Source: Cyanobium sp. CH-040
Lineage (GTDB): Bacteria > Cyanobacteriota > Cyanobacteriia > PCC-6307 > Cyanobiaceae
Length of the DNA stretch: 51,574 nt
NCBI RefSeq assembly: GCF_024346135.1
Contig: NZ_JAGQCJ010000018.1
Coordinates: 1 to 51,574, forward strand
Direction: 5' to 3'
Under the pieces are notes generated by a model, which searched no databases, was not told the DNA's origin, and worked only from the letters and a program-made list of their open reading frames with translations. Positions 1 through 51,574 of this stretch are shown in pieces (position 1 is the stretch's first letter; every line of letters starts with the position of its first letter). Made by a program: the position numbers and the translations under genes.

Positions 1-265
1 GGCCCTTGTAGGTGCCGTCGGGGTAGCCGGCGACGCAGCCGTAGCGCTCGATCAGGTTGGAGAGCGCCTGGTAGGCCCAGTCGGTGGGCCGCACGTCGGA
101 GAACTGGGAGATGCTGGTGACCTGCTCCAGCGAGCCTGTGCTCGAGTAGCGGTTCAGATCATCGATGGCCAGACCGGAGCGGTTCAGCTCCGCGGCGCTC
201 ACCACGCACGGCGTGAACAGACCGGCGCAGGCCAGGGCCAGCGCCAGGGGTTGGCTGGATGCCAT
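1..265 (-). CDS. cyanobacterial SLH-domain iron-uptake porin, N-terminal part
   Basis: This is the first 88 residues of an outer-membrane porin of the SomA/SomB (iron uptake porin) family; the rest lies beyond the left edge. A signal peptide ending near an AxA-type site (VVSAA, about residue 24) is followed by a linker and then the S-layer homology motif SQFSDVRPTDWAYQAL at about residues 53-68, with ERYGCVAGYPDGT after it. That SLH signature anchors these porins to peptidoglycan. The ATG start at 265 is the only one that gives the complete signal peptide. Family assignment is firm; the transported substrate cannot be read from this fragment. Its position next to a ferric ABC ATPase fits an iron role. 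Confidence 0.85.
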   Translation of the reverse strand, partial: MASSQPLALALACAGLFTPCVVSAAELNRSGLAIDDLNRYSSTGSLEQVTSISQFSDVRPTDWAYQALSNLIERYGCVAGYPDGTYKG

Positions 266-307
266 GGAAATCCTCACAACAACGGATTCCGCCTTTCTCT
301 CGTTGGG

Positions 308-338
308 AAAAAAGACGGCCGCAGCCCTTCTAGCGGCC
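308..338 (-). terminator. Rho-independent terminator downstream of the ferric ABC ATPase
   Basis: Read on the minus strand, a GGCCGC/GCGGCC stem (317-322 with 333-338) is followed directly by GTCTTTTTT (308-316 on the plus strand as an A-run). It sits about 100 bases past the stop of the ABC ATPase gene and before the porin gene, so it should separate the two units. Confidence 0.7.
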
Positions 339-440
339 GGCCACGGGCCGGACCGGCGGAGCCGGCACGCTCCCGTGTGACCAATGTTGCACTGATGCGT
401 TCCAACAGGCTCTCCGGTGCTATTCGCCAGCCGTTGGTGT

Positions 441-1472
441 TCAGCAGGGCAGGGGCACGACCTTCTCGGTGACCTCCAGCCGCACCCGCTCCCCCTCCCG
501 CAGGCAGTGCCGATTGGGGCAGATCACCAGCAGGGTGGTGTCATCGAGGCGCACCCGCAGCAGCTGGTCGTGACCCCGGAACTCGCGCACCTCCACCAGC
601 GCGGGGGCCTGGGGGTCGGCCACCAGCCGGATCTGTTCGGGGCGCAGGGCGATGGTGGTGGGGCCGTGGGCCGGCGAGGCCAGCGGCAGGCAACCCAGCG
701 GCGTGTCCACCGCCGAGCCGTGGGCATCGCCGCGCAGCAGGTTGGAGCGGCCGAGGAAGCAGGCCACGAAGGCGCTTGCCGGTTGGCGGTAGATCTCGTC
801 CGGGCTGCCGGTCTGCACCAGGCGCCCGTGCTCCATCAGCGCCAGGCGATCGGCCATCACCATGGCCTCCTCCTGATCGTGGGTCACCAGGATCGCCGCC
901 GCGCCGGCCCGGTGCAGCAGCTGACGCACCTCCTGGCGCATCTCCACCCGCATGGCGGCATCGAGGTTGGAGAACGGCTCATCGAGCAGCACCAGATCAG
1001 GCCCCGGCGCCAGGGTGCGGGCCAGGGCCACCCGCTGCTGCTGGCCGCCGGAGAGCTCGTGGGGATAGCGGCGGGCCAGGGCGTTCAGACCCACCAGCTC
1101 GAGCATCTCCCCGGTGCGGGCCGCGCCCCGCTGGCGTGGCCAGCGGTGCAGCCCGAAGGCCACGTTCTCGGCCACCGTCAGGTGGGGAAACAGGGCGTAG
1201 TCCTGAAACACCAGGCCGATGCCCCGCCGCTCCGGCCGCCAGTCGGTGATCGGCGTGCCCCGCAGCCGCACCGAGCCGGCATCGACACGCTCCAGGCCGG
1301 CGATCATGCGCAGGGTGGTGGTCTTGCCGCAGCCGGAGGGCCCCAGCAGGGCCAGCAGCTCCCCCTCCTCCAGGTGGAAGCTCACGTCGTCGACGGCAGG
1401 TCTGCCGGCGCCGAACCGGCGGCAGAGGCCCTGCACCTCGAGCAGCGTTGCCGGTTGGCGGGAAGCGTTCAT
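441..1472 (-). CDS. futC: ferric iron ABC transporter ATP-binding subunit (FutC/FbpC type)
   Basis: The 343-residue protein is an ABC ATPase that would energise uptake of Fe3+ across the inner membrane with a periplasmic binding protein and permease not found here. Walker A is GPSGCGKTT (about residues 40-48), the Q-loop is in FQDYALFPHLT, the signature is LSGGQQQR, Walker B is LVLLDEPFSNLD and the H-loop is THDQEEAM. A C-terminal TOBE-like domain (about 240-343) contains the FbpC-type TIALRPEQIRL segment. The ATG at 1472 (MNASRQ) gives the usual family length; a longer open frame runs upstream to 1739 but is Pro/Ala/Arg-rich and crosses a tandem repeat, so I rejected it. Sulfate or polyamine ATPases are less likely alternatives. 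Confidence 0.85.
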   Translation of the reverse strand: MNASRQPATLLEVQGLCRRFGAGRPAVDDVSFHLEEGELLALLGPSGCGKTTTLRMIAGLERVDAGSVRLRGTPITDWRPERRGIGLVFQDYALFPHLTVAENVAFGLHRWPRQRGAARTGEMLELVGLNALARRYPHELSGGQQQRVALARTLAPGPDLVLLDEPFSNLDAAMRVEMRQEVRQLLHRAGAAAILVTHDQEEAMVMADRLALMEHGRLVQTGSPDEIYRQPASAFVACFLGRSNLLRGDAHGSAVDTPLGCLPLASPAHGPTTIALRPEQIRLVADPQAPALVEVREFRGHDQLLRVRLDDTTLLVICPNRHCLREGERVRLEVTEKVVPLPC

Positions 1473-1594
1473 GGACAGGCTGGGGAAGCGGACACGGGTG
1501 AGTCGGCGGCCGGGTTCCCGTCCGCCCCTGGTCCCCCGACGGGTCGGAGGCGTCGGTGGTGTAGCGGCAGCCTGGTCAGCCTGAGCAGCGGGGG

Positions 1595-1645
1595 CAGCCG
1601 CAAGACCGGTGGCCAGCCGCAAGACCGGTGGCCAGCCGCAAGACA
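1595..1645. repeat. 19-bp tandem repeat, about 2.7 copies
   Basis: The unit CAGCCGCAAGACCGGTGGC occurs exactly at 1595-1613 and 1614-1632, with a partial third copy from 1633. It lies in the 372-base gap (1473-1844) upstream of the ferric ABC ATPase. The rest of that gap shows only a CCCGAT/ATCGGG inverted repeat at 1743-1762, without a U-run. Confidence 0.8.
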
Positions 1646-1844
1646 GGGCGGCCGCAGGATTGCGTGCAGCAACAAGCTGTGCGGGGCTGGGCCAGGGCTC
1701 GATCAGGTCAAACCTAGGGTTTTCCCCAGACAGGCACACGTGCCCGATCTGCTCTGATCGGGTGACATTTGATACGTGTGAAACGCGGCGTCCGGCTCAG
1801 GCGAAGGCGATGCCTGGCCGTCGCGGGCGGAGGGTGGAGGCGGT

Positions 1845-1988
1845 TCAGCGGCGCCGCTCGACCCGCACCGGCACCAGCACCGGCTGCATCAGGCCGCCGC
1901 CACCGTTGTCGTCGTCAGAGTCGGTGGTGAGCCAGAAGGCGAGGCCGAACAGCGCAAGAACGCCCGAGAGCAGCAGCAGTTCGGCCAT
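1845..1988 (-). CDS. small single-pass membrane protein, 47 aa
   Basis: This short frame encodes an N-terminal hydrophobic helix (LLLLSGVLALFGLAFWL, about residues 4-20), an acidic/glycine stretch (DSDDDNGGGG) and a basic tail ending VRVERRR. The layout is that of a small inner- or thylakoid-membrane protein with N-terminus outside or in the membrane and a charged tail. It starts with ATG at 1988 and stands alone between the futC leader and hupE. I do not recognise a named family. Support comes from a clean TM-plus-tail architecture and position rather than a family signature. Confidence 0.55.
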   Translation of the reverse strand: MAELLLLSGVLALFGLAFWLTTDSDDDNGGGGLMQPVLVPVRVERRR

Positions 1989-2096
1989 GACGTGCGTGTG
2001 ACTCGACTCACGGTAGCCAGGGCATGCCGCGGTGGCGTAGCGAATCTGGCCGTTCGGGGCCGGTTTTCGCGACCACCGGGAAGAGGCACGCAGGGC

Positions 2097-2678
2097 TCAG
2101 GCCGGCACGACGGCCAGCACCAGTCCAGCCCCCGTGAGCAGGGCCGCCACCAGCACGGTCCAGCGGGCATGGGCCTGGCGCAGCACCCCGAAGCTCAGGC
2201 CCACCACCAGGGTGGAGGCGAGGGCCGCCCCCAGCCACCAGCTGGCGGTGCCGCTGGCCTCCTGGCCGTGGAGCAGGGCATGGATGGCGATGGCCATGGC
2301 CACCAGGGTGCCGATCAGGCCCAGGCTCGGCCCCTGACCGCTGCGCCGGCTGGCCAGGATCACCGCGCCCATGGCCGAGACGGCCAGGGCCGCCAGCAGT
2401 TCGGCGCCGGGCAGGGTGCCGCCCAGGGAACCCATCACCGCTCCGGCGACGGCGCCCACCAGGGCGAAGAGCAGTACCGAGCTGCCGATGTAGGCGGCCA
2501 CGCCGCCCACGCCCACCAGCAGCAGCAGGTGGTCGAGACCGGTGATCGGGTGGGAGAAGCCGTGGGCCAGGCCGGCATCGGCAATGCCGTGGGCCTGGGC
2601 CGGCAGGGCGGAGAGCAGGCTCAGGCCCAGCCCCGCGGCGGCGGGCAGGAGCAGGGGACGCAGGGTGGAGGAACGCAT
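2097..2678 (-). CDS. hupE: HupE/UreJ family nickel/cobalt permease
   Basis: This 193-residue integral membrane protein of the HupE/UreJ family imports Ni2+ or Co2+. After a cleavable signal (LSALPAQAHG, cleavage before His about residue 27) the mature protein begins with the conserved HG, and HPITGLDHLLLL is the family's metal-site helix (HxxxxxDH). Another His cluster, IHALLHGQE, lies in a later helix. About six TM segments are evident. The start at 2678 is chosen because it begins the signal peptide. It is 109 bases downstream of the COG0523 GTPase on the same strand and may share its transcript. Which metal is moved cannot be told from sequence. Confidence 0.85.
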   Translation of the reverse strand: MRSSTLRPLLLPAAAGLGLSLLSALPAQAHGIADAGLAHGFSHPITGLDHLLLLVGVGGVAAYIGSSVLLFALVGAVAGAVMGSLGGTLPGAELLAALAVSAMGAVILASRRSGQGPSLGLIGTLVAMAIAIHALLHGQEASGTASWWLGAALASTLVVGLSFGVLRQAHARWTVLVAALLTGAGLVLAVVPA

Positions 2679-2787
2679 GAACAGGCCGGTCTGCGCCGGA
2701 GTGGATGGAAAGGAAAGGAGGCGAAGCGAGGGCTGATCCGGGGAACCCTCGCTGCCAGTATCGGCGCTGAAGCCCGCTTTGGCCTGA

Positions 2788-3951
2788 TCAGGCGAATCCC
2801 TTGCCCGCGTCCCTGGCCACGCAGGCCTGGAGCTGACGGCGCAGGCGGTCGTGGTCAAGGTCGCGGCCGATCAGCACGATCTGGTTCCTGCGCTGCTCGC
2901 CGGGCCAGTCGGAGTCGTCGATCGAGAAGCGCTTGCCGGCCAGGTGGAACACGTGGCGGCGCTCACTCTCGTTGAACCAAAGGATGCCCTTGGCCCGGAA
3001 CACCCCGGGCGGGAGCTGGTTGTCGAGGAAGTTCTGGAACTTGCGCAGGGCGAAGGGGCCGTCGGCCTCGAACGAGAGCGACGTGAAGCCCTCGATGGCG
3101 GCGTGGTCGGGATGGACGGCGTGGTCGTGGTGATGGCCGTGATCGTGATGGCTGTGGCTGTGATCGTGATGGCCATGGTCGTGGCCGTGGCTGGCGTGCT
3201 CGTGTTCGCAGTGGCCGTGGTCGTGGTCGCAGCCGCTGTGATCCAGCTCCGCCTCGCTGGGCTGGTTCTGGGCCACCACCCGGTCGCTCTCGAACAGGCC
3301 GACGCTGAGCAGCAGGGGCAGGGGCACCTCACCCTTCACCGCGCGCAGGATGCGGGCGTCGGTCTTGATCTGCCGGATCCGCCCCTCCAGGGCCTCCAGC
3401 TGGGACTCGGTCACCAGATCGCACTTGTTGAGCAGGATCATGTCGCCGTAGACGATCTGGGCCCGGGCCACCTCCCCCTCGAGCAGCTCGTCGCTGAAGT
3501 TCTCGGCATCCACCAGGGTGATGATCGAGTCGAGCCGGGTGGTGTCGCGCAGGTCGCTGCCCAGGAACGTCATCGCCACCGGCAGGGGGTCGGCCAGGCC
3601 GGTGGTCTCCACCACCAGGTAATCAACCGGCTCGGGTCGGTCGAGGATGCGGTACACCGCATCCAGCAGCTCGCCGTTGATCGAGCAGCAGATGCAGCCG
3701 TTGCTCAGCTCCACCATGTCGTCGCCGGTGGCGATGATCAGCTCGTTGTCGATGCCGATCTCACCGAACTCGTTCACCAGCACGGCGGTCTTCAGGCCGT
3801 CCTGGTTGCTGAGGATGTGGTTGAGCAGGGTGGTCTTGCCGGCACCCAGAAAGCCCGTGAGGATCGTCACGGGCAGCGCCTTGGCGGGCGCGGAATTGGC
3901 CGCGGAAGCGGCGCCGGACTCGACGCCTTGGGCTTGGGCGCTGGCGCTCAT
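2788..3951 (-). CDS. COG0523 (CobW/ZNG1-like) GTPase metallochaperone
   Basis: This 387-residue G3E-family GTPase is predicted to deliver a metal, most likely zinc in this context, to target proteins. The P-loop GFLGAGKTTLLN is near residues 34-45, the signature metal motif GCICCS near 84-89 (CxCC), the switch region has VETTGLADP, and NKCD is the guanine-specificity motif. A spectacular His/Asp linker (about residues 240-285, repeats of HDHGH/HHDH) precedes a CobW C-terminal domain (about 290-387). The gene sits 41 bases downstream of the Zur-like regulator gene, the classical arrangement for Zur-controlled COG0523 proteins used under zinc shortage. CobW of B12 synthesis is the alternative, but no cob genes are nearby. 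Confidence 0.9.
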   Translation of the reverse strand: MSASAQAQGVESGAASAANSAPAKALPVTILTGFLGAGKTTLLNHILSNQDGLKTAVLVNEFGEIGIDNELIIATGDDMVELSNGCICCSINGELLDAVYRILDRPEPVDYLVVETTGLADPLPVAMTFLGSDLRDTTRLDSIITLVDAENFSDELLEGEVARAQIVYGDMILLNKCDLVTESQLEALEGRIRQIKTDARILRAVKGEVPLPLLLSVGLFESDRVVAQNQPSEAELDHSGCDHDHGHCEHEHASHGHDHGHHDHSHSHHDHGHHHDHAVHPDHAAIEGFTSLSFEADGPFALRKFQNFLDNQLPPGVFRAKGILWFNESERRHVFHLAGKRFSIDDSDWPGEQRRNQIVLIGRDLDHDRLRRQLQACVARDAGKGFA

Positions 3952-3992
3952 GGGCTCGGCGGGAATGGTTCTCAGAGGTTAGGGCGGCCGGC

Positions 3993-4439
3993 TCAGGCCT
4001 CGGCCGGCAGGCGCCCCTGGCGGCGCTGGCAGTTCGGACAGAGCCCGAAGAACTCCAGGGTGTGGAACAGCGGCAGGAAGCCGTTCAGCTCCTCGCCGGG
4101 GAGGGCCAGCTGGTGCACCGGGCAGTGGGCCAGGCGGTGGGTGCTGCCGCAGTCCACGCAGGTGAGATGGTGCTCGTCCCGCTCGGTGGGCGCGAACAGG
4201 GCCTCGCCGCTGGGCAGGTGGCGGCAGCGCACCAGGCCCCACTGCTGCAGCAGGCGCAGGTGCCGGTACACGGTGGCCAGCCCCATGGGGGTGTTGCTGG
4301 CGCGCAGCCGGGCGTGCAGATCCTGACCCGACAGCTCCTGCTCGGCACGGCGCAGGGCCTCCAGCAGTTGTTCCTGTCGGGCGCTGAGCTTGGCGGTGAG
4401 GTTCGAAGACAAGGGTGCCGGGGTGGAGGACGGTGCCAC
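3993..4439 (-). CDS. zur: Fur-family zinc uptake regulator (Zur-like)
   Basis: The 148-residue protein has the Fur fold: a winged helix with ATVYRHLRLLQQWGLV (recognition helix) followed by the metal-binding dimerisation domain. The structural zinc site is visible as CVDCG and GLCPNC, and the regulatory site lies in DEHHLTC and LAHCPVH. Context decides Zur over Fur or PerR: it is embedded between zinc-type genes and faces znuA across a Zur-box-like site. I take the GTG at 4439, 14 bases after the upstream gene's stop; a TTG at 4412 would give 139 residues and is equally usual for the family. It probably represses its own operon and znuA when zinc is replete. Confidence 0.85.
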   Translation of the reverse strand: MAPSSTPAPLSSNLTAKLSARQEQLLEALRRAEQELSGQDLHARLRASNTPMGLATVYRHLRLLQQWGLVRCRHLPSGEALFAPTERDEHHLTCVDCGSTHRLAHCPVHQLALPGEELNGFLPLFHTLEFFGLCPNCQRRQGRLPAEA

Positions 4440-4453
4440 CGCAGGGGGCCGTT

Positions 4454-5851
4454 CTAGCCCGCCACCAGCCACTGGGCCTGGTTCACGGCTCCCGCCAGCG
4501 GCTTGAGCTCGAGGCTGGCGCCATCGATCAGCACCGCCCGGGCCGGCAGCGGTGGCGCGTCGCCGGGCGCCTGGGGCCGCAGCGTCGCCAGCAGCCGCTC
4601 CCCGCTCGCGTCCCAGTGCAGCCCGGTGCCGGGCTCCAGTTCCCAGCCCTCCAGCCGCCGCCGGCCCAGTTCCTGGCCCTGCCGGTTCAGGGCCAGGAGG
4701 GTGAGCAGGGGCCGTTCGGTGCCCTCCATCAGCAGGGCCCACACCCGATCGCCGCTGCGGCTGCAGGCGCTGGCCACCAGGGCCTGCCCGCCCAGCCAGA
4801 GCTGGCGGGGCGGCTGACCGGGCTCCACCAGTTCCAGCGAGCGGCGGAAATCGGGCCAGTGGCGCTGCAGCAGGGCCCGGCCGGCCTGGGGGCAGAAGCT
4901 GCTCAGATCGCGGCTGCCCGGCAGGGTCTGGCGCTGGGGTGGCCGGGGAGGCAGCGCCTCCAGGTGCAGCCCTTCGGTGTCGGGCACCAGCACGGCGCCG
5001 CCCTCGGGCAGCAGCTGCATCGGCCCGCTGGCGCTCCAGGGCAGGCGCCGCCAGCGCCATCCTCCGGCCCGCTGCAGCCGCGCCACGCTGCTGCCGGGCT
5101 CCAGCTGCCCGCTCTGGATCAGCAGGTCGCCGTTGCGGTTGCTGCTGAGATGGGCGAACACCACGGGCTCGGCCTGCAGCGGCTCCGGGGCCTCCGCCCG
5201 CACCGGCCGGGCGGGCTGCTCCGCCGGCCGCAGGTTGTGCTGCGCCAGCCGGATGCGCCACAGCCGCAGCTGGCCGTCGCTCTGGCGGCTGGCCGCCACC
5301 ACGCCGGAGCCATCCCCCAGGGGCAGGAGCTGGGGGATCTCCGGCCACACCGGGCTGATCGGCCTCCAGCCGCCGTCGTGGTCGCGCAGCTGCAGCTGCT
5401 CGCCACCGGCCACGTCCACCACCGCCACCACCCGCGGCCGCGGATCCCAGATCCACCGGCTGGCGGGCAGCCGCAGGCCCCGCTGATCATGGCCGCCCAG
5501 CTCCAGCCACAGCGGCGCCTCCACCCGCTGGCCCTCCTCGAGGCTGAGCAGAAGAGCGCTGCCGTTGCCCAGCCAGCGGTGGCTGAGGGGGGGCTCCAGG
5601 CTGCTGCCCCGCTGCAGGCTCGCTGCCTGCATCGGCCGGCTGAAGCGTGCTTGCAGGGCCGCCGGTCCGGAGCTGGCCGCGGCGTTGCGTAGCGCCTCCA
5701 GCTGCGGCGGCTGCCGCAGCAGCACCTGCTGCTGCAGCACCGCCAGCAGGGCCGGCAGGCCCAGGGCCAGCAGCAGGGGGCGGGAAGGTGCGGATGCGCG
5801 GAAGGCGCCAAACCGGCTCATGGGTGGGGGAGCGGGGGGAAGGGGAGCCAT
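4454..5851 (-). CDS. membrane-anchored periplasmic protein in zinc operon, probable beta-propeller
   Basis: The 465-residue protein has an N-terminal signal anchor (LLLALGLPALLAVL, about residues 25-38). The rest is rich in short beta strands with recurring G-x-W and SGDRVW-like patterns, suggesting WD40-like blades, though no blade count is secure. Its ATG overlaps the TGA of the preceding gene as TGATG, so translation is coupled to the permease partner subunit. The operon order permease, partner, this protein, Zur, COG0523 GTPase implies a role in handling zinc at the envelope. I do not recognise a named family. No catalytic motif or metal cluster stands out; it could be a structural partner for the permease. 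Confidence 0.75.
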   Translation of the reverse strand: MAPLPPAPPPMSRFGAFRASAPSRPLLLALGLPALLAVLQQQVLLRQPPQLEALRNAAASSGPAALQARFSRPMQAASLQRGSSLEPPLSHRWLGNGSALLLSLEEGQRVEAPLWLELGGHDQRGLRLPASRWIWDPRPRVVAVVDVAGGEQLQLRDHDGGWRPISPVWPEIPQLLPLGDGSGVVAASRQSDGQLRLWRIRLAQHNLRPAEQPARPVRAEAPEPLQAEPVVFAHLSSNRNGDLLIQSGQLEPGSSVARLQRAGGWRWRRLPWSASGPMQLLPEGGAVLVPDTEGLHLEALPPRPPQRQTLPGSRDLSSFCPQAGRALLQRHWPDFRRSLELVEPGQPPRQLWLGGQALVASACSRSGDRVWALLMEGTERPLLTLLALNRQGQELGRRRLEGWELEPGTGLHWDASGERLLATLRPQAPGDAPPLPARAVLIDGASLELKPLAGAVNQAQWLVAG

Positions 5852-6516
5852 CAGGGCTCCAGGGGGCGTGCCGGACGGGGGATCGGCTGGATGCGCTCGG
5901 GCACCACCACCAGGCGCCGGTCCTCCACCGCCATGCGCCCTTCGATGGCCAGCCACTGGTCGGCCCGGGGCAGGGAGTCACCAGCGGGCCAGCGCACCGG
6001 CAGTCCCACCGGGGTGGCGTCCGCCAGGCAGCAGCGCACCAGCAGCCGCGCCAGCTGGGGTGGACCGTCGGGCTTGGGCAGCACGAAGCCGCTGATGCGC
6101 ACCGGGTCGCCGTCGAACAGCTGGGGATCGGGCTGACTGCGCAGCATCCGCACCCAGTCGGTGAGGCTGCGCTGGGCCGGCGGCAGCACGAAGCTCAGGG
6201 TTTCGCTGGCGGTGTCGTCCGCCGGCCGCTGGCTGGCCAGATCGGCGAAGGAGGGGTTGGGCGGCAGGGCGATCACCAGAGCGGCGATGGCCGCGGTGGC
6301 CGCGCTCAGGCGGCGGTCCTGGCGGCTGGCGCGGTCGGGCTCGTCGCCCCAGCTGCGCAGCCCCGCCAGCACCTGGGCCACCGCCAGGATCAGCAGCACG
6401 CCGCCGGCCGCGCTCACCAGGGGGTGGAAGGCGGCCCGCAGCAGCAGATCCAGCCGGCCGTCCACGCTGCTCTGCCGCAGCACCACGGCCCAGAGGGCCA
6501 GAGCCACGCCGCGCAT
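5851..6516 (-). CDS. TIGR03943-type permease partner subunit
   Basis: This 221-residue protein has two N-terminal hydrophobic helices (about residues 1-15 and 33-52), a third near 76-88, and then a soluble domain with RISGFVLPKPDG and RLLVRCCLADA, the hallmark of the TIGR03943 family (YcgQ of Bacillus), which always accompanies a COG0701 permease. It begins at the TGATG overlap with the permease stop and ends in the same kind of overlap with the next gene, so the three products are probably made in fixed ratio. The Cys-Cys pair in the soluble domain is conserved in the family. Function of the pair is not established; the Zur context suggests zinc. Confidence 0.8.
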   Translation of the reverse strand: MRGVALALWAVVLRQSSVDGRLDLLLRAAFHPLVSAAGGVLLILAVAQVLAGLRSWGDEPDRASRQDRRLSAATAAIAALVIALPPNPSFADLASQRPADDTASETLSFVLPPAQRSLTDWVRMLRSQPDPQLFDGDPVRISGFVLPKPDGPPQLARLLVRCCLADATPVGLPVRWPAGDSLPRADQWLAIEGRMAVEDRRLVVVPERIQPIPRPARPLEP

Positions 6517-7490
6517 CAGAGCCGCCACAGGTTCACCCACTGACCGATCAACAGCACCAGAAGCCCCGCACCCGCGGCGGTGAGCAGCAGTCCCTTGCCG
6601 CGGAACAGCATGCCCAGCAGGCCCACCAGCTTGATGTCGATCACCGGGCCCAGCAGCAGGAAGGCCAGCAGCGCCCCTGGGGTGATCTGGGCGGCGAACC
6701 CCAGGGCGAGGAAGGCATCGACGCTGGAGCACACCGACAGCACCAGGCTGAGCAGCATCAGGGCCACGACCGAGAGCGTCGGTGCGGACCCCACCGCCAG
6801 CAGCCACTGGCGCGGCAGCAGCGCCTGCACCAGGGCCGCCAGGGCGCAGCCGGCCACCAGCAGCAGGGCCAGGTTGAGGAACTCCCGGCCTCCGTGCTGC
6901 AGCACCTCCCGCCAGGTGGGCGCCGGCTGGCTGGGCAGGCTGGGCGGGGCGTCCTCGCTGAGGCCGATCACGCCGGCGCGGCGCTCCAGCAGGCTGACGC
7001 TGGCCAGGGGCTGGTTGAGGCGGCGCTCCTCGAGCAGGTCGGTGCGCAGCAGGTCGGCCTCCGGCAGCAGCCGCAGCAGCAGCGCCAGGCCCAGGGCCAC
7101 CAGCACGGCCCCCAGGGGCCGGGCCAGCAGCAGCCAGGGCTGGTCGGGGAAGGCCGCCCAGGTGCTGGCGATCACGATCGGGTTGAGCACCGGTGCCGCG
7201 AACAGAAATCCCAGGGCGGTGCCCACCGGCGCCCCCCCCACCAGCAGCCGCCGCGCCACCGGCACGTTGCCGCACTCGCAGGCGGGCAGGGCGAAGCCCA
7301 GGGCGGCGCCGGTGAGCGGCCCGGCCACGGGGTGGGCGGGCAGGCGTCGCAGCCAGGCGCCGCCGGGGCTGAACCAGCGCGCCAGCGAGGCGATCAGCAC
7401 GCCGATCAGCAGGAACGGCAGCGCTTCCAGCAGCAGACCCTGGAACAGGGCCCAGGCGGTGTTGAGGCGGGTCAGAACGTTGAACTCCAT
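6516..7490 (-). CDS. COG0701 permease (DUF318/ArsP_1 family)
   Basis: This 324-residue membrane protein of the COG0701 family has about eight hydrophobic segments in two repeats. Family motifs are present: LPACECGNVPVARRL in the first half and SVCSSVDAFLALGF with GPVIDIKLVGLL in the second; the cysteines in CECG and CSS are typical. The start at 7490 has a GGAG four to five bases upstream; an in-frame ATG at 7523 has none. It is the first gene of the minus-strand operon and faces znuA across the Zur-like box. Relatives include arsenical exporters and Bacillus YcgR. Here regulation and neighbours point to zinc or a zinc complex, but substrate and direction are unknown. Confidence 0.8.
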   Translation of the reverse strand: MEFNVLTRLNTAWALFQGLLLEALPFLLIGVLIASLARWFSPGGAWLRRLPAHPVAGPLTGAALGFALPACECGNVPVARRLLVGGAPVGTALGFLFAAPVLNPIVIASTWAAFPDQPWLLLARPLGAVLVALGLALLLRLLPEADLLRTDLLEERRLNQPLASVSLLERRAGVIGLSEDAPPSLPSQPAPTWREVLQHGGREFLNLALLLVAGCALAALVQALLPRQWLLAVGSAPTLSVVALMLLSLVLSVCSSVDAFLALGFAAQITPGALLAFLLLGPVIDIKLVGLLGMLFRGKGLLLTAAGAGLLVLLIGQWVNLWRL

Positions 7491-7570
7491 CGCTCCGGGC
7501 TCGCCGCGGGGTGGATTCTGCACCGCTCACAGCGGCTGCAGCGCACCGTCCAGCCGGTGGCGAGTCATTC

Positions 7571-7585
7571 TGAGAATCATTCTTG
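7571..7585. promoter_or_regulatory. Zur-box-like operator between divergent zinc operons
   Basis: TGAGAATCATTCTTG has the 7-1-7 layout of cyanobacterial Zur boxes (left arm TGAGAAT, ideal right arm ATTCTCA, two mismatches). It extends leftwards as ATTCTGAGAAT (7567-7577), so ATTCT and AGAAT alternate three times, as Fur-family sites often do. It lies 80 bases left of the permease start and 83 bases before the znuA start, in an otherwise very GC-rich stretch, and could control both directions. Confidence 0.6.
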
Positions 7586-7667
7586 TTTAGGCTGGGCGCG
7601 GGCCGCCGGGCCCGGTCCGCGCCCCGGCCCCCTTCCCGGCCTCCTTTCCCGCACCCTTCGCCGTTCC

Positions 7668-8660
7668 ATGCCATCAGCGTTCCCCTCCCGGCTGCGCGGC
7701 GCCCCCCGGCGGCTGCTGGCGGCCGTCTCGGCCCTGGGTCTGCTGCTGGCCGCCTGCGGACCGCCCAACGGGCCCGGCGCCCGGGACCGCCCCGATGCCC
7801 AGGCCAGCGGCGACCTCAAGGTGGTGACCACCTTCCTGCCGATCACCCTGTTCACCCGGGCGGTGGCCGGCGACTGCGCCGAGGTCACCTCCCTGATCCC
7901 GCCGGGCACCGGCCCCCACGACTTCCAGTCGCGCCCCGGCGATCTGGTGGCCCTGCGCCAGGCCCGGGTGCTGGTGAAGAACGGCCTGGAGATGGAGGAC
8001 TTTCTCGACAAGCTGGTGGCCGCCGCCGAGAACGCTGAGCTCACGGTGATCGACAGCAGCCGTGGGGTGGCCACGATCGCCGGGGACGACGGCGGCCACG
8101 ACCACGGGGACAGCCATGCCCACGGCCACAGCCATGGGCCGGTGAACCCCCACATCTGGCTCGATCCCCGGCGGGCCGTGCAGCAGGTGGAGACGATCCG
8201 CGACGGACTGGTGGAGGTGGATCCCGGCTGCGCCGACGGCTACCGCCGCAATGCCGAGGCCTACATCGCCGAGCTGCGCGAGCTGGACGCCAGCCTTGCC
8301 CGCGAGCTGGAGCCTTTCCGCGGCAAGACCTTCGTGGCCTTCCACGATGTCGCCCCCTACTTCGCCGAGCGCTACGGCCTCCAGGCGGAGTTCGTGGTGG
8401 ACGTGCCGGCGGTCAATCCCACCCCCGTCGATCTGCGCCGGGTGAGCGAGATCGTGGCGAACAGCGAGCTGCGGGTGCTGCTCAGCGAACCGCAGCAGGG
8501 CACCCGGTCCTTCAATGCCCTGGCCAGCGATCTGGGGGTGCGCATCAGCACCTTCGATCCGCTGGAGACCGGGTCCGAGCAGGACGCCCTGGATCCCGCC
8601 ACCTACCTGCGGGTGATGCGCCGCAACGGCGAAGCGCTGCGCCAGGCCTTCGGGGCCTGA
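7668..8660 (+). CDS. znuA: zinc ABC transporter substrate-binding lipoprotein (ZnuA)
   Basis: This 330-residue cluster A-I metal-binding protein has a lipoprotein signal with lipobox LAAC at Cys30. Predicted metal ligands are His84 (GPHDF), His162 (NPHIWLDP), His226 (FHDVAP) and Asp297; three His plus Asp is the zinc pattern, unlike the Glu-containing MntC that follows. A His-rich loop at residues 144-156 (HDHGDSHAHGHSH) is typical of ZnuA and thought to collect zinc. It faces the Zur-like box. Its ATPase and permease are not adjacent; the best partners are the znuCB genes at 29.5-31.2 kb. It is followed after 92 bases by mntC on the same strand. Confidence 0.88.
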   Translation: MPSAFPSRLRGAPRRLLAAVSALGLLLAACGPPNGPGARDRPDAQASGDLKVVTTFLPITLFTRAVAGDCAEVTSLIPPGTGPHDFQSRPGDLVALRQARVLVKNGLEMEDFLDKLVAAAENAELTVIDSSRGVATIAGDDGGHDHGDSHAHGHSHGPVNPHIWLDPRRAVQQVETIRDGLVEVDPGCADGYRRNAEAYIAELRELDASLARELEPFRGKTFVAFHDVAPYFAERYGLQAEFVVDVPAVNPTPVDLRRVSEIVANSELRVLLSEPQQGTRSFNALASDLGVRISTFDPLETGSEQDALDPATYLRVMRRNGEALRQAFGA

Positions 8661-8752
8661 GCCGGCGGCCCGGTGCCGGATGCGGCCGTTGTCTAGCGTC
8701 AACGCCGGCGGCGCCAGCCCGTTCTCCCCTTCCGTCCAGCCCCCTCTCTTCC

Positions 8753-9715
8753 TTGCCCAGTCCGCTTCCGCACCGCCGTGGATCCCGCAAGGCCGGATGG
8801 GCCGGCCCGCTGCTGGCCCTGCTGATCACCGGTTGCGGAGCACCGGCCAGCGGCCCCAGGCCGGACGCCAGCGCCGCCGGCGACGACTCTCCCCTGGTGC
8901 TCACCAGCTTCACGGTGCTGGCCGACATGGCTTCGGCGGTGGCCTGCGGCCGGCTGAGGGTGGAGTCGGTGACCCGGCCGGGGGCGGAGATCCACGGCTA
9001 CGAACCCACCCCCAGCGACCTGCGCCGCGCCCAGGACGCCCAGCTGGTGCTGGTGAACGGCCTCAACCTGGAGCTCTGGGCGCAGCGCTTCCTCGACAAC
9101 GCCGGGGATGCGCAGCGGGCCGTGGTGAGTGAGGGGGTGGAGGTGATCCCGATCAGCACCGATGCCGCCGCCGGCAAGCCCAATCCCCATGCCTGGATGT
9201 CGCCGCGGCTGGCACGCCTCTACGTGGCCAACATCCGCGATGCCTTCATCCGTCTCGATCCCGCCAACGCCGCCACCTACCGGCGCTGCGCCGACGCCTA
9301 TACCGCCGAGCTGGAGGCCCTCGACACCGAGCTGCGCGAGCAGCTGGCGGCGGTGCCCCAGGATCGCCGCCTGCTGGTGAGCTGTGAAGGCGCCCTGAGC
9401 TATCTGGCGGCCGACTACGGCCTGGAGGAGGCCTACCTCTGGCCGGTGAATGCCGAGAGCGAGGTCACCCCCCAGCGCATGGAGCGGGTGATCCGCACCG
9501 TGCGCGAGCGCCGGGTGCCGGCGGTGTTCTGCGAGAGCACCGTGGACGACCGGCCCCAGCGGCGGGTGGCCGAGGAGACCGGCGCCCGCTTCGGGGGGGT
9601 GTTCTACGTGGATTCCCTCTCCGAGCCGAACGGTCCGGCGCCCACCTACCTCGACATGCTGCGCCACAACGCCAAGACTCTGGTGCAGGGTCTGCGTGCC
9701 GATGACCGGGTCTGA
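8753..9715 (+). CDS. mntC: manganese ABC transporter substrate-binding lipoprotein (MntC)
   Basis: The 320-residue lipoprotein (lipobox LITGC, Cys28) binds periplasmic Mn2+, the metal needed for photosystem II. Ligands read directly are His81 (IHGYEP), His146 (NPHAW), Glu212 (SCEG) and Asp287 (YVDSLS). Glu at the third position marks Mn-type proteins. Cys211 and Cys260 (VFCEST) match the disulfide next to the metal site of Synechocystis MntC. Only a TTG at 8753 supplies the signal peptide; no ATG lies in frame before the mature domain. The stop overlaps the start of mntA by 14 bases. Length and motifs are complete. Confidence 0.9.
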   Translation: MPSPLPHRRGSRKAGWAGPLLALLITGCGAPASGPRPDASAAGDDSPLVLTSFTVLADMASAVACGRLRVESVTRPGAEIHGYEPTPSDLRRAQDAQLVLVNGLNLELWAQRFLDNAGDAQRAVVSEGVEVIPISTDAAAGKPNPHAWMSPRLARLYVANIRDAFIRLDPANAATYRRCADAYTAELEALDTELREQLAAVPQDRRLLVSCEGALSYLAADYGLEEAYLWPVNAESEVTPQRMERVIRTVRERRVPAVFCESTVDDRPQRRVAEETGARFGGVFYVDSLSEPNGPAPTYLDMLRHNAKTLVQGLRADDRV

Positions 9716-10487
9716 GCGCCGTTCAAAGCACTGCCCCGGCGCCGCGGCCCAGGCGCCGGGCATCGCCGTGGAGAAGCTCACCGTGGGCTACAACGGCCGG
9801 CCGGCGGTGGTGGATGTGAGCCTGGAGCTGAGCTCGGGCAGCATCTGCGCCCTGGTGGGCATGAACGGGGCCGGCAAGTCGACGCTGTTCAAGGCGCTGA
9901 TGGGGTTCCTCAAGCCCGCCGCCGGCAGCATCCGCATCGCCGGCTGCGGCCTGCACCAGGCCCAGCGCGAGCAGATGGTGGCCTACGTGCCCCAGAGCGA
10001 GCAGGTGGACTGGGACTTCCCCATCCGCGTCTGGGACGTGGTGATGATGGGCCGCTACGGCGCCATGGGGCCGCTGCGCTGGCCTTCGGGCGAGGACCGG
10101 CGCCTGGTGCGGCGGGCCCTGGAGCGCGTGGACCTCTGGGCCCTGCGGGACCGTCAGATCGGCGCCCTCTCCGGCGGCCAGCGCAAGCGCGCCTTCCTGG
10201 CCCGGGCCCTGGCCCAGGGCGCCCGGGTGCTGCTGCTCGACGAGCCCTTCAGCGGCGTGGACATCAGCACCGAGCGCCTGATCATCGACCTGCTGATCGA
10301 GCGGCGTGACCAGGGGGCCACCGTGCTGCTGGCCACCCACGATCTGGAGTCGATCCCCAGCTTCTGCGACCGGGTGGTGCTGATCAACCGCACCGTGCTC
10401 GCCTACGGCGACACCTCCGAGGTGTTCACCCAGGCCAACCTGCTGCGCACCTTCAGCGCCGCCGCGCCCACCGCTCCCCACCCCTGA
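9702..10487 (+). CDS. mntA: manganese ABC transporter ATP-binding protein (MntA)
   Basis: This 261-residue ABC ATPase of the metal (MZT) family drives Mn2+ import with MntC and MntB. Walker A is GMNGAGKST, the Q-loop is in VPQSEQVDWDFP (the QVDWDFP signature of Mn-type ATPases), the signature motif is LSGGQRKR, Walker B is LLLDEPFSGVD and the switch His is in LATHDLES. I take the ATG at 9702; a GTG two codons earlier is possible. It overlaps mntC by 14 bases and its TGA overlaps the ATG of mntB (TGATG), indicating a tightly coupled operon. Confidence 0.92.
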   Translation: MTGSERRSKHCPGAAAQAPGIAVEKLTVGYNGRPAVVDVSLELSSGSICALVGMNGAGKSTLFKALMGFLKPAAGSIRIAGCGLHQAQREQMVAYVPQSEQVDWDFPIRVWDVVMMGRYGAMGPLRWPSGEDRRLVRRALERVDLWALRDRQIGALSGGQRKRAFLARALAQGARVLLLDEPFSGVDISTERLIIDLLIERRDQGATVLLATHDLESIPSFCDRVVLINRTVLAYGDTSEVFTQANLLRTFSAAAPTAPHP

Positions 10488-11332
10488 TGGACGTTCTGCT
10501 GGCGCCGCTGCTGGAGCCCATGTCCCTGGCCTTCATGCAGAGGGCCCTGGCCATCGGCGTGACGGTGGCGGTGGTGTGCGCCGTGCTCTCGTGCTTCATG
10601 ACCCTCAAGGGCTGGGCGCTGATGGGGGATGCGGTGTCCCACGCGGTGCTGCCCGGGGTGGTGATCGCCTACGCCCTGGGCCTTCCCTACGCCCTGGGGG
10701 CCTTCGTGTTCGGGGTGGGTTCGGTGGGGGTGATCGGCGCCATCAAGCAGCACACCCGCGTCAAGGAGGACACGGTGATCGGGCTGGTGTTCACCGGCTT
10801 CTTCGCCCTGGGGCTGGTGCTGATCACCAAGGTGCGCAGCAGTGTGGATCTGTTCCACATCCTGTTCGGCAACCTGCTGGGCATCACCGACGCGGACCTG
10901 TGGCAGACGGTGGTGATCAGCGTGTTCTGCCTGCTGGTGCTGCTGATCATGCGCCGCGATCTGCTGCTGTTCTGCTTCGATCCCAGCCACGCCCGCACGA
11001 TCGGCCTGAACACCGGTGGGCTCCACTACCTGCTGCTCACCCTGGTGAGCCTGGCGGCGGTGGCCGGCCTGCAGACCGTGGGCATCATCCTGGTGGTGGC
11101 GATGCTGGTGACCCCGGGGGCCACCGCCTACCTGCTCACCGACCGCTTCGACCGCATGACCGCTCTGGCGGTGCTCTCGGCGGTGAGCGCCACGGTGCTG
11201 GGGATCTACGTGAGCTACTGGCTCGATGCCTCCACGGCCGGCTGCATCGTGGTGGTGCAGACCCTGCAGTTCCTGCTGGTGATGGTGCTGGCCCCCCGCC
11301 ACGGCCTGCTGGCGCGGCGGCGGTTGAGCTGA
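10487..11332 (+). CDS. mntB: manganese ABC transporter permease (MntB)
   Basis: The 281-residue integral membrane protein of the ABC-3 family has eight or more hydrophobic helices and the family motif LMGDAVSHAVLPGVV near residues 44-58 and GLQTVGIILVVAML near 195-208. It forms the Mn2+ channel with MntA and MntC. The start overlaps the mntA stop by one base. It ends 27 bases before the convergent feoC stop; the gap contains a GCTCAGCTGAGC palindrome (11358-11369) that may help end transcription. Confidence 0.92.
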   Translation: MDVLLAPLLEPMSLAFMQRALAIGVTVAVVCAVLSCFMTLKGWALMGDAVSHAVLPGVVIAYALGLPYALGAFVFGVGSVGVIGAIKQHTRVKEDTVIGLVFTGFFALGLVLITKVRSSVDLFHILFGNLLGITDADLWQTVVISVFCLLVLLIMRRDLLLFCFDPSHARTIGLNTGGLHYLLLTLVSLAAVAGLQTVGIILVVAMLVTPGATAYLLTDRFDRMTALAVLSAVSATVLGIYVSYWLDASTAGCIVVVQTLQFLLVMVLAPRHGLLARRRLS

Positions 11333-11359
11333 GGGCGTTCGGGCGGCAGGGAGCGCGGC

Positions 11360-11644
11360 TCAGCTGAGCGGACGCTCCGCTCGGCAACAGTCAGCTCCGG
11401 CTGCTCGGCAGGTTGCGCCGCCGGGGTTCCCCTGCCAGCGGTAGAAGTCGAGGGCGTTGCCATCGCAGAGGCTGCAGCCATGGCAACGCTGCGGGCGGGG
11501 CATCTTCTCAACCCGGCCCTTGCGCTCCAGCAGATCCAGCATTCCCTGCAACGCGTCCGCCGGAACCCCCAAGCTGGCTTCCATCTGCGCGAGCGAGGCG
11601 ATGTTCCGCTCGCGCAGATAGGTCTGCAGAAGCTGGAGGATCAC
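11360..11644 (-). CDS. feoC: FeoC-like winged-helix protein with Cys-rich tail
   Basis: This 94-residue protein starts with a GTG that overlaps the feoB stop (GTGA). The N-terminal half is a small winged helix (YLRERNIASLAQMEASLGVP, then LLERKGRVEKM). The second half holds a cysteine cluster, CHGCSLC near residues 61-67, the usual FeoC [Fe-S] or redox-switch motif, and a second Cys group CRAAGADCC at the C-terminus. FeoC proteins bind FeoB or regulate feo; the extra C-terminal cysteines are more than the family normally carries. It is the last gene of the feoA-feoB-feoC operon. Confidence 0.8.
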   Translation of the reverse strand: MILQLLQTYLRERNIASLAQMEASLGVPADALQGMLDLLERKGRVEKMPRPQRCHGCSLCDGNALDFYRWQGNPGGATCRAAGADCCRAERPLS

Positions 11645-14034
11645 AAGGCCTGGGCGGAGGCATCGTTCAGTGCGCCATGCCCCGGATCTCTTCCGGCAGG
11701 GCCGGCAGCCTTCAGCCCGAGAATCGTCACCGCCATGGCGATCGCCACCGCCAGGATCCACGCCAGGGACTGGCGGGGATGGCTGGCAAACGTTCCAGCC
11801 TGGTAGACGAGCGTGGACGCGGCGTAGGCCAAGCCCGTGGTCCAGCAGCCCACGAATGCGGTCCAGCCCCAGTTGGTCTCCCGGTACACGGCACCCATGG
11901 CAGCCACACAGGGGAAGTAGAGCAGCACGAAGACCAGATAGGCAAAGGCGCCGATCTGGCCATTGAAACGGGTGGCCATGGCCCCGAAGGTGCCGACTCT
12001 CACCTCCTGCTCCTCAGCCGCGATCCGGCGATCGCTCACCTCGCCGACATTCAGGCCCAGGGGATCCAGCAGCATCCCCGGCACCTCCGCCAGATTCGCC
12101 GGGATGGTGGCAACCGCCTCGGACAGGCCACCCCAGAAGCTGAAGGCGACCTCCTCTTCCGCGGCAATCCCTCTGGCGGCATCATCCTGGGCCCCCAGGG
12201 TGGAGTAGAGGGCATCCAGGGAGCCGACAACGGCCTCCTTGGCGAACACCCCGGTGAATATGCCCACCGTGGCCGGCCAGTTGTCCTCACGGATTCCCAT
12301 CGGGCTGAACACGGGTGTGATCGTGCGACTGACAGTGCTGAGAACCGACTTGTCACTGTTCTCATTGGAGAAGCTGCCATCCACACCGATCGAGCCGAGG
12401 ATGCTGAGGATCATCACCATGATCACAATCACCTTGCCAGCCCTCAGGATGAAGCTTTTCAGTCGCTCCCAGCCACGGATCAGCACCCCTTTGAGGGTGG
12501 GCATGTGATAGGGCGGCAATTCCATCACGAAATGTGAGGTTTCGCCGCGAAGGATGGTGTTTTTCAGGATGAGCCCCGTAAGCACCGCCATGGCAATGCC
12601 GATCAGGTAGAGGCCAAAGACAATGTTCTGACCAGTGGCCGGAAAGAATGCAGCTGCAAATAGGGCGTACACCGGCAGCCTGGCGCCGCACGACATGAAG
12701 GGATTCATCATAATCGTCAGCAGCCGATCACGCCTGTTCTCCAGCGTCCTGGTGGCCATGATCGCTGGAACATTGCAGCCGAATCCGATCAGCATCGGCA
12801 CAAACGACTTTCCTGGCAGGCCGATGAAACGCATGAAGCGGTCCATCACAAACGCGGCCCTCGCCATATAGCCGGAGTCTTCCAGGATGGCAAGAAACAG
12901 GAACAGAATGCCAATGATGGGAATGAACGTCGCCACCGTCTGAATGCCCGCTCCAATCCCCCCGGACAGGATCACGATGAGCCATTCGGGGGCCTTGACT
13001 GCTGCCAGCAGGCTGGCGAAGCCATCGACGAAGATCGTGCCGGCGGCAATGTCGAAGAAATCAATGAAGGCGCTGCCCACATTGATCGTGATCAGAAACA
13101 GGCCATACATCACGATCAGGAAGATCGGAATTCCCAGCCAGCGGTTGAGCACCACCTGGTCAATGCGGTCGGACATGCTGCGGCTCACCACCCGCGTCTG
13201 CCGGGCGACGCCGGACACCAGCTGCCTGATCCAGCCATAGCGGCTGTCGGCAAACACCACATCGAGGTCATCGTTGAGCACCTGCCGGATGAGGCGGCGC
13301 TGCTCCAGCACCCGTTGCCTGAGGTCCTGCTGATCGCGCAGCAAGGCCTCGGAGAGCCCGCTTCCCTCCAGCAGTTTGAGCGCCAGCCAGCGGTGGTCCG
13401 GGGTGAGGGTGCCCACCGTCTGCGCGGAGGCCAGCCCGCCCAGCTGCGGCATCAGCTCGGCAATGGCGTCTTCCACCACGGCCGGATAGGCCACGTACGG
13501 CCGTGGCCGCGTCGGCGTCCGCAGTTCGCGATGCAGCAGATGCAGCAGGCTCTCCACGCCGATCCCCCGGGAGGCCACGAGGGGAGTGACAGGGCATCCC
13601 AGCCGCTCCGAGAGCGCCACCGTGTCGGTGACCAGCCCCGCCTCCTCGGCCGCATCCACCATGTTGAGCGCCACGACCATGGGCAGGCGCATCTCCATGA
13701 TCTGGGCGGTGAGATAGAGATTGCGCTCCAGATTGGAAGCGTCAACGATATTGATGATCAGATCAACCTTGCCGGATGTCAGGTAATCTCTGGCGACCTT
13801 CTCGTCCAGGCCTCCCTGGGCATCGGCAAGATCCAGGGAGTAGATGCCGGGCAGGTCCACCAGCCGCACCTTGATGCCGTCAACGTGGAACAGCCCCTCC
13901 TTGCGCTCCACCGTGACCCCCGGCCAGTTGCCCACCCGTTGGTTGGTGCCGGTGAGCTCATTGAACAGCGTTGTTTTTCCGCAGTTCGGATTGCCGCAGA
14001 GGGCGATCACTTTTTCCGTCACTTGTTCAGCCAT
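11641..14034 (-). CDS. feoB: ferrous iron transporter FeoB (copy 1)
   Basis: This 797-residue ferrous iron transporter has an N-terminal G domain with G1 GNPNCGKTT (residues 14-22), G2 in NWPGVTVE, G3 DLPG (60-63) and G4 NMVD. A helical GDI-like spacer follows, then the membrane part with two Gate motifs: the first contains GFGCNVPAIMATRTLE, the second CGARLPVY and FAKEAVVGS. Length and motifs are complete. It overlaps feoA by 8 bases and feoC by 4. The coding sequence is visibly lower in GC than its surroundings, particularly around 12.2-13.1 kb, which suggests a different history from neighbouring genes. Confidence 0.93.
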   Translation of the reverse strand: MAEQVTEKVIALCGNPNCGKTTLFNELTGTNQRVGNWPGVTVERKEGLFHVDGIKVRLVDLPGIYSLDLADAQGGLDEKVARDYLTSGKVDLIINIVDASNLERNLYLTAQIMEMRLPMVVALNMVDAAEEAGLVTDTVALSERLGCPVTPLVASRGIGVESLLHLLHRELRTPTRPRPYVAYPAVVEDAIAELMPQLGGLASAQTVGTLTPDHRWLALKLLEGSGLSEALLRDQQDLRQRVLEQRRLIRQVLNDDLDVVFADSRYGWIRQLVSGVARQTRVVSRSMSDRIDQVVLNRWLGIPIFLIVMYGLFLITINVGSAFIDFFDIAAGTIFVDGFASLLAAVKAPEWLIVILSGGIGAGIQTVATFIPIIGILFLFLAILEDSGYMARAAFVMDRFMRFIGLPGKSFVPMLIGFGCNVPAIMATRTLENRRDRLLTIMMNPFMSCGARLPVYALFAAAFFPATGQNIVFGLYLIGIAMAVLTGLILKNTILRGETSHFVMELPPYHMPTLKGVLIRGWERLKSFILRAGKVIVIMVMILSILGSIGVDGSFSNENSDKSVLSTVSRTITPVFSPMGIREDNWPATVGIFTGVFAKEAVVGSLDALYSTLGAQDDAARGIAAEEEVAFSFWGGLSEAVATIPANLAEVPGMLLDPLGLNVGEVSDRRIAAEEQEVRVGTFGAMATRFNGQIGAFAYLVFVLLYFPCVAAMGAVYRETNWGWTAFVGCWTTGLAYAASTLVYQAGTFASHPRQSLAWILAVAIAMAVTILGLKAAGPAGRDPGHGALNDASAQAL

Positions 14035-14755
14035 TGTGGGTCACCGAGATGATCAGCATGTCCGCTTCCTGTTTGCGCAGCATCAGCGAAAAGCCGCGTA
14101 CCCTGATCTCCACAGGATCACCCATGGGGGCATGGCGGGTGACTTCGAATGCCGTCCCCGGAGTGAGCCCCATCGAGAGAAGTTTCTGGCGGTAGGTCCT
14201 GGATCCCTCCCGGTACCCTTCCACGCTGCCCCGGCTGCCTGCAGGTAGGTCCTGCAACCGTTCCTGGCTCGCTGCGCTCACCGCTGGCGGGTTGGATGGC
14301 GTGCTGAACGCGCGGTCATCGGTGGTGTCTGATGGCATGGCTGTGGTGGAAGCATCGATGGATCGGTTGCTGGTGGGCTCAGCCCTGCTGGCGATCTCGA
14401 TTCCCGATCGCCGCACCTGGATGGCTCTGCTCATCGCCCCATCCAGCCCCAGCCGGGAATTCGCGACCGCCACCAGATGGGAGTCCCGGTCGCCGCGCAC
14501 CACCACTCGCAGTTCACCGCCTCGATACAGCCCCATGCTGTTGAGCTTTTCCCGCAGCTCCTGGCTGGCCTGGATGTCGGCAATCCAGAGCCTCTCCTCG
14601 ATGCGGGCTTCGGTGAGAGGGAAGGCCGGCTCCCCCTGGGTCTCCTGCGTGGACCACGCCGCCGCTGCGGCGGCCAGCCCGGGGGGAGTGCCCCAGCCCA
14701 GTCGCCAGCGCCGGCGACGCTGGCCGGCCGGCCGGTTGGGATCGCGCATGAGCAT
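14027..14755 (-). CDS. feoA: FeoA, double-domain fusion
   Basis: The 242-residue protein contains two SH3-like FeoA domains. The first, about residues 50-120, has LREKLNSMGLYRGGELRVV and ends AIQVRRS; the second, about 165-242, has YRQKLLSMGLTPGTAFEV and ends EADMLIISV. A Ser/Thr-rich linker joins them. FeoA normally is a single 75-85 residue domain that activates FeoB at the cytoplasmic face. Three starts are close together (GTG 14758, ATG 14755, ATG 14749); I take 14755. It overlaps feoB by 8 bases. It is the first gene of the operon, so its leader should hold the promoter. Confidence 0.88.
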   Translation of the reverse strand: MLMRDPNRPAGQRRRRWRLGWGTPPGLAAAAAAWSTQETQGEPAFPLTEARIEERLWIADIQASQELREKLNSMGLYRGGELRVVVRGDRDSHLVAVANSRLGLDGAMSRAIQVRRSGIEIASRAEPTSNRSIDASTTAMPSDTTDDRAFSTPSNPPAVSAASQERLQDLPAGSRGSVEGYREGSRTYRQKLLSMGLTPGTAFEVTRHAPMGDPVEIRVRGFSLMLRKQEADMLIISVTHNG

Positions 14756-15205
14756 CACGCAGCCCTCAGGGGCCGGGTTCCGGTGAGCCGTCGTGGGAAA
14801 ACCGGGCGGCCTGGAGGTATGGGATGGCTCCCGCAGTGCTTTGGGGTGACTCCTGCATTAGCTCTGTGTCGCATCTCTGTTTGATAGTTGCGCGACCCGC
14901 ATCCGGCCATCGCGTTGATACTGACCGGCGTGACAAAAGCTACGGGCCGGACGTTGTTCTGAGCCAGGCCTGAGCCGATTCGGGGTGGTGAACCACCAGG
15001 CCGGCGGCGTGAGCTGCCGCGCCTGTTCCACTCCAGGGAACGAGCGTTGTGATGGGTGTGAATGACCCATTGAGACCGGTCCTGTGGATGTAGGCCATAC
15101 CCGGTGGATCGACATCCACTTCTGTCGCTCCTCGATTGACCCCTCGAACAGATCCTTGTGGCCCGGAGCCAGATCTGCCCTTGCCCAGGATCGGCAGTCC
15201 CGCCG
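14756..15205. other. 450-base intergenic region upstream of feoABC
   Basis: I see no convincing gene here. It should contain the feoABC promoter, but no clear Fur box is visible. Two inverted repeats stand out: GGTGG/CCACC at 14984-14997, and GTGGATGT (15084-15091) with ACATCCAC (15112-15119). The stretch around 14855-14945 is less GC-rich than the rest, as expected of a promoter. Confidence 0.4.
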
Positions 15206-15406
15206 TCAGTCGTCTTGCTCGATTGTCATCCAGAGCGTGCGGTGGGCATCCACCACCTCCAGGGCTTCGAGGTGTTCGGCCGTGAGGGCCCGGGCGTCGC
15301 CCATCCGCCATTCCAGCGACAGGGTCGAGAGCCGCTGCATGCACCAGTCGCGCAGCTGGGTGAGCTGCAGCGTGCGCTCCAGAGTGGCGGGTTTGGCAGG
15401 TTCCAT
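15206..15406 (-). CDS. small hypothetical protein, 66 aa
   Basis: The predicted 66-residue soluble protein is helical with an acidic C-terminus (ending MTIEQDD) and one Trp-Cys pair (RDWCMQRL). Codon use is like real genes of this genome. No signal peptide, membrane segment or known domain is seen. It lies alone between the feo leader and the ferritin leader on the minus strand; an unrelated frame in the same place is longer but Arg/Pro/His-rich and looks spurious. Confidence 0.5.
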   Translation of the reverse strand: MEPAKPATLERTLQLTQLRDWCMQRLSTLSLEWRMGDARALTAEHLEALEVVDAHRTLWMTIEQDD

Positions 15407-15550
15407 CGGGACTCAGTGCGGCCAGGCCGTCAGTGTGGAGGGGGCGCCTCGCGCTGGCCGATCCGATTGCACCGAGGCGCGTGACCATCGGTACCGCTCC
15501 GCTGCCGACCGGTCACACCCGGTACCCACGAGCCGAAGGGCACACTGCGT

Positions 15551-15566
15551 TGTGCCTTCGGGCACA
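15551..15566. other. TGTGCC-TTCG-GGCACA hairpin in the ferritin leader
   Basis: A perfect 6-bp stem closes a C(TTCG)G tetraloop, a very stable RNA hairpin, 121 bases upstream of the ferritin ATG. No U-run follows, so it is not a standard terminator. It might stabilise or control the ferritin-feoB2 mRNA. Confidence 0.4.
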
Positions 15567-15686
15567 GGTTCTTCAGGCTTTCTTCCGGGGTGAGGGGCGG
15601 ACCGCGGGCCTATGGGTAGAGGTGGCCCGCTTCACGGCTTGCACCCCTCCCGCTGGTCCATTCGCTTCACGTCTGTCCGCGCACCG

Positions 15687-16214
15687 ATGAAAGAGCTCAC
15701 CCAGGCCATCAACAGCCACCTCGCCTCCGAATTCCAGGCCAGTCACACCTACCTGGCGATGTCGATCTGGCTGCGGGAGAAGGACCTGGCCGGGTTCTCG
15801 CAGTACATGCTCGAGAAGAGCAACGAGGAGCGGGGCCATGCCGCCCGCATGATCGCCTATCTGGTGGACTGCGACGAACCGGTGGAACTGCCCACCATCG
15901 AGGCCCCGGAGCGCAGCTGGCCCTCGGTGCAGCAGTTGTTCGACCAGATCTATGTGATGGAGAAGCAGGTCACCGCGTCGATCAACCGCCTCTACTCCCT
16001 GGCCGAGGACGCGGGCGAACGCAGCGCCTCGGCGATGCTGGACTGGTTCGTGAACGAGCAGATCCAGGAGGAGGCGGAGGCGCGCTTCGTGCTCAAGCGC
16101 CTGCGCCTCGCCGGCGACAACAGCGCCGCCCTGCTGCTGCTCGATCAGCAGTTCCTCGAGGGCAGCGCGCTCGCCCACGTGAAAGCGGGCATGACCACCT
16201 ACGGCGGTCAGTGA
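15687..16214 (+). CDS. ferritin, first gene of a ferritin-feoB2 operon
   Basis: This 175-residue non-haem ferritin stores iron as a 24-mer cage. All ferroxidase ligands align with E. coli FtnA at constant offset: Glu15, Glu48, His51, Glu92, Gln125, and the third-site Glu128. Tyr22 next to the site is also present, a residue used for radical chemistry in a studied Synechococcus ferritin. The ATG at 15687 (MKELTQ) matches the family N-terminus. The stop is only 7 bases before the ATG of a FeoB-type transporter, so uptake (or release) and storage of Fe2+ appear to be made from one mRNA. Confidence 0.92.
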   Translation: MKELTQAINSHLASEFQASHTYLAMSIWLREKDLAGFSQYMLEKSNEERGHAARMIAYLVDCDEPVELPTIEAPERSWPSVQQLFDQIYVMEKQVTASINRLYSLAEDAGERSASAMLDWFVNEQIQEEAEARFVLKRLRLAGDNSAALLLLDQQFLEGSALAHVKAGMTTYGGQ

Positions 16215-16221
16215 CCGCCCG

Positions 16222-18141
16222 ATGAAACGCTCCCGAGCCCTGGCGTGCGGCCGCCGACGGGGAGAAGGCTGGCATCGCCTCTGGACCAGCCCGCCGGGCT
16301 GCCATGGCGAGAAGGCCCCCCCGGAGGCGGCGGAGGCTGAGGCCGCCGACCTCACCGTGGCGCTGCTGGGCATGCCCAACACCGGCAAGTCCACCCTCTA
16401 CAACCGCCTCACCGGTGGCCATGCCCAGATCGCCAACTGGCCCGGGCTCACCGTGGAGCTGCTGAGCGGAGCGATGCCGGCCGACCGGCGCGGCCAGCAC
16501 TACACCCTGGTGGATCTGCCCGGCATCCACGACCTCAGCGGCAGCAGCGAGGACGAGGCGATCGTGCAGCGCTTCCTGCGCCACACCCCCCCCTCCCTCC
16601 TGCTGGTGGTGGTGAACGCCAGCCAGATCGTCAACCAGCTGCGCTTCCTGATGCAGCTGCGCCGGCTCGCCATCCCCATGGTGGTGGCGCTGAACATGAG
16701 CGACGAGGCGCGCCAGCTGGGCATCGGCATCGACCACCAGCGCCTCAGCGCCGAGCTGGGCCTGCCGCTGCTGCCGATCAGCGCCAAGCGCAGGCAGGGC
16801 ATCCACGAACTGATCGACGCCGTGCACCAGCTCGGCGAAGGGCTGGCGGCGGCCGGCTCCGGCGGCGGGTCCGGGCCGGGCGACCCGGATCTCGAGGCCC
16901 TGGCCGAACTCCTGGCCAGCCGCTGCGTGACGCTGCCGGAGCGGCTGATCAACCGCGGCACCCGCCGGGCCGACCGCCTGCTGATGCACCCGGTGGTGGG
17001 CCTGGTGGCCTTCCTCTTGATCGTGATGGCGATGTTCCAGCTGCTCTACGCGCTGGGCGCGCCTCTGCAGGATCTGCTGGGCAGCCTGTTCGACTGGATT
17101 CAGACGGCCCTGCTCGAGCCTTCGCTCGCCGCACTGGGCGCGCCGGAGTTCCTGCGCGGCTTCCTGGTGGACGGGGTGTGGCTGGGGGTGAGCACGGTGG
17201 CCACCTTCCTGCCGATCATCTTCCTCTTCTACGTGATCATGGCGGTGGTGGAGGACTCCGGCTATCTGCCCCGGGCCGCCTTCCTGATGGACGGCCTGAT
17301 GCGCTGGCTGGGCCTCGACGGCCGCGCCTTCGTGCTGCAGGTGATGGGGTTCGGCTGCAACGTGCCCTCGATCATGGGCACCCGCGTGATCCGTGACCGG
17401 GGCATGCGCCTGCTGGCGATGCTCTGCATTCCCTTTGCGCTCTGCCAGGCCCGCCTCACGGTGTTCATCTTCATGGCGGCGGTGTTCTTCCCGCGGCCGT
17501 GGTGGGCGCCGGGGCTGGTGGTGTTCGGCTTCTATGGGCTCAGTTTCCTGGCGGCGGTGATCACCGGGCTGCTGTTCAAGCGGGCCTTCCCCAGCCGGGA
17601 GGCCTTCGTGCTCGAACTGCCCCCCTACCGCTCCCCGAGCCTGAGCACGATTCTGCGCCGCGGCTGGACCTCGATGCTCAACTTCCTGGTCACCACGCGG
17701 GTGTTCATCGTCGTCGGCGCGGCGGCCATCTGGCTGCTCACCAACCTGCCGCCCGGGGCGGTGCAGGGCTCCGGGGACACCCTGGCCGACGGCATCGGTC
17801 AGCTGTTTCAGCCACTGCTGGTCCCCATCGGCATGAATCCGGCCCTCACCGTGTCGCTGTTCTTCGGCTTCATCGCCAAGGAGATCCTGCTGGGGGCGAT
17901 GGCGGTGATCTATGCCACCAGCGAGGCTGATCTGGGCGGTGTGATCGGCCAAGCGATCACGCCCCTGCAGGCCCTCAGCTTCATGACCTTCGTGCTGCTC
18001 TACACCCCCTGTCTGGGGACGGTGGCGGCGCAGCTGCAGGAATCGAAGAGCCGTGGCTTCACCGCATTGTCGCTGGGATGGTCACTCGCTCTGGCCTGGA
18101 TTCTGGCGCTGGTGGTGTACCAGGGTGGGCGTCTGCTTTAG
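16222..18141 (+). CDS. feoB: second FeoB-type ferrous iron transporter, short form
   Basis: At 639 residues it is about 160 shorter than the copy at 11.6-14.0 kb. An unusual N-terminal extension (Arg-rich, with Cys9 and Cys27) precedes the G domain: G1 GMPNTGKST (50-58), NWPGLTVE, DLPG, and G4 NMSD. The spacer is short. The membrane half has the first Gate motif with GFGCNVPSIMGTRV and the second with FALCQARLTVF and FIAKEILLGA. It is directly downstream of ferritin. Its likely FeoA partner is encoded on the opposite strand and overlaps it tail to tail by 4 bases. Codon use and GC match the genome, unlike copy 1. Confidence 0.9.
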   Translation: MKRSRALACGRRRGEGWHRLWTSPPGCHGEKAPPEAAEAEAADLTVALLGMPNTGKSTLYNRLTGGHAQIANWPGLTVELLSGAMPADRRGQHYTLVDLPGIHDLSGSSEDEAIVQRFLRHTPPSLLLVVVNASQIVNQLRFLMQLRRLAIPMVVALNMSDEARQLGIGIDHQRLSAELGLPLLPISAKRRQGIHELIDAVHQLGEGLAAAGSGGGSGPGDPDLEALAELLASRCVTLPERLINRGTRRADRLLMHPVVGLVAFLLIVMAMFQLLYALGAPLQDLLGSLFDWIQTALLEPSLAALGAPEFLRGFLVDGVWLGVSTVATFLPIIFLFYVIMAVVEDSGYLPRAAFLMDGLMRWLGLDGRAFVLQVMGFGCNVPSIMGTRVIRDRGMRLLAMLCIPFALCQARLTVFIFMAAVFFPRPWWAPGLVVFGFYGLSFLAAVITGLLFKRAFPSREAFVLELPPYRSPSLSTILRRGWTSMLNFLVTTRVFIVVGAAAIWLLTNLPPGAVQGSGDTLADGIGQLFQPLLVPIGMNPALTVSLFFGFIAKEILLGAMAVIYATSEADLGGVIGQAITPLQALSFMTFVLLYTPCLGTVAAQLQESKSRGFTALSLGWSLALAWILALVVYQGGRLL

Positions 18142-18359
18142 AAACTCACCTCCATCTCGGCGGCATGTTCATGGCGAATCATGAACTCCAGGATGCCGCA
18201 GGCCACATGCATGATGCCGCCAGGTCTGCCGCGCCGCAGCACCTCAACCTGGCTTCCGGGCCTGATGCCCATGGCCATGAGCCGGCTCCTGAGCATGGGC
18301 TGGGAGGGCAGCGATTCAATGCGGATGGAACGGCGTTCCGGGGCCAGACTGAGCGGCAT
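18138..18359 (-). CDS. feoA: FeoA single-domain protein (copy 2), antisense to feoB2
   Basis: This 73-residue SH3-like FeoA domain contains LRSRLMAMGIRPGSQVEVL, the family's core, and ends in IRHEHAAEMEVSF. The start at 18359 gives the normal FeoA length; an upstream ATG at 18413 would add an unrelated extension. It is convergent with feoB2 and shares four bases with it, an unusual arrangement because FeoA and FeoB are normally co-transcribed. It probably still serves FeoB2 but under its own promoter. Confidence 0.8.
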   Translation of the reverse strand: MPLSLAPERRSIRIESLPSQPMLRSRLMAMGIRPGSQVEVLRRGRPGGIMHVACGILEFMIRHEHAAEMEVSF

Positions 18360-18445
18360 GGGCGCTGGTCTTTCTGACTGCACTCTAGGACGCACCGGCG
18401 CCCAGGAACACACACGCTTCTGAGCACAATCCCCATCCGTGCATA

Positions 18446-18459
18446 ACCCCGATCGGGGT
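18446..18459. promoter_or_regulatory. 14-bp perfect palindrome upstream of feoA2 and flavodoxin
   Basis: ACCCCGATCGGGGT lies in the 249-base gap between the divergent feoA2 and flavodoxin genes. It could be an operator for either, but no known regulator motif matches and GC-rich palindromes are common in this genome. Confidence 0.3.
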
Positions 18460-18608
18460 CCGAGCGGATGGACGCCGCATCCAAGTGGATGGACCCGGCT
18501 CTGCTCCAGATCCCACTCCCAGGGGTGATCCCGGTCACCCGCGAGCGTGCCCGCCCGTAAACCCTGCGCCCCGTCGAATCGTTAGACCGGTGCGGCATTC
18601 GGAGAGCC

Positions 18609-19136
18609 ATGACGCTCACGATTTTTTACGCCACCTCCACCGGCAAGACCGAGGACATCGCCCAGCGGCTGGCGGCACTGCTGGGCGCGAACACTGACGT
18701 GCGCGATGTGGATTCCCTCGCATCCGCCGAGGACTTCTGTGCTGTCGACGCGATGGTGTGCTGTGTTCCCACCTGGAACACCGGTGCCGATTCGCTGCGC
18801 TCCGGCACCGCATGGGACACCTATGTGGAGGACATTGCAGACATCAGCCTGGCCGGCAAGCCGGTGGCGATCCTGGGCCTGGGTGATTCCTCCAGTTATG
18901 GCGACTACTTCTGTGATGCCATGGAGGAGCTCTATCGCGCCTTCGAGGCGGCCGGCGCCAGGATGGTGGGCAGCGTGCCGATCGATGGCTACACCTTCAA
19001 CGACTCCAAGAGCGTGATCAACGGCCGCTTCTGCGGCCTGCCGATCGATGAGGACAGCGAACCCGATCTCACCGATGAGCGCCTGGGCGCCTGGGCCAGG
19101 CAGCTGCAGCAGGACATGGCCGGGCAGCTGGGCTGA
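18609..19136 (+). CDS. isiB: long-chain flavodoxin
   Basis: The 175-residue flavodoxin carries FMN and replaces ferredoxin in photosynthetic electron transfer when iron is scarce. The phosphate loop TSTGKTED (residues 9-16) and the isoalloxazine-binding loops PTWNTG (Trp) and GLGDSSSYGDYF (Tyr) are present, as is the long-chain insertion (SVPIDGYTFNDSKSV). A GGAG lies six bases before the ATG. Its place inside an iron gene island, beside feoA2, supports control by iron; I do not see a clear Fur box. Confidence 0.95.
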   Translation: MTLTIFYATSTGKTEDIAQRLAALLGANTDVRDVDSLASAEDFCAVDAMVCCVPTWNTGADSLRSGTAWDTYVEDIADISLAGKPVAILGLGDSSSYGDYFCDAMEELYRAFEAAGARMVGSVPIDGYTFNDSKSVINGRFCGLPIDEDSEPDLTDERLGAWARQLQQDMAGQLG

Positions 19137-19217
19137 TCACCCGGTCGTCGTGCCGTCCTGTCCGGTTCCCGTCAGTGAGAATGGGCTCCGCACCCTGCGG
19201 TGCCGATCTCAGCGGAC

Positions 19218-19547
19218 ATGAACAGCCAGCAGCTGCAGGATCTCTGCCGGATCCTCACCATCGCCCACCACATCCCCGGGCGCATCCGCATCACCCTCGA
19301 CCGTTCCGCCCTGGCTGCGGACCGGGGGCTCGCGGTCGCCGATCTGGATGCCTTTCTCGCCTCCCTCGAGCGCCTGCAGGGCATCCAGGACGTGCGCCTC
19401 AATCCCATGGCGTACTCCTGCACGATCACCTACGACCCGGCGGCGATCGGCGCCGACGCCTGGGTGGCCCTGCTGGAGGGACGGGCGGATCAGGACGGGC
19501 ACCAGCTGGCCGAGCTGGTGCTGAGCTACGCCGAGCGGCTGGACTGA
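19218..19547 (+). CDS. cysteine-free HMA-like protein (FezC-like candidate)
   Basis: This 109-residue protein has one ferredoxin-like HMA-type fold: HHIPGRIRITL (about residues 15-25) as the first strand and turn, LERLQGIQDVRLNPMAYSCTITYDP (about 48-72) as the central part. The CxxC metal motif of normal HMA domains is missing; the only cysteines are isolated. The HxPGRxR and NPxxxS...Y.P pattern is that of degenerate HMA domains found beside P1B-type ATPases. Start is ATG 19218; a GTG at 19200 is possible. It ends inside the convergent ATPase gene (22-base overlap). Similar degenerate domains begin both ATPases nearby. Confidence 0.7.
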   Translation: MNSQQLQDLCRILTIAHHIPGRIRITLDRSALAADRGLAVADLDAFLASLERLQGIQDVRLNPMAYSCTITYDPAAIGADAWVALLEGRADQDGHQLAELVLSYAERLD

Positions 19548-22500
19548 TCCTTGCCGGTATGGGCGGCCGCGACCGCCGCCCCCAGTACCCCCACGGCCGT
19601 GGCCTGGGCCAGATCGGCGCCGGTCAGCGGCGTGCATCCGAAGGCGGCCGCCAGCGGCGGGGTCTGCACCAGGCCCGCCAGGCCCGCGTAGGAGCCCAGC
19701 GCGGCGGCGGTGGTCCTGAGGTCGCCCTGGCCGCTGGCCGCCATCTGGGTGAGCTGGCTGCCGATCAGGCTCACCAGACCCACCGTGTCGGCCGCCGCCG
19801 AACCACGGCTCTGGGCCAGGCCGCGGGAGACGGCCGCGGTGAGGGCGGTGACCAGGCCGCGGCGCAGGATGTCCCGGTCGAGGGTGTCGCCGAGGCTGGC
19901 CTCGGGTCCCTCCTCGGCCAGGTCGCGCTCCGCCCCCTCGCGGGGCGGCCGGGTGGCGATGGTCAGGGCCGGGGCCACGTCGGTGAGCAGGTTGGCCAGC
20001 AGCAGCTGGCGGGTGTTGAGCACCGAGCGCCCTTCGGCCAGGGCCGTGAGCACGGTGAAGCCGATCTCGCCGAGGTTGCCCCCCACCAGCAGCCCCACGG
20101 CGTCGCGCACCGAGCGCCACAGGTCGCGGCCCTCCAGCACCGCGCGGCCGATGGTCTCGATGCTGCCGTCGGTGACCACCAGATCGGCGGCCTGGCGGGC
20201 GGCATCGGTGGCGCGCTCCCCCAGGGCGATGCCCACCTGGGCCAGGCGGATCGCCGGGGCGTCGTTGGCGCCGTCGCCGCCCATCGCCACCATCCGTCCC
20301 GTCTGCTGCAGGGCCCGCACCAGCCGCAGCTTCTGCAGCGACGTCACCCGGGCGAACACCGAGGCCTCCAGGGCGGCCTGGCCCAGATCCGCATCGCCGA
20401 GCCGGTCGATCTCCGGCCCGGTCAGAACGGCGCCGCCGTCGGGGAGGTCGAGGGCGCGGGCGATCGCCCCGGCGCTGGCGGGATGGTCGCCGGTGATGAT
20501 CTTCACGGCGATGCCGGCCCGGCGCAGCTCATCCACCGCCGCCCGGGCCGTGGGCCGGATCGGATCGCTGAACACCACCAGACCCGCGAAGCGGAGTTCC
20601 GCCACCAGGCCGTCATGGAGGGTTGCGTCAGCCGGCAGCTCGCGCCGGGCCACCGCCAGCACCCGCATCCCCCGCTCCGCCAGGGCGAGGGCCGCGGCGG
20701 CGGCTTCGCCCCGGGGGTTGCCGCAGGCCGCCAGCACCACGTCAGGCGCCCCCTTGACGCAGAGCTGCAGCGGGGCGTCGTCGCCGCTTGTCGCCGCGCG
20801 TCCGAGGTTGGCGTGGTAGCCCCGCGCCGGCTCGAACGGCAGGGTCTGGAGCACCTCCCAGCTCCGGTGGTCCAGCCCGGCCAGCAGCGCGCCCTCGAGC
20901 AGGGCCCGGTCGGTGGGATGGGCCAGGGGCCGGTCGGCCTCCGGCGTGGGGGTGGCCCAGAGGGCCAGCTGCAGCACCGCTTGCGCCGCGTCGGGCAGCC
21001 CGGCCGGTTCGCACGCCTGCCCCTCGGCCCACACCTGCACCAGCTGGATCCGGCCGGAGGTGAGCGTGCCGGTCTTGTCCAGGCAGAGCACGTTCACCCG
21101 GCCGAGGGCCTCCAGGGCCCTGGGGTTGCGCACCAGCACGCCGTGGTGGGCCAGGCGGTCGGCGGCGGCGCCCTGTGCCAGGTTGGCCAGCACCGGCAGG
21201 CCCTCCGGCACAGCAGCCACGGTGAGGGCCACTCCCTCCGCCAGGGCGGAGCGGGGATCCTGGCCGCGGGCGAGGGCGGCGAGCAGCAGCGCCACGCCCC
21301 CCAGCGCCGCCACGGGGGTGGTGCTGTCGGTGAGGCCGGCCAGGCGGGCCTCCACACCGCCGCTGACGCTGGCCTCCTGCGCTGCGGCCAGGCTGCGCCG
21401 GGCCTCGGTGGCCAGGCCCACGGCCACCACCACGGCGCTCGCCTGCCCCGCCACCACCGTGGTGCCCTGGTAGAGCATCGAGCGCCGGTCCGCCAGGGCC
21501 GCCTCCCGGCAGGGGGCCGGATCCTTGTCCACCGGGAACGACTCGCCAGTGAGCACCGCCTCGTCCACCTGCAGCCCGCAGGCCTGGATCAGCCGGCAGT
21601 CGGCCGGCACCACCTCCCCGGCTTCGAGCACCACCACGTCGCCCTCCAGCAGCTCCACCTCGCTGATCCGCTCCAGGACGCCCCCGCGCCGCACCCAGAC
21701 GTCGGCGGTGTGCCGGTCCTGCAGCAGCTCCAGCCGCCGCTCCACCTGCAGCCTCTGGCCGGCCCCCACCAGGGCGTTCAGCCCCAGCACCCCCAGGATC
21801 AGCCCGGCATCGGCAGGAGCACCGACGATGCCCGACAGGGCCGCGCCGGTGGCCAGCACCGGGGTGAGCGGGTTGTCCAGTTCGGCCAGCACCAGGGAGC
21901 CCAGGGCGGAGGGCGGGGAGCCGAGATCGGGTGACGAGCTGCCCCCTGGGCGCCCGTGGTCGGGCCGGCGCCGGCGCAGCTGCTCCGCATCCAGCCCTTC
22001 GGGCCCGCTGGCCAGCCGGCGGAGGGCCTCCTCGGCCGCCAGGGCATGCCAGGCCGTGGTGGCCGCGGCGGGCAGCGGCGCGCGGCCCTCGAGGCGGCGG
22101 GCCAGGCGCAGGCCGTTGCCGATCGCCACCAGGGAGAGCAGGTTCGTGGCCTGGTTGATGCCCGCGCTGGTGAGGGTGCCGAGGCCTTCGAGCGCCAGGG
22201 CCAGGCCCACCACCGCATCGAGCAGCGACGCCTGCACCCCCTGCTCGGCGCAGCGCCGGGCGGCCGCGCAGGCCGGCAGCAGCAGCCAGGCCACCTCCAC
22301 GCCCGCCGGCGCGATCAGGTGGGCCTGCCAGGGCGGCGGCTGGCCGTCCTCGTGCAGACCGATGGCCAGGTCGGCAGCGGCGAGGGCGGCGGCATTCCCA
22401 CCGCCGAGCAGCAGCACGCCGCGCCCCTGGAGCTGGAGGTCGTGGATGGCGGCTGCGCCCGCCGGAATCACCGCATCGACGCGGGCCGCCGTGGCCTCCG

Positions 22501-23692
22501 CCAGAGGTTGTGCGCTGGCCACCACGGCACGCAGGCCCGCCTGGCGGATCGCCGCCAGCAGTCCATCCCCCCAGATCGACTCCAGCAGGGCGGGCTCCAG
22601 CACCACGGTGTCGATGCGATCGAGGCGTTCCAGTGCCGCCGGATCGAGCAGCAGGGCCCCCATCGCCTCCAGGCGCCGGCCGATCTCCAGGCAGAAGGCG
22701 CTGCGGCCCAGCTGGGCCGGTCTGGGCAGACCGGCCAGGATCGCCGCGGCCGGTCCCTCCACGCGCCGCAGGGTCGCCACCCCCCAGCCGAAGGCCGCCA
22801 GGGAGAGCAGGGTGGCCCTCTCGCCATAGCGCTCGATCGGCCCGTCCGGCAGGGGCCTGGGGCGGGGGCCCGGCTCGCTGACCTGTTCCGGGTGGTCCTC
22901 GGGCCGGGCGTTCCAGGCGGCCTCCACCTGCTGCCATCGCCGCCGGTGCTGCAGGCGGGCGCGCAGCCGCAGGCCCTCCTCCAGAAGCCCCACCAGCGGC
23001 CCGGCCAGTCCCCGCAGCAGGGCGTAGTCGAGCGAATCCACCAGGCGCAGCAGCAGCTCGGCGGTGCCGCTGCCCAGGCGGCGATCGAGGCTGGCGCGCA
23101 GGGGCGGCAGGGTTTCCAGCACCCGCAGGGCCGCCGCCAGGTCGATGCCCAGCTGACGGCTGCCGGGGCGGTTCTGCAGGGCCAGACCCAGCCCCGTGCC
23201 GGCCAGCTCGGCGACGATCTCGGCGATCGAGCGCAGGACCGGTTCCAGATCGGCCGGGTGATCCGGCGTCGGGGTGGCGGCGACGCCATCCAGCTGGCGT
23301 TCGAGTTCCGCCAGCCGCTCCAGCAGGACGGTGGTCTCGCCTTCGCTTTCGCCCTGGGTGGCGGGGCCGTCGATCACCACCCGACGGGTGGCGGCATTCC
23401 AGCGGGCCCAGTTCACCCCCGGCTGGTCGCCCAGGGTCTGGCGGATGGCGGCGGCGAAGGCCGCCTCCGCCGCCGAGCCCGCGGCCGGGGCCTGGGCGCT
23501 CACATGCAGGCGTCCGTTGCCCTGCCAGCGGCGGCGCCCCCGGCCCCGGGCGGCGTCCAGCAGCAGCGAGGCCAGATCGCCCGGTCCGAAGCCCATGGCC
23601 TGCAGGGAACGCCCCTCTGCACTGGCTCCAGCCTGGCAGGCAACGGCGGCCCCGGCCGCCGGCCCTAGCCTGGATTCATTCGACGATTCCAT
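19526..23692 (-). CDS. giant CtpI-like P-type ATPase with embedded dead P1B ATPase module
   Basis: The 1388-residue protein resembles mycobacterial CtpI/CtpH. Residues about 58-115 form a Cys-less HMA-like domain. About 300-480 align with the P-domain of a P1B ATPase, but the catalytic DKTGT is replaced by EPALL (near 363) and GDGxND by GGGNAA (near 432), so it cannot work. A complete P2-like pump follows: TGES near 714, PEGLP near 828, phosphorylation site DKTGT with Asp872, KGAPD, and GDGANDAP near 1137, then C-terminal membrane helices. PEGLP resembles Ca2+-type pumps. It starts 17 bases from the divergent ferritin-like gene. The ion is unknown; context suggests iron. Confidence 0.88.
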   Translation of the reverse strand: MESSNESRLGPAAGAAVACQAGASAEGRSLQAMGFGPGDLASLLLDAARGRGRRRWQGNGRLHVSAQAPAAGSAAEAAFAAAIRQTLGDQPGVNWARWNAATRRVVIDGPATQGESEGETTVLLERLAELERQLDGVAATPTPDHPADLEPVLRSIAEIVAELAGTGLGLALQNRPGSRQLGIDLAAALRVLETLPPLRASLDRRLGSGTAELLLRLVDSLDYALLRGLAGPLVGLLEEGLRLRARLQHRRRWQQVEAAWNARPEDHPEQVSEPGPRPRPLPDGPIERYGERATLLSLAAFGWGVATLRRVEGPAAAILAGLPRPAQLGRSAFCLEIGRRLEAMGALLLDPAALERLDRIDTVVLEPALLESIWGDGLLAAIRQAGLRAVVASAQPLAEATAARVDAVIPAGAAAIHDLQLQGRGVLLLGGGNAAALAAADLAIGLHEDGQPPPWQAHLIAPAGVEVAWLLLPACAAARRCAEQGVQASLLDAVVGLALALEGLGTLTSAGINQATNLLSLVAIGNGLRLARRLEGRAPLPAAATTAWHALAAEEALRRLASGPEGLDAEQLRRRRPDHGRPGGSSSPDLGSPPSALGSLVLAELDNPLTPVLATGAALSGIVGAPADAGLILGVLGLNALVGAGQRLQVERRLELLQDRHTADVWVRRGGVLERISEVELLEGDVVVLEAGEVVPADCRLIQACGLQVDEAVLTGESFPVDKDPAPCREAALADRRSMLYQGTTVVAGQASAVVVAVGLATEARRSLAAAQEASVSGGVEARLAGLTDSTTPVAALGGVALLLAALARGQDPRSALAEGVALTVAAVPEGLPVLANLAQGAAADRLAHHGVLVRNPRALEALGRVNVLCLDKTGTLTSGRIQLVQVWAEGQACEPAGLPDAAQAVLQLALWATPTPEADRPLAHPTDRALLEGALLAGLDHRSWEVLQTLPFEPARGYHANLGRAATSGDDAPLQLCVKGAPDVVLAACGNPRGEAAAAALALAERGMRVLAVARRELPADATLHDGLVAELRFAGLVVFSDPIRPTARAAVDELRRAGIAVKIITGDHPASAGAIARALDLPDGGAVLTGPEIDRLGDADLGQAALEASVFARVTSLQKLRLVRALQQTGRMVAMGGDGANDAPAIRLAQVGIALGERATDAARQAADLVVTDGSIETIGRAVLEGRDLWRSVRDAVGLLVGGNLGEIGFTVLTALAEGRSVLNTRQLLLANLLTDVAPALTIATRPPREGAERDLAEEGPEASLGDTLDRDILRRGLVTALTAAVSRGLAQSRGSAAADTVGLVSLIGSQLTQMAASGQGDLRTTAAALGSYAGLAGLVQTPPLAAAFGCTPLTGADLAQATAVGVLGAAVAAAHTGKDQSSRSA

Positions 23693-23709
23693 GAAGACGG
23701 GACATCACT

Positions 23710-24309
23710 ATGACGAGATGCCGTGATCCCTTTGCTGATCCCATGCCAGATCCCGCTCCCGAGACTCCCCATCAGGGGACTGCGCAGCCCCACGACCGCG
23801 AGCGGCTCCGTGCCGTGCTGGAGGAGGCCATCCATGACGAATACAAGGCCCGGGCCACCTACCGCCAGGTGATCGCCCGCTTCGGGCCCGTGCGCCCGTT
23901 CCTGCCCATCCTGGCTTCGGAGCAGCGCCACATCGAGGCCCTCACCGGCCTGTTCCGGCGCCACGGCCTGTCGGTTCCGGCCGATGACTGGGAGCAGCGG
24001 GTGACGGTGCCCGACTCCGTGCAGGAGGCCTGCAGGGGGGGCGTTCAGGGGGAGATCGAGAACGCCGCGCTCTACGACCGGCTGCTGGAGCAGTCCGTGG
24101 CCTACCCCGATGTGCAGCGTGTGCTGCGCAACCTGCGGCGGGCGTCCCAGGAGAACCACCTGCGCGCCTTCCAGCGCTGCGCGGAGCGTCAGGCCGGAAC
24201 CGGTCGAACCGGTCATGGACGCCGGCACCGGGGCGGGCGCGGATCGCACGCTGACGGATCCGCCGGCAGCCGCGGCCGGGGCGCCGATCGGCTCGGCTGT
24301 CGAGGGTGA
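23710..24309 (+). CDS. ferritin-like di-iron protein (DUF2202-like)
   Basis: The four-helix-bundle core spans about residues 30-157. Di-iron ligand candidates are Glu44 (HDEYKARATY), Glu71 and His74 (SEQRHIEAL), Glu115/Glu117 (GEIENAALYDRLLE) and His150 (QENHLRAF). The SEQRHIEAL and NHLRAF motifs are those of DUF2202 proteins. After residue 157 the frame becomes Arg/Gly/His-rich, while another frame in the same stretch reads as a more natural Asp/Ala/Pro-rich tail, so the true C-terminus may be changed by a frameshift near 24190. ATG 23710 is used; ATG 23743 is an alternative. Divergent from the giant ATPase and upstream of the membrane protein and P1B ATPase. Confidence 0.75.
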   Translation: MTRCRDPFADPMPDPAPETPHQGTAQPHDRERLRAVLEEAIHDEYKARATYRQVIARFGPVRPFLPILASEQRHIEALTGLFRRHGLSVPADDWEQRVTVPDSVQEACRGGVQGEIENAALYDRLLEQSVAYPDVQRVLRNLRRASQENHLRAFQRCAERQAGTGRTGHGRRHRGGRGSHADGSAGSRGRGADRLGCRG

Positions 24310-24507
24310 CATCGGCTACAGGCCGATGTTCCGATCGCGCCTCCCGCGGGCCTGTCCTCGCATCCGTACAGCGCCGGGATTACGGCTTCCCCTGCAGCAT
24401 TGCTACGGTCGGCCCAGGCCTGCAACGGCCCCAGCTCACCGCTGGATCCCGGACAGGCCGGATGCCCGGCACCGCTGGATTTCCGACCTCTCTGGGCAAC
24501 CACAGCT

Positions 24508-24954
24508 TTGGGCTCTGACAAGGACGACAAGGGCACGATCGATCAGGACCTGCTGGAGGCGGCCCTGCGACGTCTTCTCGGCACCGGTGACGGAGGGCCG
24601 ATGCCGCCTCCCCCCGCGGGCTGGGGCTATCCGCCTCCGGGCCAGGCCTGCGGCTGGTGGGCGCCACCGGGTTACCCCCCCTGGGGTGGGGCCATGCCCC
24701 CGCCCGGTTATCCCGCAGGCCCTGGTCAGGGCAACGCACAGGCTGGCAGCGGCTTCCAGCAGGCCCTGATCTGGGCGGCCCTCGGTGCCGCCGCCGCCTG
24801 GGTGCTCAGCGATCCGGAGGTGCGCGACAAGCTGATCAAGCAGGCCATGAAGCTCTACGGCGAACTGGTGGTGGGCATCGAGGAGATGAAGGAGAAGGTG
24901 TCCGACATGAAGGCCGAGGTGGATGCAGGCTTCACCCGCAACAGCGCCGGCTGA
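24508..24954 (+). CDS. Pro/Gly-rich membrane protein with coiled-coil tail
   Basis: About 148 residues in three parts: an N-terminal acidic helix (TIDQDLLEAALRRLLG); a low-complexity Pro/Gly/Tyr/Trp region with PPPAGWGYPPPG and PPGYPPWGG; and a C-terminal helix with small residues (WAALGAAAAWVL) running into an amphipathic coiled coil (LYGELVVGIEEMKEKVSDMK). No ATG is available; I use TTG at 24508, but the frame is open to another TTG at 24400. It overlaps the start of the P1B ATPase gene by 32 bases, so the two are co-translated. I do not recognise a named family. A membrane-bending or scaffolding role is my inference from its shape. Confidence 0.65.
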   Translation: MGSDKDDKGTIDQDLLEAALRRLLGTGDGGPMPPPPAGWGYPPPGQACGWWAPPGYPPWGGAMPPPGYPAGPGQGNAQAGSGFQQALIWAALGAAAAWVLSDPEVRDKLIKQAMKLYGELVVGIEEMKEKVSDMKAEVDAGFTRNSAG

Positions 24955-27217
24955 GGCCGGCGGAGCCGCCCGCGGCCTGAGGGCCCGCTGGCTGGAGGGG
25001 CTGGAGCGCCTGCACGTGCTCGAAAACCGCGTGCGCTGGGCCTACACCCTTCCCGAGGGCGTCAGCCACGCCCCGCGGCAACTCGCCGCCGCCATCGGCC
25101 AGTTCGACGGCGTGCTCAGCGCCCGGGAGAACCCCGTGCTGCGTTCGCTGGTGGTGGTGTTCGACAGGACGCGCACCAGCGTCGAATCGCTGGAAGATCA
25201 GCTGCTCTCCCTGGTGGCCCCCCTGCCGCGCGGAGCACCGGCAGTGCCTCTGCACGCCAGCGGCCTGGCCTGGCTGCCGGTGGGGCTGTCCCTGCTGAAT
25301 CTGATCGCCGGCCGCTTCCTGTCCCGCCAGGCCCAGCTGGCCGCCACCGCGGCGATCGCCTGGCCCATCTGGCGGCAGGCCGCCGCGGATGTCGGCCGCC
25401 TGCATCTGGGCTCCCACCTGCTGGAGGCCACGGCGGTGCTGGTGTCGCTGCGTCAGCGCGACCTCACGGCGGCCAACGCCACCACCTTCCTGCTGCTGCT
25501 GGCCGAGGTGCTGGAGGAGAGCATCGGCCGCCGCTCCGATGCCCTGCTGCTCAGCCTGCTGCGGCCCATGGAGGGCCAGGTGTGGGTGCTGCGCGAGGGG
25601 GTGGAGATGCAGATGCCGCTGGCGGAGCTGCGGGGCGGCGAGACCGTGGTGCTCACCGCCGGCGCGATCGTGCCGGTGGACGGCACCGTGCTGGGCGGCC
25701 AGGCCACGCTGAACGAGGCCGCCATGACCGGCGAGAGCCGGCCCACCGCCAAGGAGCGGGGTGATTCCGTGCTCTCCGGCACGGTGGTGGAGGAGGGGCG
25801 GTTGCTGGTGTACGCCGAGCAGGTGGGAGCCGAGACGGCCGCCGCCAAGATCTCGGCCTTCGTGCGCGACTCGCTCGCCTCCCGCAGCGCCGTGCAGCTC
25901 CAGGCCTCCCGGCTGGCGGATCGGCTGGTGCCGGCGGTGTTCGGCCTGGCGGGTCTCACCCTGCTGTTCTCGCGCAGCTGGCGCCGCACCGCGGCGGTGC
26001 TGCAGGCCGACTACTGCTGTGCCCTCAAGCTCTCGATGCCCGTGGCCTTCAAGGCGGCCATGGCCCGGGCCGGCTCCCAGGGCGTGCTGGTGAAGGGCGC
26101 CAGCGCCCTGGAACGGCTGGCCCAGGCCGACACCGTCGTGTTCGACAAGACCGGCACGCTCACCACCGGCCGGCTGGAGGTGAGCGACACGATCTCCTTC
26201 GACAGCGCCTACAGCCCCGCCGACATCCTCAACCTGGCGGCCTCGATCGAGGAGCATGCCGTCCATCCCGTGGCCCTGGCGGTGGTGGAGGCGGCCCGGG
26301 GCCAGGGCTACCGCCATTTCGAGCACACCCAGGTGGAGTTCGTGGTGGCCCACGGGGTGGCCTCGGCCATCGGCGATCAGCGCGTGGTGGTGGGATCGCC
26401 GCACTTCGTGCTCGAGGACGAAGGCATCGACCCCAGGCCCCATCAGGCGGCGATCGAACCGTTGCTGGCCGCCGGCAAGACCCTGCTGCCCATCGGCTTC
26501 GCCGGCCGCCTGATCGGTGTGGTGGCCCTGCAGGACCAGCTGCGCACCAACAGCCGGGCCACCGTGGAGCGGCTGCGTGCCCTCGGTGCCCGCCGTGTGC
26601 TGATGCTCAGCGGTGACCGGCCGGAGGTGGCCGAGCGGATGGGCGCGTCCTGCGGTCTCGACGGCGTTCACGCCGGGCTGCTGCCGGCCGACAAGGCCCG
26701 GATCGTCGCGGAGCTGATCGCCGCGGGCTCCCGGGTGGTGTTCGTCGGTGATGGGATCAACGATGCCCCGGCTCTGGCGGGGGCCAGTGTGGGGATCGCC
26801 ATGAGCCGGGGAGCCGAAGTGGCCCGCCTCTCGGCCGACATCACCCTGCTCGATGACGACATCGCCCGCGTCGCGGACGTGAAGGCGATCGCCAACGCCA
26901 CCATGGCCCGCATCGACGCGAACTATCTGGCGACCGTGGGCATCAACAGCGGCATCCTCGGTGCCGCGGCCATGGGCTGGCTGTCACCGGTGCGCTCCTC
27001 GCTGCTGCACAACGGAAGCACGGTGGCGATCCTGCTCAGCGCCCTGGCCACCGCTTCGGGCGCCACCCCGGGCCGTGGCGATGCAGCCCTTGATGTTCCA
27101 GTGGACGAAGACAGACCTGCGGAACCGGTGCTGACTCGAGCCGAACCCCCTGACCAGGACCGTCCCCATCAGGACGGCCCGGAAGCGCACAGCACTCCGG
27201 GCCGGTTCGTGTTCTGA
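24923..27217 (+). CDS. P1B-type metal ATPase with CCALKLSMP motif (FezB-like candidate)
   Basis: The 764-residue P1B ATPase begins with a Cys-less HMA-like domain (about residues 30-95). The actuator TGES is at 269-272, the transmembrane metal motif is YCCALKLSMP (Cys365, Cys366, Pro373) instead of CPC, phosphorylation site DKTGT has Asp408, the P1B-specific His-Pro lies in HAVHPVAL near 447, and GDGIND is at 609-614. The Cys-Ala-Leu-x-Leu-Ser-x-Pro type motif resembles the P1B-6 group that includes ferrosome FezB, rather than Cu, Zn or Co pumps. The hydrophilic C-terminus after about 700 is Pro/Asp-rich. Its start overlaps the upstream membrane-protein gene. Confidence 0.85.
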   Translation: MQASPATAPAEAGGAARGLRARWLEGLERLHVLENRVRWAYTLPEGVSHAPRQLAAAIGQFDGVLSARENPVLRSLVVVFDRTRTSVESLEDQLLSLVAPLPRGAPAVPLHASGLAWLPVGLSLLNLIAGRFLSRQAQLAATAAIAWPIWRQAAADVGRLHLGSHLLEATAVLVSLRQRDLTAANATTFLLLLAEVLEESIGRRSDALLLSLLRPMEGQVWVLREGVEMQMPLAELRGGETVVLTAGAIVPVDGTVLGGQATLNEAAMTGESRPTAKERGDSVLSGTVVEEGRLLVYAEQVGAETAAAKISAFVRDSLASRSAVQLQASRLADRLVPAVFGLAGLTLLFSRSWRRTAAVLQADYCCALKLSMPVAFKAAMARAGSQGVLVKGASALERLAQADTVVFDKTGTLTTGRLEVSDTISFDSAYSPADILNLAASIEEHAVHPVALAVVEAARGQGYRHFEHTQVEFVVAHGVASAIGDQRVVVGSPHFVLEDEGIDPRPHQAAIEPLLAAGKTLLPIGFAGRLIGVVALQDQLRTNSRATVERLRALGARRVLMLSGDRPEVAERMGASCGLDGVHAGLLPADKARIVAELIAAGSRVVFVGDGINDAPALAGASVGIAMSRGAEVARLSADITLLDDDIARVADVKAIANATMARIDANYLATVGINSGILGAAAMGWLSPVRSSLLHNGSTVAILLSALATASGATPGRGDAALDVPVDEDRPAEPVLTRAEPPDQDRPHQDGPEAHSTPGRFVF

Positions 27218-27245
27218 GGGGCCGGGCCCGAGCGGCCCGGTCTCA
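27215..27245. terminator. bidirectional hairpin between convergent ATPase and ferritin genes
   Basis: CCGGGCC (27222-27228) pairs perfectly with GGCCCGG (27234-27240) around a 5-base loop, extended by TGAG/CTCA. It fills the 32-base gap between the P1B ATPase stop and the ferritin stop. No U-run is present on either side. Confidence 0.55.
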
Positions 27246-27249
27246 GGGC

Positions 27250-27828
27250 TCAGGCCAGCTTGGCCGGATCGTGCTTGCCGTCGCTGAGCTCGCCATCGAT
27301 GATCAGCAGCGCCGCCGGCTGGTTCTGGGCGAAGCGCACCCGGCCCAGCAGATGGGCGAAGGTGTTCTCGGAGTTCACCTGGTTGTCCACCAGGGGGTCG
27401 AGGAACACCGTGGTGCGGGTGTCACCCGAGCGCTCGGCCATGGCGTACATCTGCTGGAGCGAGGTGGTGACATCCGCCTCCATCTGGAAGGAGGCCGCCA
27501 GGATCTCCTCGGGCGACTGCCAGGCCTGGGCGGGTGCCGGCACGTCCTGCAGCACCACCGTCTGTCCGCGGGCGATCAGATAGTCGGCGAACGTACCGGC
27601 GTGCTCCTGCTCATCACGGGATTCGTGCTTGAAGAAATGGGAGAAACCGCGCAGTTCACGCTCGGCGAACCAGATGGCCATGGCGAAGTAGGCCGCGCTG
27701 GCCTTGCGTTCCATTGTGAGGTGCTGCTGGAGGGCCTCCAGCAGGGCCGCTTCCATGGGCTGGGCCATGGCCCGGCCCGCAGGGCCGGCGCTGACGGTGG
27801 TGGGGGTGGAGCTGCCGGTGGAGATCAT
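27250..27828 (-). CDS. second ferritin, with N-terminal extension
   Basis: The 192-residue ferritin has a 25-residue Ser/Thr/Ala-rich extension before the cage domain. Ferroxidase ligands Glu40, Glu73, His76, Glu117 and Gln150 have exactly the same spacings as in the ferritin at 15.7 kb, but the third-site Glu is replaced by Ser153 (Glu154 is next to it). The extension could be trimmed if an in-frame ATG (MAQPMEA, residue 21) is the real start. It converges on the P1B ATPase gene and has a 412-base upstream region with hairpins and an opposite-strand terminator. Confidence 0.9.
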   Translation of the reverse strand: MISTGSSTPTTVSAGPAGRAMAQPMEAALLEALQQHLTMERKASAAYFAMAIWFAERELRGFSHFFKHESRDEQEHAGTFADYLIARGQTVVLQDVPAPAQAWQSPEEILAASFQMEADVTTSLQQMYAMAERSGDTRTTVFLDPLVDNQVNSENTFAHLLGRVRFAQNQPAALLIIDGELSDGKHDPAKLA

Positions 27829-27978
27829 CGAAATAGGGAAGCGAAGGCTGAAGGGGCTGGCTCAAGGAGCTGAGTGGCTTGCGCGCCAGGGGTGCGGGTT
27901 GCGCTCTGGAGCAGAGGCCGGAACCGAGCGCTGATGTCCGGGATCAGAAAGCCCGCTGAGCGTTGACGTGAGCGGGCT

Positions 27979-28008
27979 GATCTGGGTGCTGATGATCTGG
28001 GTGCTGAT
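27979..28008. repeat. perfect 15-bp tandem duplication
   Basis: GATCTGGGTGCTGAT occurs twice head to tail (27979-27993 and 27994-28008), within the ferritin leader and next to the preceding hairpin. Confidence 0.85.
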
Positions 28009-28057
28009 CTGAATCCCGCACTGGCAAGGGTGAATTGATGTAAGAAATGATACATCG

Positions 28058-28082
28058 CCTGCCCGCTGCAGGCAGGGTTTTT
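28058..28082 (+). terminator. orphan plus-strand Rho-independent terminator
   Basis: CCTGCC (28058-28063), a 7-base loop and GGCAGG (28071-28076) are followed by GTTTTT. Both flanking genes are on the minus strand, so this terminator would end an unannotated plus-strand transcript. Confidence 0.65.
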
Positions 28083-28101
28083 GAGGTGTGATTTTCACCA
28101 G

Positions 28102-28147
28102 CCAGTTGCGAATGAGTGGCAGTTGCTGTAGTGCCATTCATTGCTGG
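28102..28147. other. long imperfect hairpin between queD and ferritin
   Basis: AATGAGTGGCA (28111-28121) pairs with TGCCATTCATT (28132-28142) with one G-T wobble, flanked by CCAG/CTGG. On the minus strand it lies about 95 bases past the queD stop; no U-run follows on that strand. Confidence 0.5.
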
Positions 28148-28240
28148 TTTCCCCGGCCTGTCCTGCTGCCGGTTCCGGTTGCGATCGGTGCCCGGGAGTG
28201 TCGGTTTGGTCACGCCCTTCGGCAGGAGGCCGCACCCGGT

Positions 28241-28711
28241 TCAGGACCCGGCGGCGAACCAGGCCGGCAGGGCCTCGTAGCAGGCCGCGTTCTTCTCGTT
28301 CTCGCGGGCCTCGCTTCTCCAGCAGCAGGTGCGTCCGCCGTCGCGGGCGAGCAGCAACTCGTTGGCCCAGCCCCACACCAGCTCGGCGCTGCTCTCCATG
28401 CCCACGTTGGCCATCACCCGCAGATCGAGGGCGCCCTGCTCATGGAGCTGCCGCCAGGTGGGCAGCAGGGGATCGTCGGCGCTGGCCAGGAAGGTGTGGT
28501 CGAACTGCTCCGCCAGCCGCCGCTCCAGCTCGCGCAGCCCGGAGAAGTCCACCACGAAGCCGTTTTCGTCGAGGGCGGTGGCCCGGAACCAGAAGTGGAA
28601 GCTGCGGCTGTAGCCGTGCACGAAGCGGCAGTGGCCGGCGTGCCGCCACTGACGGTGGGTGCAGGGGTAGCCGCTGAAGGTCTTGCTGCAGCTGTGGACC
28701 GGTGAGGACAT
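28241..28711 (-). CDS. queD: 6-carboxytetrahydropterin synthase-like protein (QueD/PTPS family)
   Basis: This 156-residue T-fold protein belongs to the QueD/6-pyruvoyl-tetrahydropterin synthase family, acting in queuosine or pterin biosynthesis. [13 protein letters not shown] (about residues 26-38) corresponds to the catalytic Cys and zinc-site segment; the usual HGH is HGY here, so one classical zinc His is Tyr. [10 protein letters not shown] and the FDHTFLA segment match the family's second half. The ATG at 28711 overlaps the ATG of hisIE on the other strand. Whether it makes preQ0 precursor or another pterin is undecided. Confidence 0.8.
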
Positions 28712-29426
28712 GGGGGAAGATCGAGGCAGCGGCAGCGCCTGGGCCTTGCAAGCATCATTCCAGTCCCCGGATCCGGCGTTCATCGCCGGCCTGCGCTTCA
28801 ACGAGGCCGGCCTGATCCCGGCCATCGCCCAGGACTGGCTCGACGGCGCCGTGCTGATGGTGGCCTGGATGAACCGGGAGGCGCTGGAGCGCACAGTTGA
28901 AAGCGGCGAGGTGCACTACTGGAGCCGCTCCCGCGCCGAGCTCTGGCACAAGGGCGCCACCAGCGGCCACATCCAGACCCTGCGGGGCCTGCGCTACGAC
29001 TGCGACGCCGATGTGCTGCTGCTCACGGTCGAGCAGCGCGGCGATGTGGCCTGCCACACCGGCGCCCGCAGCTGCTTCTACGACGACGGCCCCACGCCCA
29101 CTGCCGGTGGGGCCACGGCGCCGCCGCCGCCGGCCGATGTCTGCACCGAGCTGATGCGGGTGATCGAGGGGCGCCGCGACCACCCCGAACCCGGCAGCTA
29201 CACCAACAGGCTGCTGGAGGGGGGCGACAACCGCATCCTCAAGAAGATCGGTGAGGAGAGCGCCGAGTTCGTGATGGCCTGCAAGGACGGCGATCCTGCC
29301 GAGATCGCCGGCGAGGCGGCCGACCTCCTGTTCCACCTGCAGGTGGCCCTGGCCCACCACGGGGTGAGCTGGCGGGATGTGCAGCAGGTGCTGGCCGGGC
29401 GCCGCGGTGCGCCCAGGCGGGAGTGA
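28710..29426 (+). CDS. hisIE: HisIE, phosphoribosyl-AMP cyclohydrolase / phosphoribosyl-ATP pyrophosphatase
   Basis: This 238-residue bifunctional enzyme catalyses steps 2 and 3 of histidine biosynthesis. The HisI domain (about 20-130) carries [16 protein letters not shown] and the zinc/active-site motif [13 protein letters not shown]; the HisE domain (about 145-232) carries [14 protein letters not shown] and [14 protein letters not shown] purine-rich GGTGAGG sits four bases before the ATG at 28710; a TTG at 28746 is an alternative that would free space from the divergent queD. Both domains are complete. Confidence 0.93.
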
Positions 29427-29454
29427 GCGCAGTGAGAAGTGAGCGGAGTGAGAA
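29423..29454. repeat. 16-bp tandem repeat after hisIE
   Basis: GTGAGCGCAGTGAGAA (29423-29438) is followed directly by GTGAGCGGAGTGAGAA (29439-29454), one mismatch. It starts at the hisIE stop and ends 28 bases before znuC. Confidence 0.8.
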
Positions 29455-29482
29455 CGGGCTGCCGCGCCCCTAGCCTGGAGTG

Positions 29483-30364
29483 ATGCTGAAAACGGTTCCC
29501 AGCATCGGCTCCGGCTCCGCCACTTCCACCGCCACCGGCCCCGAGGTGGTGCTCCAGGTGGAGGGTCTCACGGTGGGCTGGGGTGCCGCGGCCAGCGACC
29601 GCCCCGTGGTGGAGAACGTGAGTTTCCGCCTGGCCGCGGAGACGGATACGGCCCTGGTGGGTCCCAACGGCGCCGGCAAGAGCACGCTGGTGCAGGCCCT
29701 GCTCGGCATCCTGCCCCGCCAGGCCGGCAGCGTGCGGGTGCTGGGAGCCCCCCTCTCCCCCCACGGCCGGCTGCCCGCCGCCGTGCGCGCCCAGGTGGCC
29801 TATCTGCCCCAGCAGGTGAGCGTGCGGGGGCGGTTTCCCCTCACCGTGGCCGAGTTCGTGGGCCTGGGCTGGGAGCCCAGCGGCCTGCGTCTCCCCTGGG
29901 CCGGCCGCCGGGAGCGCCGGGCCGCCGTGCACGCCGCCCTGGAGCGCACCGCCTGCGCCGATCTGGCCGCGCGCCTGATCAGCGAGCTGTCCACGGGCCA
30001 GTGGAAGCGGGTGCTGCTGGCGTTCTGCGTGGTGCGCCCCCGCCGCCTGCTGGTGCTCGATGAGGCCCAGGCGGGTCTGGATCCCCAGGCCGCCGAGCAG
30101 TTCCTCCGCCTGCTCTTCGACCTGCGCCGCAGCGAGGGCTGGGCGGTGCTGCAGATCTCCCATGACCTGGAGATGGTGCGGCGCACCTGTGACCGGGTGC
30201 TCTGCCTCAACCGCAGCCTGCGCTGCCAGGGCAGCCCCGAGGTCGCCCTCTCTCCTGCCCAGCTGGAGCGCCTCTATGGCCGCGGCTACGTGCCCTATCA
30301 CCACCATCACCACCGGGAAGCCGGTGCCGCCCCGCCCCCGCCGGCGGCCCCTCCCCAGCCATGA
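29483..30364 (+). CDS. znuC: zinc ABC transporter ATP-binding protein (ZnuC-like)
   Basis: This 293-residue metal-type ABC ATPase would energise zinc uptake with the downstream ZnuB and probably the ZnuA encoded at 7.7 kb. Walker A is GPNGAGKST and the Q-loop is PQQVSVRGRFPLTV. The signature motif is degenerate, LSTGQWKR, and Walker B is followed by DEAQAGLD instead of DEPxxGLD; the switch His is in ISHDLEM. The C-terminus has five consecutive His (YHHHHHRE) before a Pro-rich tail, a possible zinc sensor. ATG 29483 or the GTG just before it may start translation. The stop overlaps the znuB ATG. Confidence 0.85.
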   Translation: MLKTVPSIGSGSATSTATGPEVVLQVEGLTVGWGAAASDRPVVENVSFRLAAETDTALVGPNGAGKSTLVQALLGILPRQAGSVRVLGAPLSPHGRLPAAVRAQVAYLPQQVSVRGRFPLTVAEFVGLGWEPSGLRLPWAGRRERRAAVHAALERTACADLAARLISELSTGQWKRVLLAFCVVRPRRLLVLDEAQAGLDPQAAEQFLRLLFDLRRSEGWAVLQISHDLEMVRRTCDRVLCLNRSLRCQGSPEVALSPAQLERLYGRGYVPYHHHHHREAGAAPPPPAAPPQP

Positions 30365-31203
30365 CCCTGCCGCCGCCGGAATGGCTGGAGCTGCTGCGCT
30401 TTCCCTTCATGCAGCGCGCCCTGGTGGCCGGGCTGCTGAGCGGGTCCCTCGGCGGTCTGCTGGGCAGCGTGGCGGTGCTGCGCCAGCTCTCCTTCTTCAG
30501 TGACGCCCTGGGCCATTCCGCCCTGCTGGGCATCAGCCTGGGGGTGCTGCTGGGGGTGGAGCCCACCCTGGTGCTGATCCCCTTCGCGGTGCTGTTCGCC
30601 CTGGCGGTTTCCCAGCTGGTGGAGCGCAGCCAGCTGCCCAGCGACGCCCTGCTCAACATCGTGTATTCCTCGTCGCTGGCGATCGCCGTGGTACTGCTGC
30701 GCCTGCTCTCGTCCCGGGCCGGCAGCCTCGAGCAGCTCCTCTTCGGCGACATCCTGGCGGTGTCCTGGGGGGATCTGCTCCTGCAGGCCCTGCTGCTGGC
30801 GGGGGTGCTCACCTACCTGCTGCTCACCCGCCGCAGCCAGATCCTGGTGAGTCTCGACCGGGGCCTGGCGGTGAGCCAGGGGGTGGCGGTGGGCTGGCAG
30901 CGGCTGCTGTTCGTGGTGGTGCTGGCGGTGGTGGTGGCCCTCTCGATCAAGGCCGTGGGGGTACTGCTGATCAGTGCCTTTGTGGTGATTCCCGCCTGCT
31001 CCGCCCGCCTGATCAGTGGCAGCTTCGCCACCTACCTGCCCCTGGCCAGCGGCATCGGCGCCTCCTGCGGGCTGATCGGACTGCTCAGCTCCGGCGTCTT
31101 CAACCTGCCCTCCGGACCCTGCGTGGTGATCGTGCAGCTGCTGGCGTTCCTCGCCGCCCTGCTCGTCCGTGCCAGCCGCCCTCCACTCAGGGGCTGGGGC
31201 TGA
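30361..31203 (+). CDS. znuB: zinc ABC transporter permease (ZnuB-like)
   Basis: The 280-residue ABC-3 family permease has about eight hydrophobic helices and family motifs FFSDALGHSALLGISLG (about 42-58) and IKAVGVLLISAFVVIPA (about 195-211). It starts in an ATGA overlap with znuC and therefore forms a two-gene unit. Its 3' end overlaps the convergent metalloprotease gene by 17 bases. No Zur-like box is recognisable upstream of znuC. Confidence 0.9.
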   Translation: MTLPPPEWLELLRFPFMQRALVAGLLSGSLGGLLGSVAVLRQLSFFSDALGHSALLGISLGVLLGVEPTLVLIPFAVLFALAVSQLVERSQLPSDALLNIVYSSSLAIAVVLLRLLSSRAGSLEQLLFGDILAVSWGDLLLQALLLAGVLTYLLLTRRSQILVSLDRGLAVSQGVAVGWQRLLFVVVLAVVVALSIKAVGVLLISAFVVIPACSARLISGSFATYLPLASGIGASCGLIGLLSSGVFNLPSGPCVVIVQLLAFLAALLVRASRPPLRGWG

Positions 31204-31960
31204 GCCCGGGCTGCCGCTGCAGCCACTGCAGCGTGGCCCGGTCGCGCCGGCTGAGGCCGAGCACCGGCACGGGGCCCGGCACGGCGGCCATGGCATCGGC
31301 GGGGTCGTCGCTGTGGCCCCAGAGGCCGAAGGCATGGCCGAGCTCGTGCAGGGCGGTGGCCTGCATGGCCTCGGGCCTCTGGCCAGGACTGATGCTCACC
31401 GTCACCCGCGGCTCCGGCAGGGGTTCTCCGCCCCGCTGCACCAGCCACAGCTCCAGCTCGGCCCGCCCGTGGCTGGCCCTGCCGCCGCGCAGGGCCGGCC
31501 GCCGCCGCCACACCAGCACCTGGGCCCGCTCCGGCTCATCCACCACGGTGACCGGCAGGAGCTCCCGCCAGGTGTCCAGGGCCCTGCTCACCGCCTGGTG
31601 CCAGGCCTGGTCCCAGCGGGCGGCAGGCCCCTCGGTGGCCCCCGGTTCGATCCACACGCACCAGTGGTCCAGGCGCGGCCAGCCGAAGGGCGTGGGCTGC
31701 AGCCGGTGGCGGTAGTCGCCGCCGGCCGGGTCGGCGGGCGGCGGCAGCCTGGGGCTGGCGCCGGAGCTGGCGTTGGCACCGGAACTGGAATTGGCGGTCA
31801 GCGACGCGGCTGGCAGCGGCTGGCCGGCCGTGGCCGGGGCACAGGCCGCAGCGTGCAAGCCGTCTGCCGGCGATGCCAGGCCGCCGGTCTGGAGTCCCAG
31901 GGCTGCAGGCAGGCACAGCACTGACAGCAGAACGGCCGGCGCCAGCGCGCGCGCGGTCAT
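31187..31960 (-). CDS. secreted metzincin-type zinc metalloprotease
   Basis: This 257-residue protein has an N-terminal signal (LLSVLCLPAALGLQ) and a Ser/Ala/Pro-rich spacer. The catalytic domain (about 90-257) carries HELGHAFGLWGHSDDP, the HExxHxxGxxH zinc motif of metzincins such as matrixins, followed by a Met-containing stretch (AMAAVPG) that may provide the Met-turn. WAWY-type strands precede it. It would be an exported protease or peptidase; the substrate is unknown. Its start overlaps the stop of the upstream membrane-protein gene (TGATG), so both are translated together. Confidence 0.85.
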   Translation of the reverse strand: MTARALAPAVLLSVLCLPAALGLQTGGLASPADGLHAAACAPATAGQPLPAASLTANSSSGANASSGASPRLPPPADPAGGDYRHRLQPTPFGWPRLDHWCVWIEPGATEGPAARWDQAWHQAVSRALDTWRELLPVTVVDEPERAQVLVWRRRPALRGGRASHGRAELELWLVQRGGEPLPEPRVTVSISPGQRPEAMQATALHELGHAFGLWGHSDDPADAMAAVPGPVPVLGLSRRDRATLQWLQRQPGLSPSP

Positions 31961-32490
31961 CAGCCCGCCAGGGTGCCCGGCAGACCCACACCCCGGGCCA
32001 TCAGGGTGGCCAGCAGGGGAATCAGGGCAAAGCCCACCAGTTCGATGTTGAGGATCCAGGCCAGCCGTGCTGCCAGGGCTTCACTCACCTGGGGCAGCTC
32101 CCCCTTGCGCAGCGGGATCGCCCAGAGGATGTAGGTGACGGTGGGGTAGAGCGACAGTCCTCCCACCCCCAGGTACAGGGCCACCTTCCACCAGAAGAGG
32201 GGGTTCCCGGTGTAGAAGTCGCTGCCCTGGCCGAAGTAGAGCACCCGCAGGATGCCGCTCACCAGAAGCGCCAGGGCGGCCATGCCGTACACCACGTCGG
32301 TGATCACCATCAGGGTGGCGTCGGCCTTGCCGGGGTTGGGGCGGATCAGGCGCCGCTCGAGCACGAGGGCGCCGAAGCAGAGCATGAAGCTCAGGTAGTG
32401 CACGTAGGCCACGGCGGCGCGGCTGAACACGGGGCTGCCGAACAGGTCGCCACCGAGCAGGGCGGGGGGGAGCGCCGCGAATCCGGCCAT
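31960..32490 (-). CDS. DUF2214 family membrane protein
   Basis: This 176-residue protein has four hydrophobic helices (about residues 22-45, 60-82, 95-120, 145-168) and the DUF2214 patterns YVHYLSFMLCFGALVLERRL and ITDVVYGMAALALLVSG. Gly-Asn-Pro-Leu-Phe-Trp-Trp-Lys before the third helix is typical. The ATG at 32490 fits the family N-terminus; the longer frame upstream crosses the promoter region of the divergent sigma factor. Function of the family is unknown. Confidence 0.8.
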   Translation of the reverse strand: MAGFAALPPALLGGDLFGSPVFSRAAVAYVHYLSFMLCFGALVLERRLIRPNPGKADATLMVITDVVYGMAALALLVSGILRVLYFGQGSDFYTGNPLFWWKVALYLGVGGLSLYPTVTYILWAIPLRKGELPQVSEALAARLAWILNIELVGFALIPLLATLMARGVGLPGTLAG

Positions 32491-32731
32491 GGGGTCAAGG
32501 CAACGGGCGAAACCGTAGCGGGCCCGGGGAAGCGCAGCGAGCCGGGTGAGTCGCCGGTGGGTCGCGGGAATGATTGACGGGCGCCATTCTGCTGATGGGC
32601 GGCCTCGGGGAGTGGGAAATGTATGAAACCTTGACGCAATTGGGAAGAAACGTGGAAACCCGAAGGCTTGTTGAAAGGTTGTCTCCTTTCGCCAGGAAGT
32701 CCGTAGGTTCAACGCAGTGCAGAGACAGACC

Positions 32732-33652
32732 ATGGCCAGCTCGCTGAGCAGCTTTCTGGGCGAGATCGGCCGCCATCAGTTGCTCACCCCGGAGCAGGAG
32801 CTCACCCTGGGCCGCAAGGTGCAGGCGATGGCGGCCCTGCAGGAGCGCTGCCGTCAGGCCGGCGGCCAGGGTCCGGCCTGCGAGTACAGCGATCTGGAGC
32901 GTCGCACCCTGCGCCAGGGAGAGCGGGCCAAGAACCAGATGATCACCGCCAACCTGCGCCTGGTGGTGAATCTGGCCAAGCGTTATCAGAACAAGGGCCT
33001 GGATCTGCTGGATCTGATTCAGGAAGGCACCCTCGGCCTCACCCGCGCCGTGGAGAAATATGACCCCACCCGCGGTCATCGTTTCAGCACCTATGCCTAC
33101 TGGTGGATCCGCCAGGGCCTCAACCGGGCTCTGTCCACCCAGAGCCGCACGATCCGCATTCCGGTGAATGTGAACGAGAAGCTCACCCGCCTGCGGGCGG
33201 CCAAGGCCCGCCATCTGCAGACCCATGGGGTGGCAGCCAGCCCGGCCCAGCTCGCGGCGGCCCTGGATCTCCCCCAGGCGGATGTGGAGGATCTGCTGGC
33301 CTGCGAGCTGCGCAGCGTCACCGTCAGCCTGCAGGGGGTGGTGAAGTCCAAGTCGGACCCCTCCGAGCTGGTGGATGTGCTGCCCAGTCCCGAGCCGGCG
33401 CCGATGGAGCGTGCCGAGCTGGCCGAGCGCAGCGCCACGGTGTGGACCCTGCTGGACCGGGCCAGCCTCACCCCCAAGGAGCGCACGGTGGTGATGCTGC
33501 GCTTCGGCCTGGATGGCAACCATGACTGGCGCACCCTGGCGGAGGTGGCCCGCCAGCTCGGCTGCAGCCGTGAATATTGCCGCCAGGTGGTGCAGCGGGC
33601 CCTGCGCAAGCTCCGGAAAACCGGCATCGACAGCGGTCTGGTGGAGGTGTGA
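32732..33652 (+). CDS. group 2 RNA polymerase sigma-70 factor
   Basis: This 306-residue non-essential (group 2) sigma factor, type common in picocyanobacteria, contains region 1.2 ([19 protein letters not shown]), region 2 with [20 protein letters not shown] and [16 protein letters not shown] (core binding and -10 recognition), region 3 and region 4 with [17 protein letters not shown] and the [20 protein letters not shown] at 32732 matches homologous N-termini. It probably redirects transcription under stress or light change; its targets cannot be read here. It could co-transcribe the DUF1232 gene 38 bases downstream. Confidence 0.92.
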
Positions 33653-33690
33653 CGGGCTGAAAATGGACAGGTTCGCTGCCTGAAAGGCCC

Positions 33691-34050
33691 GTGACCCATT
33701 CCGCTCCTTCCGTCGACGCCGAGGTGCTGGAGAGCAGCGTCGTCGACGAAGCCCTGCTGCTGCGGCTGCTGCGCCGTGCCGGACGGGCGGTGGCCCGGCC
33801 GGCCCTGGAGTGTCTGGAGATGCTGCTCGACCCCGACACGCCCCCCACGGCGAAGTTGACCGTGCTGGCGGCCCTCACCTACCTGCTGGTGCCGCTGGAT
33901 GTGATCCCGGATTTCATCCCGGCCGCCGGCTTCAGCGACGACCTGGTGGCGATGACCGCCCTGCTCGGCGTCTGCGGCCGGCACCGCAGTGAGGCCGTTC
34001 GCATGCGCGCCCAGCGGCGGCTGGATCGCTGGTTCCCGCTCGGCCGGTGA
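33691..34050 (+). CDS. DUF1232 (YkvA-like) protein
   Basis: The 119-residue protein contains the DUF1232 core TAKLTVLAALTYLLVPLDVIPDFIPAAGFSDD, spread over about residues 51-82: a short hydrophobic helix with the strictly conserved DxIPDFIP turn. GTG start at 33691 has GAAAGG seven bases upstream. The family is membrane-associated and of unknown function. Its stop overlaps the next start by one base (TGATG), so the pair is coupled. Confidence 0.85.
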   Translation: MTHSAPSVDAEVLESSVVDEALLLRLLRRAGRAVARPALECLEMLLDPDTPPTAKLTVLAALTYLLVPLDVIPDFIPAAGFSDDLVAMTALLGVCGRHRSEAVRMRAQRRLDRWFPLGR

Positions 34051-34373
34051 TGGTGAGCCTCTCCGCCGAACAGCGTGAGGATCTCCAGGCCTTCCTCAGG
34101 GACTGGCTGCGTCACACCGGCCGCACCCAGGCCGATCTGCGCCGGGCCCTGAAGGCAGGTTCCATCCGCATGCCCGTGCTCCTCGATGCCCTGCAGGGCA
34201 TCCATGCCCGCGGCGGGCTTGCCGGCCTGGCCGAGCAGCTCTGCGCCATCGAGGAGACCTGGCAGCGGGAGGATGCGGCAGCACCGGCCGATCAGCCCTC
34301 GCGAAGCACGCCCCTCGACGCGTCGCTCGGGCAGCTGGATCTGCTGCTTCAGGAAATCCGCGGGGAGTCCTAG
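34050..34373 (+). CDS. hypothetical helical protein coupled to DUF1232 gene
   Basis: The 107-residue soluble protein has a helix-turn-helix-like segment: LQAFLRDWLRHTGRTQADLRRAL followed by MPVLLDALQGIHARGGLAGL, reminiscent of a Cro-type DNA-binding fold, but I cannot confirm DNA contacts. A Ser/Pro linker leads to a C-terminal helix (LGQLDLLLQEIRG). It starts at ATG 34050, overlapping the DUF1232 stop; a GTG at 34047 is equally possible. No named family recognised. Confidence 0.65.
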   Translation: MVSLSAEQREDLQAFLRDWLRHTGRTQADLRRALKAGSIRMPVLLDALQGIHARGGLAGLAEQLCAIEETWQREDAAAPADQPSRSTPLDASLGQLDLLLQEIRGES

Positions 34374-34414
34374 ATCTCCTGCCTCCTGGTCCACCACCCG
34401 TCGCTTCCAGACCG

Positions 34415-34975
34415 ATGACCAGCGCCAACGATCAGCCCCAGTGGTTCACCGTCCTGATGGCTCTGCGCTGGCCGCTGGCGCTGGTGGCGGCCGCGGCGAT
34501 CCTGGGGGGCGTGGTGCTGCGGGTGACGAGCCGGCCCCTTCAGGTCGCCCTGGTGCTCGACAGGCCCCTGCCCGTGCAGGCGGACGTGAGTCAGCTGGCG
34601 CTTCCCGTGGTGCGGGTGCAGGAGCTGGCCAATCCGATCAAGATCCAGGCCCAGGATCTGGTGAGCGTTCGCGGCGCGGTGGAGATCGCCTCGAAGGACG
34701 CCATCCCGATCACGGGACAGCCCAGGATCGTTCTCGACGAGCCGGTTGCGATCAAGGCTGGGGCGCCCCTGCCGGTGAGGAGCGAGGTGGTGATCGAGGC
34801 CAGGCAGCCCCTGCCCGTGAGGGCGGAGGTGGAGGCCCTACGGCCTCTGCCGGTGAAGGGCGAGGTGGATGTGGCCGCCGAGGCGCCGCTGAACGTGAAT
34901 TCCTCGGTCACCCTGGAGACCGATGACACCCCGGTGCAGATCGAGTTCCACAAACGTCTCCGGTCGATCTTCTGA
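34415..34975 (+). CDS. membrane-anchored protein with short beta repeats
   Basis: The 186-residue protein has one N-terminal membrane helix (WPLALVAAAAILGGVVL, about residues 19-35) and then a Pro/Val-rich domain built of 10-16 residue units such as RPLPVQADV, QPLPVRAEVE, RPLPVKGEVDV and APLNVNSSVTL. Alternating hydrophobic residues predict a stack of beta strands in the periplasm. No cysteines are present. It lies 41 bases downstream of the helical protein gene. I do not recognise the family; an envelope spacer or stator role is conceivable. Confidence 0.7.
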   Translation: MTSANDQPQWFTVLMALRWPLALVAAAAILGGVVLRVTSRPLQVALVLDRPLPVQADVSQLALPVVRVQELANPIKIQAQDLVSVRGAVEIASKDAIPITGQPRIVLDEPVAIKAGAPLPVRSEVVIEARQPLPVRAEVEALRPLPVKGEVDVAAEAPLNVNSSVTLETDDTPVQIEFHKRLRSIF

Positions 34976-35024
34976 CGCGCCCCGGCAGGCAGAGTGGGGG
35001 CCCAGCCGTCAACGCGACCGTGCC

Positions 35025-35309
35025 ATGGCCGATCCTGCCGCCTCGCGCCTCAGCCTCCCAGCAGCTTTCCTCCCTGCCGCGGCGGTCGCGTCGCTGGTGC
35101 TGGTGATGGCCTCTCTCCCGGGCACCCCCGCGCTGGCCCAGCGCCAGCTGTTCCTGCGCGGACCCGGCAGCCAGGTGGGCCCCTCCACCGAGGTGGTGCC
35201 CACCAACTGCGTCACGGCTCCTGACGGAACGATCACCTGCGATACGGAGCTGAGGAATCCCCCCGGGAACACCCCCGCCCGTCCCCAGCTCGATCTGTTC
35301 GAGAACTGA
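35025..35309 (+). CDS. small secreted protein, 94 aa
   Basis: A signal peptide (LPAAAVASLVLVMASLPGTPALAQ) ends at ALAQ near residue 41. The mature part of about 53 residues has two cysteines (TNCVTAPDGTITCDTEL), probably disulfide-bonded, and a Pro-rich C-terminus ending QLDLFEN. ATG at 35025 begins the signal. It is 49 bases downstream of the repeat protein and 14 before the PsiE-like gene, so all may share a transcript. No family recognised. Confidence 0.7.
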   Translation: MADPAASRLSLPAAFLPAAAVASLVLVMASLPGTPALAQRQLFLRGPGSQVGPSTEVVPTNCVTAPDGTITCDTELRNPPGNTPARPQLDLFEN

Positions 35310-35323
35310 GGCGGAGTGAGCCG

Positions 35324-35821
35324 ATGCGCTTCCCGCGGATGCGGCGTCTCCTCGATGACGCCAACTATCTCTATGTGATCGACCGCAGCGAGCAGCAGCT
35401 GGCCAAGCTGCTCGGTGTGGTGCTGGTGGTGGTGATGGTTGCCGCCACCGTGCAGCTGGTGGTGGAGGTGTGGAGGGCGCTGCTGGTGCCGGAGACGCCC
35501 TGGCTGGGCGCCAAGCTCAACAAGGTTCTCGGTGACCTGCTCAACCTGCTGATCGCCCTAGAGGTGCTGCAGAACATCACCTCCTACCTGCGGCGGCATG
35601 TGGTGCAGATCGAGCTGGTGCTGCTCACCGCCATGACCGCGGTGGCCCGGAAGGTGATCGTGCTGCCCCCGGGTGCGGAGAACAAACCCCAGCTGCTCGC
35701 GGGCCTGGGGGTGGCGGTGCTGGCGCTGGCCGGTGCCTTCTGGCTGGTGCGCTCGCTCACCCTGCGCAAGCCCCCGTCCAGAACAGGGCCAGCCATACGG
35801 ATCCGGGCTCCCCGTCCGTAG
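35324..35821 (+). CDS. PsiE-like (phosphate-starvation-inducible E family) membrane protein
   Basis: This 165-residue protein has four hydrophobic helices: about residues 27-48, 64-82, 95-112 and 123-145. LNLLIALEVLQNITSYLRRHVVQIELVLLTAMTAVARKVIVL spans the PsiE-family hallmark (I/V ELVLLTAxxAxARKVIV). Function of the family is unknown. The gene's last 65 bases overlap the convergent Nif11-cupin gene, an unusually long tail overlap, but both reading frames look genuine up to their ends. Confidence 0.78.
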   Translation: MRFPRMRRLLDDANYLYVIDRSEQQLAKLLGVVLVVVMVAATVQLVVEVWRALLVPETPWLGAKLNKVLGDLLNLLIALEVLQNITSYLRRHVVQIELVLLTAMTAVARKVIVLPPGAENKPQLLAGLGVAVLALAGAFWLVRSLTLRKPPSRTGPAIRIRAPRP

Positions 35822-36335
35822 CCTCGAGCCTGTGGCGGCGGTGGGCCGGGATCAGCAGCGTGTCGCCGCGGCACAGCTCCAGCACCTCTCCTCCGACCGC
35901 CTTCGTCCCGCCCGCACCGGCCCCGACCCCCTGCGTGGCGTCTGGGGCCAGCCGGATGCGGGCGCTGCCCTGCAGCAGCGTCACCCATTCGTGTTCGCTC
36001 TGGTCGTACCAGAAGCCCGGCGGGCTGCTGGCCTGGCAGGAGTGGATGCGCTCCAGCCGCCAGGTTTCACCCCGGGCCAGCACCGACACCCGCTCCTCCC
36101 CCGCTGGGGGACAGGGGCCGGCGAAGAGGTTGCCATCACTCAGCGCAGCCGCGTCGCCCTCCCCCCAGCGGCGGCCGATCTCGAAACCGTGGCGGCGGGC
36201 CAGGGCCACCACCGCGTGGTGGTGGCTGCAGGCCGCCAGGGCCTCGCGCACGGCCGGGTCGGACTCGCTGAGGGCCACGAAGGCATTGAGCTGGCGCACC
36301 TTCTCGAGGAACTGCTGCAGTTGCGCTTCAGCCAC
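35757..36335 (-). CDS. Nif11-domain / cupin fusion protein
   Basis: In this 192-residue protein residues about 1-55 match the Nif11 domain (FLEKVRQLNAFVALSESD, then ALARRHGFEIG), best known as the leader of Nif11-type RiPP precursors. Residues about 85-190 form a cupin: HEWVTLLQGSARIRL and LCRGDTLLIPAHRRHRLEAT supply the two cupin motifs, with His in HEW and HRRH as possible metal ligands. No double-Gly cleavage motif or Cys/Ser/Thr-rich core follows the leader domain, so it is not a typical precursor. It overlaps the GNAT gene by 8 bases. Confidence 0.78.
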   Translation of the reverse strand: MAEAQLQQFLEKVRQLNAFVALSESDPAVREALAACSHHHAVVALARRHGFEIGRRWGEGDAAALSDGNLFAGPCPPAGEERVSVLARGETWRLERIHSCQASSPPGFWYDQSEHEWVTLLQGSARIRLAPDATQGVGAGAGGTKAVGGEVLELCRGDTLLIPAHRRHRLEATDGEPGSVWLALFWTGACAG

Positions 36336-36885
36336 GGAACTCGGCCGGGGGGATGGGGTCCAGGCGTCTGATCATGCGCCAGCGGGTGAACCAGGCGCCG
36401 GCGAACAGCACCGTTTCCTCGGCCTCCACCAGCCAGCCGCGCCGCTCCAGCAGGGGCCGGGACAGCTGGCTGGCCTCCGTGCGCAGCTGCCGCTGCCCCT
36501 GGTCGCGGGCGTGGCGCTCCAGGGCGCCCAGGATGGCGCTGGCCCGGCCCTGCCGGCAGGCGCGGCCGCGGCAGTAGAGCAGGGCCAGACGGTCGACGGG
36601 ATGGAGCAGCCCGAAGGCCTCGATGCTGCGGGCGCTGCCTGTGCTGCCGGCGCTGCCGGGAGTTGCGGCGGTGCTGGCCAGGCCGAACCCCTCCGCCAGC
36701 GGTTGCCGCAGCGCGCCGGAACGGCCGGGGTGATGGGCCCAGGCGTCGATCTGGTCCGGGCTGTACAGGCCGGCTGCCTGGCTCAGCACCGCGTCGCGGT
36801 ACAGCTCCACCAGTTCGTCGTGGTCGCCGGGCCGAAGGGGGCGCAGCCCGGCGTCGGGGGCCTGATCGCTCGGCAGCGGCTCCAT
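36328..36885 (-). CDS. GNAT family N-acetyltransferase
   Basis: The 185-residue protein begins LRPLRPGDHDELVELYRDAV, a typical GNAT first strand and helix, and has the acetyl-CoA region around LALLYCRGRACRQGRASAILGALERHARDQG (positions about 105-135; R/Q-x-x-G-x-A loop as RACRQGRAS). The end, LERRGWLVEAEETVLFAG, matches the C-terminal GNAT strands. ATG at 36885 chosen; it is the first clear start before the domain. It is upstream of and overlaps the Nif11-cupin gene. Substrate unknown. Confidence 0.85.
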   Translation of the reverse strand: MEPLPSDQAPDAGLRPLRPGDHDELVELYRDAVLSQAAGLYSPDQIDAWAHHPGRSGALRQPLAEGFGLASTAATPGSAGSTGSARSIEAFGLLHPVDRLALLYCRGRACRQGRASAILGALERHARDQGQRQLRTEASQLSRPLLERRGWLVEAEETVLFAGAWFTRWRMIRRLDPIPPAEFRG

Positions 36886-36979
36886 GGAGGCTCGCGCGCA
36901 GGGTGTGGCGACAAGGCTGCCGGATTCCCAGGCTGCCGGATCGCACCCGGCCACACTGGCCCCGAATCCGGTTGCCGCC

Positions 36980-37363
36980 ATGTCCAGCCCTGTCCTCTCC
37001 GAGTCCCGGCGCCCCGGCCGGCCCTTCAGCCGCTGGGTGCTGGCGGGGCTGGCGCTGGCGCTGGCGGCCCTGCTCGGACTGCCCGGGGCCGTGCGGGCCG
37101 AGCCGGGCGAGGGGGCGCGCCTGTTCGAGGCCCACTGCGCCGGCTGCCATGTGCAGGGCGGCAACATCATCCGCCGCCGCAAGACCCTCAAGCTGGCGGC
37201 CCTGGAGCGGGAGGGCATCGCCTCGGAGGCCGCCATCGCCGCCATCGCCGCCGCCGGGGTGGGTCAGATGTCGGGCTACGGCCAGCTGCTGGGGGACGAG
37301 GGGGTGGCAGCCGTGGCCGCCTGGGTGTGGCAGCAGGCGGAGGCGGGCTGGCCGCGGGGCTGA
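36980..37363 (+). CDS. cytochrome c6-like protein (c6B/c6C type)
   Basis: The 127-residue protein has a signal peptide (LALAALLGLPGAVRAEP, cleavage after RAE/ARA near 44) and a small class I cytochrome c: haem motif CAGCH at about 55-59, axial Met in QMSGYG near 99. NIIRRRKTLKLAALEREG is the variant found in c6B/c6C proteins rather than the plastid-type c6 (PetJ), so it likely has lower redox potential and is not the main photosystem I donor. It is exported to the lumen or periplasm. It diverges from the GNAT gene. Confidence 0.85.
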   Translation: MSSPVLSESRRPGRPFSRWVLAGLALALAALLGLPGAVRAEPGEGARLFEAHCAGCHVQGGNIIRRRKTLKLAALEREGIASEAAIAAIAAAGVGQMSGYGQLLGDEGVAAVAAWVWQQAEAGWPRG

Positions 37364-37388
37364 ACCCGGCCTCCCTCGGGCGGGCTGC

Positions 37389-37658
37389 TCAGAAGGCCTG
37401 GATCCAGGGATACACCTGCACCGCCGTCCAGATGCCGTGCCGCCAGTAGGTGTCGCCGTGCACCAGCTCCTCCACCTGCTGCAGGGACTCGGCCTCGTAG
37501 ATCCCGAACACGTGGGTGCTGCCCTCGGTGGGGCCGAGGGTGATCAGGATGCCGGCGTCCTTCTGGCGCTGCAGCCCGGCCAGATGCTCCTCCCGGTAGG
37601 GGGCGCGTTTCTCGAGGGCGTCGTCGCAGTAGGTGCCCCAGAGGACGAATCGGGCCAT
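37389..37658 (-). CDS. YciI-like protein
   Basis: This 89-residue protein of the YciI-like dimeric alpha-beta barrel family has MARFVLWGTYCDDALEKR, REEHLAGLQRQKDAGILITLGP (with the HL of the putative active His) and FGIYEAES. The family includes degradative hydrolases and dehalogenases but most members are uncharacterised. ATG 37658 is a clear start. It stands alone on the minus strand, convergent with the cytochrome gene (25-base gap). Confidence 0.88.
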   Translation of the reverse strand: MARFVLWGTYCDDALEKRAPYREEHLAGLQRQKDAGILITLGPTEGSTHVFGIYEAESLQQVEELVHGDTYWRHGIWTAVQVYPWIQAF

Positions 37659-37851
37659 CGGCGGCTGGTGCGGATCGCCGCGACGCTAGGGCCAGGCTGA
37701 TGCAGCACCCCCTGGTTCGTCCTGGACGGACCGTCGGCTGCCACAGCCCGCCAGGAGGAGCGTGAGCATGCCTGCGAGGGTGATGGGAAGCGTCAGCCGT
37801 CGCCAGACCCGGCGGCGTCGGCTGGTGGCCCGCGCTTCAATGGTTCCCGAC

Positions 37852-38136
37852 ATGATCCTTCACAACCGCTCGATGCACGTTCGCCTCAGCCTGGTGGTCT
37901 CTCTGCTCGCCCTTTCGGCCGGGCTGCCTGCCCGGGCCAACATGGTTGATCAGATCATCCGCAGCAAGTGCCTTGATGCGGTGAACGCCGAGATCAAGTC
38001 GTCCGGCAAGCCGGCTCCTGCCGGCATGTCCGACTACACCTGCGACTGCGTGGTGCAGGAGTTCAAAAAGGGCAATTCGATCAGCCAGGCCTCCGGCACC
38101 TGCAAGCAACGGGCCGTGACCAAGTACGGCGTCTGA
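37852..38136 (+). CDS. small secreted Cys-containing protein
   Basis: The precursor of about 94 residues has a signal peptide (VRLSLVVSLLALSAGLPARAN, cleavage after ARA) and a mature region of about 65 residues with four cysteines (SKCLDAV, DYTCDCVVQEF, GTCKQRA), probably two disulfides. ATGs at 37840, 37852 and 37873 are all in frame; none has a strong ribosome site, and I take 37852. No family name recognised; related small periplasmic proteins occur in other cyanobacteria by my recollection only. Confidence 0.65.
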   Translation: MILHNRSMHVRLSLVVSLLALSAGLPARANMVDQIIRSKCLDAVNAEIKSSGKPAPAGMSDYTCDCVVQEFKKGNSISQASGTCKQRAVTKYGV

Positions 38137-38142
38137 TCAGCG

Positions 38143-38313
38143 TCAGCTCCCTTGCCGCTGCCCCCGCCGGTTGGCGGGCCGGCGTGCCTGGTTGCGGCAG
38201 CGCTCGGAGCAGTAGCGCACCTCGTCCCACACGGCCTTCCACTTGCGGCGCCACTGGAACGGCCGGCCGCACTGGGCGCAGGTCCTGGTGGGACGATCAG
38301 CGTGATGGGGCAT
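38143..38313 (-). CDS. DUF2256 zinc-ribbon protein
   Basis: The 56-residue protein has two Cys pairs: CAQCGRPFQWRRKW near residues 13-26 and YCSERC near 35-40. This spacing with RPFxWRxKWxxxWDEVxYCS is the DUF2256 signature, a small zinc-ribbon of unknown function. It overlaps the 3' end of the methyltransferase gene by 17 bases and is probably its transcriptional follower. Confidence 0.88.
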   Translation of the reverse strand: MPHHADRPTRTCAQCGRPFQWRRKWKAVWDEVRYCSERCRNQARRPANRRGQRQGS

Positions 38314-38926
38314 CGCTCCGGGCCTGGCGCTCGAACACCAGCAGGCGGTTGTTGGCCGGCATGGCCTGATCGGCCCGCAGCTCCAGGCCCAGACTCTGCG
38401 CCTGGGCCCGGAGCTCCCTGGCATCGCGCACTCCCATGGCGGGGTCGATGGCCTGCAGGTGGGCATCGAAGGCGGCGTTGCTGGGGGCGGTGTGCCGGTC
38501 TCCATCCCGAAACGGCCCGTACAGCAGCAGCAGGCCCCTGGGCCGCAGCAACCGGGCCGCGCCCGCGAGGAGCTGGGGCACGGCAGTGGCCGGCATGATG
38601 TGGCAGGTGTTGGCGGTGAACACCGCATCGAAGGGGCCGTGCGGCCACTGCTCCGGCCGGGTCACGTCCAGCGCCACGGGCTCGGCGATCCGTGCCCCGG
38701 GGGCCAGGCCGCTGCGGCCCTCCAGGCGCAGCCGCTCCTCCAGGTCATGGAGCGGCGGCAGGTCGCTGGGCTGCCAGCGCAGGCCGGGCAGGTGGCGCGC
38801 CATGTGAACGGCGTGCTGGCCGCTGCCGGAGCCCACCTCCAGCACCCGGCCCCCCTGCGGCAGCCACTGCGCCAGCACCTCGAGGATCGGCTGCTGGTTG
38901 CGTTCGCAGGCGGCGGAGAAGAGCAT
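38297..38926 (-). CDS. DUF938 SAM-dependent methyltransferase
   Basis: This 209-residue Rossmann-fold methyltransferase has motif I VLEVGSGSGQHAVHMA near 29-44, acid motif around WQPSDLPP, and the DUF938 hallmark FTANTCHIMP near 106-115. The N-terminus (SAACERNQQPILEVL) also matches the family. ATG 38926 is used. Substrate unknown. It is followed by the DUF2256 gene and preceded on the same strand by trpA (15-base gap). Confidence 0.88.
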   Translation of the reverse strand: MLFSAACERNQQPILEVLAQWLPQGGRVLEVGSGSGQHAVHMARHLPGLRWQPSDLPPLHDLEERLRLEGRSGLAPGARIAEPVALDVTRPEQWPHGPFDAVFTANTCHIMPATAVPQLLAGAARLLRPRGLLLLYGPFRDGDRHTAPSNAAFDAHLQAIDPAMGVRDARELRAQAQSLGLELRADQAMPANNRLLVFERQARSDAPSR

Positions 38927-38941
38927 CGCGGCAGCGCCGGT

Positions 38942-39769
38942 TCAGCGGTCGAGCCCGGCCCGCAGCTCCGCGCAGAAGCGGCCCGCGGCCTCGGCGACGG
39001 CCTCTGCAGCGCCAGCGTGCTGCTCGGCGGCGCTGGCCATCACCTTCACCAGGGCACTGCCCACGATGGCGCCGTCAGCGCCCCACTCGCGCACCTGGCG
39101 GGCCTGGTCCGCTCCGGCGATGCCGAAGCCCACCGCCACCGGCGTGGGGCCCAGCGGCTTGAGCTGCCCCACCAGGGCTTCCACCCGGGATTCCAGGCTG
39201 GTGCGCACGCCGGTCACCCCGGTGACGCTCACCAGATAGGTGAAGCCCCGGCTGGCCCGGTGGATGCGGGCCATGCGTTCGGCCGGCGTGGTGGGCGCCA
39301 CCAGCAGCACCAGATCCAGCCCCCGGTCAGCGGCGATGGCCGAGAGTCTCTCGGCTTCCTCCAGCGGCAGGTCGGGCACCACCAGTCCTGCGGCACCGGC
39401 GGCGGCGGCCTCCTCGCAGAAGCGCTCCATGCCGCGGTTGAGCAGGGGGTTGCTGTAGGTGAACAGCACCACCGGGATGGTCAGCTCCCCCTTCAGCGAG
39501 GCGAGCATCTCCAGCACCCGGGCCGGGGTGGTGGCCGCGGCGAGGGCGCGGCTGGCAGCGGCCTGGATCACGGGACCGTCGGCCAGGGGATCGCTGTAGG
39601 GGATGCCCAGCTCCACCAGATCGGCGCCCTGGTGCTGCAGGGCCAGCAGGGTGGCCCGGGTGGCCGCCAGGTGGGGATCGCCGGCCATCAGGAAGGGCAT
39701 CAGGGCACAGCGGCCCTGCCCGGCCAGATCGCTGAAACGCTGCTGAATCGGAGTCAGGACGGCGGTCAC
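38942..39769 (-). CDS. trpA: tryptophan synthase alpha chain
   Basis: This 275-residue TIM-barrel enzyme cleaves indole-3-glycerol phosphate to indole and glyceraldehyde 3-phosphate. MPFLMAGDP and [20 protein letters not shown] carry the catalytic Glu and Asp; [10 protein letters not shown] and [10 protein letters not shown] form the phosphate-binding loops. I take GTG 39769 ([12 protein letters not shown]), which matches the family N-terminus; ATG 39811 would add 14 atypical residues. The beta chain gene is not nearby. Confidence 0.95.
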
Positions 39770-39800
39770 AGCAGCGAGCTTGCGGCAGGGTGCTGCGAGC

Positions 39801-40136
39801 CTATGCCTCACCCGGTTCCGCCAGCTGGCCGGTTTCGCGCAGCAGCCGCTCCTGCTCCTCGGGGCTGAGGGCGGCGAACTTGCGCTCCAGCTCGGCGATG
39901 GTGGCGGCGTCGTAGGCGTCGCGGTAGGTGCGCCGCTGCTGCATGTAGGTCATGTTGCCCGTCACCGCCCGCAGCAGATAGGTGGCGGTCCAGCCCAGCA
40001 CCACCGCCATCAGCAGCGCCGAGGCGGCGATGCCCGCCGAGAAGCCCTCGAAGCCCCCCAGCTTGAGAACGGCGTAGCCGGCCGCCCCCAGGCCGAACAC
40101 CGCCAGGCCCAGGAGCAGCGCCTGGCCCTTGGTCAT
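39801..40136 (-). CDS. DUF3007 membrane protein
   Basis: The 111-residue protein has two membrane helices ([18 protein letters not shown], about 7-24; [18 protein letters not shown], about 38-55) and a charged C-terminal helix with [17 protein letters not shown] and [11 protein letters not shown], the DUF3007 pattern of cyanobacteria and plastids. It starts in an ATGA overlap with ndhL, a conserved cyanobacterial pairing that suggests a link with the NDH-1 complex. Confidence 0.85.
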
Positions 40137-40405
40137 CGGGCGCCCTGCCCGGCCATGCGCAGGTTGATGAAGGGGGCAAACAGGATCAGGCCGGGAAAGA
40201 AGAGAAACACCAGCCCGTAGACGCCGAAGCGCTCCAGCTTGCCCATCACGGTCCAGCGCTTCACCATCCAGGCGTAGAGCGCCAGGGGAATGGCCACCAG
40301 ATAGGTGCCGGCCAGCACCAGATAGAGCGCGATCAGCAGCAGCGCGTCGGACGGGAGGCCCAGCACCGACGGCAGGGTGATGGCGAGGGGGACGCCGGTG
40401 ATCAA
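40133..40405 (-). CDS. ndhL: NDH-1 subunit NdhL
   Basis: This small thylakoid-membrane subunit of the cyanobacterial NDH-1 complex works in respiration and cyclic electron flow. Hydrophobic helices are [23 protein letters not shown] and [30 protein letters not shown] links them and RMAGQGAR ends the protein, all as in NdhL. The start is uncertain: TTG 40405 gives 90 residues; GTG 40366 gives 77; TTG 40426 gives 97. It is 48 bases downstream of the tRNA on the same strand. Confidence 0.88.
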
Positions 40406-40453
40406 GGGTGCGGCGGACAGCGACAAGGCACTCCGGAGCGATGGATGGACGGG

Positions 40454-40531
40454 TGGTGCGCCCGGCGGGATTCGAACCCGCACTGGAGTCATTTTAAGTG
40501 ACCTGCCTGCTACCGATTGGGCTACGGGCGC
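40454..40531 (-). tRNA. class I tRNA with UAA anticodon (nominally Leu), CCA encoded
   Basis: The cloverleaf is complete: acceptor GCGCCCG/CGGGCGC, T-arm GCGGG-TTCGAAT-CCCGC, anticodon stem GGTCA/TGACT (one G-U), D-arm GCC/GGC with a GG in the loop, A73 and encoded CCA. The loop CTTAAAA puts UAA at positions 34-36 (40494-40496), which reads Leu UUA. But the variable loop is only five bases (CCAGT), whereas tRNA-Leu is class II with a long arm, and the body looks more like tRNA-Arg. No intron is present. The tRNA is certain, the amino acid is not. Confidence 0.85.
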
Positions 40532-40613
40532 CTGGCCGGCCCCTCCACCGGCCCCACGAGTGTATGAGTGCCGGTTCGGTGATCCGTGCTGCCGCACCGT
40601 GCCCTGCGGTTAT

Positions 40614-40742
40614 GGTGTCTGCATCCGGTCGGGGCCTTGCGGCCACCTCCAAGCAGGTGTTGACGGGTTCGGCGAGACGCCGTCCCTGACGCAACGGGAC
40701 CCAGTCCCTGAGCCAACCGAACGCCCCGACCGAGTCAGCACC
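40614..40742. ncRNA. candidate structured RNA with long nested stems
   Basis: GGTG (40614-40617) and CTG (40619-40621) pair with CAG (40736-40738) and CACC (40739-40742). Inside, a perfect 10-bp stem joins CGGTCGGGGC (40626-40635) and GCCCCGACCG (40723-40732). Within that, GTTCGG (40667-40672) pairs with CCGAAC (40717-40722), and hairpins CACCT/AGGTG (40644-40659) and GTCCC/GGGAC (40682-40700) form a multi-branch fold. The strand is undecided: GGCC-GCAA-GGCC as a GNRA loop on the minus strand favours minus. I could not match it to 6S, SRP, RNase P, tmRNA or a known riboswitch. Confidence 0.5.
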
Positions 40743-40745
40743 TCC

Positions 40746-40776
40746 CCTTCTCCCGCCGTGATCCGCCGGGAGAAGG
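40746..40776. other. perfect 10-bp hairpin next to the structured RNA
   Basis: CCTTCTCCCG (40746-40755) pairs with CGGGAGAAGG (40767-40776) around an 11-base loop. It could be an end structure for a plus-strand RNA, but no U-run follows. Confidence 0.5.
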
Positions 40777-40848
40777 CCAGCGGGTCGCGCGTCGACCCTC
40801 AGCAGCACAGGCGGTGTGAATCCATATCCAGCTCAACAGGCCGTGACC

Positions 40849-41034
40849 ATGTCCATCCATTCGAAGTCCAAGACCCCGCCGTCCGGCGGTTCCCCCCATC
40901 CGCTCCCGACCCGCCCCGCTGCCCCCCGGCCCTCCGGCCGGGCTGGGATGCCGGGCTGCCCGCTCCGCCCGGCGGCCCATCGCCCCGCCGCCGAACCGCC
41001 GCTCACCTGGGAGGAGCTGCTGGGCCGCCGCTGA
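40849..41034 (+). CDS. possible small Pro-rich protein, 61 aa
   Basis: This short ATG-started frame encodes a Pro/Ser/Arg-rich polypeptide ending in the more protein-like EPPLTWEELLGRR. It fills the space between the structured RNA and the end of ktrA. There is no signal, membrane segment or known domain, and its composition is what random frames give in such GC-rich DNA. The C-terminal motif is the main reason to list it. An in-frame GTG at 40816 would add 11 residues. Confidence 0.3.
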   Translation: MSIHSKSKTPPSGGSPHPLPTRPAAPRPSGRAGMPGCPLRPAAHRPAAEPPLTWEELLGRR

Positions 41035-41080
41035 TCTCCCCCTGCGGCTGCGGCTGCCCCTGCTGCTGCCGGGCTGGGCG

Positions 41081-41785
41081 TCAGCTCCCGGGCAGTTTCG
41101 CCAGGGCCTTGGTGGCGCCCATCACCACCAGCAGCTCGCCGGCCTGGAGGATGTGGGAGGCGGGCGGATTGACGGTGAGGTCGTTGTCGGGGCCGGCCGC
41201 CAGCACGCTGATGTCGTAGTTCTTGCGCAGGTTCAGGTCGCGCAGCGACTGGCCCACGAACACATCCGGCACCCGGATCTCCTCGATCGAGTTGCGGTCG
41301 TCCAGGCGCAGCCGGTCCAGCAGGTTGGGGCGCACCAGCTCCATCCCCAGCCGGTGCCCCTGCATCTTCGAGGGGAACACCACCCGGTCGGCCCCCACCC
41401 GCTGCAGCATCTTCATGTGCAGGTCGGTGGTGGCTCGGGCGATCACCTGCTGCACCCGGCTGCCCTCGCTGTCCTTGGCGATCAGGGTGGCGGTGACGCT
41501 CACCTCGATCGGTTCGCTCATGGCCACCACCACGGTGCGCACATCCAGCACGCCGGCCTCGCGCAGGGCCTCCTCATCGGTGCAGTCCACCACCCGCGCC
41601 TGGATGGCGGGATCCAGCTGCCGCAGCGCGTCCACGGCCTTCTGGCTGTTGTCGATGGCCAGCACGTCGCGGCCGGCGTCGCTCAGCTCCCGGCACACGG
41701 CCGTGCCGAAGCGGCCCACGCCGATCACCGCGAAGCCCCCCTGGGAGGTGCCTTCGGCGGGATTCCAGTGCCACCAGTTGGACAT
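41081..41785 (-). CDS. ktrA: KtrA/TrkA-type RCK regulatory subunit of potassium importer
   Basis: The 234-residue cytoplasmic protein has an RCK-N Rossmann domain: FAVIGVGRFGTAVCREL (about residues 18-34) binds nucleotide, VLAIDNSQKAV holds the acidic residue, VDCTDEEAL follows. A TrkA-C domain occupies about 150-234 (EIRVPDVFVGQSLRDLNLR). It gates the KtrB channel in response to ATP/ADP. It lies 20 bases downstream of ktrB on the same strand. The start at 41785 (MSNWWHWNP) is the family-like one. Confidence 0.92.
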   Translation of the reverse strand: MSNWWHWNPAEGTSQGGFAVIGVGRFGTAVCRELSDAGRDVLAIDNSQKAVDALRQLDPAIQARVVDCTDEEALREAGVLDVRTVVVAMSEPIEVSVTATLIAKDSEGSRVQQVIARATTDLHMKMLQRVGADRVVFPSKMQGHRLGMELVRPNLLDRLRLDDRNSIEEIRVPDVFVGQSLRDLNLRKNYDISVLAAGPDNDLTVNPPASHILQAGELLVVMGATKALAKLPGS

Positions 41786-41805
41786 CGCTGCTGCTGCGTG
41801 AAGAG

Positions 41806-43230
41806 TCAGATGTAGAGCTCCTCGCGGGGATATCCCACCCGCGGCTGGGGCCGGCTGCCGTAGAGGGCGGAGAGCAGCAGCAGGATGCCCAGTCTGCCCA
41901 CGAACATGCCCACCATCAGCACCAGCTGGCCCCAGCGGTTGAGCTGGGCCGTGACGCCCAGATCCAGGCCGACGGTGGCGAAGGCCGACATGCAGGTGAA
42001 CAGCCGCTCCAGGAAGCTGAATTCGGTGCTGCCCGGCGCGCCGCTGCTGGTGGCGCCGAGCCCCAGCACCAGGGCCATCAGCAGCACGAAGATCAGGGAG
42101 GCGATCGTCACCCCGATCGCTCGCAGCACCACGGTGGCGGGGATCTGGCGCTGGTGGATCACCACCTCCTCGCGGCCCTGCAGGGTGGAGCGGGTGGCCC
42201 CCATCAGGGTGGCGAAGGTGGTGGTCTTGATGCCGCCGCCGGTGCCGCCGGGGCTGGCGCCGATGAACATCAGCACGATCAGCAGCAGCAGGCCGGCATC
42301 CGAGCAGGTGGCGGAGGTGAGCGCCACCGTGTTGAAGCCGGCCGTGCGCGCCGAGATCGACTGAAACAGGGTGACCTGCAGCTTCTGGCCCAGCCCCAGC
42401 GGCTCGATCACCCCGCCGATCGCGAACTGCTCGGTGAACAGCAGCCCCACCATGCCCACCAGGATCAGGATCAGGCTCGTGCGCAGCACCAGGCGGGTGT
42501 GCAGGTTGAACAGCCGCAGGCTGAGGTTGCGGCGCAGGTTCCTGAACCGGCGACGGTTGCTCCAGAGGTCGTTGACCACCCGCCAGCCCAGGCCACCGGT
42601 GACGATCAACAGGCCGATCACCCCGTTCACCACCCCGTTGTCGCGATACCGCATCAGGCTGTCGCTCCACAGCCCGAAGCCGGCGTTGTTGTAGGCGCTG
42701 ATGGCGTGGAACAGGGAGGCCCAGAACCGCTCCACGGGATTGCTGATGTCGGTGAAGCCGAAGCCGTAGAGCACGGCCGTGCCGGCGACCATCACGCAGC
42801 CGCCACTGACCAGGATGCGGTTGAAGGTGGGACCGATCCCGCCCACCCCGAATTCATCCAGGGCCCGGCCCCGGTCGAACCGGGTGCGCAGGCCGCCGCG
42901 GCCCTGCACGAAGCCCTGCAGGAAGGTGGTGATCGCCATCAGACCGACGCCGCCGGTGATGATCAGCCCTGCCAGCAGCAGCTGGCCGGCCAGGGTGAGG
43001 TCCTTGCCGACGTCGATGATCGACAGCCCGGTGACGGTGATGGCCGAGGTCACCGTGAACAGGGCTTCCCAGAGACCCACCTCGTCGCTGGAGAACACCG
43101 GCAGGGACATCAGCACCGTGCCCGCCGCGATCACCAGCGCTCCGGTGATCGCGGTGAACTGCGGCACCGTGAGTTGCTGCCGCCACTGGCGCAGGTGATG
43201 CCAGCGCGCCCCCAGCTGAGCGCCTCTCAT
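41806..43230 (-). CDS. ktrB: KtrB-type Na+-dependent potassium channel subunit
   Basis: This 474-residue SKT-superfamily protein has four M1-P-M2 units. The selectivity-filter loops can be read in order: TVTGLSII, NNAGFGLWS, RTAGFNTV and ATVGLDLG, each with the conserved Gly. The third-unit segment PGGTGGGIKTTTF is the gating loop of KtrB. With KtrA it imports K+, in Synechocystis dependent on Na+. The start overlaps the stop of the upstream small gene (ATGA). A third subunit, KtrE, is not visible here. Confidence 0.93.
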   Translation of the reverse strand: MRGAQLGARWHHLRQWRQQLTVPQFTAITGALVIAAGTVLMSLPVFSSDEVGLWEALFTVTSAITVTGLSIIDVGKDLTLAGQLLLAGLIITGGVGLMAITTFLQGFVQGRGGLRTRFDRGRALDEFGVGGIGPTFNRILVSGGCVMVAGTAVLYGFGFTDISNPVERFWASLFHAISAYNNAGFGLWSDSLMRYRDNGVVNGVIGLLIVTGGLGWRVVNDLWSNRRRFRNLRRNLSLRLFNLHTRLVLRTSLILILVGMVGLLFTEQFAIGGVIEPLGLGQKLQVTLFQSISARTAGFNTVALTSATCSDAGLLLLIVLMFIGASPGGTGGGIKTTTFATLMGATRSTLQGREEVVIHQRQIPATVVLRAIGVTIASLIFVLLMALVLGLGATSSGAPGSTEFSFLERLFTCMSAFATVGLDLGVTAQLNRWGQLVLMVGMFVGRLGILLLLSALYGSRPQPRVGYPREELYI

Positions 43231-43628
43231 TGCCCGGGGGCTGGGCGCGGCGGCGGGGCGGGCCCGTCACGGTCCGAGCGGAACACCACGGCCAGGTTCG
43301 GCAGGTGGGTGTGCACCAGGTCCACCAGCCGCTGGAAGGTCCTGCTCGTGTCCGGTGCGCGCGTGCCCATCGGTTCGCGGCTGAGCAGCACCAGTTCCAG
43401 CAGCCGCCCGTCGGCGTGCGACTGCACGTCGGCGAACAGCTGCATGCGCTGGTTCTCCGCTCCGTTCCTGAGCAGGGCACCGAGGTGGGCGGGGGTGCGG
43501 TGGTCCACGTCGGCGTGCAGCGCGTCCAGCACCGGGGCCAGGCACTCGAGCAGACCGCCGCCCCGCTCGCCCGGGGTGGCCGCAGGCTGGGTGCCGGTTG
43601 GCTTAAGAACCAGCAGGAACCGGGCCAT
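43227..43628 (-). CDS. hypothetical protein coupled to ktrB
   Basis: The 133-residue soluble protein begins MARFLLVLKPTG, a beta strand, and has mixed alpha/beta character with LLECLAPVLDALHAD, LLELVLLSREP and TFQRLVDLVHTHLPNLAVVF; the C-terminus is Pro-rich. No motif or known family recognised. The ATGA overlap with ktrB suggests that it is translated with the potassium channel and may be an accessory or regulatory factor. Confidence 0.65.
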   Translation of the reverse strand: MARFLLVLKPTGTQPAATPGERGGGLLECLAPVLDALHADVDHRTPAHLGALLRNGAENQRMQLFADVQSHADGRLLELVLLSREPMGTRAPDTSRTFQRLVDLVHTHLPNLAVVFRSDRDGPAPPPRPAPGQ

Positions 43629-43673
43629 GACTGCCTTGATCGGCTAAGACGCTACAGCGTGTGGTGTTTCCGG

Positions 43674-44900
43674 ATGCCTCGCCCCGCCCCGGAAACGATT
43701 GCCGTGATCGGCGCCGGGGTTTCGGGCTGCGCCCTGGCGGCCCAGATGCGCCGGCTGGGCCATCGGGGGCCCTTGTCGCTGTGGGAGACGGGGCGCGGAG
43801 CGGGCGGTCGGGCCGGCACCCGGCGCTCCCGGCAGGATCCGCTGCTGGCGGTGGACCACGGCGCGCCCCTGCTCAACATCACCGCCGAACCCGCCCCGGA
43901 GCTCCTGGAGCCGCTGCTGGCCGGGGGCTGGATCGAGCCCTGGAGCGAACCGGTGGCGATGCTGGAGGGGGAGTCGCGCCTGAACATCGGCCGCCCGGAT
44001 GCCCTCGGCATCGGCCGCCTCTACCGCGGCCGCGCGGGCATGGATCAGCTCAGCCAGGGACTCCTGCAGCTGGCGGGGCGCGATGTGCACGGTCATTTCG
44101 GGGTGCTCGTGCGCCATCTGGAGCGCACGCCCGCGGGCCGCTGGCAGCTGCGCGATGCCGCCGGCCAGCTGCTGGCGGAGGCCGACTGGCTGGTGCTGAG
44201 CGGCACGCTGCTGGCCCACCCCCGCAGCCGCCTGATCTTCGGCTGGCCGGAGGTGCCCCTGGAGCGCGCCACCCGGCACCTCCAGGATCTGCAGCTGGCC
44301 CATGCCCTCACCACCATCGCCGGCATCCGGTTCGAGGCCCGCACCAACCTGCTGCTGGTGTTCGCCGGGGAAGCGGCCATGCCCTGGCGGGCGCTGCCGT
44401 TCCGGCTGGTGAACTTCGATGCCGCCGCCCAGCAACGCTGGGGACTGCGCCGGATCAGCATCCAGCCCCTCGAGGACGGTCGTTGCGCCGTGGTGGCCCA
44501 TTCCAGCCATGCCTTCGCCGCTGACCATCTCGACGTCTACGGCGTCGGTTCGGCGGTGGCCCGCCAGCTGCAGCTGCCGTTGGAGGAGGGACGGGAAGCG
44601 GAGGTGATCACCGCCCTCGGCGACGCCCTGGTGCAGTGCCTGGCGCCGTGGATCGGCGGGGTGGATCCCGAGCAGGCCGAGCCCCGGCTGATGCGCTGGG
44701 CGGCCGCCTTCCCCCTGCCCCCCGGTCTGCCGCCATCGCTCACGCTCTGCCCCTCCAGCCGGGTGGGGTTCTGCGGCGATTACATCGACGGTGTGGGATT
44801 CGCCCGCATCGAGGGTGCGCTCCACAGTGCCGAGCAGCTCGCCGCCGACCTGCTGGCCGCGGCGCCGTCAGACGCCCCCTGGCGGCCGGCCCGGAGCTGA
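43674..44900 (+). CDS. FAD-dependent amine oxidase/renalase-like oxidoreductase
   Basis: This 408-residue flavoprotein has an N-terminal dinucleotide fold VIGAGVSGCALAAQMRR (about residues 11-27) with the acidic end of strand 2 in LWETGRGAGGRAGTRR, a renalase-like GGR motif. The mid-region is substrate-binding and the end VGFCGDYIDGVGFARIEGALHSAEQLA carries the C-terminal FAD motif (about 360-386). ATG 43674 gives a complete fold. Substrate unknown. It is followed after 13 bases by the SepF-like gene. Confidence 0.85.
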   Translation: MPRPAPETIAVIGAGVSGCALAAQMRRLGHRGPLSLWETGRGAGGRAGTRRSRQDPLLAVDHGAPLLNITAEPAPELLEPLLAGGWIEPWSEPVAMLEGESRLNIGRPDALGIGRLYRGRAGMDQLSQGLLQLAGRDVHGHFGVLVRHLERTPAGRWQLRDAAGQLLAEADWLVLSGTLLAHPRSRLIFGWPEVPLERATRHLQDLQLAHALTTIAGIRFEARTNLLLVFAGEAAMPWRALPFRLVNFDAAAQQRWGLRRISIQPLEDGRCAVVAHSSHAFAADHLDVYGVGSAVARQLQLPLEEGREAEVITALGDALVQCLAPWIGGVDPEQAEPRLMRWAAAFPLPPGLPPSLTLCPSSRVGFCGDYIDGVGFARIEGALHSAEQLAADLLAAAPSDAPWRPARS

Positions 44901-44913
44901 CTACCGTGGCGCC

Positions 44914-45204
44914 ATGTTCAGCCCCTTCGGCGATTGGCTCCCCGAGGTGGTGGTGTTCCACCCCACCCGTTTCGAGGATGCCCAGCTGATCGTGCACACG
45001 GTGCGGGAACACAAGACCGCCGTGGTGCACGCCGGAGCCATGGAGCGCAGGGAGGCCCAGCGGCTGATCGATTTCGTGGCCGGCGGTGTGAGTGCCATGG
45101 ATGGCCGGGCCGAATGCCTCGATGACCTCACCTTCGTGTTCACCCCCGACATCGTGCAGCTCACCCGCGACGGCGGTGGCAGTGGTGGCGGGCCCGGGCG
45201 CTGA
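44914..45204 (+). CDS. mini-SepF, SepF C-terminal domain only
   Basis: The 96-residue protein contains only the SepF core (DUF552): VVVFHPTRFEDAQLIVHTVRE near 12-32, AMERREAQRLIDFVAGGVSAMDG near 42-64, FVFTPDIVQL near 74-83. SepF (Cdv2 in Synechocystis) tethers FtsZ to the membrane; full-length proteins have an N-terminal amphipathic membrane helix and linker that are missing here. A Gly-rich tail ends the protein. It may be a second, membrane-free SepF; a full-length copy would be expected elsewhere. Confidence 0.82.
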   Translation: MFSPFGDWLPEVVVFHPTRFEDAQLIVHTVREHKTAVVHAGAMERREAQRLIDFVAGGVSAMDGRAECLDDLTFVFTPDIVQLTRDGGGSGGGPGR

Positions 45205-45226
45205 CGCCGCCGTCAGTCGACTGCGG

Positions 45227-45448
45227 TCAGAGGGCGGCGGCCACGGTGCTGAGCAGCAGCCAGCAACCGGCGGGGGCCTGCTTCTCCACCAGCAGGGTCT
45301 GTTGGCTTTCGCGGGACACCAGCAGGGCGAAGGCTTCGGCGGCGTCGCGACTGGAGAAGCGCGGGGCCTGCACCTGATGGGGCACGCTCTGCTCGCGCTC
45401 CACGCGCTGGCGGACGCGGTAGGGACCCTGGCAGTCGAACTCGTGCAT
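45227..45448 (-). CDS. small hypothetical protein, 73 aa
   Basis: The predicted protein (MHEFDCQGPYRVRQRVERE...) has an N-terminal beta strand with one Cys, a middle helix RDAAEAFALLVSRES and a hydrophobic C-terminus WLLLSTVAAAL. It looks like a small alpha/beta domain. A competing overlapping frame is Arg/Pro/Ala-rich and rejected. No known family. It lies between the convergent mini-SepF and the divergent hli gene. Confidence 0.55.
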   Translation of the reverse strand: MHEFDCQGPYRVRQRVEREQSVPHQVQAPRFSSRDAAEAFALLVSRESQQTLLVEKQAPAGCWLLLSTVAAAL

Positions 45449-45576
45449 GGGCTCGATTCTGCTGGCGGCGATGGCCCAGAGCCTCGGGATTCGGCTTTTC
45501 ATCGGAATTCCCACAACTGCTCCGCCTGGCATGGGAGCGAGCCGGCGAGGGCCGCGTTGCCATTGCTTCACAAGGC

Positions 45577-45604
45577 GTTACACTTCTGGAAACAACCCGT
45601 TACA
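45577..45604 (+). promoter_or_regulatory. paired GTTACA motifs upstream of hli
   Basis: GTTACA occurs at 45577-45582 and 45599-45604, 22 bases apart, in an AT-richer patch just before the hli ATG. RpaB/HLR1 sites of high-light genes are pairs of this type of half-site, but the normal spacing is much shorter, so this is only a candidate. Confidence 0.3.
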
Positions 45605-45608
45605 TCCC

Positions 45609-45752
45609 ATGGGCGACTCCTCCTCCCGCTTCGGTTTCGTGGCCTTCGCCGAAACCTGGAACGGCCGTCTGGCCATGCTCGGCTTCGTGATCGGCCTGGC
45701 CACCGAGCTGCTGACCGGCCAGGGCATCCTCTCCCAGATCGGTCTGGGCTGA
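45609..45752 (+). CDS. hli: high-light-inducible protein (HLIP)
   Basis: The 47-residue single-helix chlorophyll-binding protein contains FAETWNGRLAMLGFVIGLATELLTG, the ExxNGRLAM consensus shared with plant light-harvesting proteins (shown here at residues 14-38), and ends with GQGILSQIGL. It protects photosystem II and chlorophyll during excess light. ATG at 45609. A hairpin terminator follows. Confidence 0.95.
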   Translation: MGDSSSRFGFVAFAETWNGRLAMLGFVIGLATELLTGQGILSQIGLG

Positions 45753-45797
45753 TCCCGGCCGCCACCGCAACTGCACTCTGCAGCCTCGCCCTGCTTC

Positions 45798-45826
45798 AGG
45801 CCCCCCGGCTCCGGCCTGGGGGTCTT
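45798..45826 (+). terminator. probable terminator after hli
   Basis: AGGCCCCC (45798-45805) pairs with GGGGGTCT, closing a 12-base loop that itself has partial pairing; CTTGT follows. The U-run is weak, but the position 45 bases after the hli stop fits. Confidence 0.45.
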
Positions 45827-45863
45827 GTCATGTCAGCGTGATCGTCCCGCCTGTCCCCCCGCC

Positions 45864-45992
45864 ATGGCCGGTCCCGGAAAACCCTCCAGCCAGGAACCAT
45901 CCGCCGCAGTGGTGAAGCTGCAGATCCTGGCGGCCGTGTTCCTGCCCATGCTGCTGCTGGGCCTCTGGCTGCGCTCCCAGGGATTCTGGTGA
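45864..45992 (+). CDS. small single-pass membrane protein, 42 aa
   Basis: The short frame starts at ATG 45864. A hydrophilic N-terminus (GPGKPSSQEPSA) is followed by one hydrophobic helix (VVKLQILAAVFLPMLLLGLWL, about residues 16-36) and ends RSQGFW. The form is like that of small photosystem or respiratory subunits, but I do not recognise it. Found between the hli terminator and a convergent hypothetical gene (10 bases between stops). Confidence 0.5.
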   Translation: MAGPGKPSSQEPSAAVVKLQILAAVFLPMLLLGLWLRSQGFW

Positions 45993-46002
45993 GCGTCGCT
46001 GG

Positions 46003-46629
46003 CTAGTCGCCGCAGCCCCGTTCCACCACCGTGCGGCGCAGTTCGTTCAGTTCAGGCGAGGGCGGGGAGCGCCGATCGAACAGCAGGGTCCAGGCCAGGG
46101 GCACGTCCTGATCGGCCAGGGCCTGTTCGAAGGCCGCCAGCCAGGTGAGCGGGTCGCTGCCCAGGGCCTCGAGCAGGCGCAGGGTCTCCTGCATGCGTTG
46201 CGCCGATGCCCCCACCAGCTGCACGTGGGCGAAGGCCTCGGGGGACGCGCCCAAGGGCCGCATCTGCAGCAGCACGGGTTCGTCCGGGGCGATCGGATCG
46301 GTGGGCCACAGCATGGGCGTGAGGATCGGCTTGGCAGCACTGCCCCGCAGCTGCCAGGGGTCGCGGTTCAGCCGCTGGATCTGCAGCTCCAGCAGCGGCT
46401 CCACCAGCACCAGCACCGGCTCGGGGGTGAGCACGAGTCCGTAGGCATCCAGCTTGTCGAGGGCCTCCACCCGCGGTGCCACCACGCACACGGCCACCCC
46501 CGGGTCGCCCTCCCGGCTGCCCGCCACCGAACCCGGATCCGAGCCGCCCAGCATCAGCACCGCCAGGCAGGCGACCAGCCACGGCACGCGCAGCGGCGAA
46601 GCCGCGGGCAGGGAGCCTGATCCGCCCAT
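46003..46629 (-). CDS. hypothetical exported protein
   Basis: The 208-residue protein has an N-terminal hydrophobic signal (VPWLVACLAVLMLGGSDPG) and an alpha/beta body: LVLTPEPVLVLVEPLLELQIQ, SAQRMQETLRLLEALGSDPLTWLAAFEQAL and a C-terminal Cys near the end (ERGCGD). One other Cys (VAVCVVAP) could pair with it. No known family recognised. It lies 4 bases downstream of the HxlR regulator stop... reading direction minus, and may be its operon partner. Confidence 0.65.
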   Translation of the reverse strand: MGGSGSLPAASPLRVPWLVACLAVLMLGGSDPGSVAGSREGDPGVAVCVVAPRVEALDKLDAYGLVLTPEPVLVLVEPLLELQIQRLNRDPWQLRGSAAKPILTPMLWPTDPIAPDEPVLLQMRPLGASPEAFAHVQLVGASAQRMQETLRLLEALGSDPLTWLAAFEQALADQDVPLAWTLLFDRRSPPSPELNELRRTVVERGCGD

Positions 46630-46633
46630 CGGC

Positions 46634-46981
46634 TCAGTCCCCGGCCCGTGAACTGATCCGCTCGCCCCAGGCGTGCAGTTCCTCGAGCACCGGAATCAGC
46701 TCCCGGCCCAGGTCCGTGAGGGCGTAGTCGACCCGGGGGGGCACCTCGGCATGGATGTGGCGTCGCAGCACGCCATCGGCCTCCAGGTCGCGCAGCTGGC
46801 TGGTGAGCACCTTCTGGCTGACGCCCCCGAGGGCCCGCTGCAGTTCCGAGAAGCGTCGCACGCCGTCCAGCAGTTCCCGCAGGATCAGCAGCTTCCAGCG
46901 ACCCTGGATCACCCGGAGCGCCAGTTCGGCCTTGCAGTGGCCGTGATCGTGCGAGTCCTGAAAGCCCGTCTGTTCCTCCAC
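46634..46981 (-). CDS. HxlR-family transcriptional regulator, redox-sensing type
   Basis: The 115-residue winged-helix protein has HCKAELALRVIQGRWKLLILREL (about 15-37), the HxlR core with the conserved N-terminal Cys16 that senses quinones, diamide or aldehydes in YodB/HypR. LGGVSQKVLTSQLRDLEADGVL is the recognition helix and PRVDYALTDLG the wing. GTG 46981 is the start. It faces an FMN reductase-pirin-membrane protein operon across 174 bases and probably controls it and itself. Confidence 0.88.
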   Translation of the reverse strand: MEEQTGFQDSHDHGHCKAELALRVIQGRWKLLILRELLDGVRRFSELQRALGGVSQKVLTSQLRDLEADGVLRRHIHAEVPPRVDYALTDLGRELIPVLEELHAWGERISSRAGD

Positions 46982-47012
46982 GTCATCACCTCGTCTAGGG
47001 CCTGTCGCTGGC

Positions 47013-47033
47013 GGGCCCGGTGCGGGCGGGCCC
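47013..47033. promoter_or_regulatory. inverted repeat, candidate HxlR operator
   Basis: GGGCCCG (47013-47019) and CGGGCCC (47027-47033) form a perfect 7-7-7 inverted repeat between the divergent hxlR-type and FMN reductase genes. GC-rich composition makes chance occurrence quite possible. Confidence 0.3.
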
Positions 47034-47155
47034 AGTGCCGGTCCAGGCGTTACCGCCGGGTGACCGACCCACTTCTCTGTGCGTTCTTGTGCCGTCGCCG
47101 GCCCATGGCACAGCATCCAGGGATCATCACCGGCCCATCCTGGCGCCCCAGTTCC

Positions 47156-47668
47156 ATGACCGACCTGCTCGTGATCGCCGCCAGCAACGGCGAGAACCTG
47201 ACCCTCGCCGGGCGCTTCGCCGCCGCCGCCCGCCACCGGGGCCGGAGCGCCGAGGTGCTCGACCTCACGGCGCTGGACCTGCCGCTGTTCACCCCCCGCG
47301 CCCTCGCCGCGGGCATGCCCCCGGGGCTGGCGGATCTGCACGGGCAACTGGTGGCCGCGCCCCGCTGGGTGATCTGTGCGCCGGAGTACAACGGCTCGAT
47401 CCCGCCCGTGCTCACCAGCGCCATCGCCTGGCTCTCGGTGCAGGGGGACGACTTCCGGGCCCTGTTCAACGAGAGGCCCGTGGCGATCGCCACCCACTCC
47501 GGCGGCGGCGGCCACACGGTGATGGCCGCCCTGCGGCTGCAGCTGGCCCATCTGGGCGCCCAGGTGGTGGGTCGCCAGCTGGTGAGCACCGGCGCCAATC
47601 CCGCCAAGGACAGCTCCATCAGCGATCTGGTGGAGCGCCTGCTGCGCCTGAGCGCCCCAGGGAGTTGA
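47156..47668 (+). CDS. NAD(P)H-dependent FMN reductase family protein
   Basis: This 170-residue flavodoxin-like fold has LLVIAASNGENLTLAGRF (about 4-21) as the FMN phosphate loop and ICAPEYNGSIPPVLTSAIAWLS (about 75-96), the hallmark of the FMN-reductase/ArsH-like family. It would reduce quinones, azo compounds or flavins. ATG 47156 follows the divergent HxlR promoter. Pirin and a membrane protein are downstream on the same strand. Confidence 0.88.
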   Translation: MTDLLVIAASNGENLTLAGRFAAAARHRGRSAEVLDLTALDLPLFTPRALAAGMPPGLADLHGQLVAAPRWVICAPEYNGSIPPVLTSAIAWLSVQGDDFRALFNERPVAIATHSGGGGHTVMAALRLQLAHLGAQVVGRQLVSTGANPAKDSSISDLVERLLRLSAPGS

Positions 47669-47682
47669 GCCCCCCCTGGGTT

Positions 47683-47724
47683 CCGCTCCGTCTGCATCGC
47701 TCCGTCTGCACAGCTCCGTCTGCA
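47683..47724. repeat. 14-bp tandem repeat, three copies
   Basis: NNGCTCCGTCTGCA is repeated at 47683-47696, 47697-47710 and 47711-47724, with decayed copies (CTCCGTCTGTCC) after it. It fills the gap between the FMN reductase and pirin genes. Confidence 0.8.
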
Positions 47725-47755
47725 CCGCTTTCTCCGTCTGTCCGCTCTTCCAGCC

Positions 47756-48505
47756 ATGACCAGCACAAGCCCCGCCAGCGCCTTCACCGAGCCGGCCCTG
47801 TTCCGGCCCGCCGCTGAACGCTTCCACAGCCAGCTCGACTGGCTGGACAGCTGGCACACGTTCTCCTTCTCCAGTCACTACGACCCGGCCTGGATGGGCT
47901 TCGGGCCGCTGCGGGTGATCAATGACGACACCATCGCCGCCGGCCGGGGCTTCGGCATGCACCCCCACCGCGACATGGAGATCGTCACGGTGATGGTGGA
48001 GGGCCAGCTCAACCACCGCGATTCGCTGGGCCACGCCGAGGTGCTGCGGGCCGGGGAGGTGCAGCGCATGAGCGCCGGCACCGGCGTGGTGCACAGCGAG
48101 GTGAACGAGGGCAGCCAGCCCTGCCGGCTGCTGCAGATCTGGATCGAGCCGGCCGAGGTGGGCATCCCCCCCGCCTACGAGCAGAAGCCCTTCGCGATCC
48201 ACCCCGGCTGGACTCCCCTGCTGGACCCGCAGGGGCGGGAGGGGGCGATGGCGATCCGCCGGGAGGCCTGGCTCTGGCGGGCCCAGCCCGGGGCGGGAGA
48301 GCTGCTGGAGCTGCCACGCCTGGATGCCGGCTGCGAGCCGCCCAGCCACACCTGGCTCCAGGTGATCGAGGGTTCGGTGCAGCGGCCCGGCTCCACCCCG
48401 GAGCTGCTGCGCCGCGGCGACGGGCTGGGCTGGCGCGGGGCTGGAAGCGGAGCGCTGAGGGCAGGCAGGATGGGGGCCGATCTGCTGCTGTTCGCGCTGC
48501 GATGA
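47756..48505 (+). CDS. pirin family protein
   Basis: The 249-residue bicupin has metal ligands in the first cupin: GMHPHRDMEIVTVM (two His) and later HSEVNEGS (His) with Glu. FGPLRVINDDTIAAGRGF is a pirin hallmark. Bacterial pirins act as quercetinases or redox-state regulators. It is the second gene of the HxlR-linked operon and its stop overlaps the next start (ATGA). Confidence 0.9.
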   Translation: MTSTSPASAFTEPALFRPAAERFHSQLDWLDSWHTFSFSSHYDPAWMGFGPLRVINDDTIAAGRGFGMHPHRDMEIVTVMVEGQLNHRDSLGHAEVLRAGEVQRMSAGTGVVHSEVNEGSQPCRLLQIWIEPAEVGIPPAYEQKPFAIHPGWTPLLDPQGREGAMAIRREAWLWRAQPGAGELLELPRLDAGCEPPSHTWLQVIEGSVQRPGSTPELLRRGDGLGWRGAGSGALRAGRMGADLLLFALR

Positions 48506-48978
48506 GAGGGCCTGAGCGCTCGCCCGCCCGATCCCCCCTGGAGCCCGTGCCCGGCCAGCGGTTGTCCCTGGCCAGGTCCCTGGCGATGCTCCAGCCACCC
48601 CGCGGCTACCTCACCCTGGCCTGGCTGGGGCTGGTCACCAACGTGCTGGTGATCCCCCTCACCCTGGCCCTGATCCTGGGTCAGCCCACCTGGCGCGTGG
48701 TGCACATCGCCGTCGGTTCGGCGGCGGTGCTGCCCACGGCGGCCGTGGGCATCGTGGCCTCGGTGGCGCTGCTGCGCTGGCGCGCCTGGGGGCAGATCCT
48801 GGCGATCGTGGCGCTCTCCCTGAGCCTGGCGGTGGCGATGCCCTACGGCATCGTGCGGCTGGCTTTGCTCAGCGAGGGCCGCCTGCTCACCGGTCTGCTC
48901 TCCGTGCTGCTCTGGGGGGTGATCACCGCCACCCTGATCTTCTGGTGCCGCCCCTGCATCCGTCGCTACCTGGTGTGA
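48502..48978 (+). CDS. four-helix membrane protein in pirin operon
   Basis: The 158-residue protein has a hydrophilic N-terminus of about 35 residues and four hydrophobic helices (about 37-60, 68-92, 96-116, 124-146), with Cys-containing WCRPCIRRYLV at the end. No family recognised. Translational overlap with pirin supports a joint function, perhaps a membrane-bound redox partner. An in-frame ATG at residue 29 (MLQPPRG) is an alternative start. Confidence 0.7.
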   Translation: MRGPERSPARSPLEPVPGQRLSLARSLAMLQPPRGYLTLAWLGLVTNVLVIPLTLALILGQPTWRVVHIAVGSAAVLPTAAVGIVASVALLRWRAWGQILAIVALSLSLAVAMPYGIVRLALLSEGRLLTGLLSVLLWGVITATLIFWCRPCIRRYLV

Positions 48979-49000
48979 CCTGCACCTGATCCCGCAGATG

Positions 49001-49031
49001 TTGTGAAGGTGACAGTCACCAGCTGTCACAA
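49001..49031. promoter_or_regulatory. nested palindromes upstream of a small gene
   Basis: GGTGACAGTCACC (49008-49020) is a 13-bp palindrome. GTGACAG (49009-49015) also pairs with CTGTCAC (49023-49029), and TTGTGA (49001-49006) with TCACAA (49026-49031). It may be either an operator (TGTGA...TCACA resembles CRP/NtcA-type half-sites) or the terminator of the preceding operon. Confidence 0.45.
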
Positions 49032-49067
49032 CAGCCATCATCAGGTCATCATGTGCAGACAGGCGCG

Positions 49068-49343
49068 ATGACCGACACCCTCAGCCCGCGCCTGGCCCAC
49101 CAGCCTTTGCGGGCGCAGGCCAGGCGGTTTCAGCAGCACGTTCGCTGCTACCGCCTCGTGGACGGCGGTGGCGCGCCCCATCCCGTTCTGGACGACCTCT
49201 ACGACTCCCTCGAGACCGCCTGGGCGGAGGCCATCGGCTGGTGGCAGAGCCAGTTCGGCCCGGGCCACGAACCCGTCGAGATCGGCGTCGAGGTGAGCAC
49301 CGCCAGCGGTGACTGGCGCACCGTGCGCTTCCCGGGAGGCTGA
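49068..49343 (+). CDS. small conserved-looking hypothetical protein, 91 aa
   Basis: The soluble alpha/beta protein runs QARRFQQHVRCYRLVDGGG, then a helix with LDDLYDSLETAWAEAIGWWQ, and ends in strands (PVEIGVEVSTASGDWRTVRF). One Cys, no membrane segment. The Trp-rich helix and clear strand pattern suggest a genuine small fold. ATG 49068 used; a GTG at 49053 is in frame. No family name recognised. Confidence 0.65.
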   Translation: MTDTLSPRLAHQPLRAQARRFQQHVRCYRLVDGGGAPHPVLDDLYDSLETAWAEAIGWWQSQFGPGHEPVEIGVEVSTASGDWRTVRFPGG

Positions 49344-49350
49344 GGGCTGG

Positions 49351-49917
49351 TCAGCGCCAGTCCGGCCTGTAGATGCGCAGACGGGCCGATCCCAGGGAGG
49401 TGGGATTGGGGTTGGGGCCATCCGGGAAGGCCGTCACCTGGAACAGATAGGTGCCCGGCATCGAGGGGTTGAACCAGGGCTTGAGCATCACCGTGACCGT
49501 GGAGCCCGGGGGAACCGGCTGCGGGAAGCGCACGCGCACCTCCCCCTCCCGCGGCATGAACTCGGCCTCCACCGGAATCGGCGCTCCCCCGCCCCGCGGC
49601 CTGCCCAGGAAGGCGCGGGTTCTGTCCGGGCTGAAGGGGAGATTGGAGTCCGGCCCCTCGCTCTGGCGGATCTGCAGCCCACCCAGGGAGGCGCCGGCGG
49701 CCGGGTCCAGCTCCACCGTGAAGAAGTACTCGGCGAGGGGATCGCCGGCGTCGGTGCGGTAGCTCACCAGATCCACCTTCCAGGGCGGGCGGGCGAAGTA
49801 GGTGGATCCCCTCAGTTCCAGCGCCAGGGCCGGTGCCAGCACCGGAGGCGCCCCCGGGGCCCCCAGCCAGGGAGCGACGCCGAGGGCCAGGCAGATCAGG
49901 GCCCCGGTGCGGGCCAT
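49351..49917 (-). CDS. DUF2808 secreted protein
   Basis: The 188-residue precursor has an N-terminal signal peptide (LICLALGVAPWLGAP...). The mature domain carries the DUF2808 pattern: YFARPPWKVDLVSYRT, YFFTVELDPAAGASLGGLQIRQ, and VTVMLKPWFNPSMPGTYLFQVTAFPDG near the end (positions about 135-165). DUF2808 is a cyanobacterial secreted beta-sandwich family of unknown function. It converges on the small gene at 49068. Confidence 0.85.
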   Translation of the reverse strand: MARTGALICLALGVAPWLGAPGAPPVLAPALALELRGSTYFARPPWKVDLVSYRTDAGDPLAEYFFTVELDPAAGASLGGLQIRQSEGPDSNLPFSPDRTRAFLGRPRGGGAPIPVEAEFMPREGEVRVRFPQPVPPGSTVTVMLKPWFNPSMPGTYLFQVTAFPDGPNPNPTSLGSARLRIYRPDWR

Positions 49918-49983
49918 GGCGTTCTGGGTGGCTGATGCAGCCTAAGGCTGATCAACCGGAAGGCTGATCAGCCGGAAAGCCCA

Positions 49984-51345
49984 TCAACCGGATCGGCTCA
50001 CCAGCTGGCCGCCGGCGCCCGGGCTGGCCAGAAACGGTCGTGGATCCTGATCGCGGCGGTGCCGCAGCGGCAGGGGATCGCCCTGGGCTGCGGGGGTGAG
50101 AGGGTCGAGGGCCGCGGTGGTCTCCAGGGCCGTGCGCAGCAGCCGGGCGGCATGCAGCGGCATGTCCCGCGGCACGCTGATGCGGTCGCGCAGGTGACGC
50201 AGGCCGCCGGCACTGCCCGCCGGCGGGGCGATCGCCCGGCCCTCGATCAGCCGGGTGAGCGCGCAGCGCAGGGGCAACTCGAACCCTTCGTTGCCGAGCG
50301 GATTGCGCTCCAGCAGGGTGGCGCGATGGCGCAGCACCCGGGCCAGGGCCACGGCCGCGGCACGCGCCGGCAGCGGCTGGCTGGTTTCCGGATCCAGGCC
50401 ATTGCTTTCCAGGATCGGCCAGGGGCCCTGGTCGATCCGCCGGGCCAGGGCGCGCTGCTCTTCGCTGCCGTTGGCATGACAGCCGCCCATCTGCGGCGGC
50501 AGGTCGTGGGCGTGGGTGTGGAAGTCGCTCTGGGTGCCCAGGTAGGTGGGGCGCTCCTCCAGAGCGCGGAACCAGCGGTCGATGGCCGGGTGTGCCTGCC
50601 GCAGCAGGAACCCCTTGTAGTAGGCGAGCGAGGCGTTCATGCGCTCCACGTAGGGCACGAACACCAGATCGGCCGTGCCGGGCTGATCGCCGAGCAGGAA
50701 GGCTCCAGGCCGACGCTCCAGCTCCCGTTCCATGGCGCCGGCCAGCTGCTGGAAGCGGTCGCGGGCCCGGGCGCCGGAGCCGGGATGGTGGGGGTAGCAG
50801 AGCCATTCGCACCAGGCGCGGAAGAGGTCGCGCTCCAGCCGGCGCAGGGGCAGCACGGCGGGATCGTGCATGCCGGGGCCGAGGCTGCCGAAGCTGGCTT
50901 CGAGGGCCTCGAGGATGCGGTCGCTCTCGGTGATCAGCCGTCCGTCCAGCTCCAGGGCCGGCAGCATGCCCGAGGGCACCAGGCGCCTGTACCAGCCCTC
51001 CTTCTCGCCGTAGCAGAACATCGTCACCTTGCGCACCCGGTAGGGGATGCGCCGCTCCTCCAGCCACAGCCACACCTTCTGGCAGTACGGGCACCAGGCG
51101 TGATGGTCGCGGTAGAGGGTCACGCGCACGGCGCTCTCCGGCTGGCCGAACAGGCGCAGCAGGGCCTGGGCGCTGGTGGGGCCGTCGACGGGAGCGGCGC
51201 CGCTCTGCCCGGCTGTGGCGGCAGGGGCCAGCTCCGGGGGAACCAGGGACTCCAGCTCGGCCCAGCCGAGGGGCTCGCCCGCTCGCGCTGCGGCGGCTGC
51301 GGTTTCTAGGTTCGGATCACCCACCACCGCCTTCCGGGTTTCCAT
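49984..51345 (-). CDS. glutathione S-transferase with long C-terminal extension
   Basis: The 453-residue protein has an N-terminal 60-residue extension and then a thioredoxin-like GST domain: [16 protein letters not shown] carries the CPYC motif and [15 protein letters not shown] the cis-Pro. The helical GST domain (about 165-275) contains [12 protein letters not shown] further 170 residues of unknown fold ([22 protein letters not shown] onward) follow. Its ATG overlaps the cpcB ATG on the other strand; in-frame GTGs at 51327 and 51324 are alternative starts that would free the cpcB leader. Confidence 0.82.
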
Positions 51346-51574
51346 GTTCGACGCCTTCACCAAGCTGGTTGCCCAGGCCGATGCCCGGGGTGAATTCCTC
51401 AGCCCCGGCCAGATCGATGCCCTGGCCGCCATGGTGGCGGATGGCAGCAAGCGGATGGATGCCGTCAACCGCATCACCTCCAACGCCTCCGCCATCGTCA
51501 CCAACGCGGCCCGCGATCTCTTCGAGGCCCAGCCCGCCCTGATCGCCCCCGGCGGCAACGCCTACACCCATCGC
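51344..51574 (+). CDS. cpcB: C-phycocyanin beta chain, N-terminal part
   Basis: These are the first 77 residues of the phycocyanin beta subunit, the main rod protein of the phycobilisome. [20 protein letters not shown] and the following [20 protein letters not shown] with NAYTHR at the edge are diagnostic. The window ends a few residues before the conserved Cys82 that binds phycocyanobilin. No purine-rich ribosome site precedes the ATG, and the promoter must lie within the divergent GST gene. cpcA should follow. Confidence 0.97.

Follow-up and report, generated by a model that had tools for sequence, protein, structure and literature searches.

Within the window, by which we mean the whole analysed stretch of 51,574 nucleotides from Cyanobium sp. 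CH-040, five genes form a block (19137..27249; 8,113 bp) between a flavodoxin gene and a ferritin gene. They encode a small HMA_2-like protein (19218..19547, forward strand), a giant P-type ATPase (19526..23692, reverse strand), a ferritin-like DUF2202 protein (23710..24309, forward strand), a YtxH-like protein (24508..24954, forward strand) and a P1B-6-like ATPase (24923..27217, forward strand). All five reading frames are open, and every ORF named in the initial annotation is present. The block lies in an iron island (15690..19136) with genes for ferritin (15690-16211), FeoB (16222-18138), FeoA (18141-18413, reverse strand) and flavodoxin (18609-19133), as assigned with Pfam and NCBIfam models. 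At its other end, outside the block and convergent with the P1B ATPase gene, is the gene of a further ferritin, Ftn2 (27250..27828, reverse strand, PF00210).

We treat the five genes as one discrete block because at the orthologous site of a genome of the same genus (G003) flavodoxin and ferritin are only 52 bp apart, compared with 8,113 bp here. In a blastn comparison, positions 18578-19136 and 27250-27799 of the window match this genome at 87.7% and 84.6%, respectively, the matched stretches are 52 bp apart, and the block is absent. The gene order of the iron island is kept in G003 and, minus the flavodoxin, in three more genomes of the genus (G004, G009 and G010). All four have Ftn2 and no block; in the latter three, FeoA2 adjoins Ftn2 with no block in between. 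The initial annotation had given the ferritins a part in the system, as cytosolic stores, and had named the Feo genes and the flavodoxin as neighbours. Since all of these occur in the block-free genomes (the flavodoxin in one of them), we reject them as members of the module and regard them as its surroundings. At E <= 1e-100, the 12 remaining genomes of the genus show no copy of the module, and it occurs in two of 400 genomes of the family, a count that includes Cyanobium sp. CH-040. The second cyanobacterial copy (G065) likewise adjoins a ferritin gene, and its genes for the giant ATPase, the YtxH-like protein and the P1B ATPase have the same relative arrangement. The block was probably gained horizontally, with loss in the relatives as the alternative.

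The HMA_2-like protein (109 aa) has an HHIPGRIR motif and no CxxC; its match to PF19991 (E 3.7e-6) reaches 27.4 bits, below the cut-off of 30. Described earlier as a Cys-less HMA-like protein, it is indeed HMA-like, but it contains two cysteines. An Azospirillum operon (L089, see below) encodes a protein that is 50% identical to it over 92 aa, and homologues are found in three more related loci (L009, L011 and L091). The DUF2202 protein (199 aa) matches PF09968 with 30.6 bits (cut-off 22) and has four helices in an AlphaFold2 model (residues 27-58, 64-84, 104-128 and 133-163). A Foldseek search gave 3q4n as the best hit, followed by YciE and ferritins; by sequence, no PDB entry matched at E <= 1. 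Its counterparts in L011 (40% identity over 130 aa) and L091 (33% over 135 aa) both adjoin the ATPase and have a hydrophobic C-terminal segment that is missing from the protein in the window.

The giant ATPase (1388 aa; PF00122, PF00702 and PF00689; motifs PEGLP and DKTGT) is type II/III-like according to Pfam and NCBIfam, and we call it CtpI-like, a name used for giant P-type ATPases. It is 59% identical over 1369 aa to its counterpart in G065. An ATPase of Streptomyces fungicidicus is similar in size (1442 aa), also has PEGLP and shares 41% identity with it over 1156 columns; in that record, unlike here, no iron or Fez-type gene is annotated within about 6 kb. Among the 11 genomes or records searched, only the two cyanobacteria have it at full length; six of the other nine gave partial matches and three gave none. 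The initial annotation had included it in the iron system; outside the two cyanobacteria, this distribution does not support it as a core component. A tRNA-Ser predicted inside the gene is probably spurious, since it is not predicted in the counterpart in G065.

The P1B ATPase (764 aa; TIGR01525, E 1.6e-133) has DYCCALKLSMP in TM4, with CCALKLSMP beginning at residue 365, and neither CPC nor SPC. An HN motif is present in TM6 (LLHNGSTVAILL, with HNGST at residue 696); passages of PMC9374683 describe a conserved HN motif in TM6 as a feature of P1B-6 pumps. The catalytic and P1B HP motifs are found as TGES (269), DKTGT (408), HPVAL (448) and GDGIND (609). The N-terminal region is HMA-like, again without CxxC, and contains HVLENRVRW, a degenerate form of the HxxPGRxR motif that relatives have. 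In the tree, the clade of this ATPase has a support of 100/99, and the CPC-type ATPases form a separate group (100/100). By motifs and by the tree, which includes no named FezB sequence, the protein is a P1B-6-like (FezB-type) ATPase and not a CPC/SPC-type pump for Cu, Zn or Co, in agreement with what the initial annotation had presumed. The ATPase on plasmid p3 of Azospirillum brasilense (L089) is 54% identical to it over 697 columns and 59% over its core. The TGxR-type ATPases of Baaleninema and Tolypothrix, which form a separate clade and have no YtxH-like neighbour, were rejected as instances of the same type.

Could the pump carry Zn, Ni, Co or Mn instead of iron and stand in the iron island by chance? 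Sequence is no certain guide to the specificity of P1B ATPases, and an NCBIfam subfamily model of the cadmium family also passes its cut-off. We nevertheless find this very unlikely, given the lack of CPC or SPC in TM4, the clade apart from the CPC-type pumps and the iron genes beside several related operons (L089 has an ABC transporter for iron, L090 has FeoA and TonB receptors, L011 has FeoB). In addition, rpa2333-2338 were lowered along with iron genes in low light in Rhodopseudomonas, according to passages of PMC6879726.

The gene of the YtxH-like protein (148 aa) overlaps that of the P1B ATPase. Its product has a short hydrophobic stretch and an E/K-rich tail, and could be aligned with 10 homologues, all of which come from beside the same ATPase type (identity 53% over 57 aa in Azospirillum and 47% over 149 columns in G065). 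The match of the window protein to the Pfam family YtxH is weak (E 0.028, far under the cut-off); across the 11 members, YtxH is matched by four and DUF5132 by five, all weakly. A YtxH-like gene is found near 22 of the 23 other members of the ATPase clade (14 of 15 among loci that gave no HMM seed), compared with 0/70 CPC-type ATPases and 0/6 others. Of the earlier description as a Pro/Gly-rich membrane protein with a coiled-coil tail, the composition stands, and "membrane" is a presumption, because the hydrophobic stretch stays under a 19-residue Kyte-Doolittle mean of 1.5 in a scan that is insensitive (it finds only three segments in the P1B ATPase).

A P1B pump encoded with a one-helix, charged-tail protein is also known from the PacL/CtpC effluxosomes of Mycobacterium tuberculosis. 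According to passages of PMC9374683 and PMC13043812, PacL clusters CtpC and CtpG in mycobacteria, it consists of a single TM helix and a Glu/Ala-rich cytosolic part that this clustering requires, and genes for the related DUF6110 proteins typically accompany those of P1B-6 pumps. The block may be a platform for Fe(II) export at the plasma membrane, with no organelle, in which the YtxH-like protein clusters the pump against iron excess. The layout of the YtxH-like family is similar to that of PacL, and the genes that would suggest an organelle are missing (MamC-like from the window, FezC-like from the genome). CtpC, like the ATPase in the window, has HN in TM6 (passages of PMC9374683), but it has CPC in TM4 where the latter has CCA. 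PacL has DUF1490 and a C-terminal metal-binding motif, whereas the protein in the window lacks histidine and is not matched by DUF1490; no match to DUF1490 or DUF6110 is listed for the 11 YtxH-like members, and several related operons encode MamC-like and DUF4405-like proteins. We regard an export platform as possible but doubtful.

In Pseudomonadota and Campylobacterota, homologues of the HMA_2, DUF2202 and YtxH-like proteins are encoded close to ATPases of this type; the neighbours thus recur with the ATPase in other phyla, as the initial proposal would have it. Because of this recurrence, and because the block is discrete with respect to G003, the grouping appears to be more than chance. 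The six-gene operon of A. brasilense p3 and the related operons of Arcobacter (L091) and Cereibacter (L090) share homologues of the HMA_2 protein, the YtxH-like protein and the ATPase with the block, but differ from it in gene order. The Azospirillum operon, unlike the window, encodes a two-helix protein and an HMA_2 protein whose tail is FezC-like. Among the related operons, those of L091 and L011 alone have a complete DUF2202 gene, and L010 has a partial ORF. Related operons also contain FezC/DUF4405-like proteins, which come after the ATPase in L010 and L011, on weak Pfam matches, and have a homologue in L091. A new observation is that MamC-like proteins occur there too: of nine two-helix accessory proteins tested, five hit the MamC model of magnetosomes (E <= 2.7e-5). 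A literature search on MamC with P-type ATPases and magnetosomes found nothing. The operon is also present in G1176 and G1212, two genomes of photosynthetic bacteria that measure 5.1-5.2 Mb and belong to the order of Bosea.

In the whole genome of Cyanobium sp. CH-040, no FezC-like (DUF4405-like) gene was matched at E <= 1, in a search that recovered its positive control (G1484) at 2.2e-6, and no MamC-like ORF was seen within the window. FezC is perhaps not universal, since the ferrosome proteins named for Clostridioides difficile are FezA and FezB in passages of PMC12574912, where Fur repression is also reported. Between 18000 and 29000 we found no Fur box with at least 12/19 matches, a threshold that divergent cyanobacterial boxes would escape. 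The window as a whole has 16 such sites, against 0 to 6 in each of 20 shuffles; four sites reach 13/19, three inside feoB and one at 7566. No sigma-70 promoter was found between 18000 and 28500 (0.3 expected).

The missing MamC-like and FezC-like partners would also fit a decaying island, that is, a block that has shed these parts and is non-functional. The degenerate N-terminal motif of the ATPase, the frame break in the G065 copy, which is split over two frames, and the presence in 1/13 genomes of the genus point the same way. However, with five open reading frames, intact catalytic motifs in both ATPases of the block (TGES, DKTGT and GDGIND, the last being GDGAND in the larger one) and an arrangement of three genes kept in G065, decay seems very unlikely to us.

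In Fez systems, FezB is a P1B-6 ATPase. Such systems comprise six genes in Rhodopseudomonas palustris (RPA2333-2338), and a FezC cytochrome is seen in Desulfovibrio magneticus and Desulfurispirillum indicum. Passages of PMC12016538 state that R. palustris CGA009 forms ferrosomes with six fez genes, and those of PMC10979944 that FezC is DUF4405-like. The block shares with Fez operons the P1B-6-type motifs and a small accessory protein by the ATPase, and its relatives have HMA_2 proteins and iron genes nearby, a likeness drawn from motifs and descriptions and not from named Fez sequences. The candidate counterpart of FezA, by position only, is the YtxH-like gene. The differences are the missing FezC-like gene (genome) and MamC-like gene (window), the extra CtpI-like ATPase and the oxygenic host; a Fur box was not seen near the block either.

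The best reading is that the block is a reduced and rearranged Fez-type module for iron sequestration, probably horizontally gained, in an oxygenic cyanobacterium; we put its probability at roughly 0.5. It is supported by the class of the ATPase, the recurring partners and the position inside an iron island, and also by the DUF4405-like and MamC-like proteins of related operons and by the photosynthetic genomes that carry the operon; against it count the degenerate N-terminal motif, the two-frame ATPase in G065, the DUF2202 protein that lacks the hydrophobic segment, the rarity, the lack of a FezC-like gene in the genome and of a MamC-like one in the window, and the failure to find a Fur box near the block. 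The ferrosome-like system proposed at first is partly supported, namely in its pump and the HMA_2, DUF2202 and YtxH-like partners.

In a Fez-type module, the P1B-6-like ATPase would use ATP to move Fe(II) out of the cytosol via a site formed by CCALK in TM4 and HN in TM6, into the lumen of a membrane clustered with the help of the YtxH-like protein, whose hydrophobic stretch and E/K-rich tail may gather membrane into patches or vesicles. The HMA_2 protein, which lacks CxxC, and the HMA-like region of the ATPase would be adaptors or regulators and not Cu/Zn-binding domains; the DUF2202 protein may oxidise or buffer iron, and the nearby Feo importers and ferritins might feed and back up the system. 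Unlikely as a whole is a novel kind of iron compartment with two pumps, in which the FezB-type ATPase would load Fe(II) and the CtpI-like ATPase would load protons or a second cation that balance the polyphosphate or mineral. Given the oxygen available to oxidise the iron, a DUF2202 ferroxidase would there replace the FezC cytochrome.

Judging by the MamC-like proteins of the related operons, ferrosome-type and magnetosome gene sets may have components in common. In Cyanobium, the block is a compact unit, and a relative from the genus naturally provides the empty site. Passages of the literature link ferrosomes to anaerobes or anaerobic growth; if the block is indeed Fez-type, it would point to membrane-enclosed iron storage beside ferritin in aerobic, iron-demanding photosynthesis as well.

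Every ORF that the initial annotation named when proposing a ferrosome-like iron compartment system is present in the window. Pfam and NCBIfam recognise there the P1B ATPase, a large type II/III-like P-type ATPase and a DUF2202 protein, and in the iron region also FeoA, FeoB, a flavodoxin and two ferritins. The same-genus genomes set the ferritins, Feo genes and flavodoxin apart from the cluster. In G003 the flavodoxin (window 18578-19136, aligned at 87.7%) and the ferritin (27250-27799, aligned at 84.6%) are spaced by 52 bp, compared with 8,113 bp in the window, and in G004, G009 and G010 FeoA adjoins the same ferritin without flavodoxin and without the block. The stretches beside hisIE in the other seven of 11 genomes, some of them short, have none of these iron genes. 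At E <= 1e-100 the P1B ATPase was found in none of the 12 other same-genus genomes, two of which are less than 80% complete. Because of the G003 spacing, the arrangement in G004, G009 and G010 and the same-genus absence, the unit is 19137-27249, with the HMA_2, CtpI-like, DUF2202, YtxH-like and P1B genes. Gain in the lineage of Cyanobium sp. CH-040 is the simpler reading of this distribution; loss of the block in the relatives is a less simple but possible alternative.

In larger samples the ATPase is also rare. At E <= 1e-90, which ought to be permissive enough for the clade given a score of 1e-123 for a member with 40% identity, it occurs in 2 of 400 family genomes (that of the window, G000, and G065) and in 1 of 386 in an overlapping phylum sample, again G000. 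Matches were also found in 1 of 385 genomes from the class of Bosea lupini (E <= 1e-120) and, with the Azospirillum ATPase as query, in 14 of 397 from the Bosea order (E <= 1e-110). The CtpI-like gene of G065 is full-length (its product is 59% identical to that of the window over 1369 aa), and as in the window the YtxH-like and ATPase genes are divergent from the CtpI-like gene and convergent on a ferritin gene; no HMA_2 or DUF2202 gene was detected in this stretch of G065. The reading frame of its ATPase (L093:12083-14262) is split over two frames in a single-contig genome, through either sequencing error or decay.

The fourth transmembrane helix of the window ATPase reads DYCCALKLSMP (DY[SCA]C[AP]xK[LF] in relatives) and TM6 contains HNGST; according to PMC9374683, a TM6 HN motif is highly conserved in P1B-6 pumps, with which PacL-related DUF6110 proteins are typically encoded. 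We calculated a maximum likelihood tree of 50 rows: 24 of the window type, six TGxR-type or similar and 20 CPC-type. The last were chosen by taking one in four of 70 and adding three paralogues from G000; these three, the other P1B ATPases of G000 that were compared, have CPC. All 24 rows of the window type fall together (support 100/99), apart from the CPC-type rows, which places the ATPase outside the CPC-type (Cu/Zn/Co) clade. It pairs with G065, followed by Azospirillum, Sinirhodobacter and two Bosea-order genomes. A different P1B-type ATPase, with DF[MA]TGIR in TM4 and in a separate clade, is found at L014 and L015, from the filamentous cyanobacteria Baaleninema and Tolypothrix, with HMA_2-like ORFs nearby in L015.

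Some of the neighbours recur with the ATPase. With a YtxH-like profile based on nine seed sequences, a matching ORF was located no more than 3.5 kb away from 22 of 23 other ATPases of the window type (14 of 15 without the eight seed loci), from none of 70 CPC-type (CPC, CPG, CPH or SPC) and from none of the six further ATPases, the flanks being incomplete in some loci. The single miss is L137, where no YtxH-like gene adjoins the P1B-6-like ATPase and a short ORF directly downstream looks by eye like part of FeoB. Of the 23, 17 have HMA_2-like ORFs nearby (counting G065, where the match falls in the N-terminal region of the ATPase itself, read in a different frame), compared with 1 of 70 CPC-type and 2 of 6 others. 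With profile seeds taken from the same loci, DUF2202 turns up beside three of the 23 ATPases, and six of the 23 have a FezC-like ORF nearby (at L109 on the opposite strand). At L011 (Gammaproteobacteria) and L091 (Arcobacter) the order is HMA_2, DUF2202, at least one small protein, YtxH-like, ATPase and FezC-like. The window HMA-like protein matches HMA_2 under the curated Pfam cut-off; it was described as Cys-less and has no CxxC, but does contain two cysteines. The YtxH-like protein matches YtxH weakly in Pfam and NCBIfam and is a putative membrane protein: averaged over 19 residues, the hydropathy of its hydrophobic stretch stays below 1.5, although the scan used is so insensitive that it picks up only three segments in the P1B ATPase.

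The DUF2202 protein is predicted to be a four-helix bundle (block mean pLDDT 91-97 for residues 31-160, with an alignment of two sequences as input). Its structure matches are ferritin-like, the best and the sole DUF2202 match at E <= 0.001 being 3q4n (E 9.9e-4, TM 0.60 by query length), and the conserved DEY, ExxH, glutamate of the third helix and histidine of the fourth would fit a candidate di-iron site. A Streptomyces protein, near which no iron genes are annotated, shares 41% identity with the CtpI-like ATPase across 1156 columns; a search of 11 genomes or records found the full-length CtpI-like ATPase in G000 and G065 only. Within its gene in the window, ARAGORN places a tRNA-Ser (20814-20906), probably spuriously, and it predicts none in the G065 counterpart.

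The link to known ferrosomes is indirect, Fez being compared by description, and rests on the P1B-6 features, DUF4405-like neighbours, iron genes and phototroph operons. FezC is described as a DUF4405-like cytochrome (PMC10979944); the Pfam DUF4405 matches are weak at L011 (E 0.011) and L010 (0.073, marginally outscored there by an unrelated model). Related operons lie by an iron ABC transporter (L089, Azospirillum brasilense), FeoA and TonB receptors (L090, Cereibacter) or FeoB (L011). Ferrosomes of R. palustris CGA009 are made from RPA2333-2338 (PMC12016538), and rpa2333-2338 decreased in low light, as did iron genes (PMC6879726). A related operon is present in the photosynthetic genomes G1176 and G1212 (5.1-5.2 Mb), with about eight genes by eye in G1212 compared with the six fez genes of R. 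palustris, so that their equivalence is tentative. The reaction centre family PF00124 was found in 7 of 10 tested proteobacterial genomes with this ATPase type (G1176, G1212, G1427, G1148, G1189, G1188 and G732), so that phototrophs may often carry the module; G000 has four matches, which fits a cyanobacterium, and among 14 control genomes only Synechococcus elongatus matches. The literature used comprises PMC12574912, PMC10979944, PMC12748827, PMC12016538, PMC12004955 and PMC6879726, and further PMC4932525, PMC13043812, PMC9374683, PMC13052382 and PMC9160268. Of four papers retrieved for ferrosomes together with cyanobacteria, passages from two describe no cyanobacterial ferrosome.

We conclude that the cluster is genuine and is one of a family of modules that recur around this type of ATPase and are probably Fez-type. 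Against this reading, no FezC-like match was found in G000 at E <= 1 (the control G1484 was found; G729, which carries the ATPase, has none either) and no Fur-box-like site near the block; furthermore, the N-terminal motif of the ATPase is degenerate, and the DUF2202 protein is without a hydrophobic segment that its relatives carry at the C-terminus. In G000 the probable Fez-type module is a reduced, rearranged block within an iron island. Judged from sequence, iron sequestration is the best reading of what it may do; vesicle formation is plausible but unproven.

Finally, a glycine-rich, apparently two-helix family, with no member in the window, occurs near 19 of the 23 ATPases. Five of nine tested proteins, all from Proteobacteria (L136:5587-5922, L136:4132-4542, L010:537-896, L091:8205-8555 and L011:8960-9367), match the NCBIfam MamC model NF038051 with E from 2.4e-12 to 2.7e-5; one of the others reaches 0.34 and three have no MamC match. 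As the best score is 47 bits for a cut-off of 100, we call them MamC-like and not MamC. These matches below the cut-off suggest that ferrosome-type and magnetosome gene sets have parts in common.
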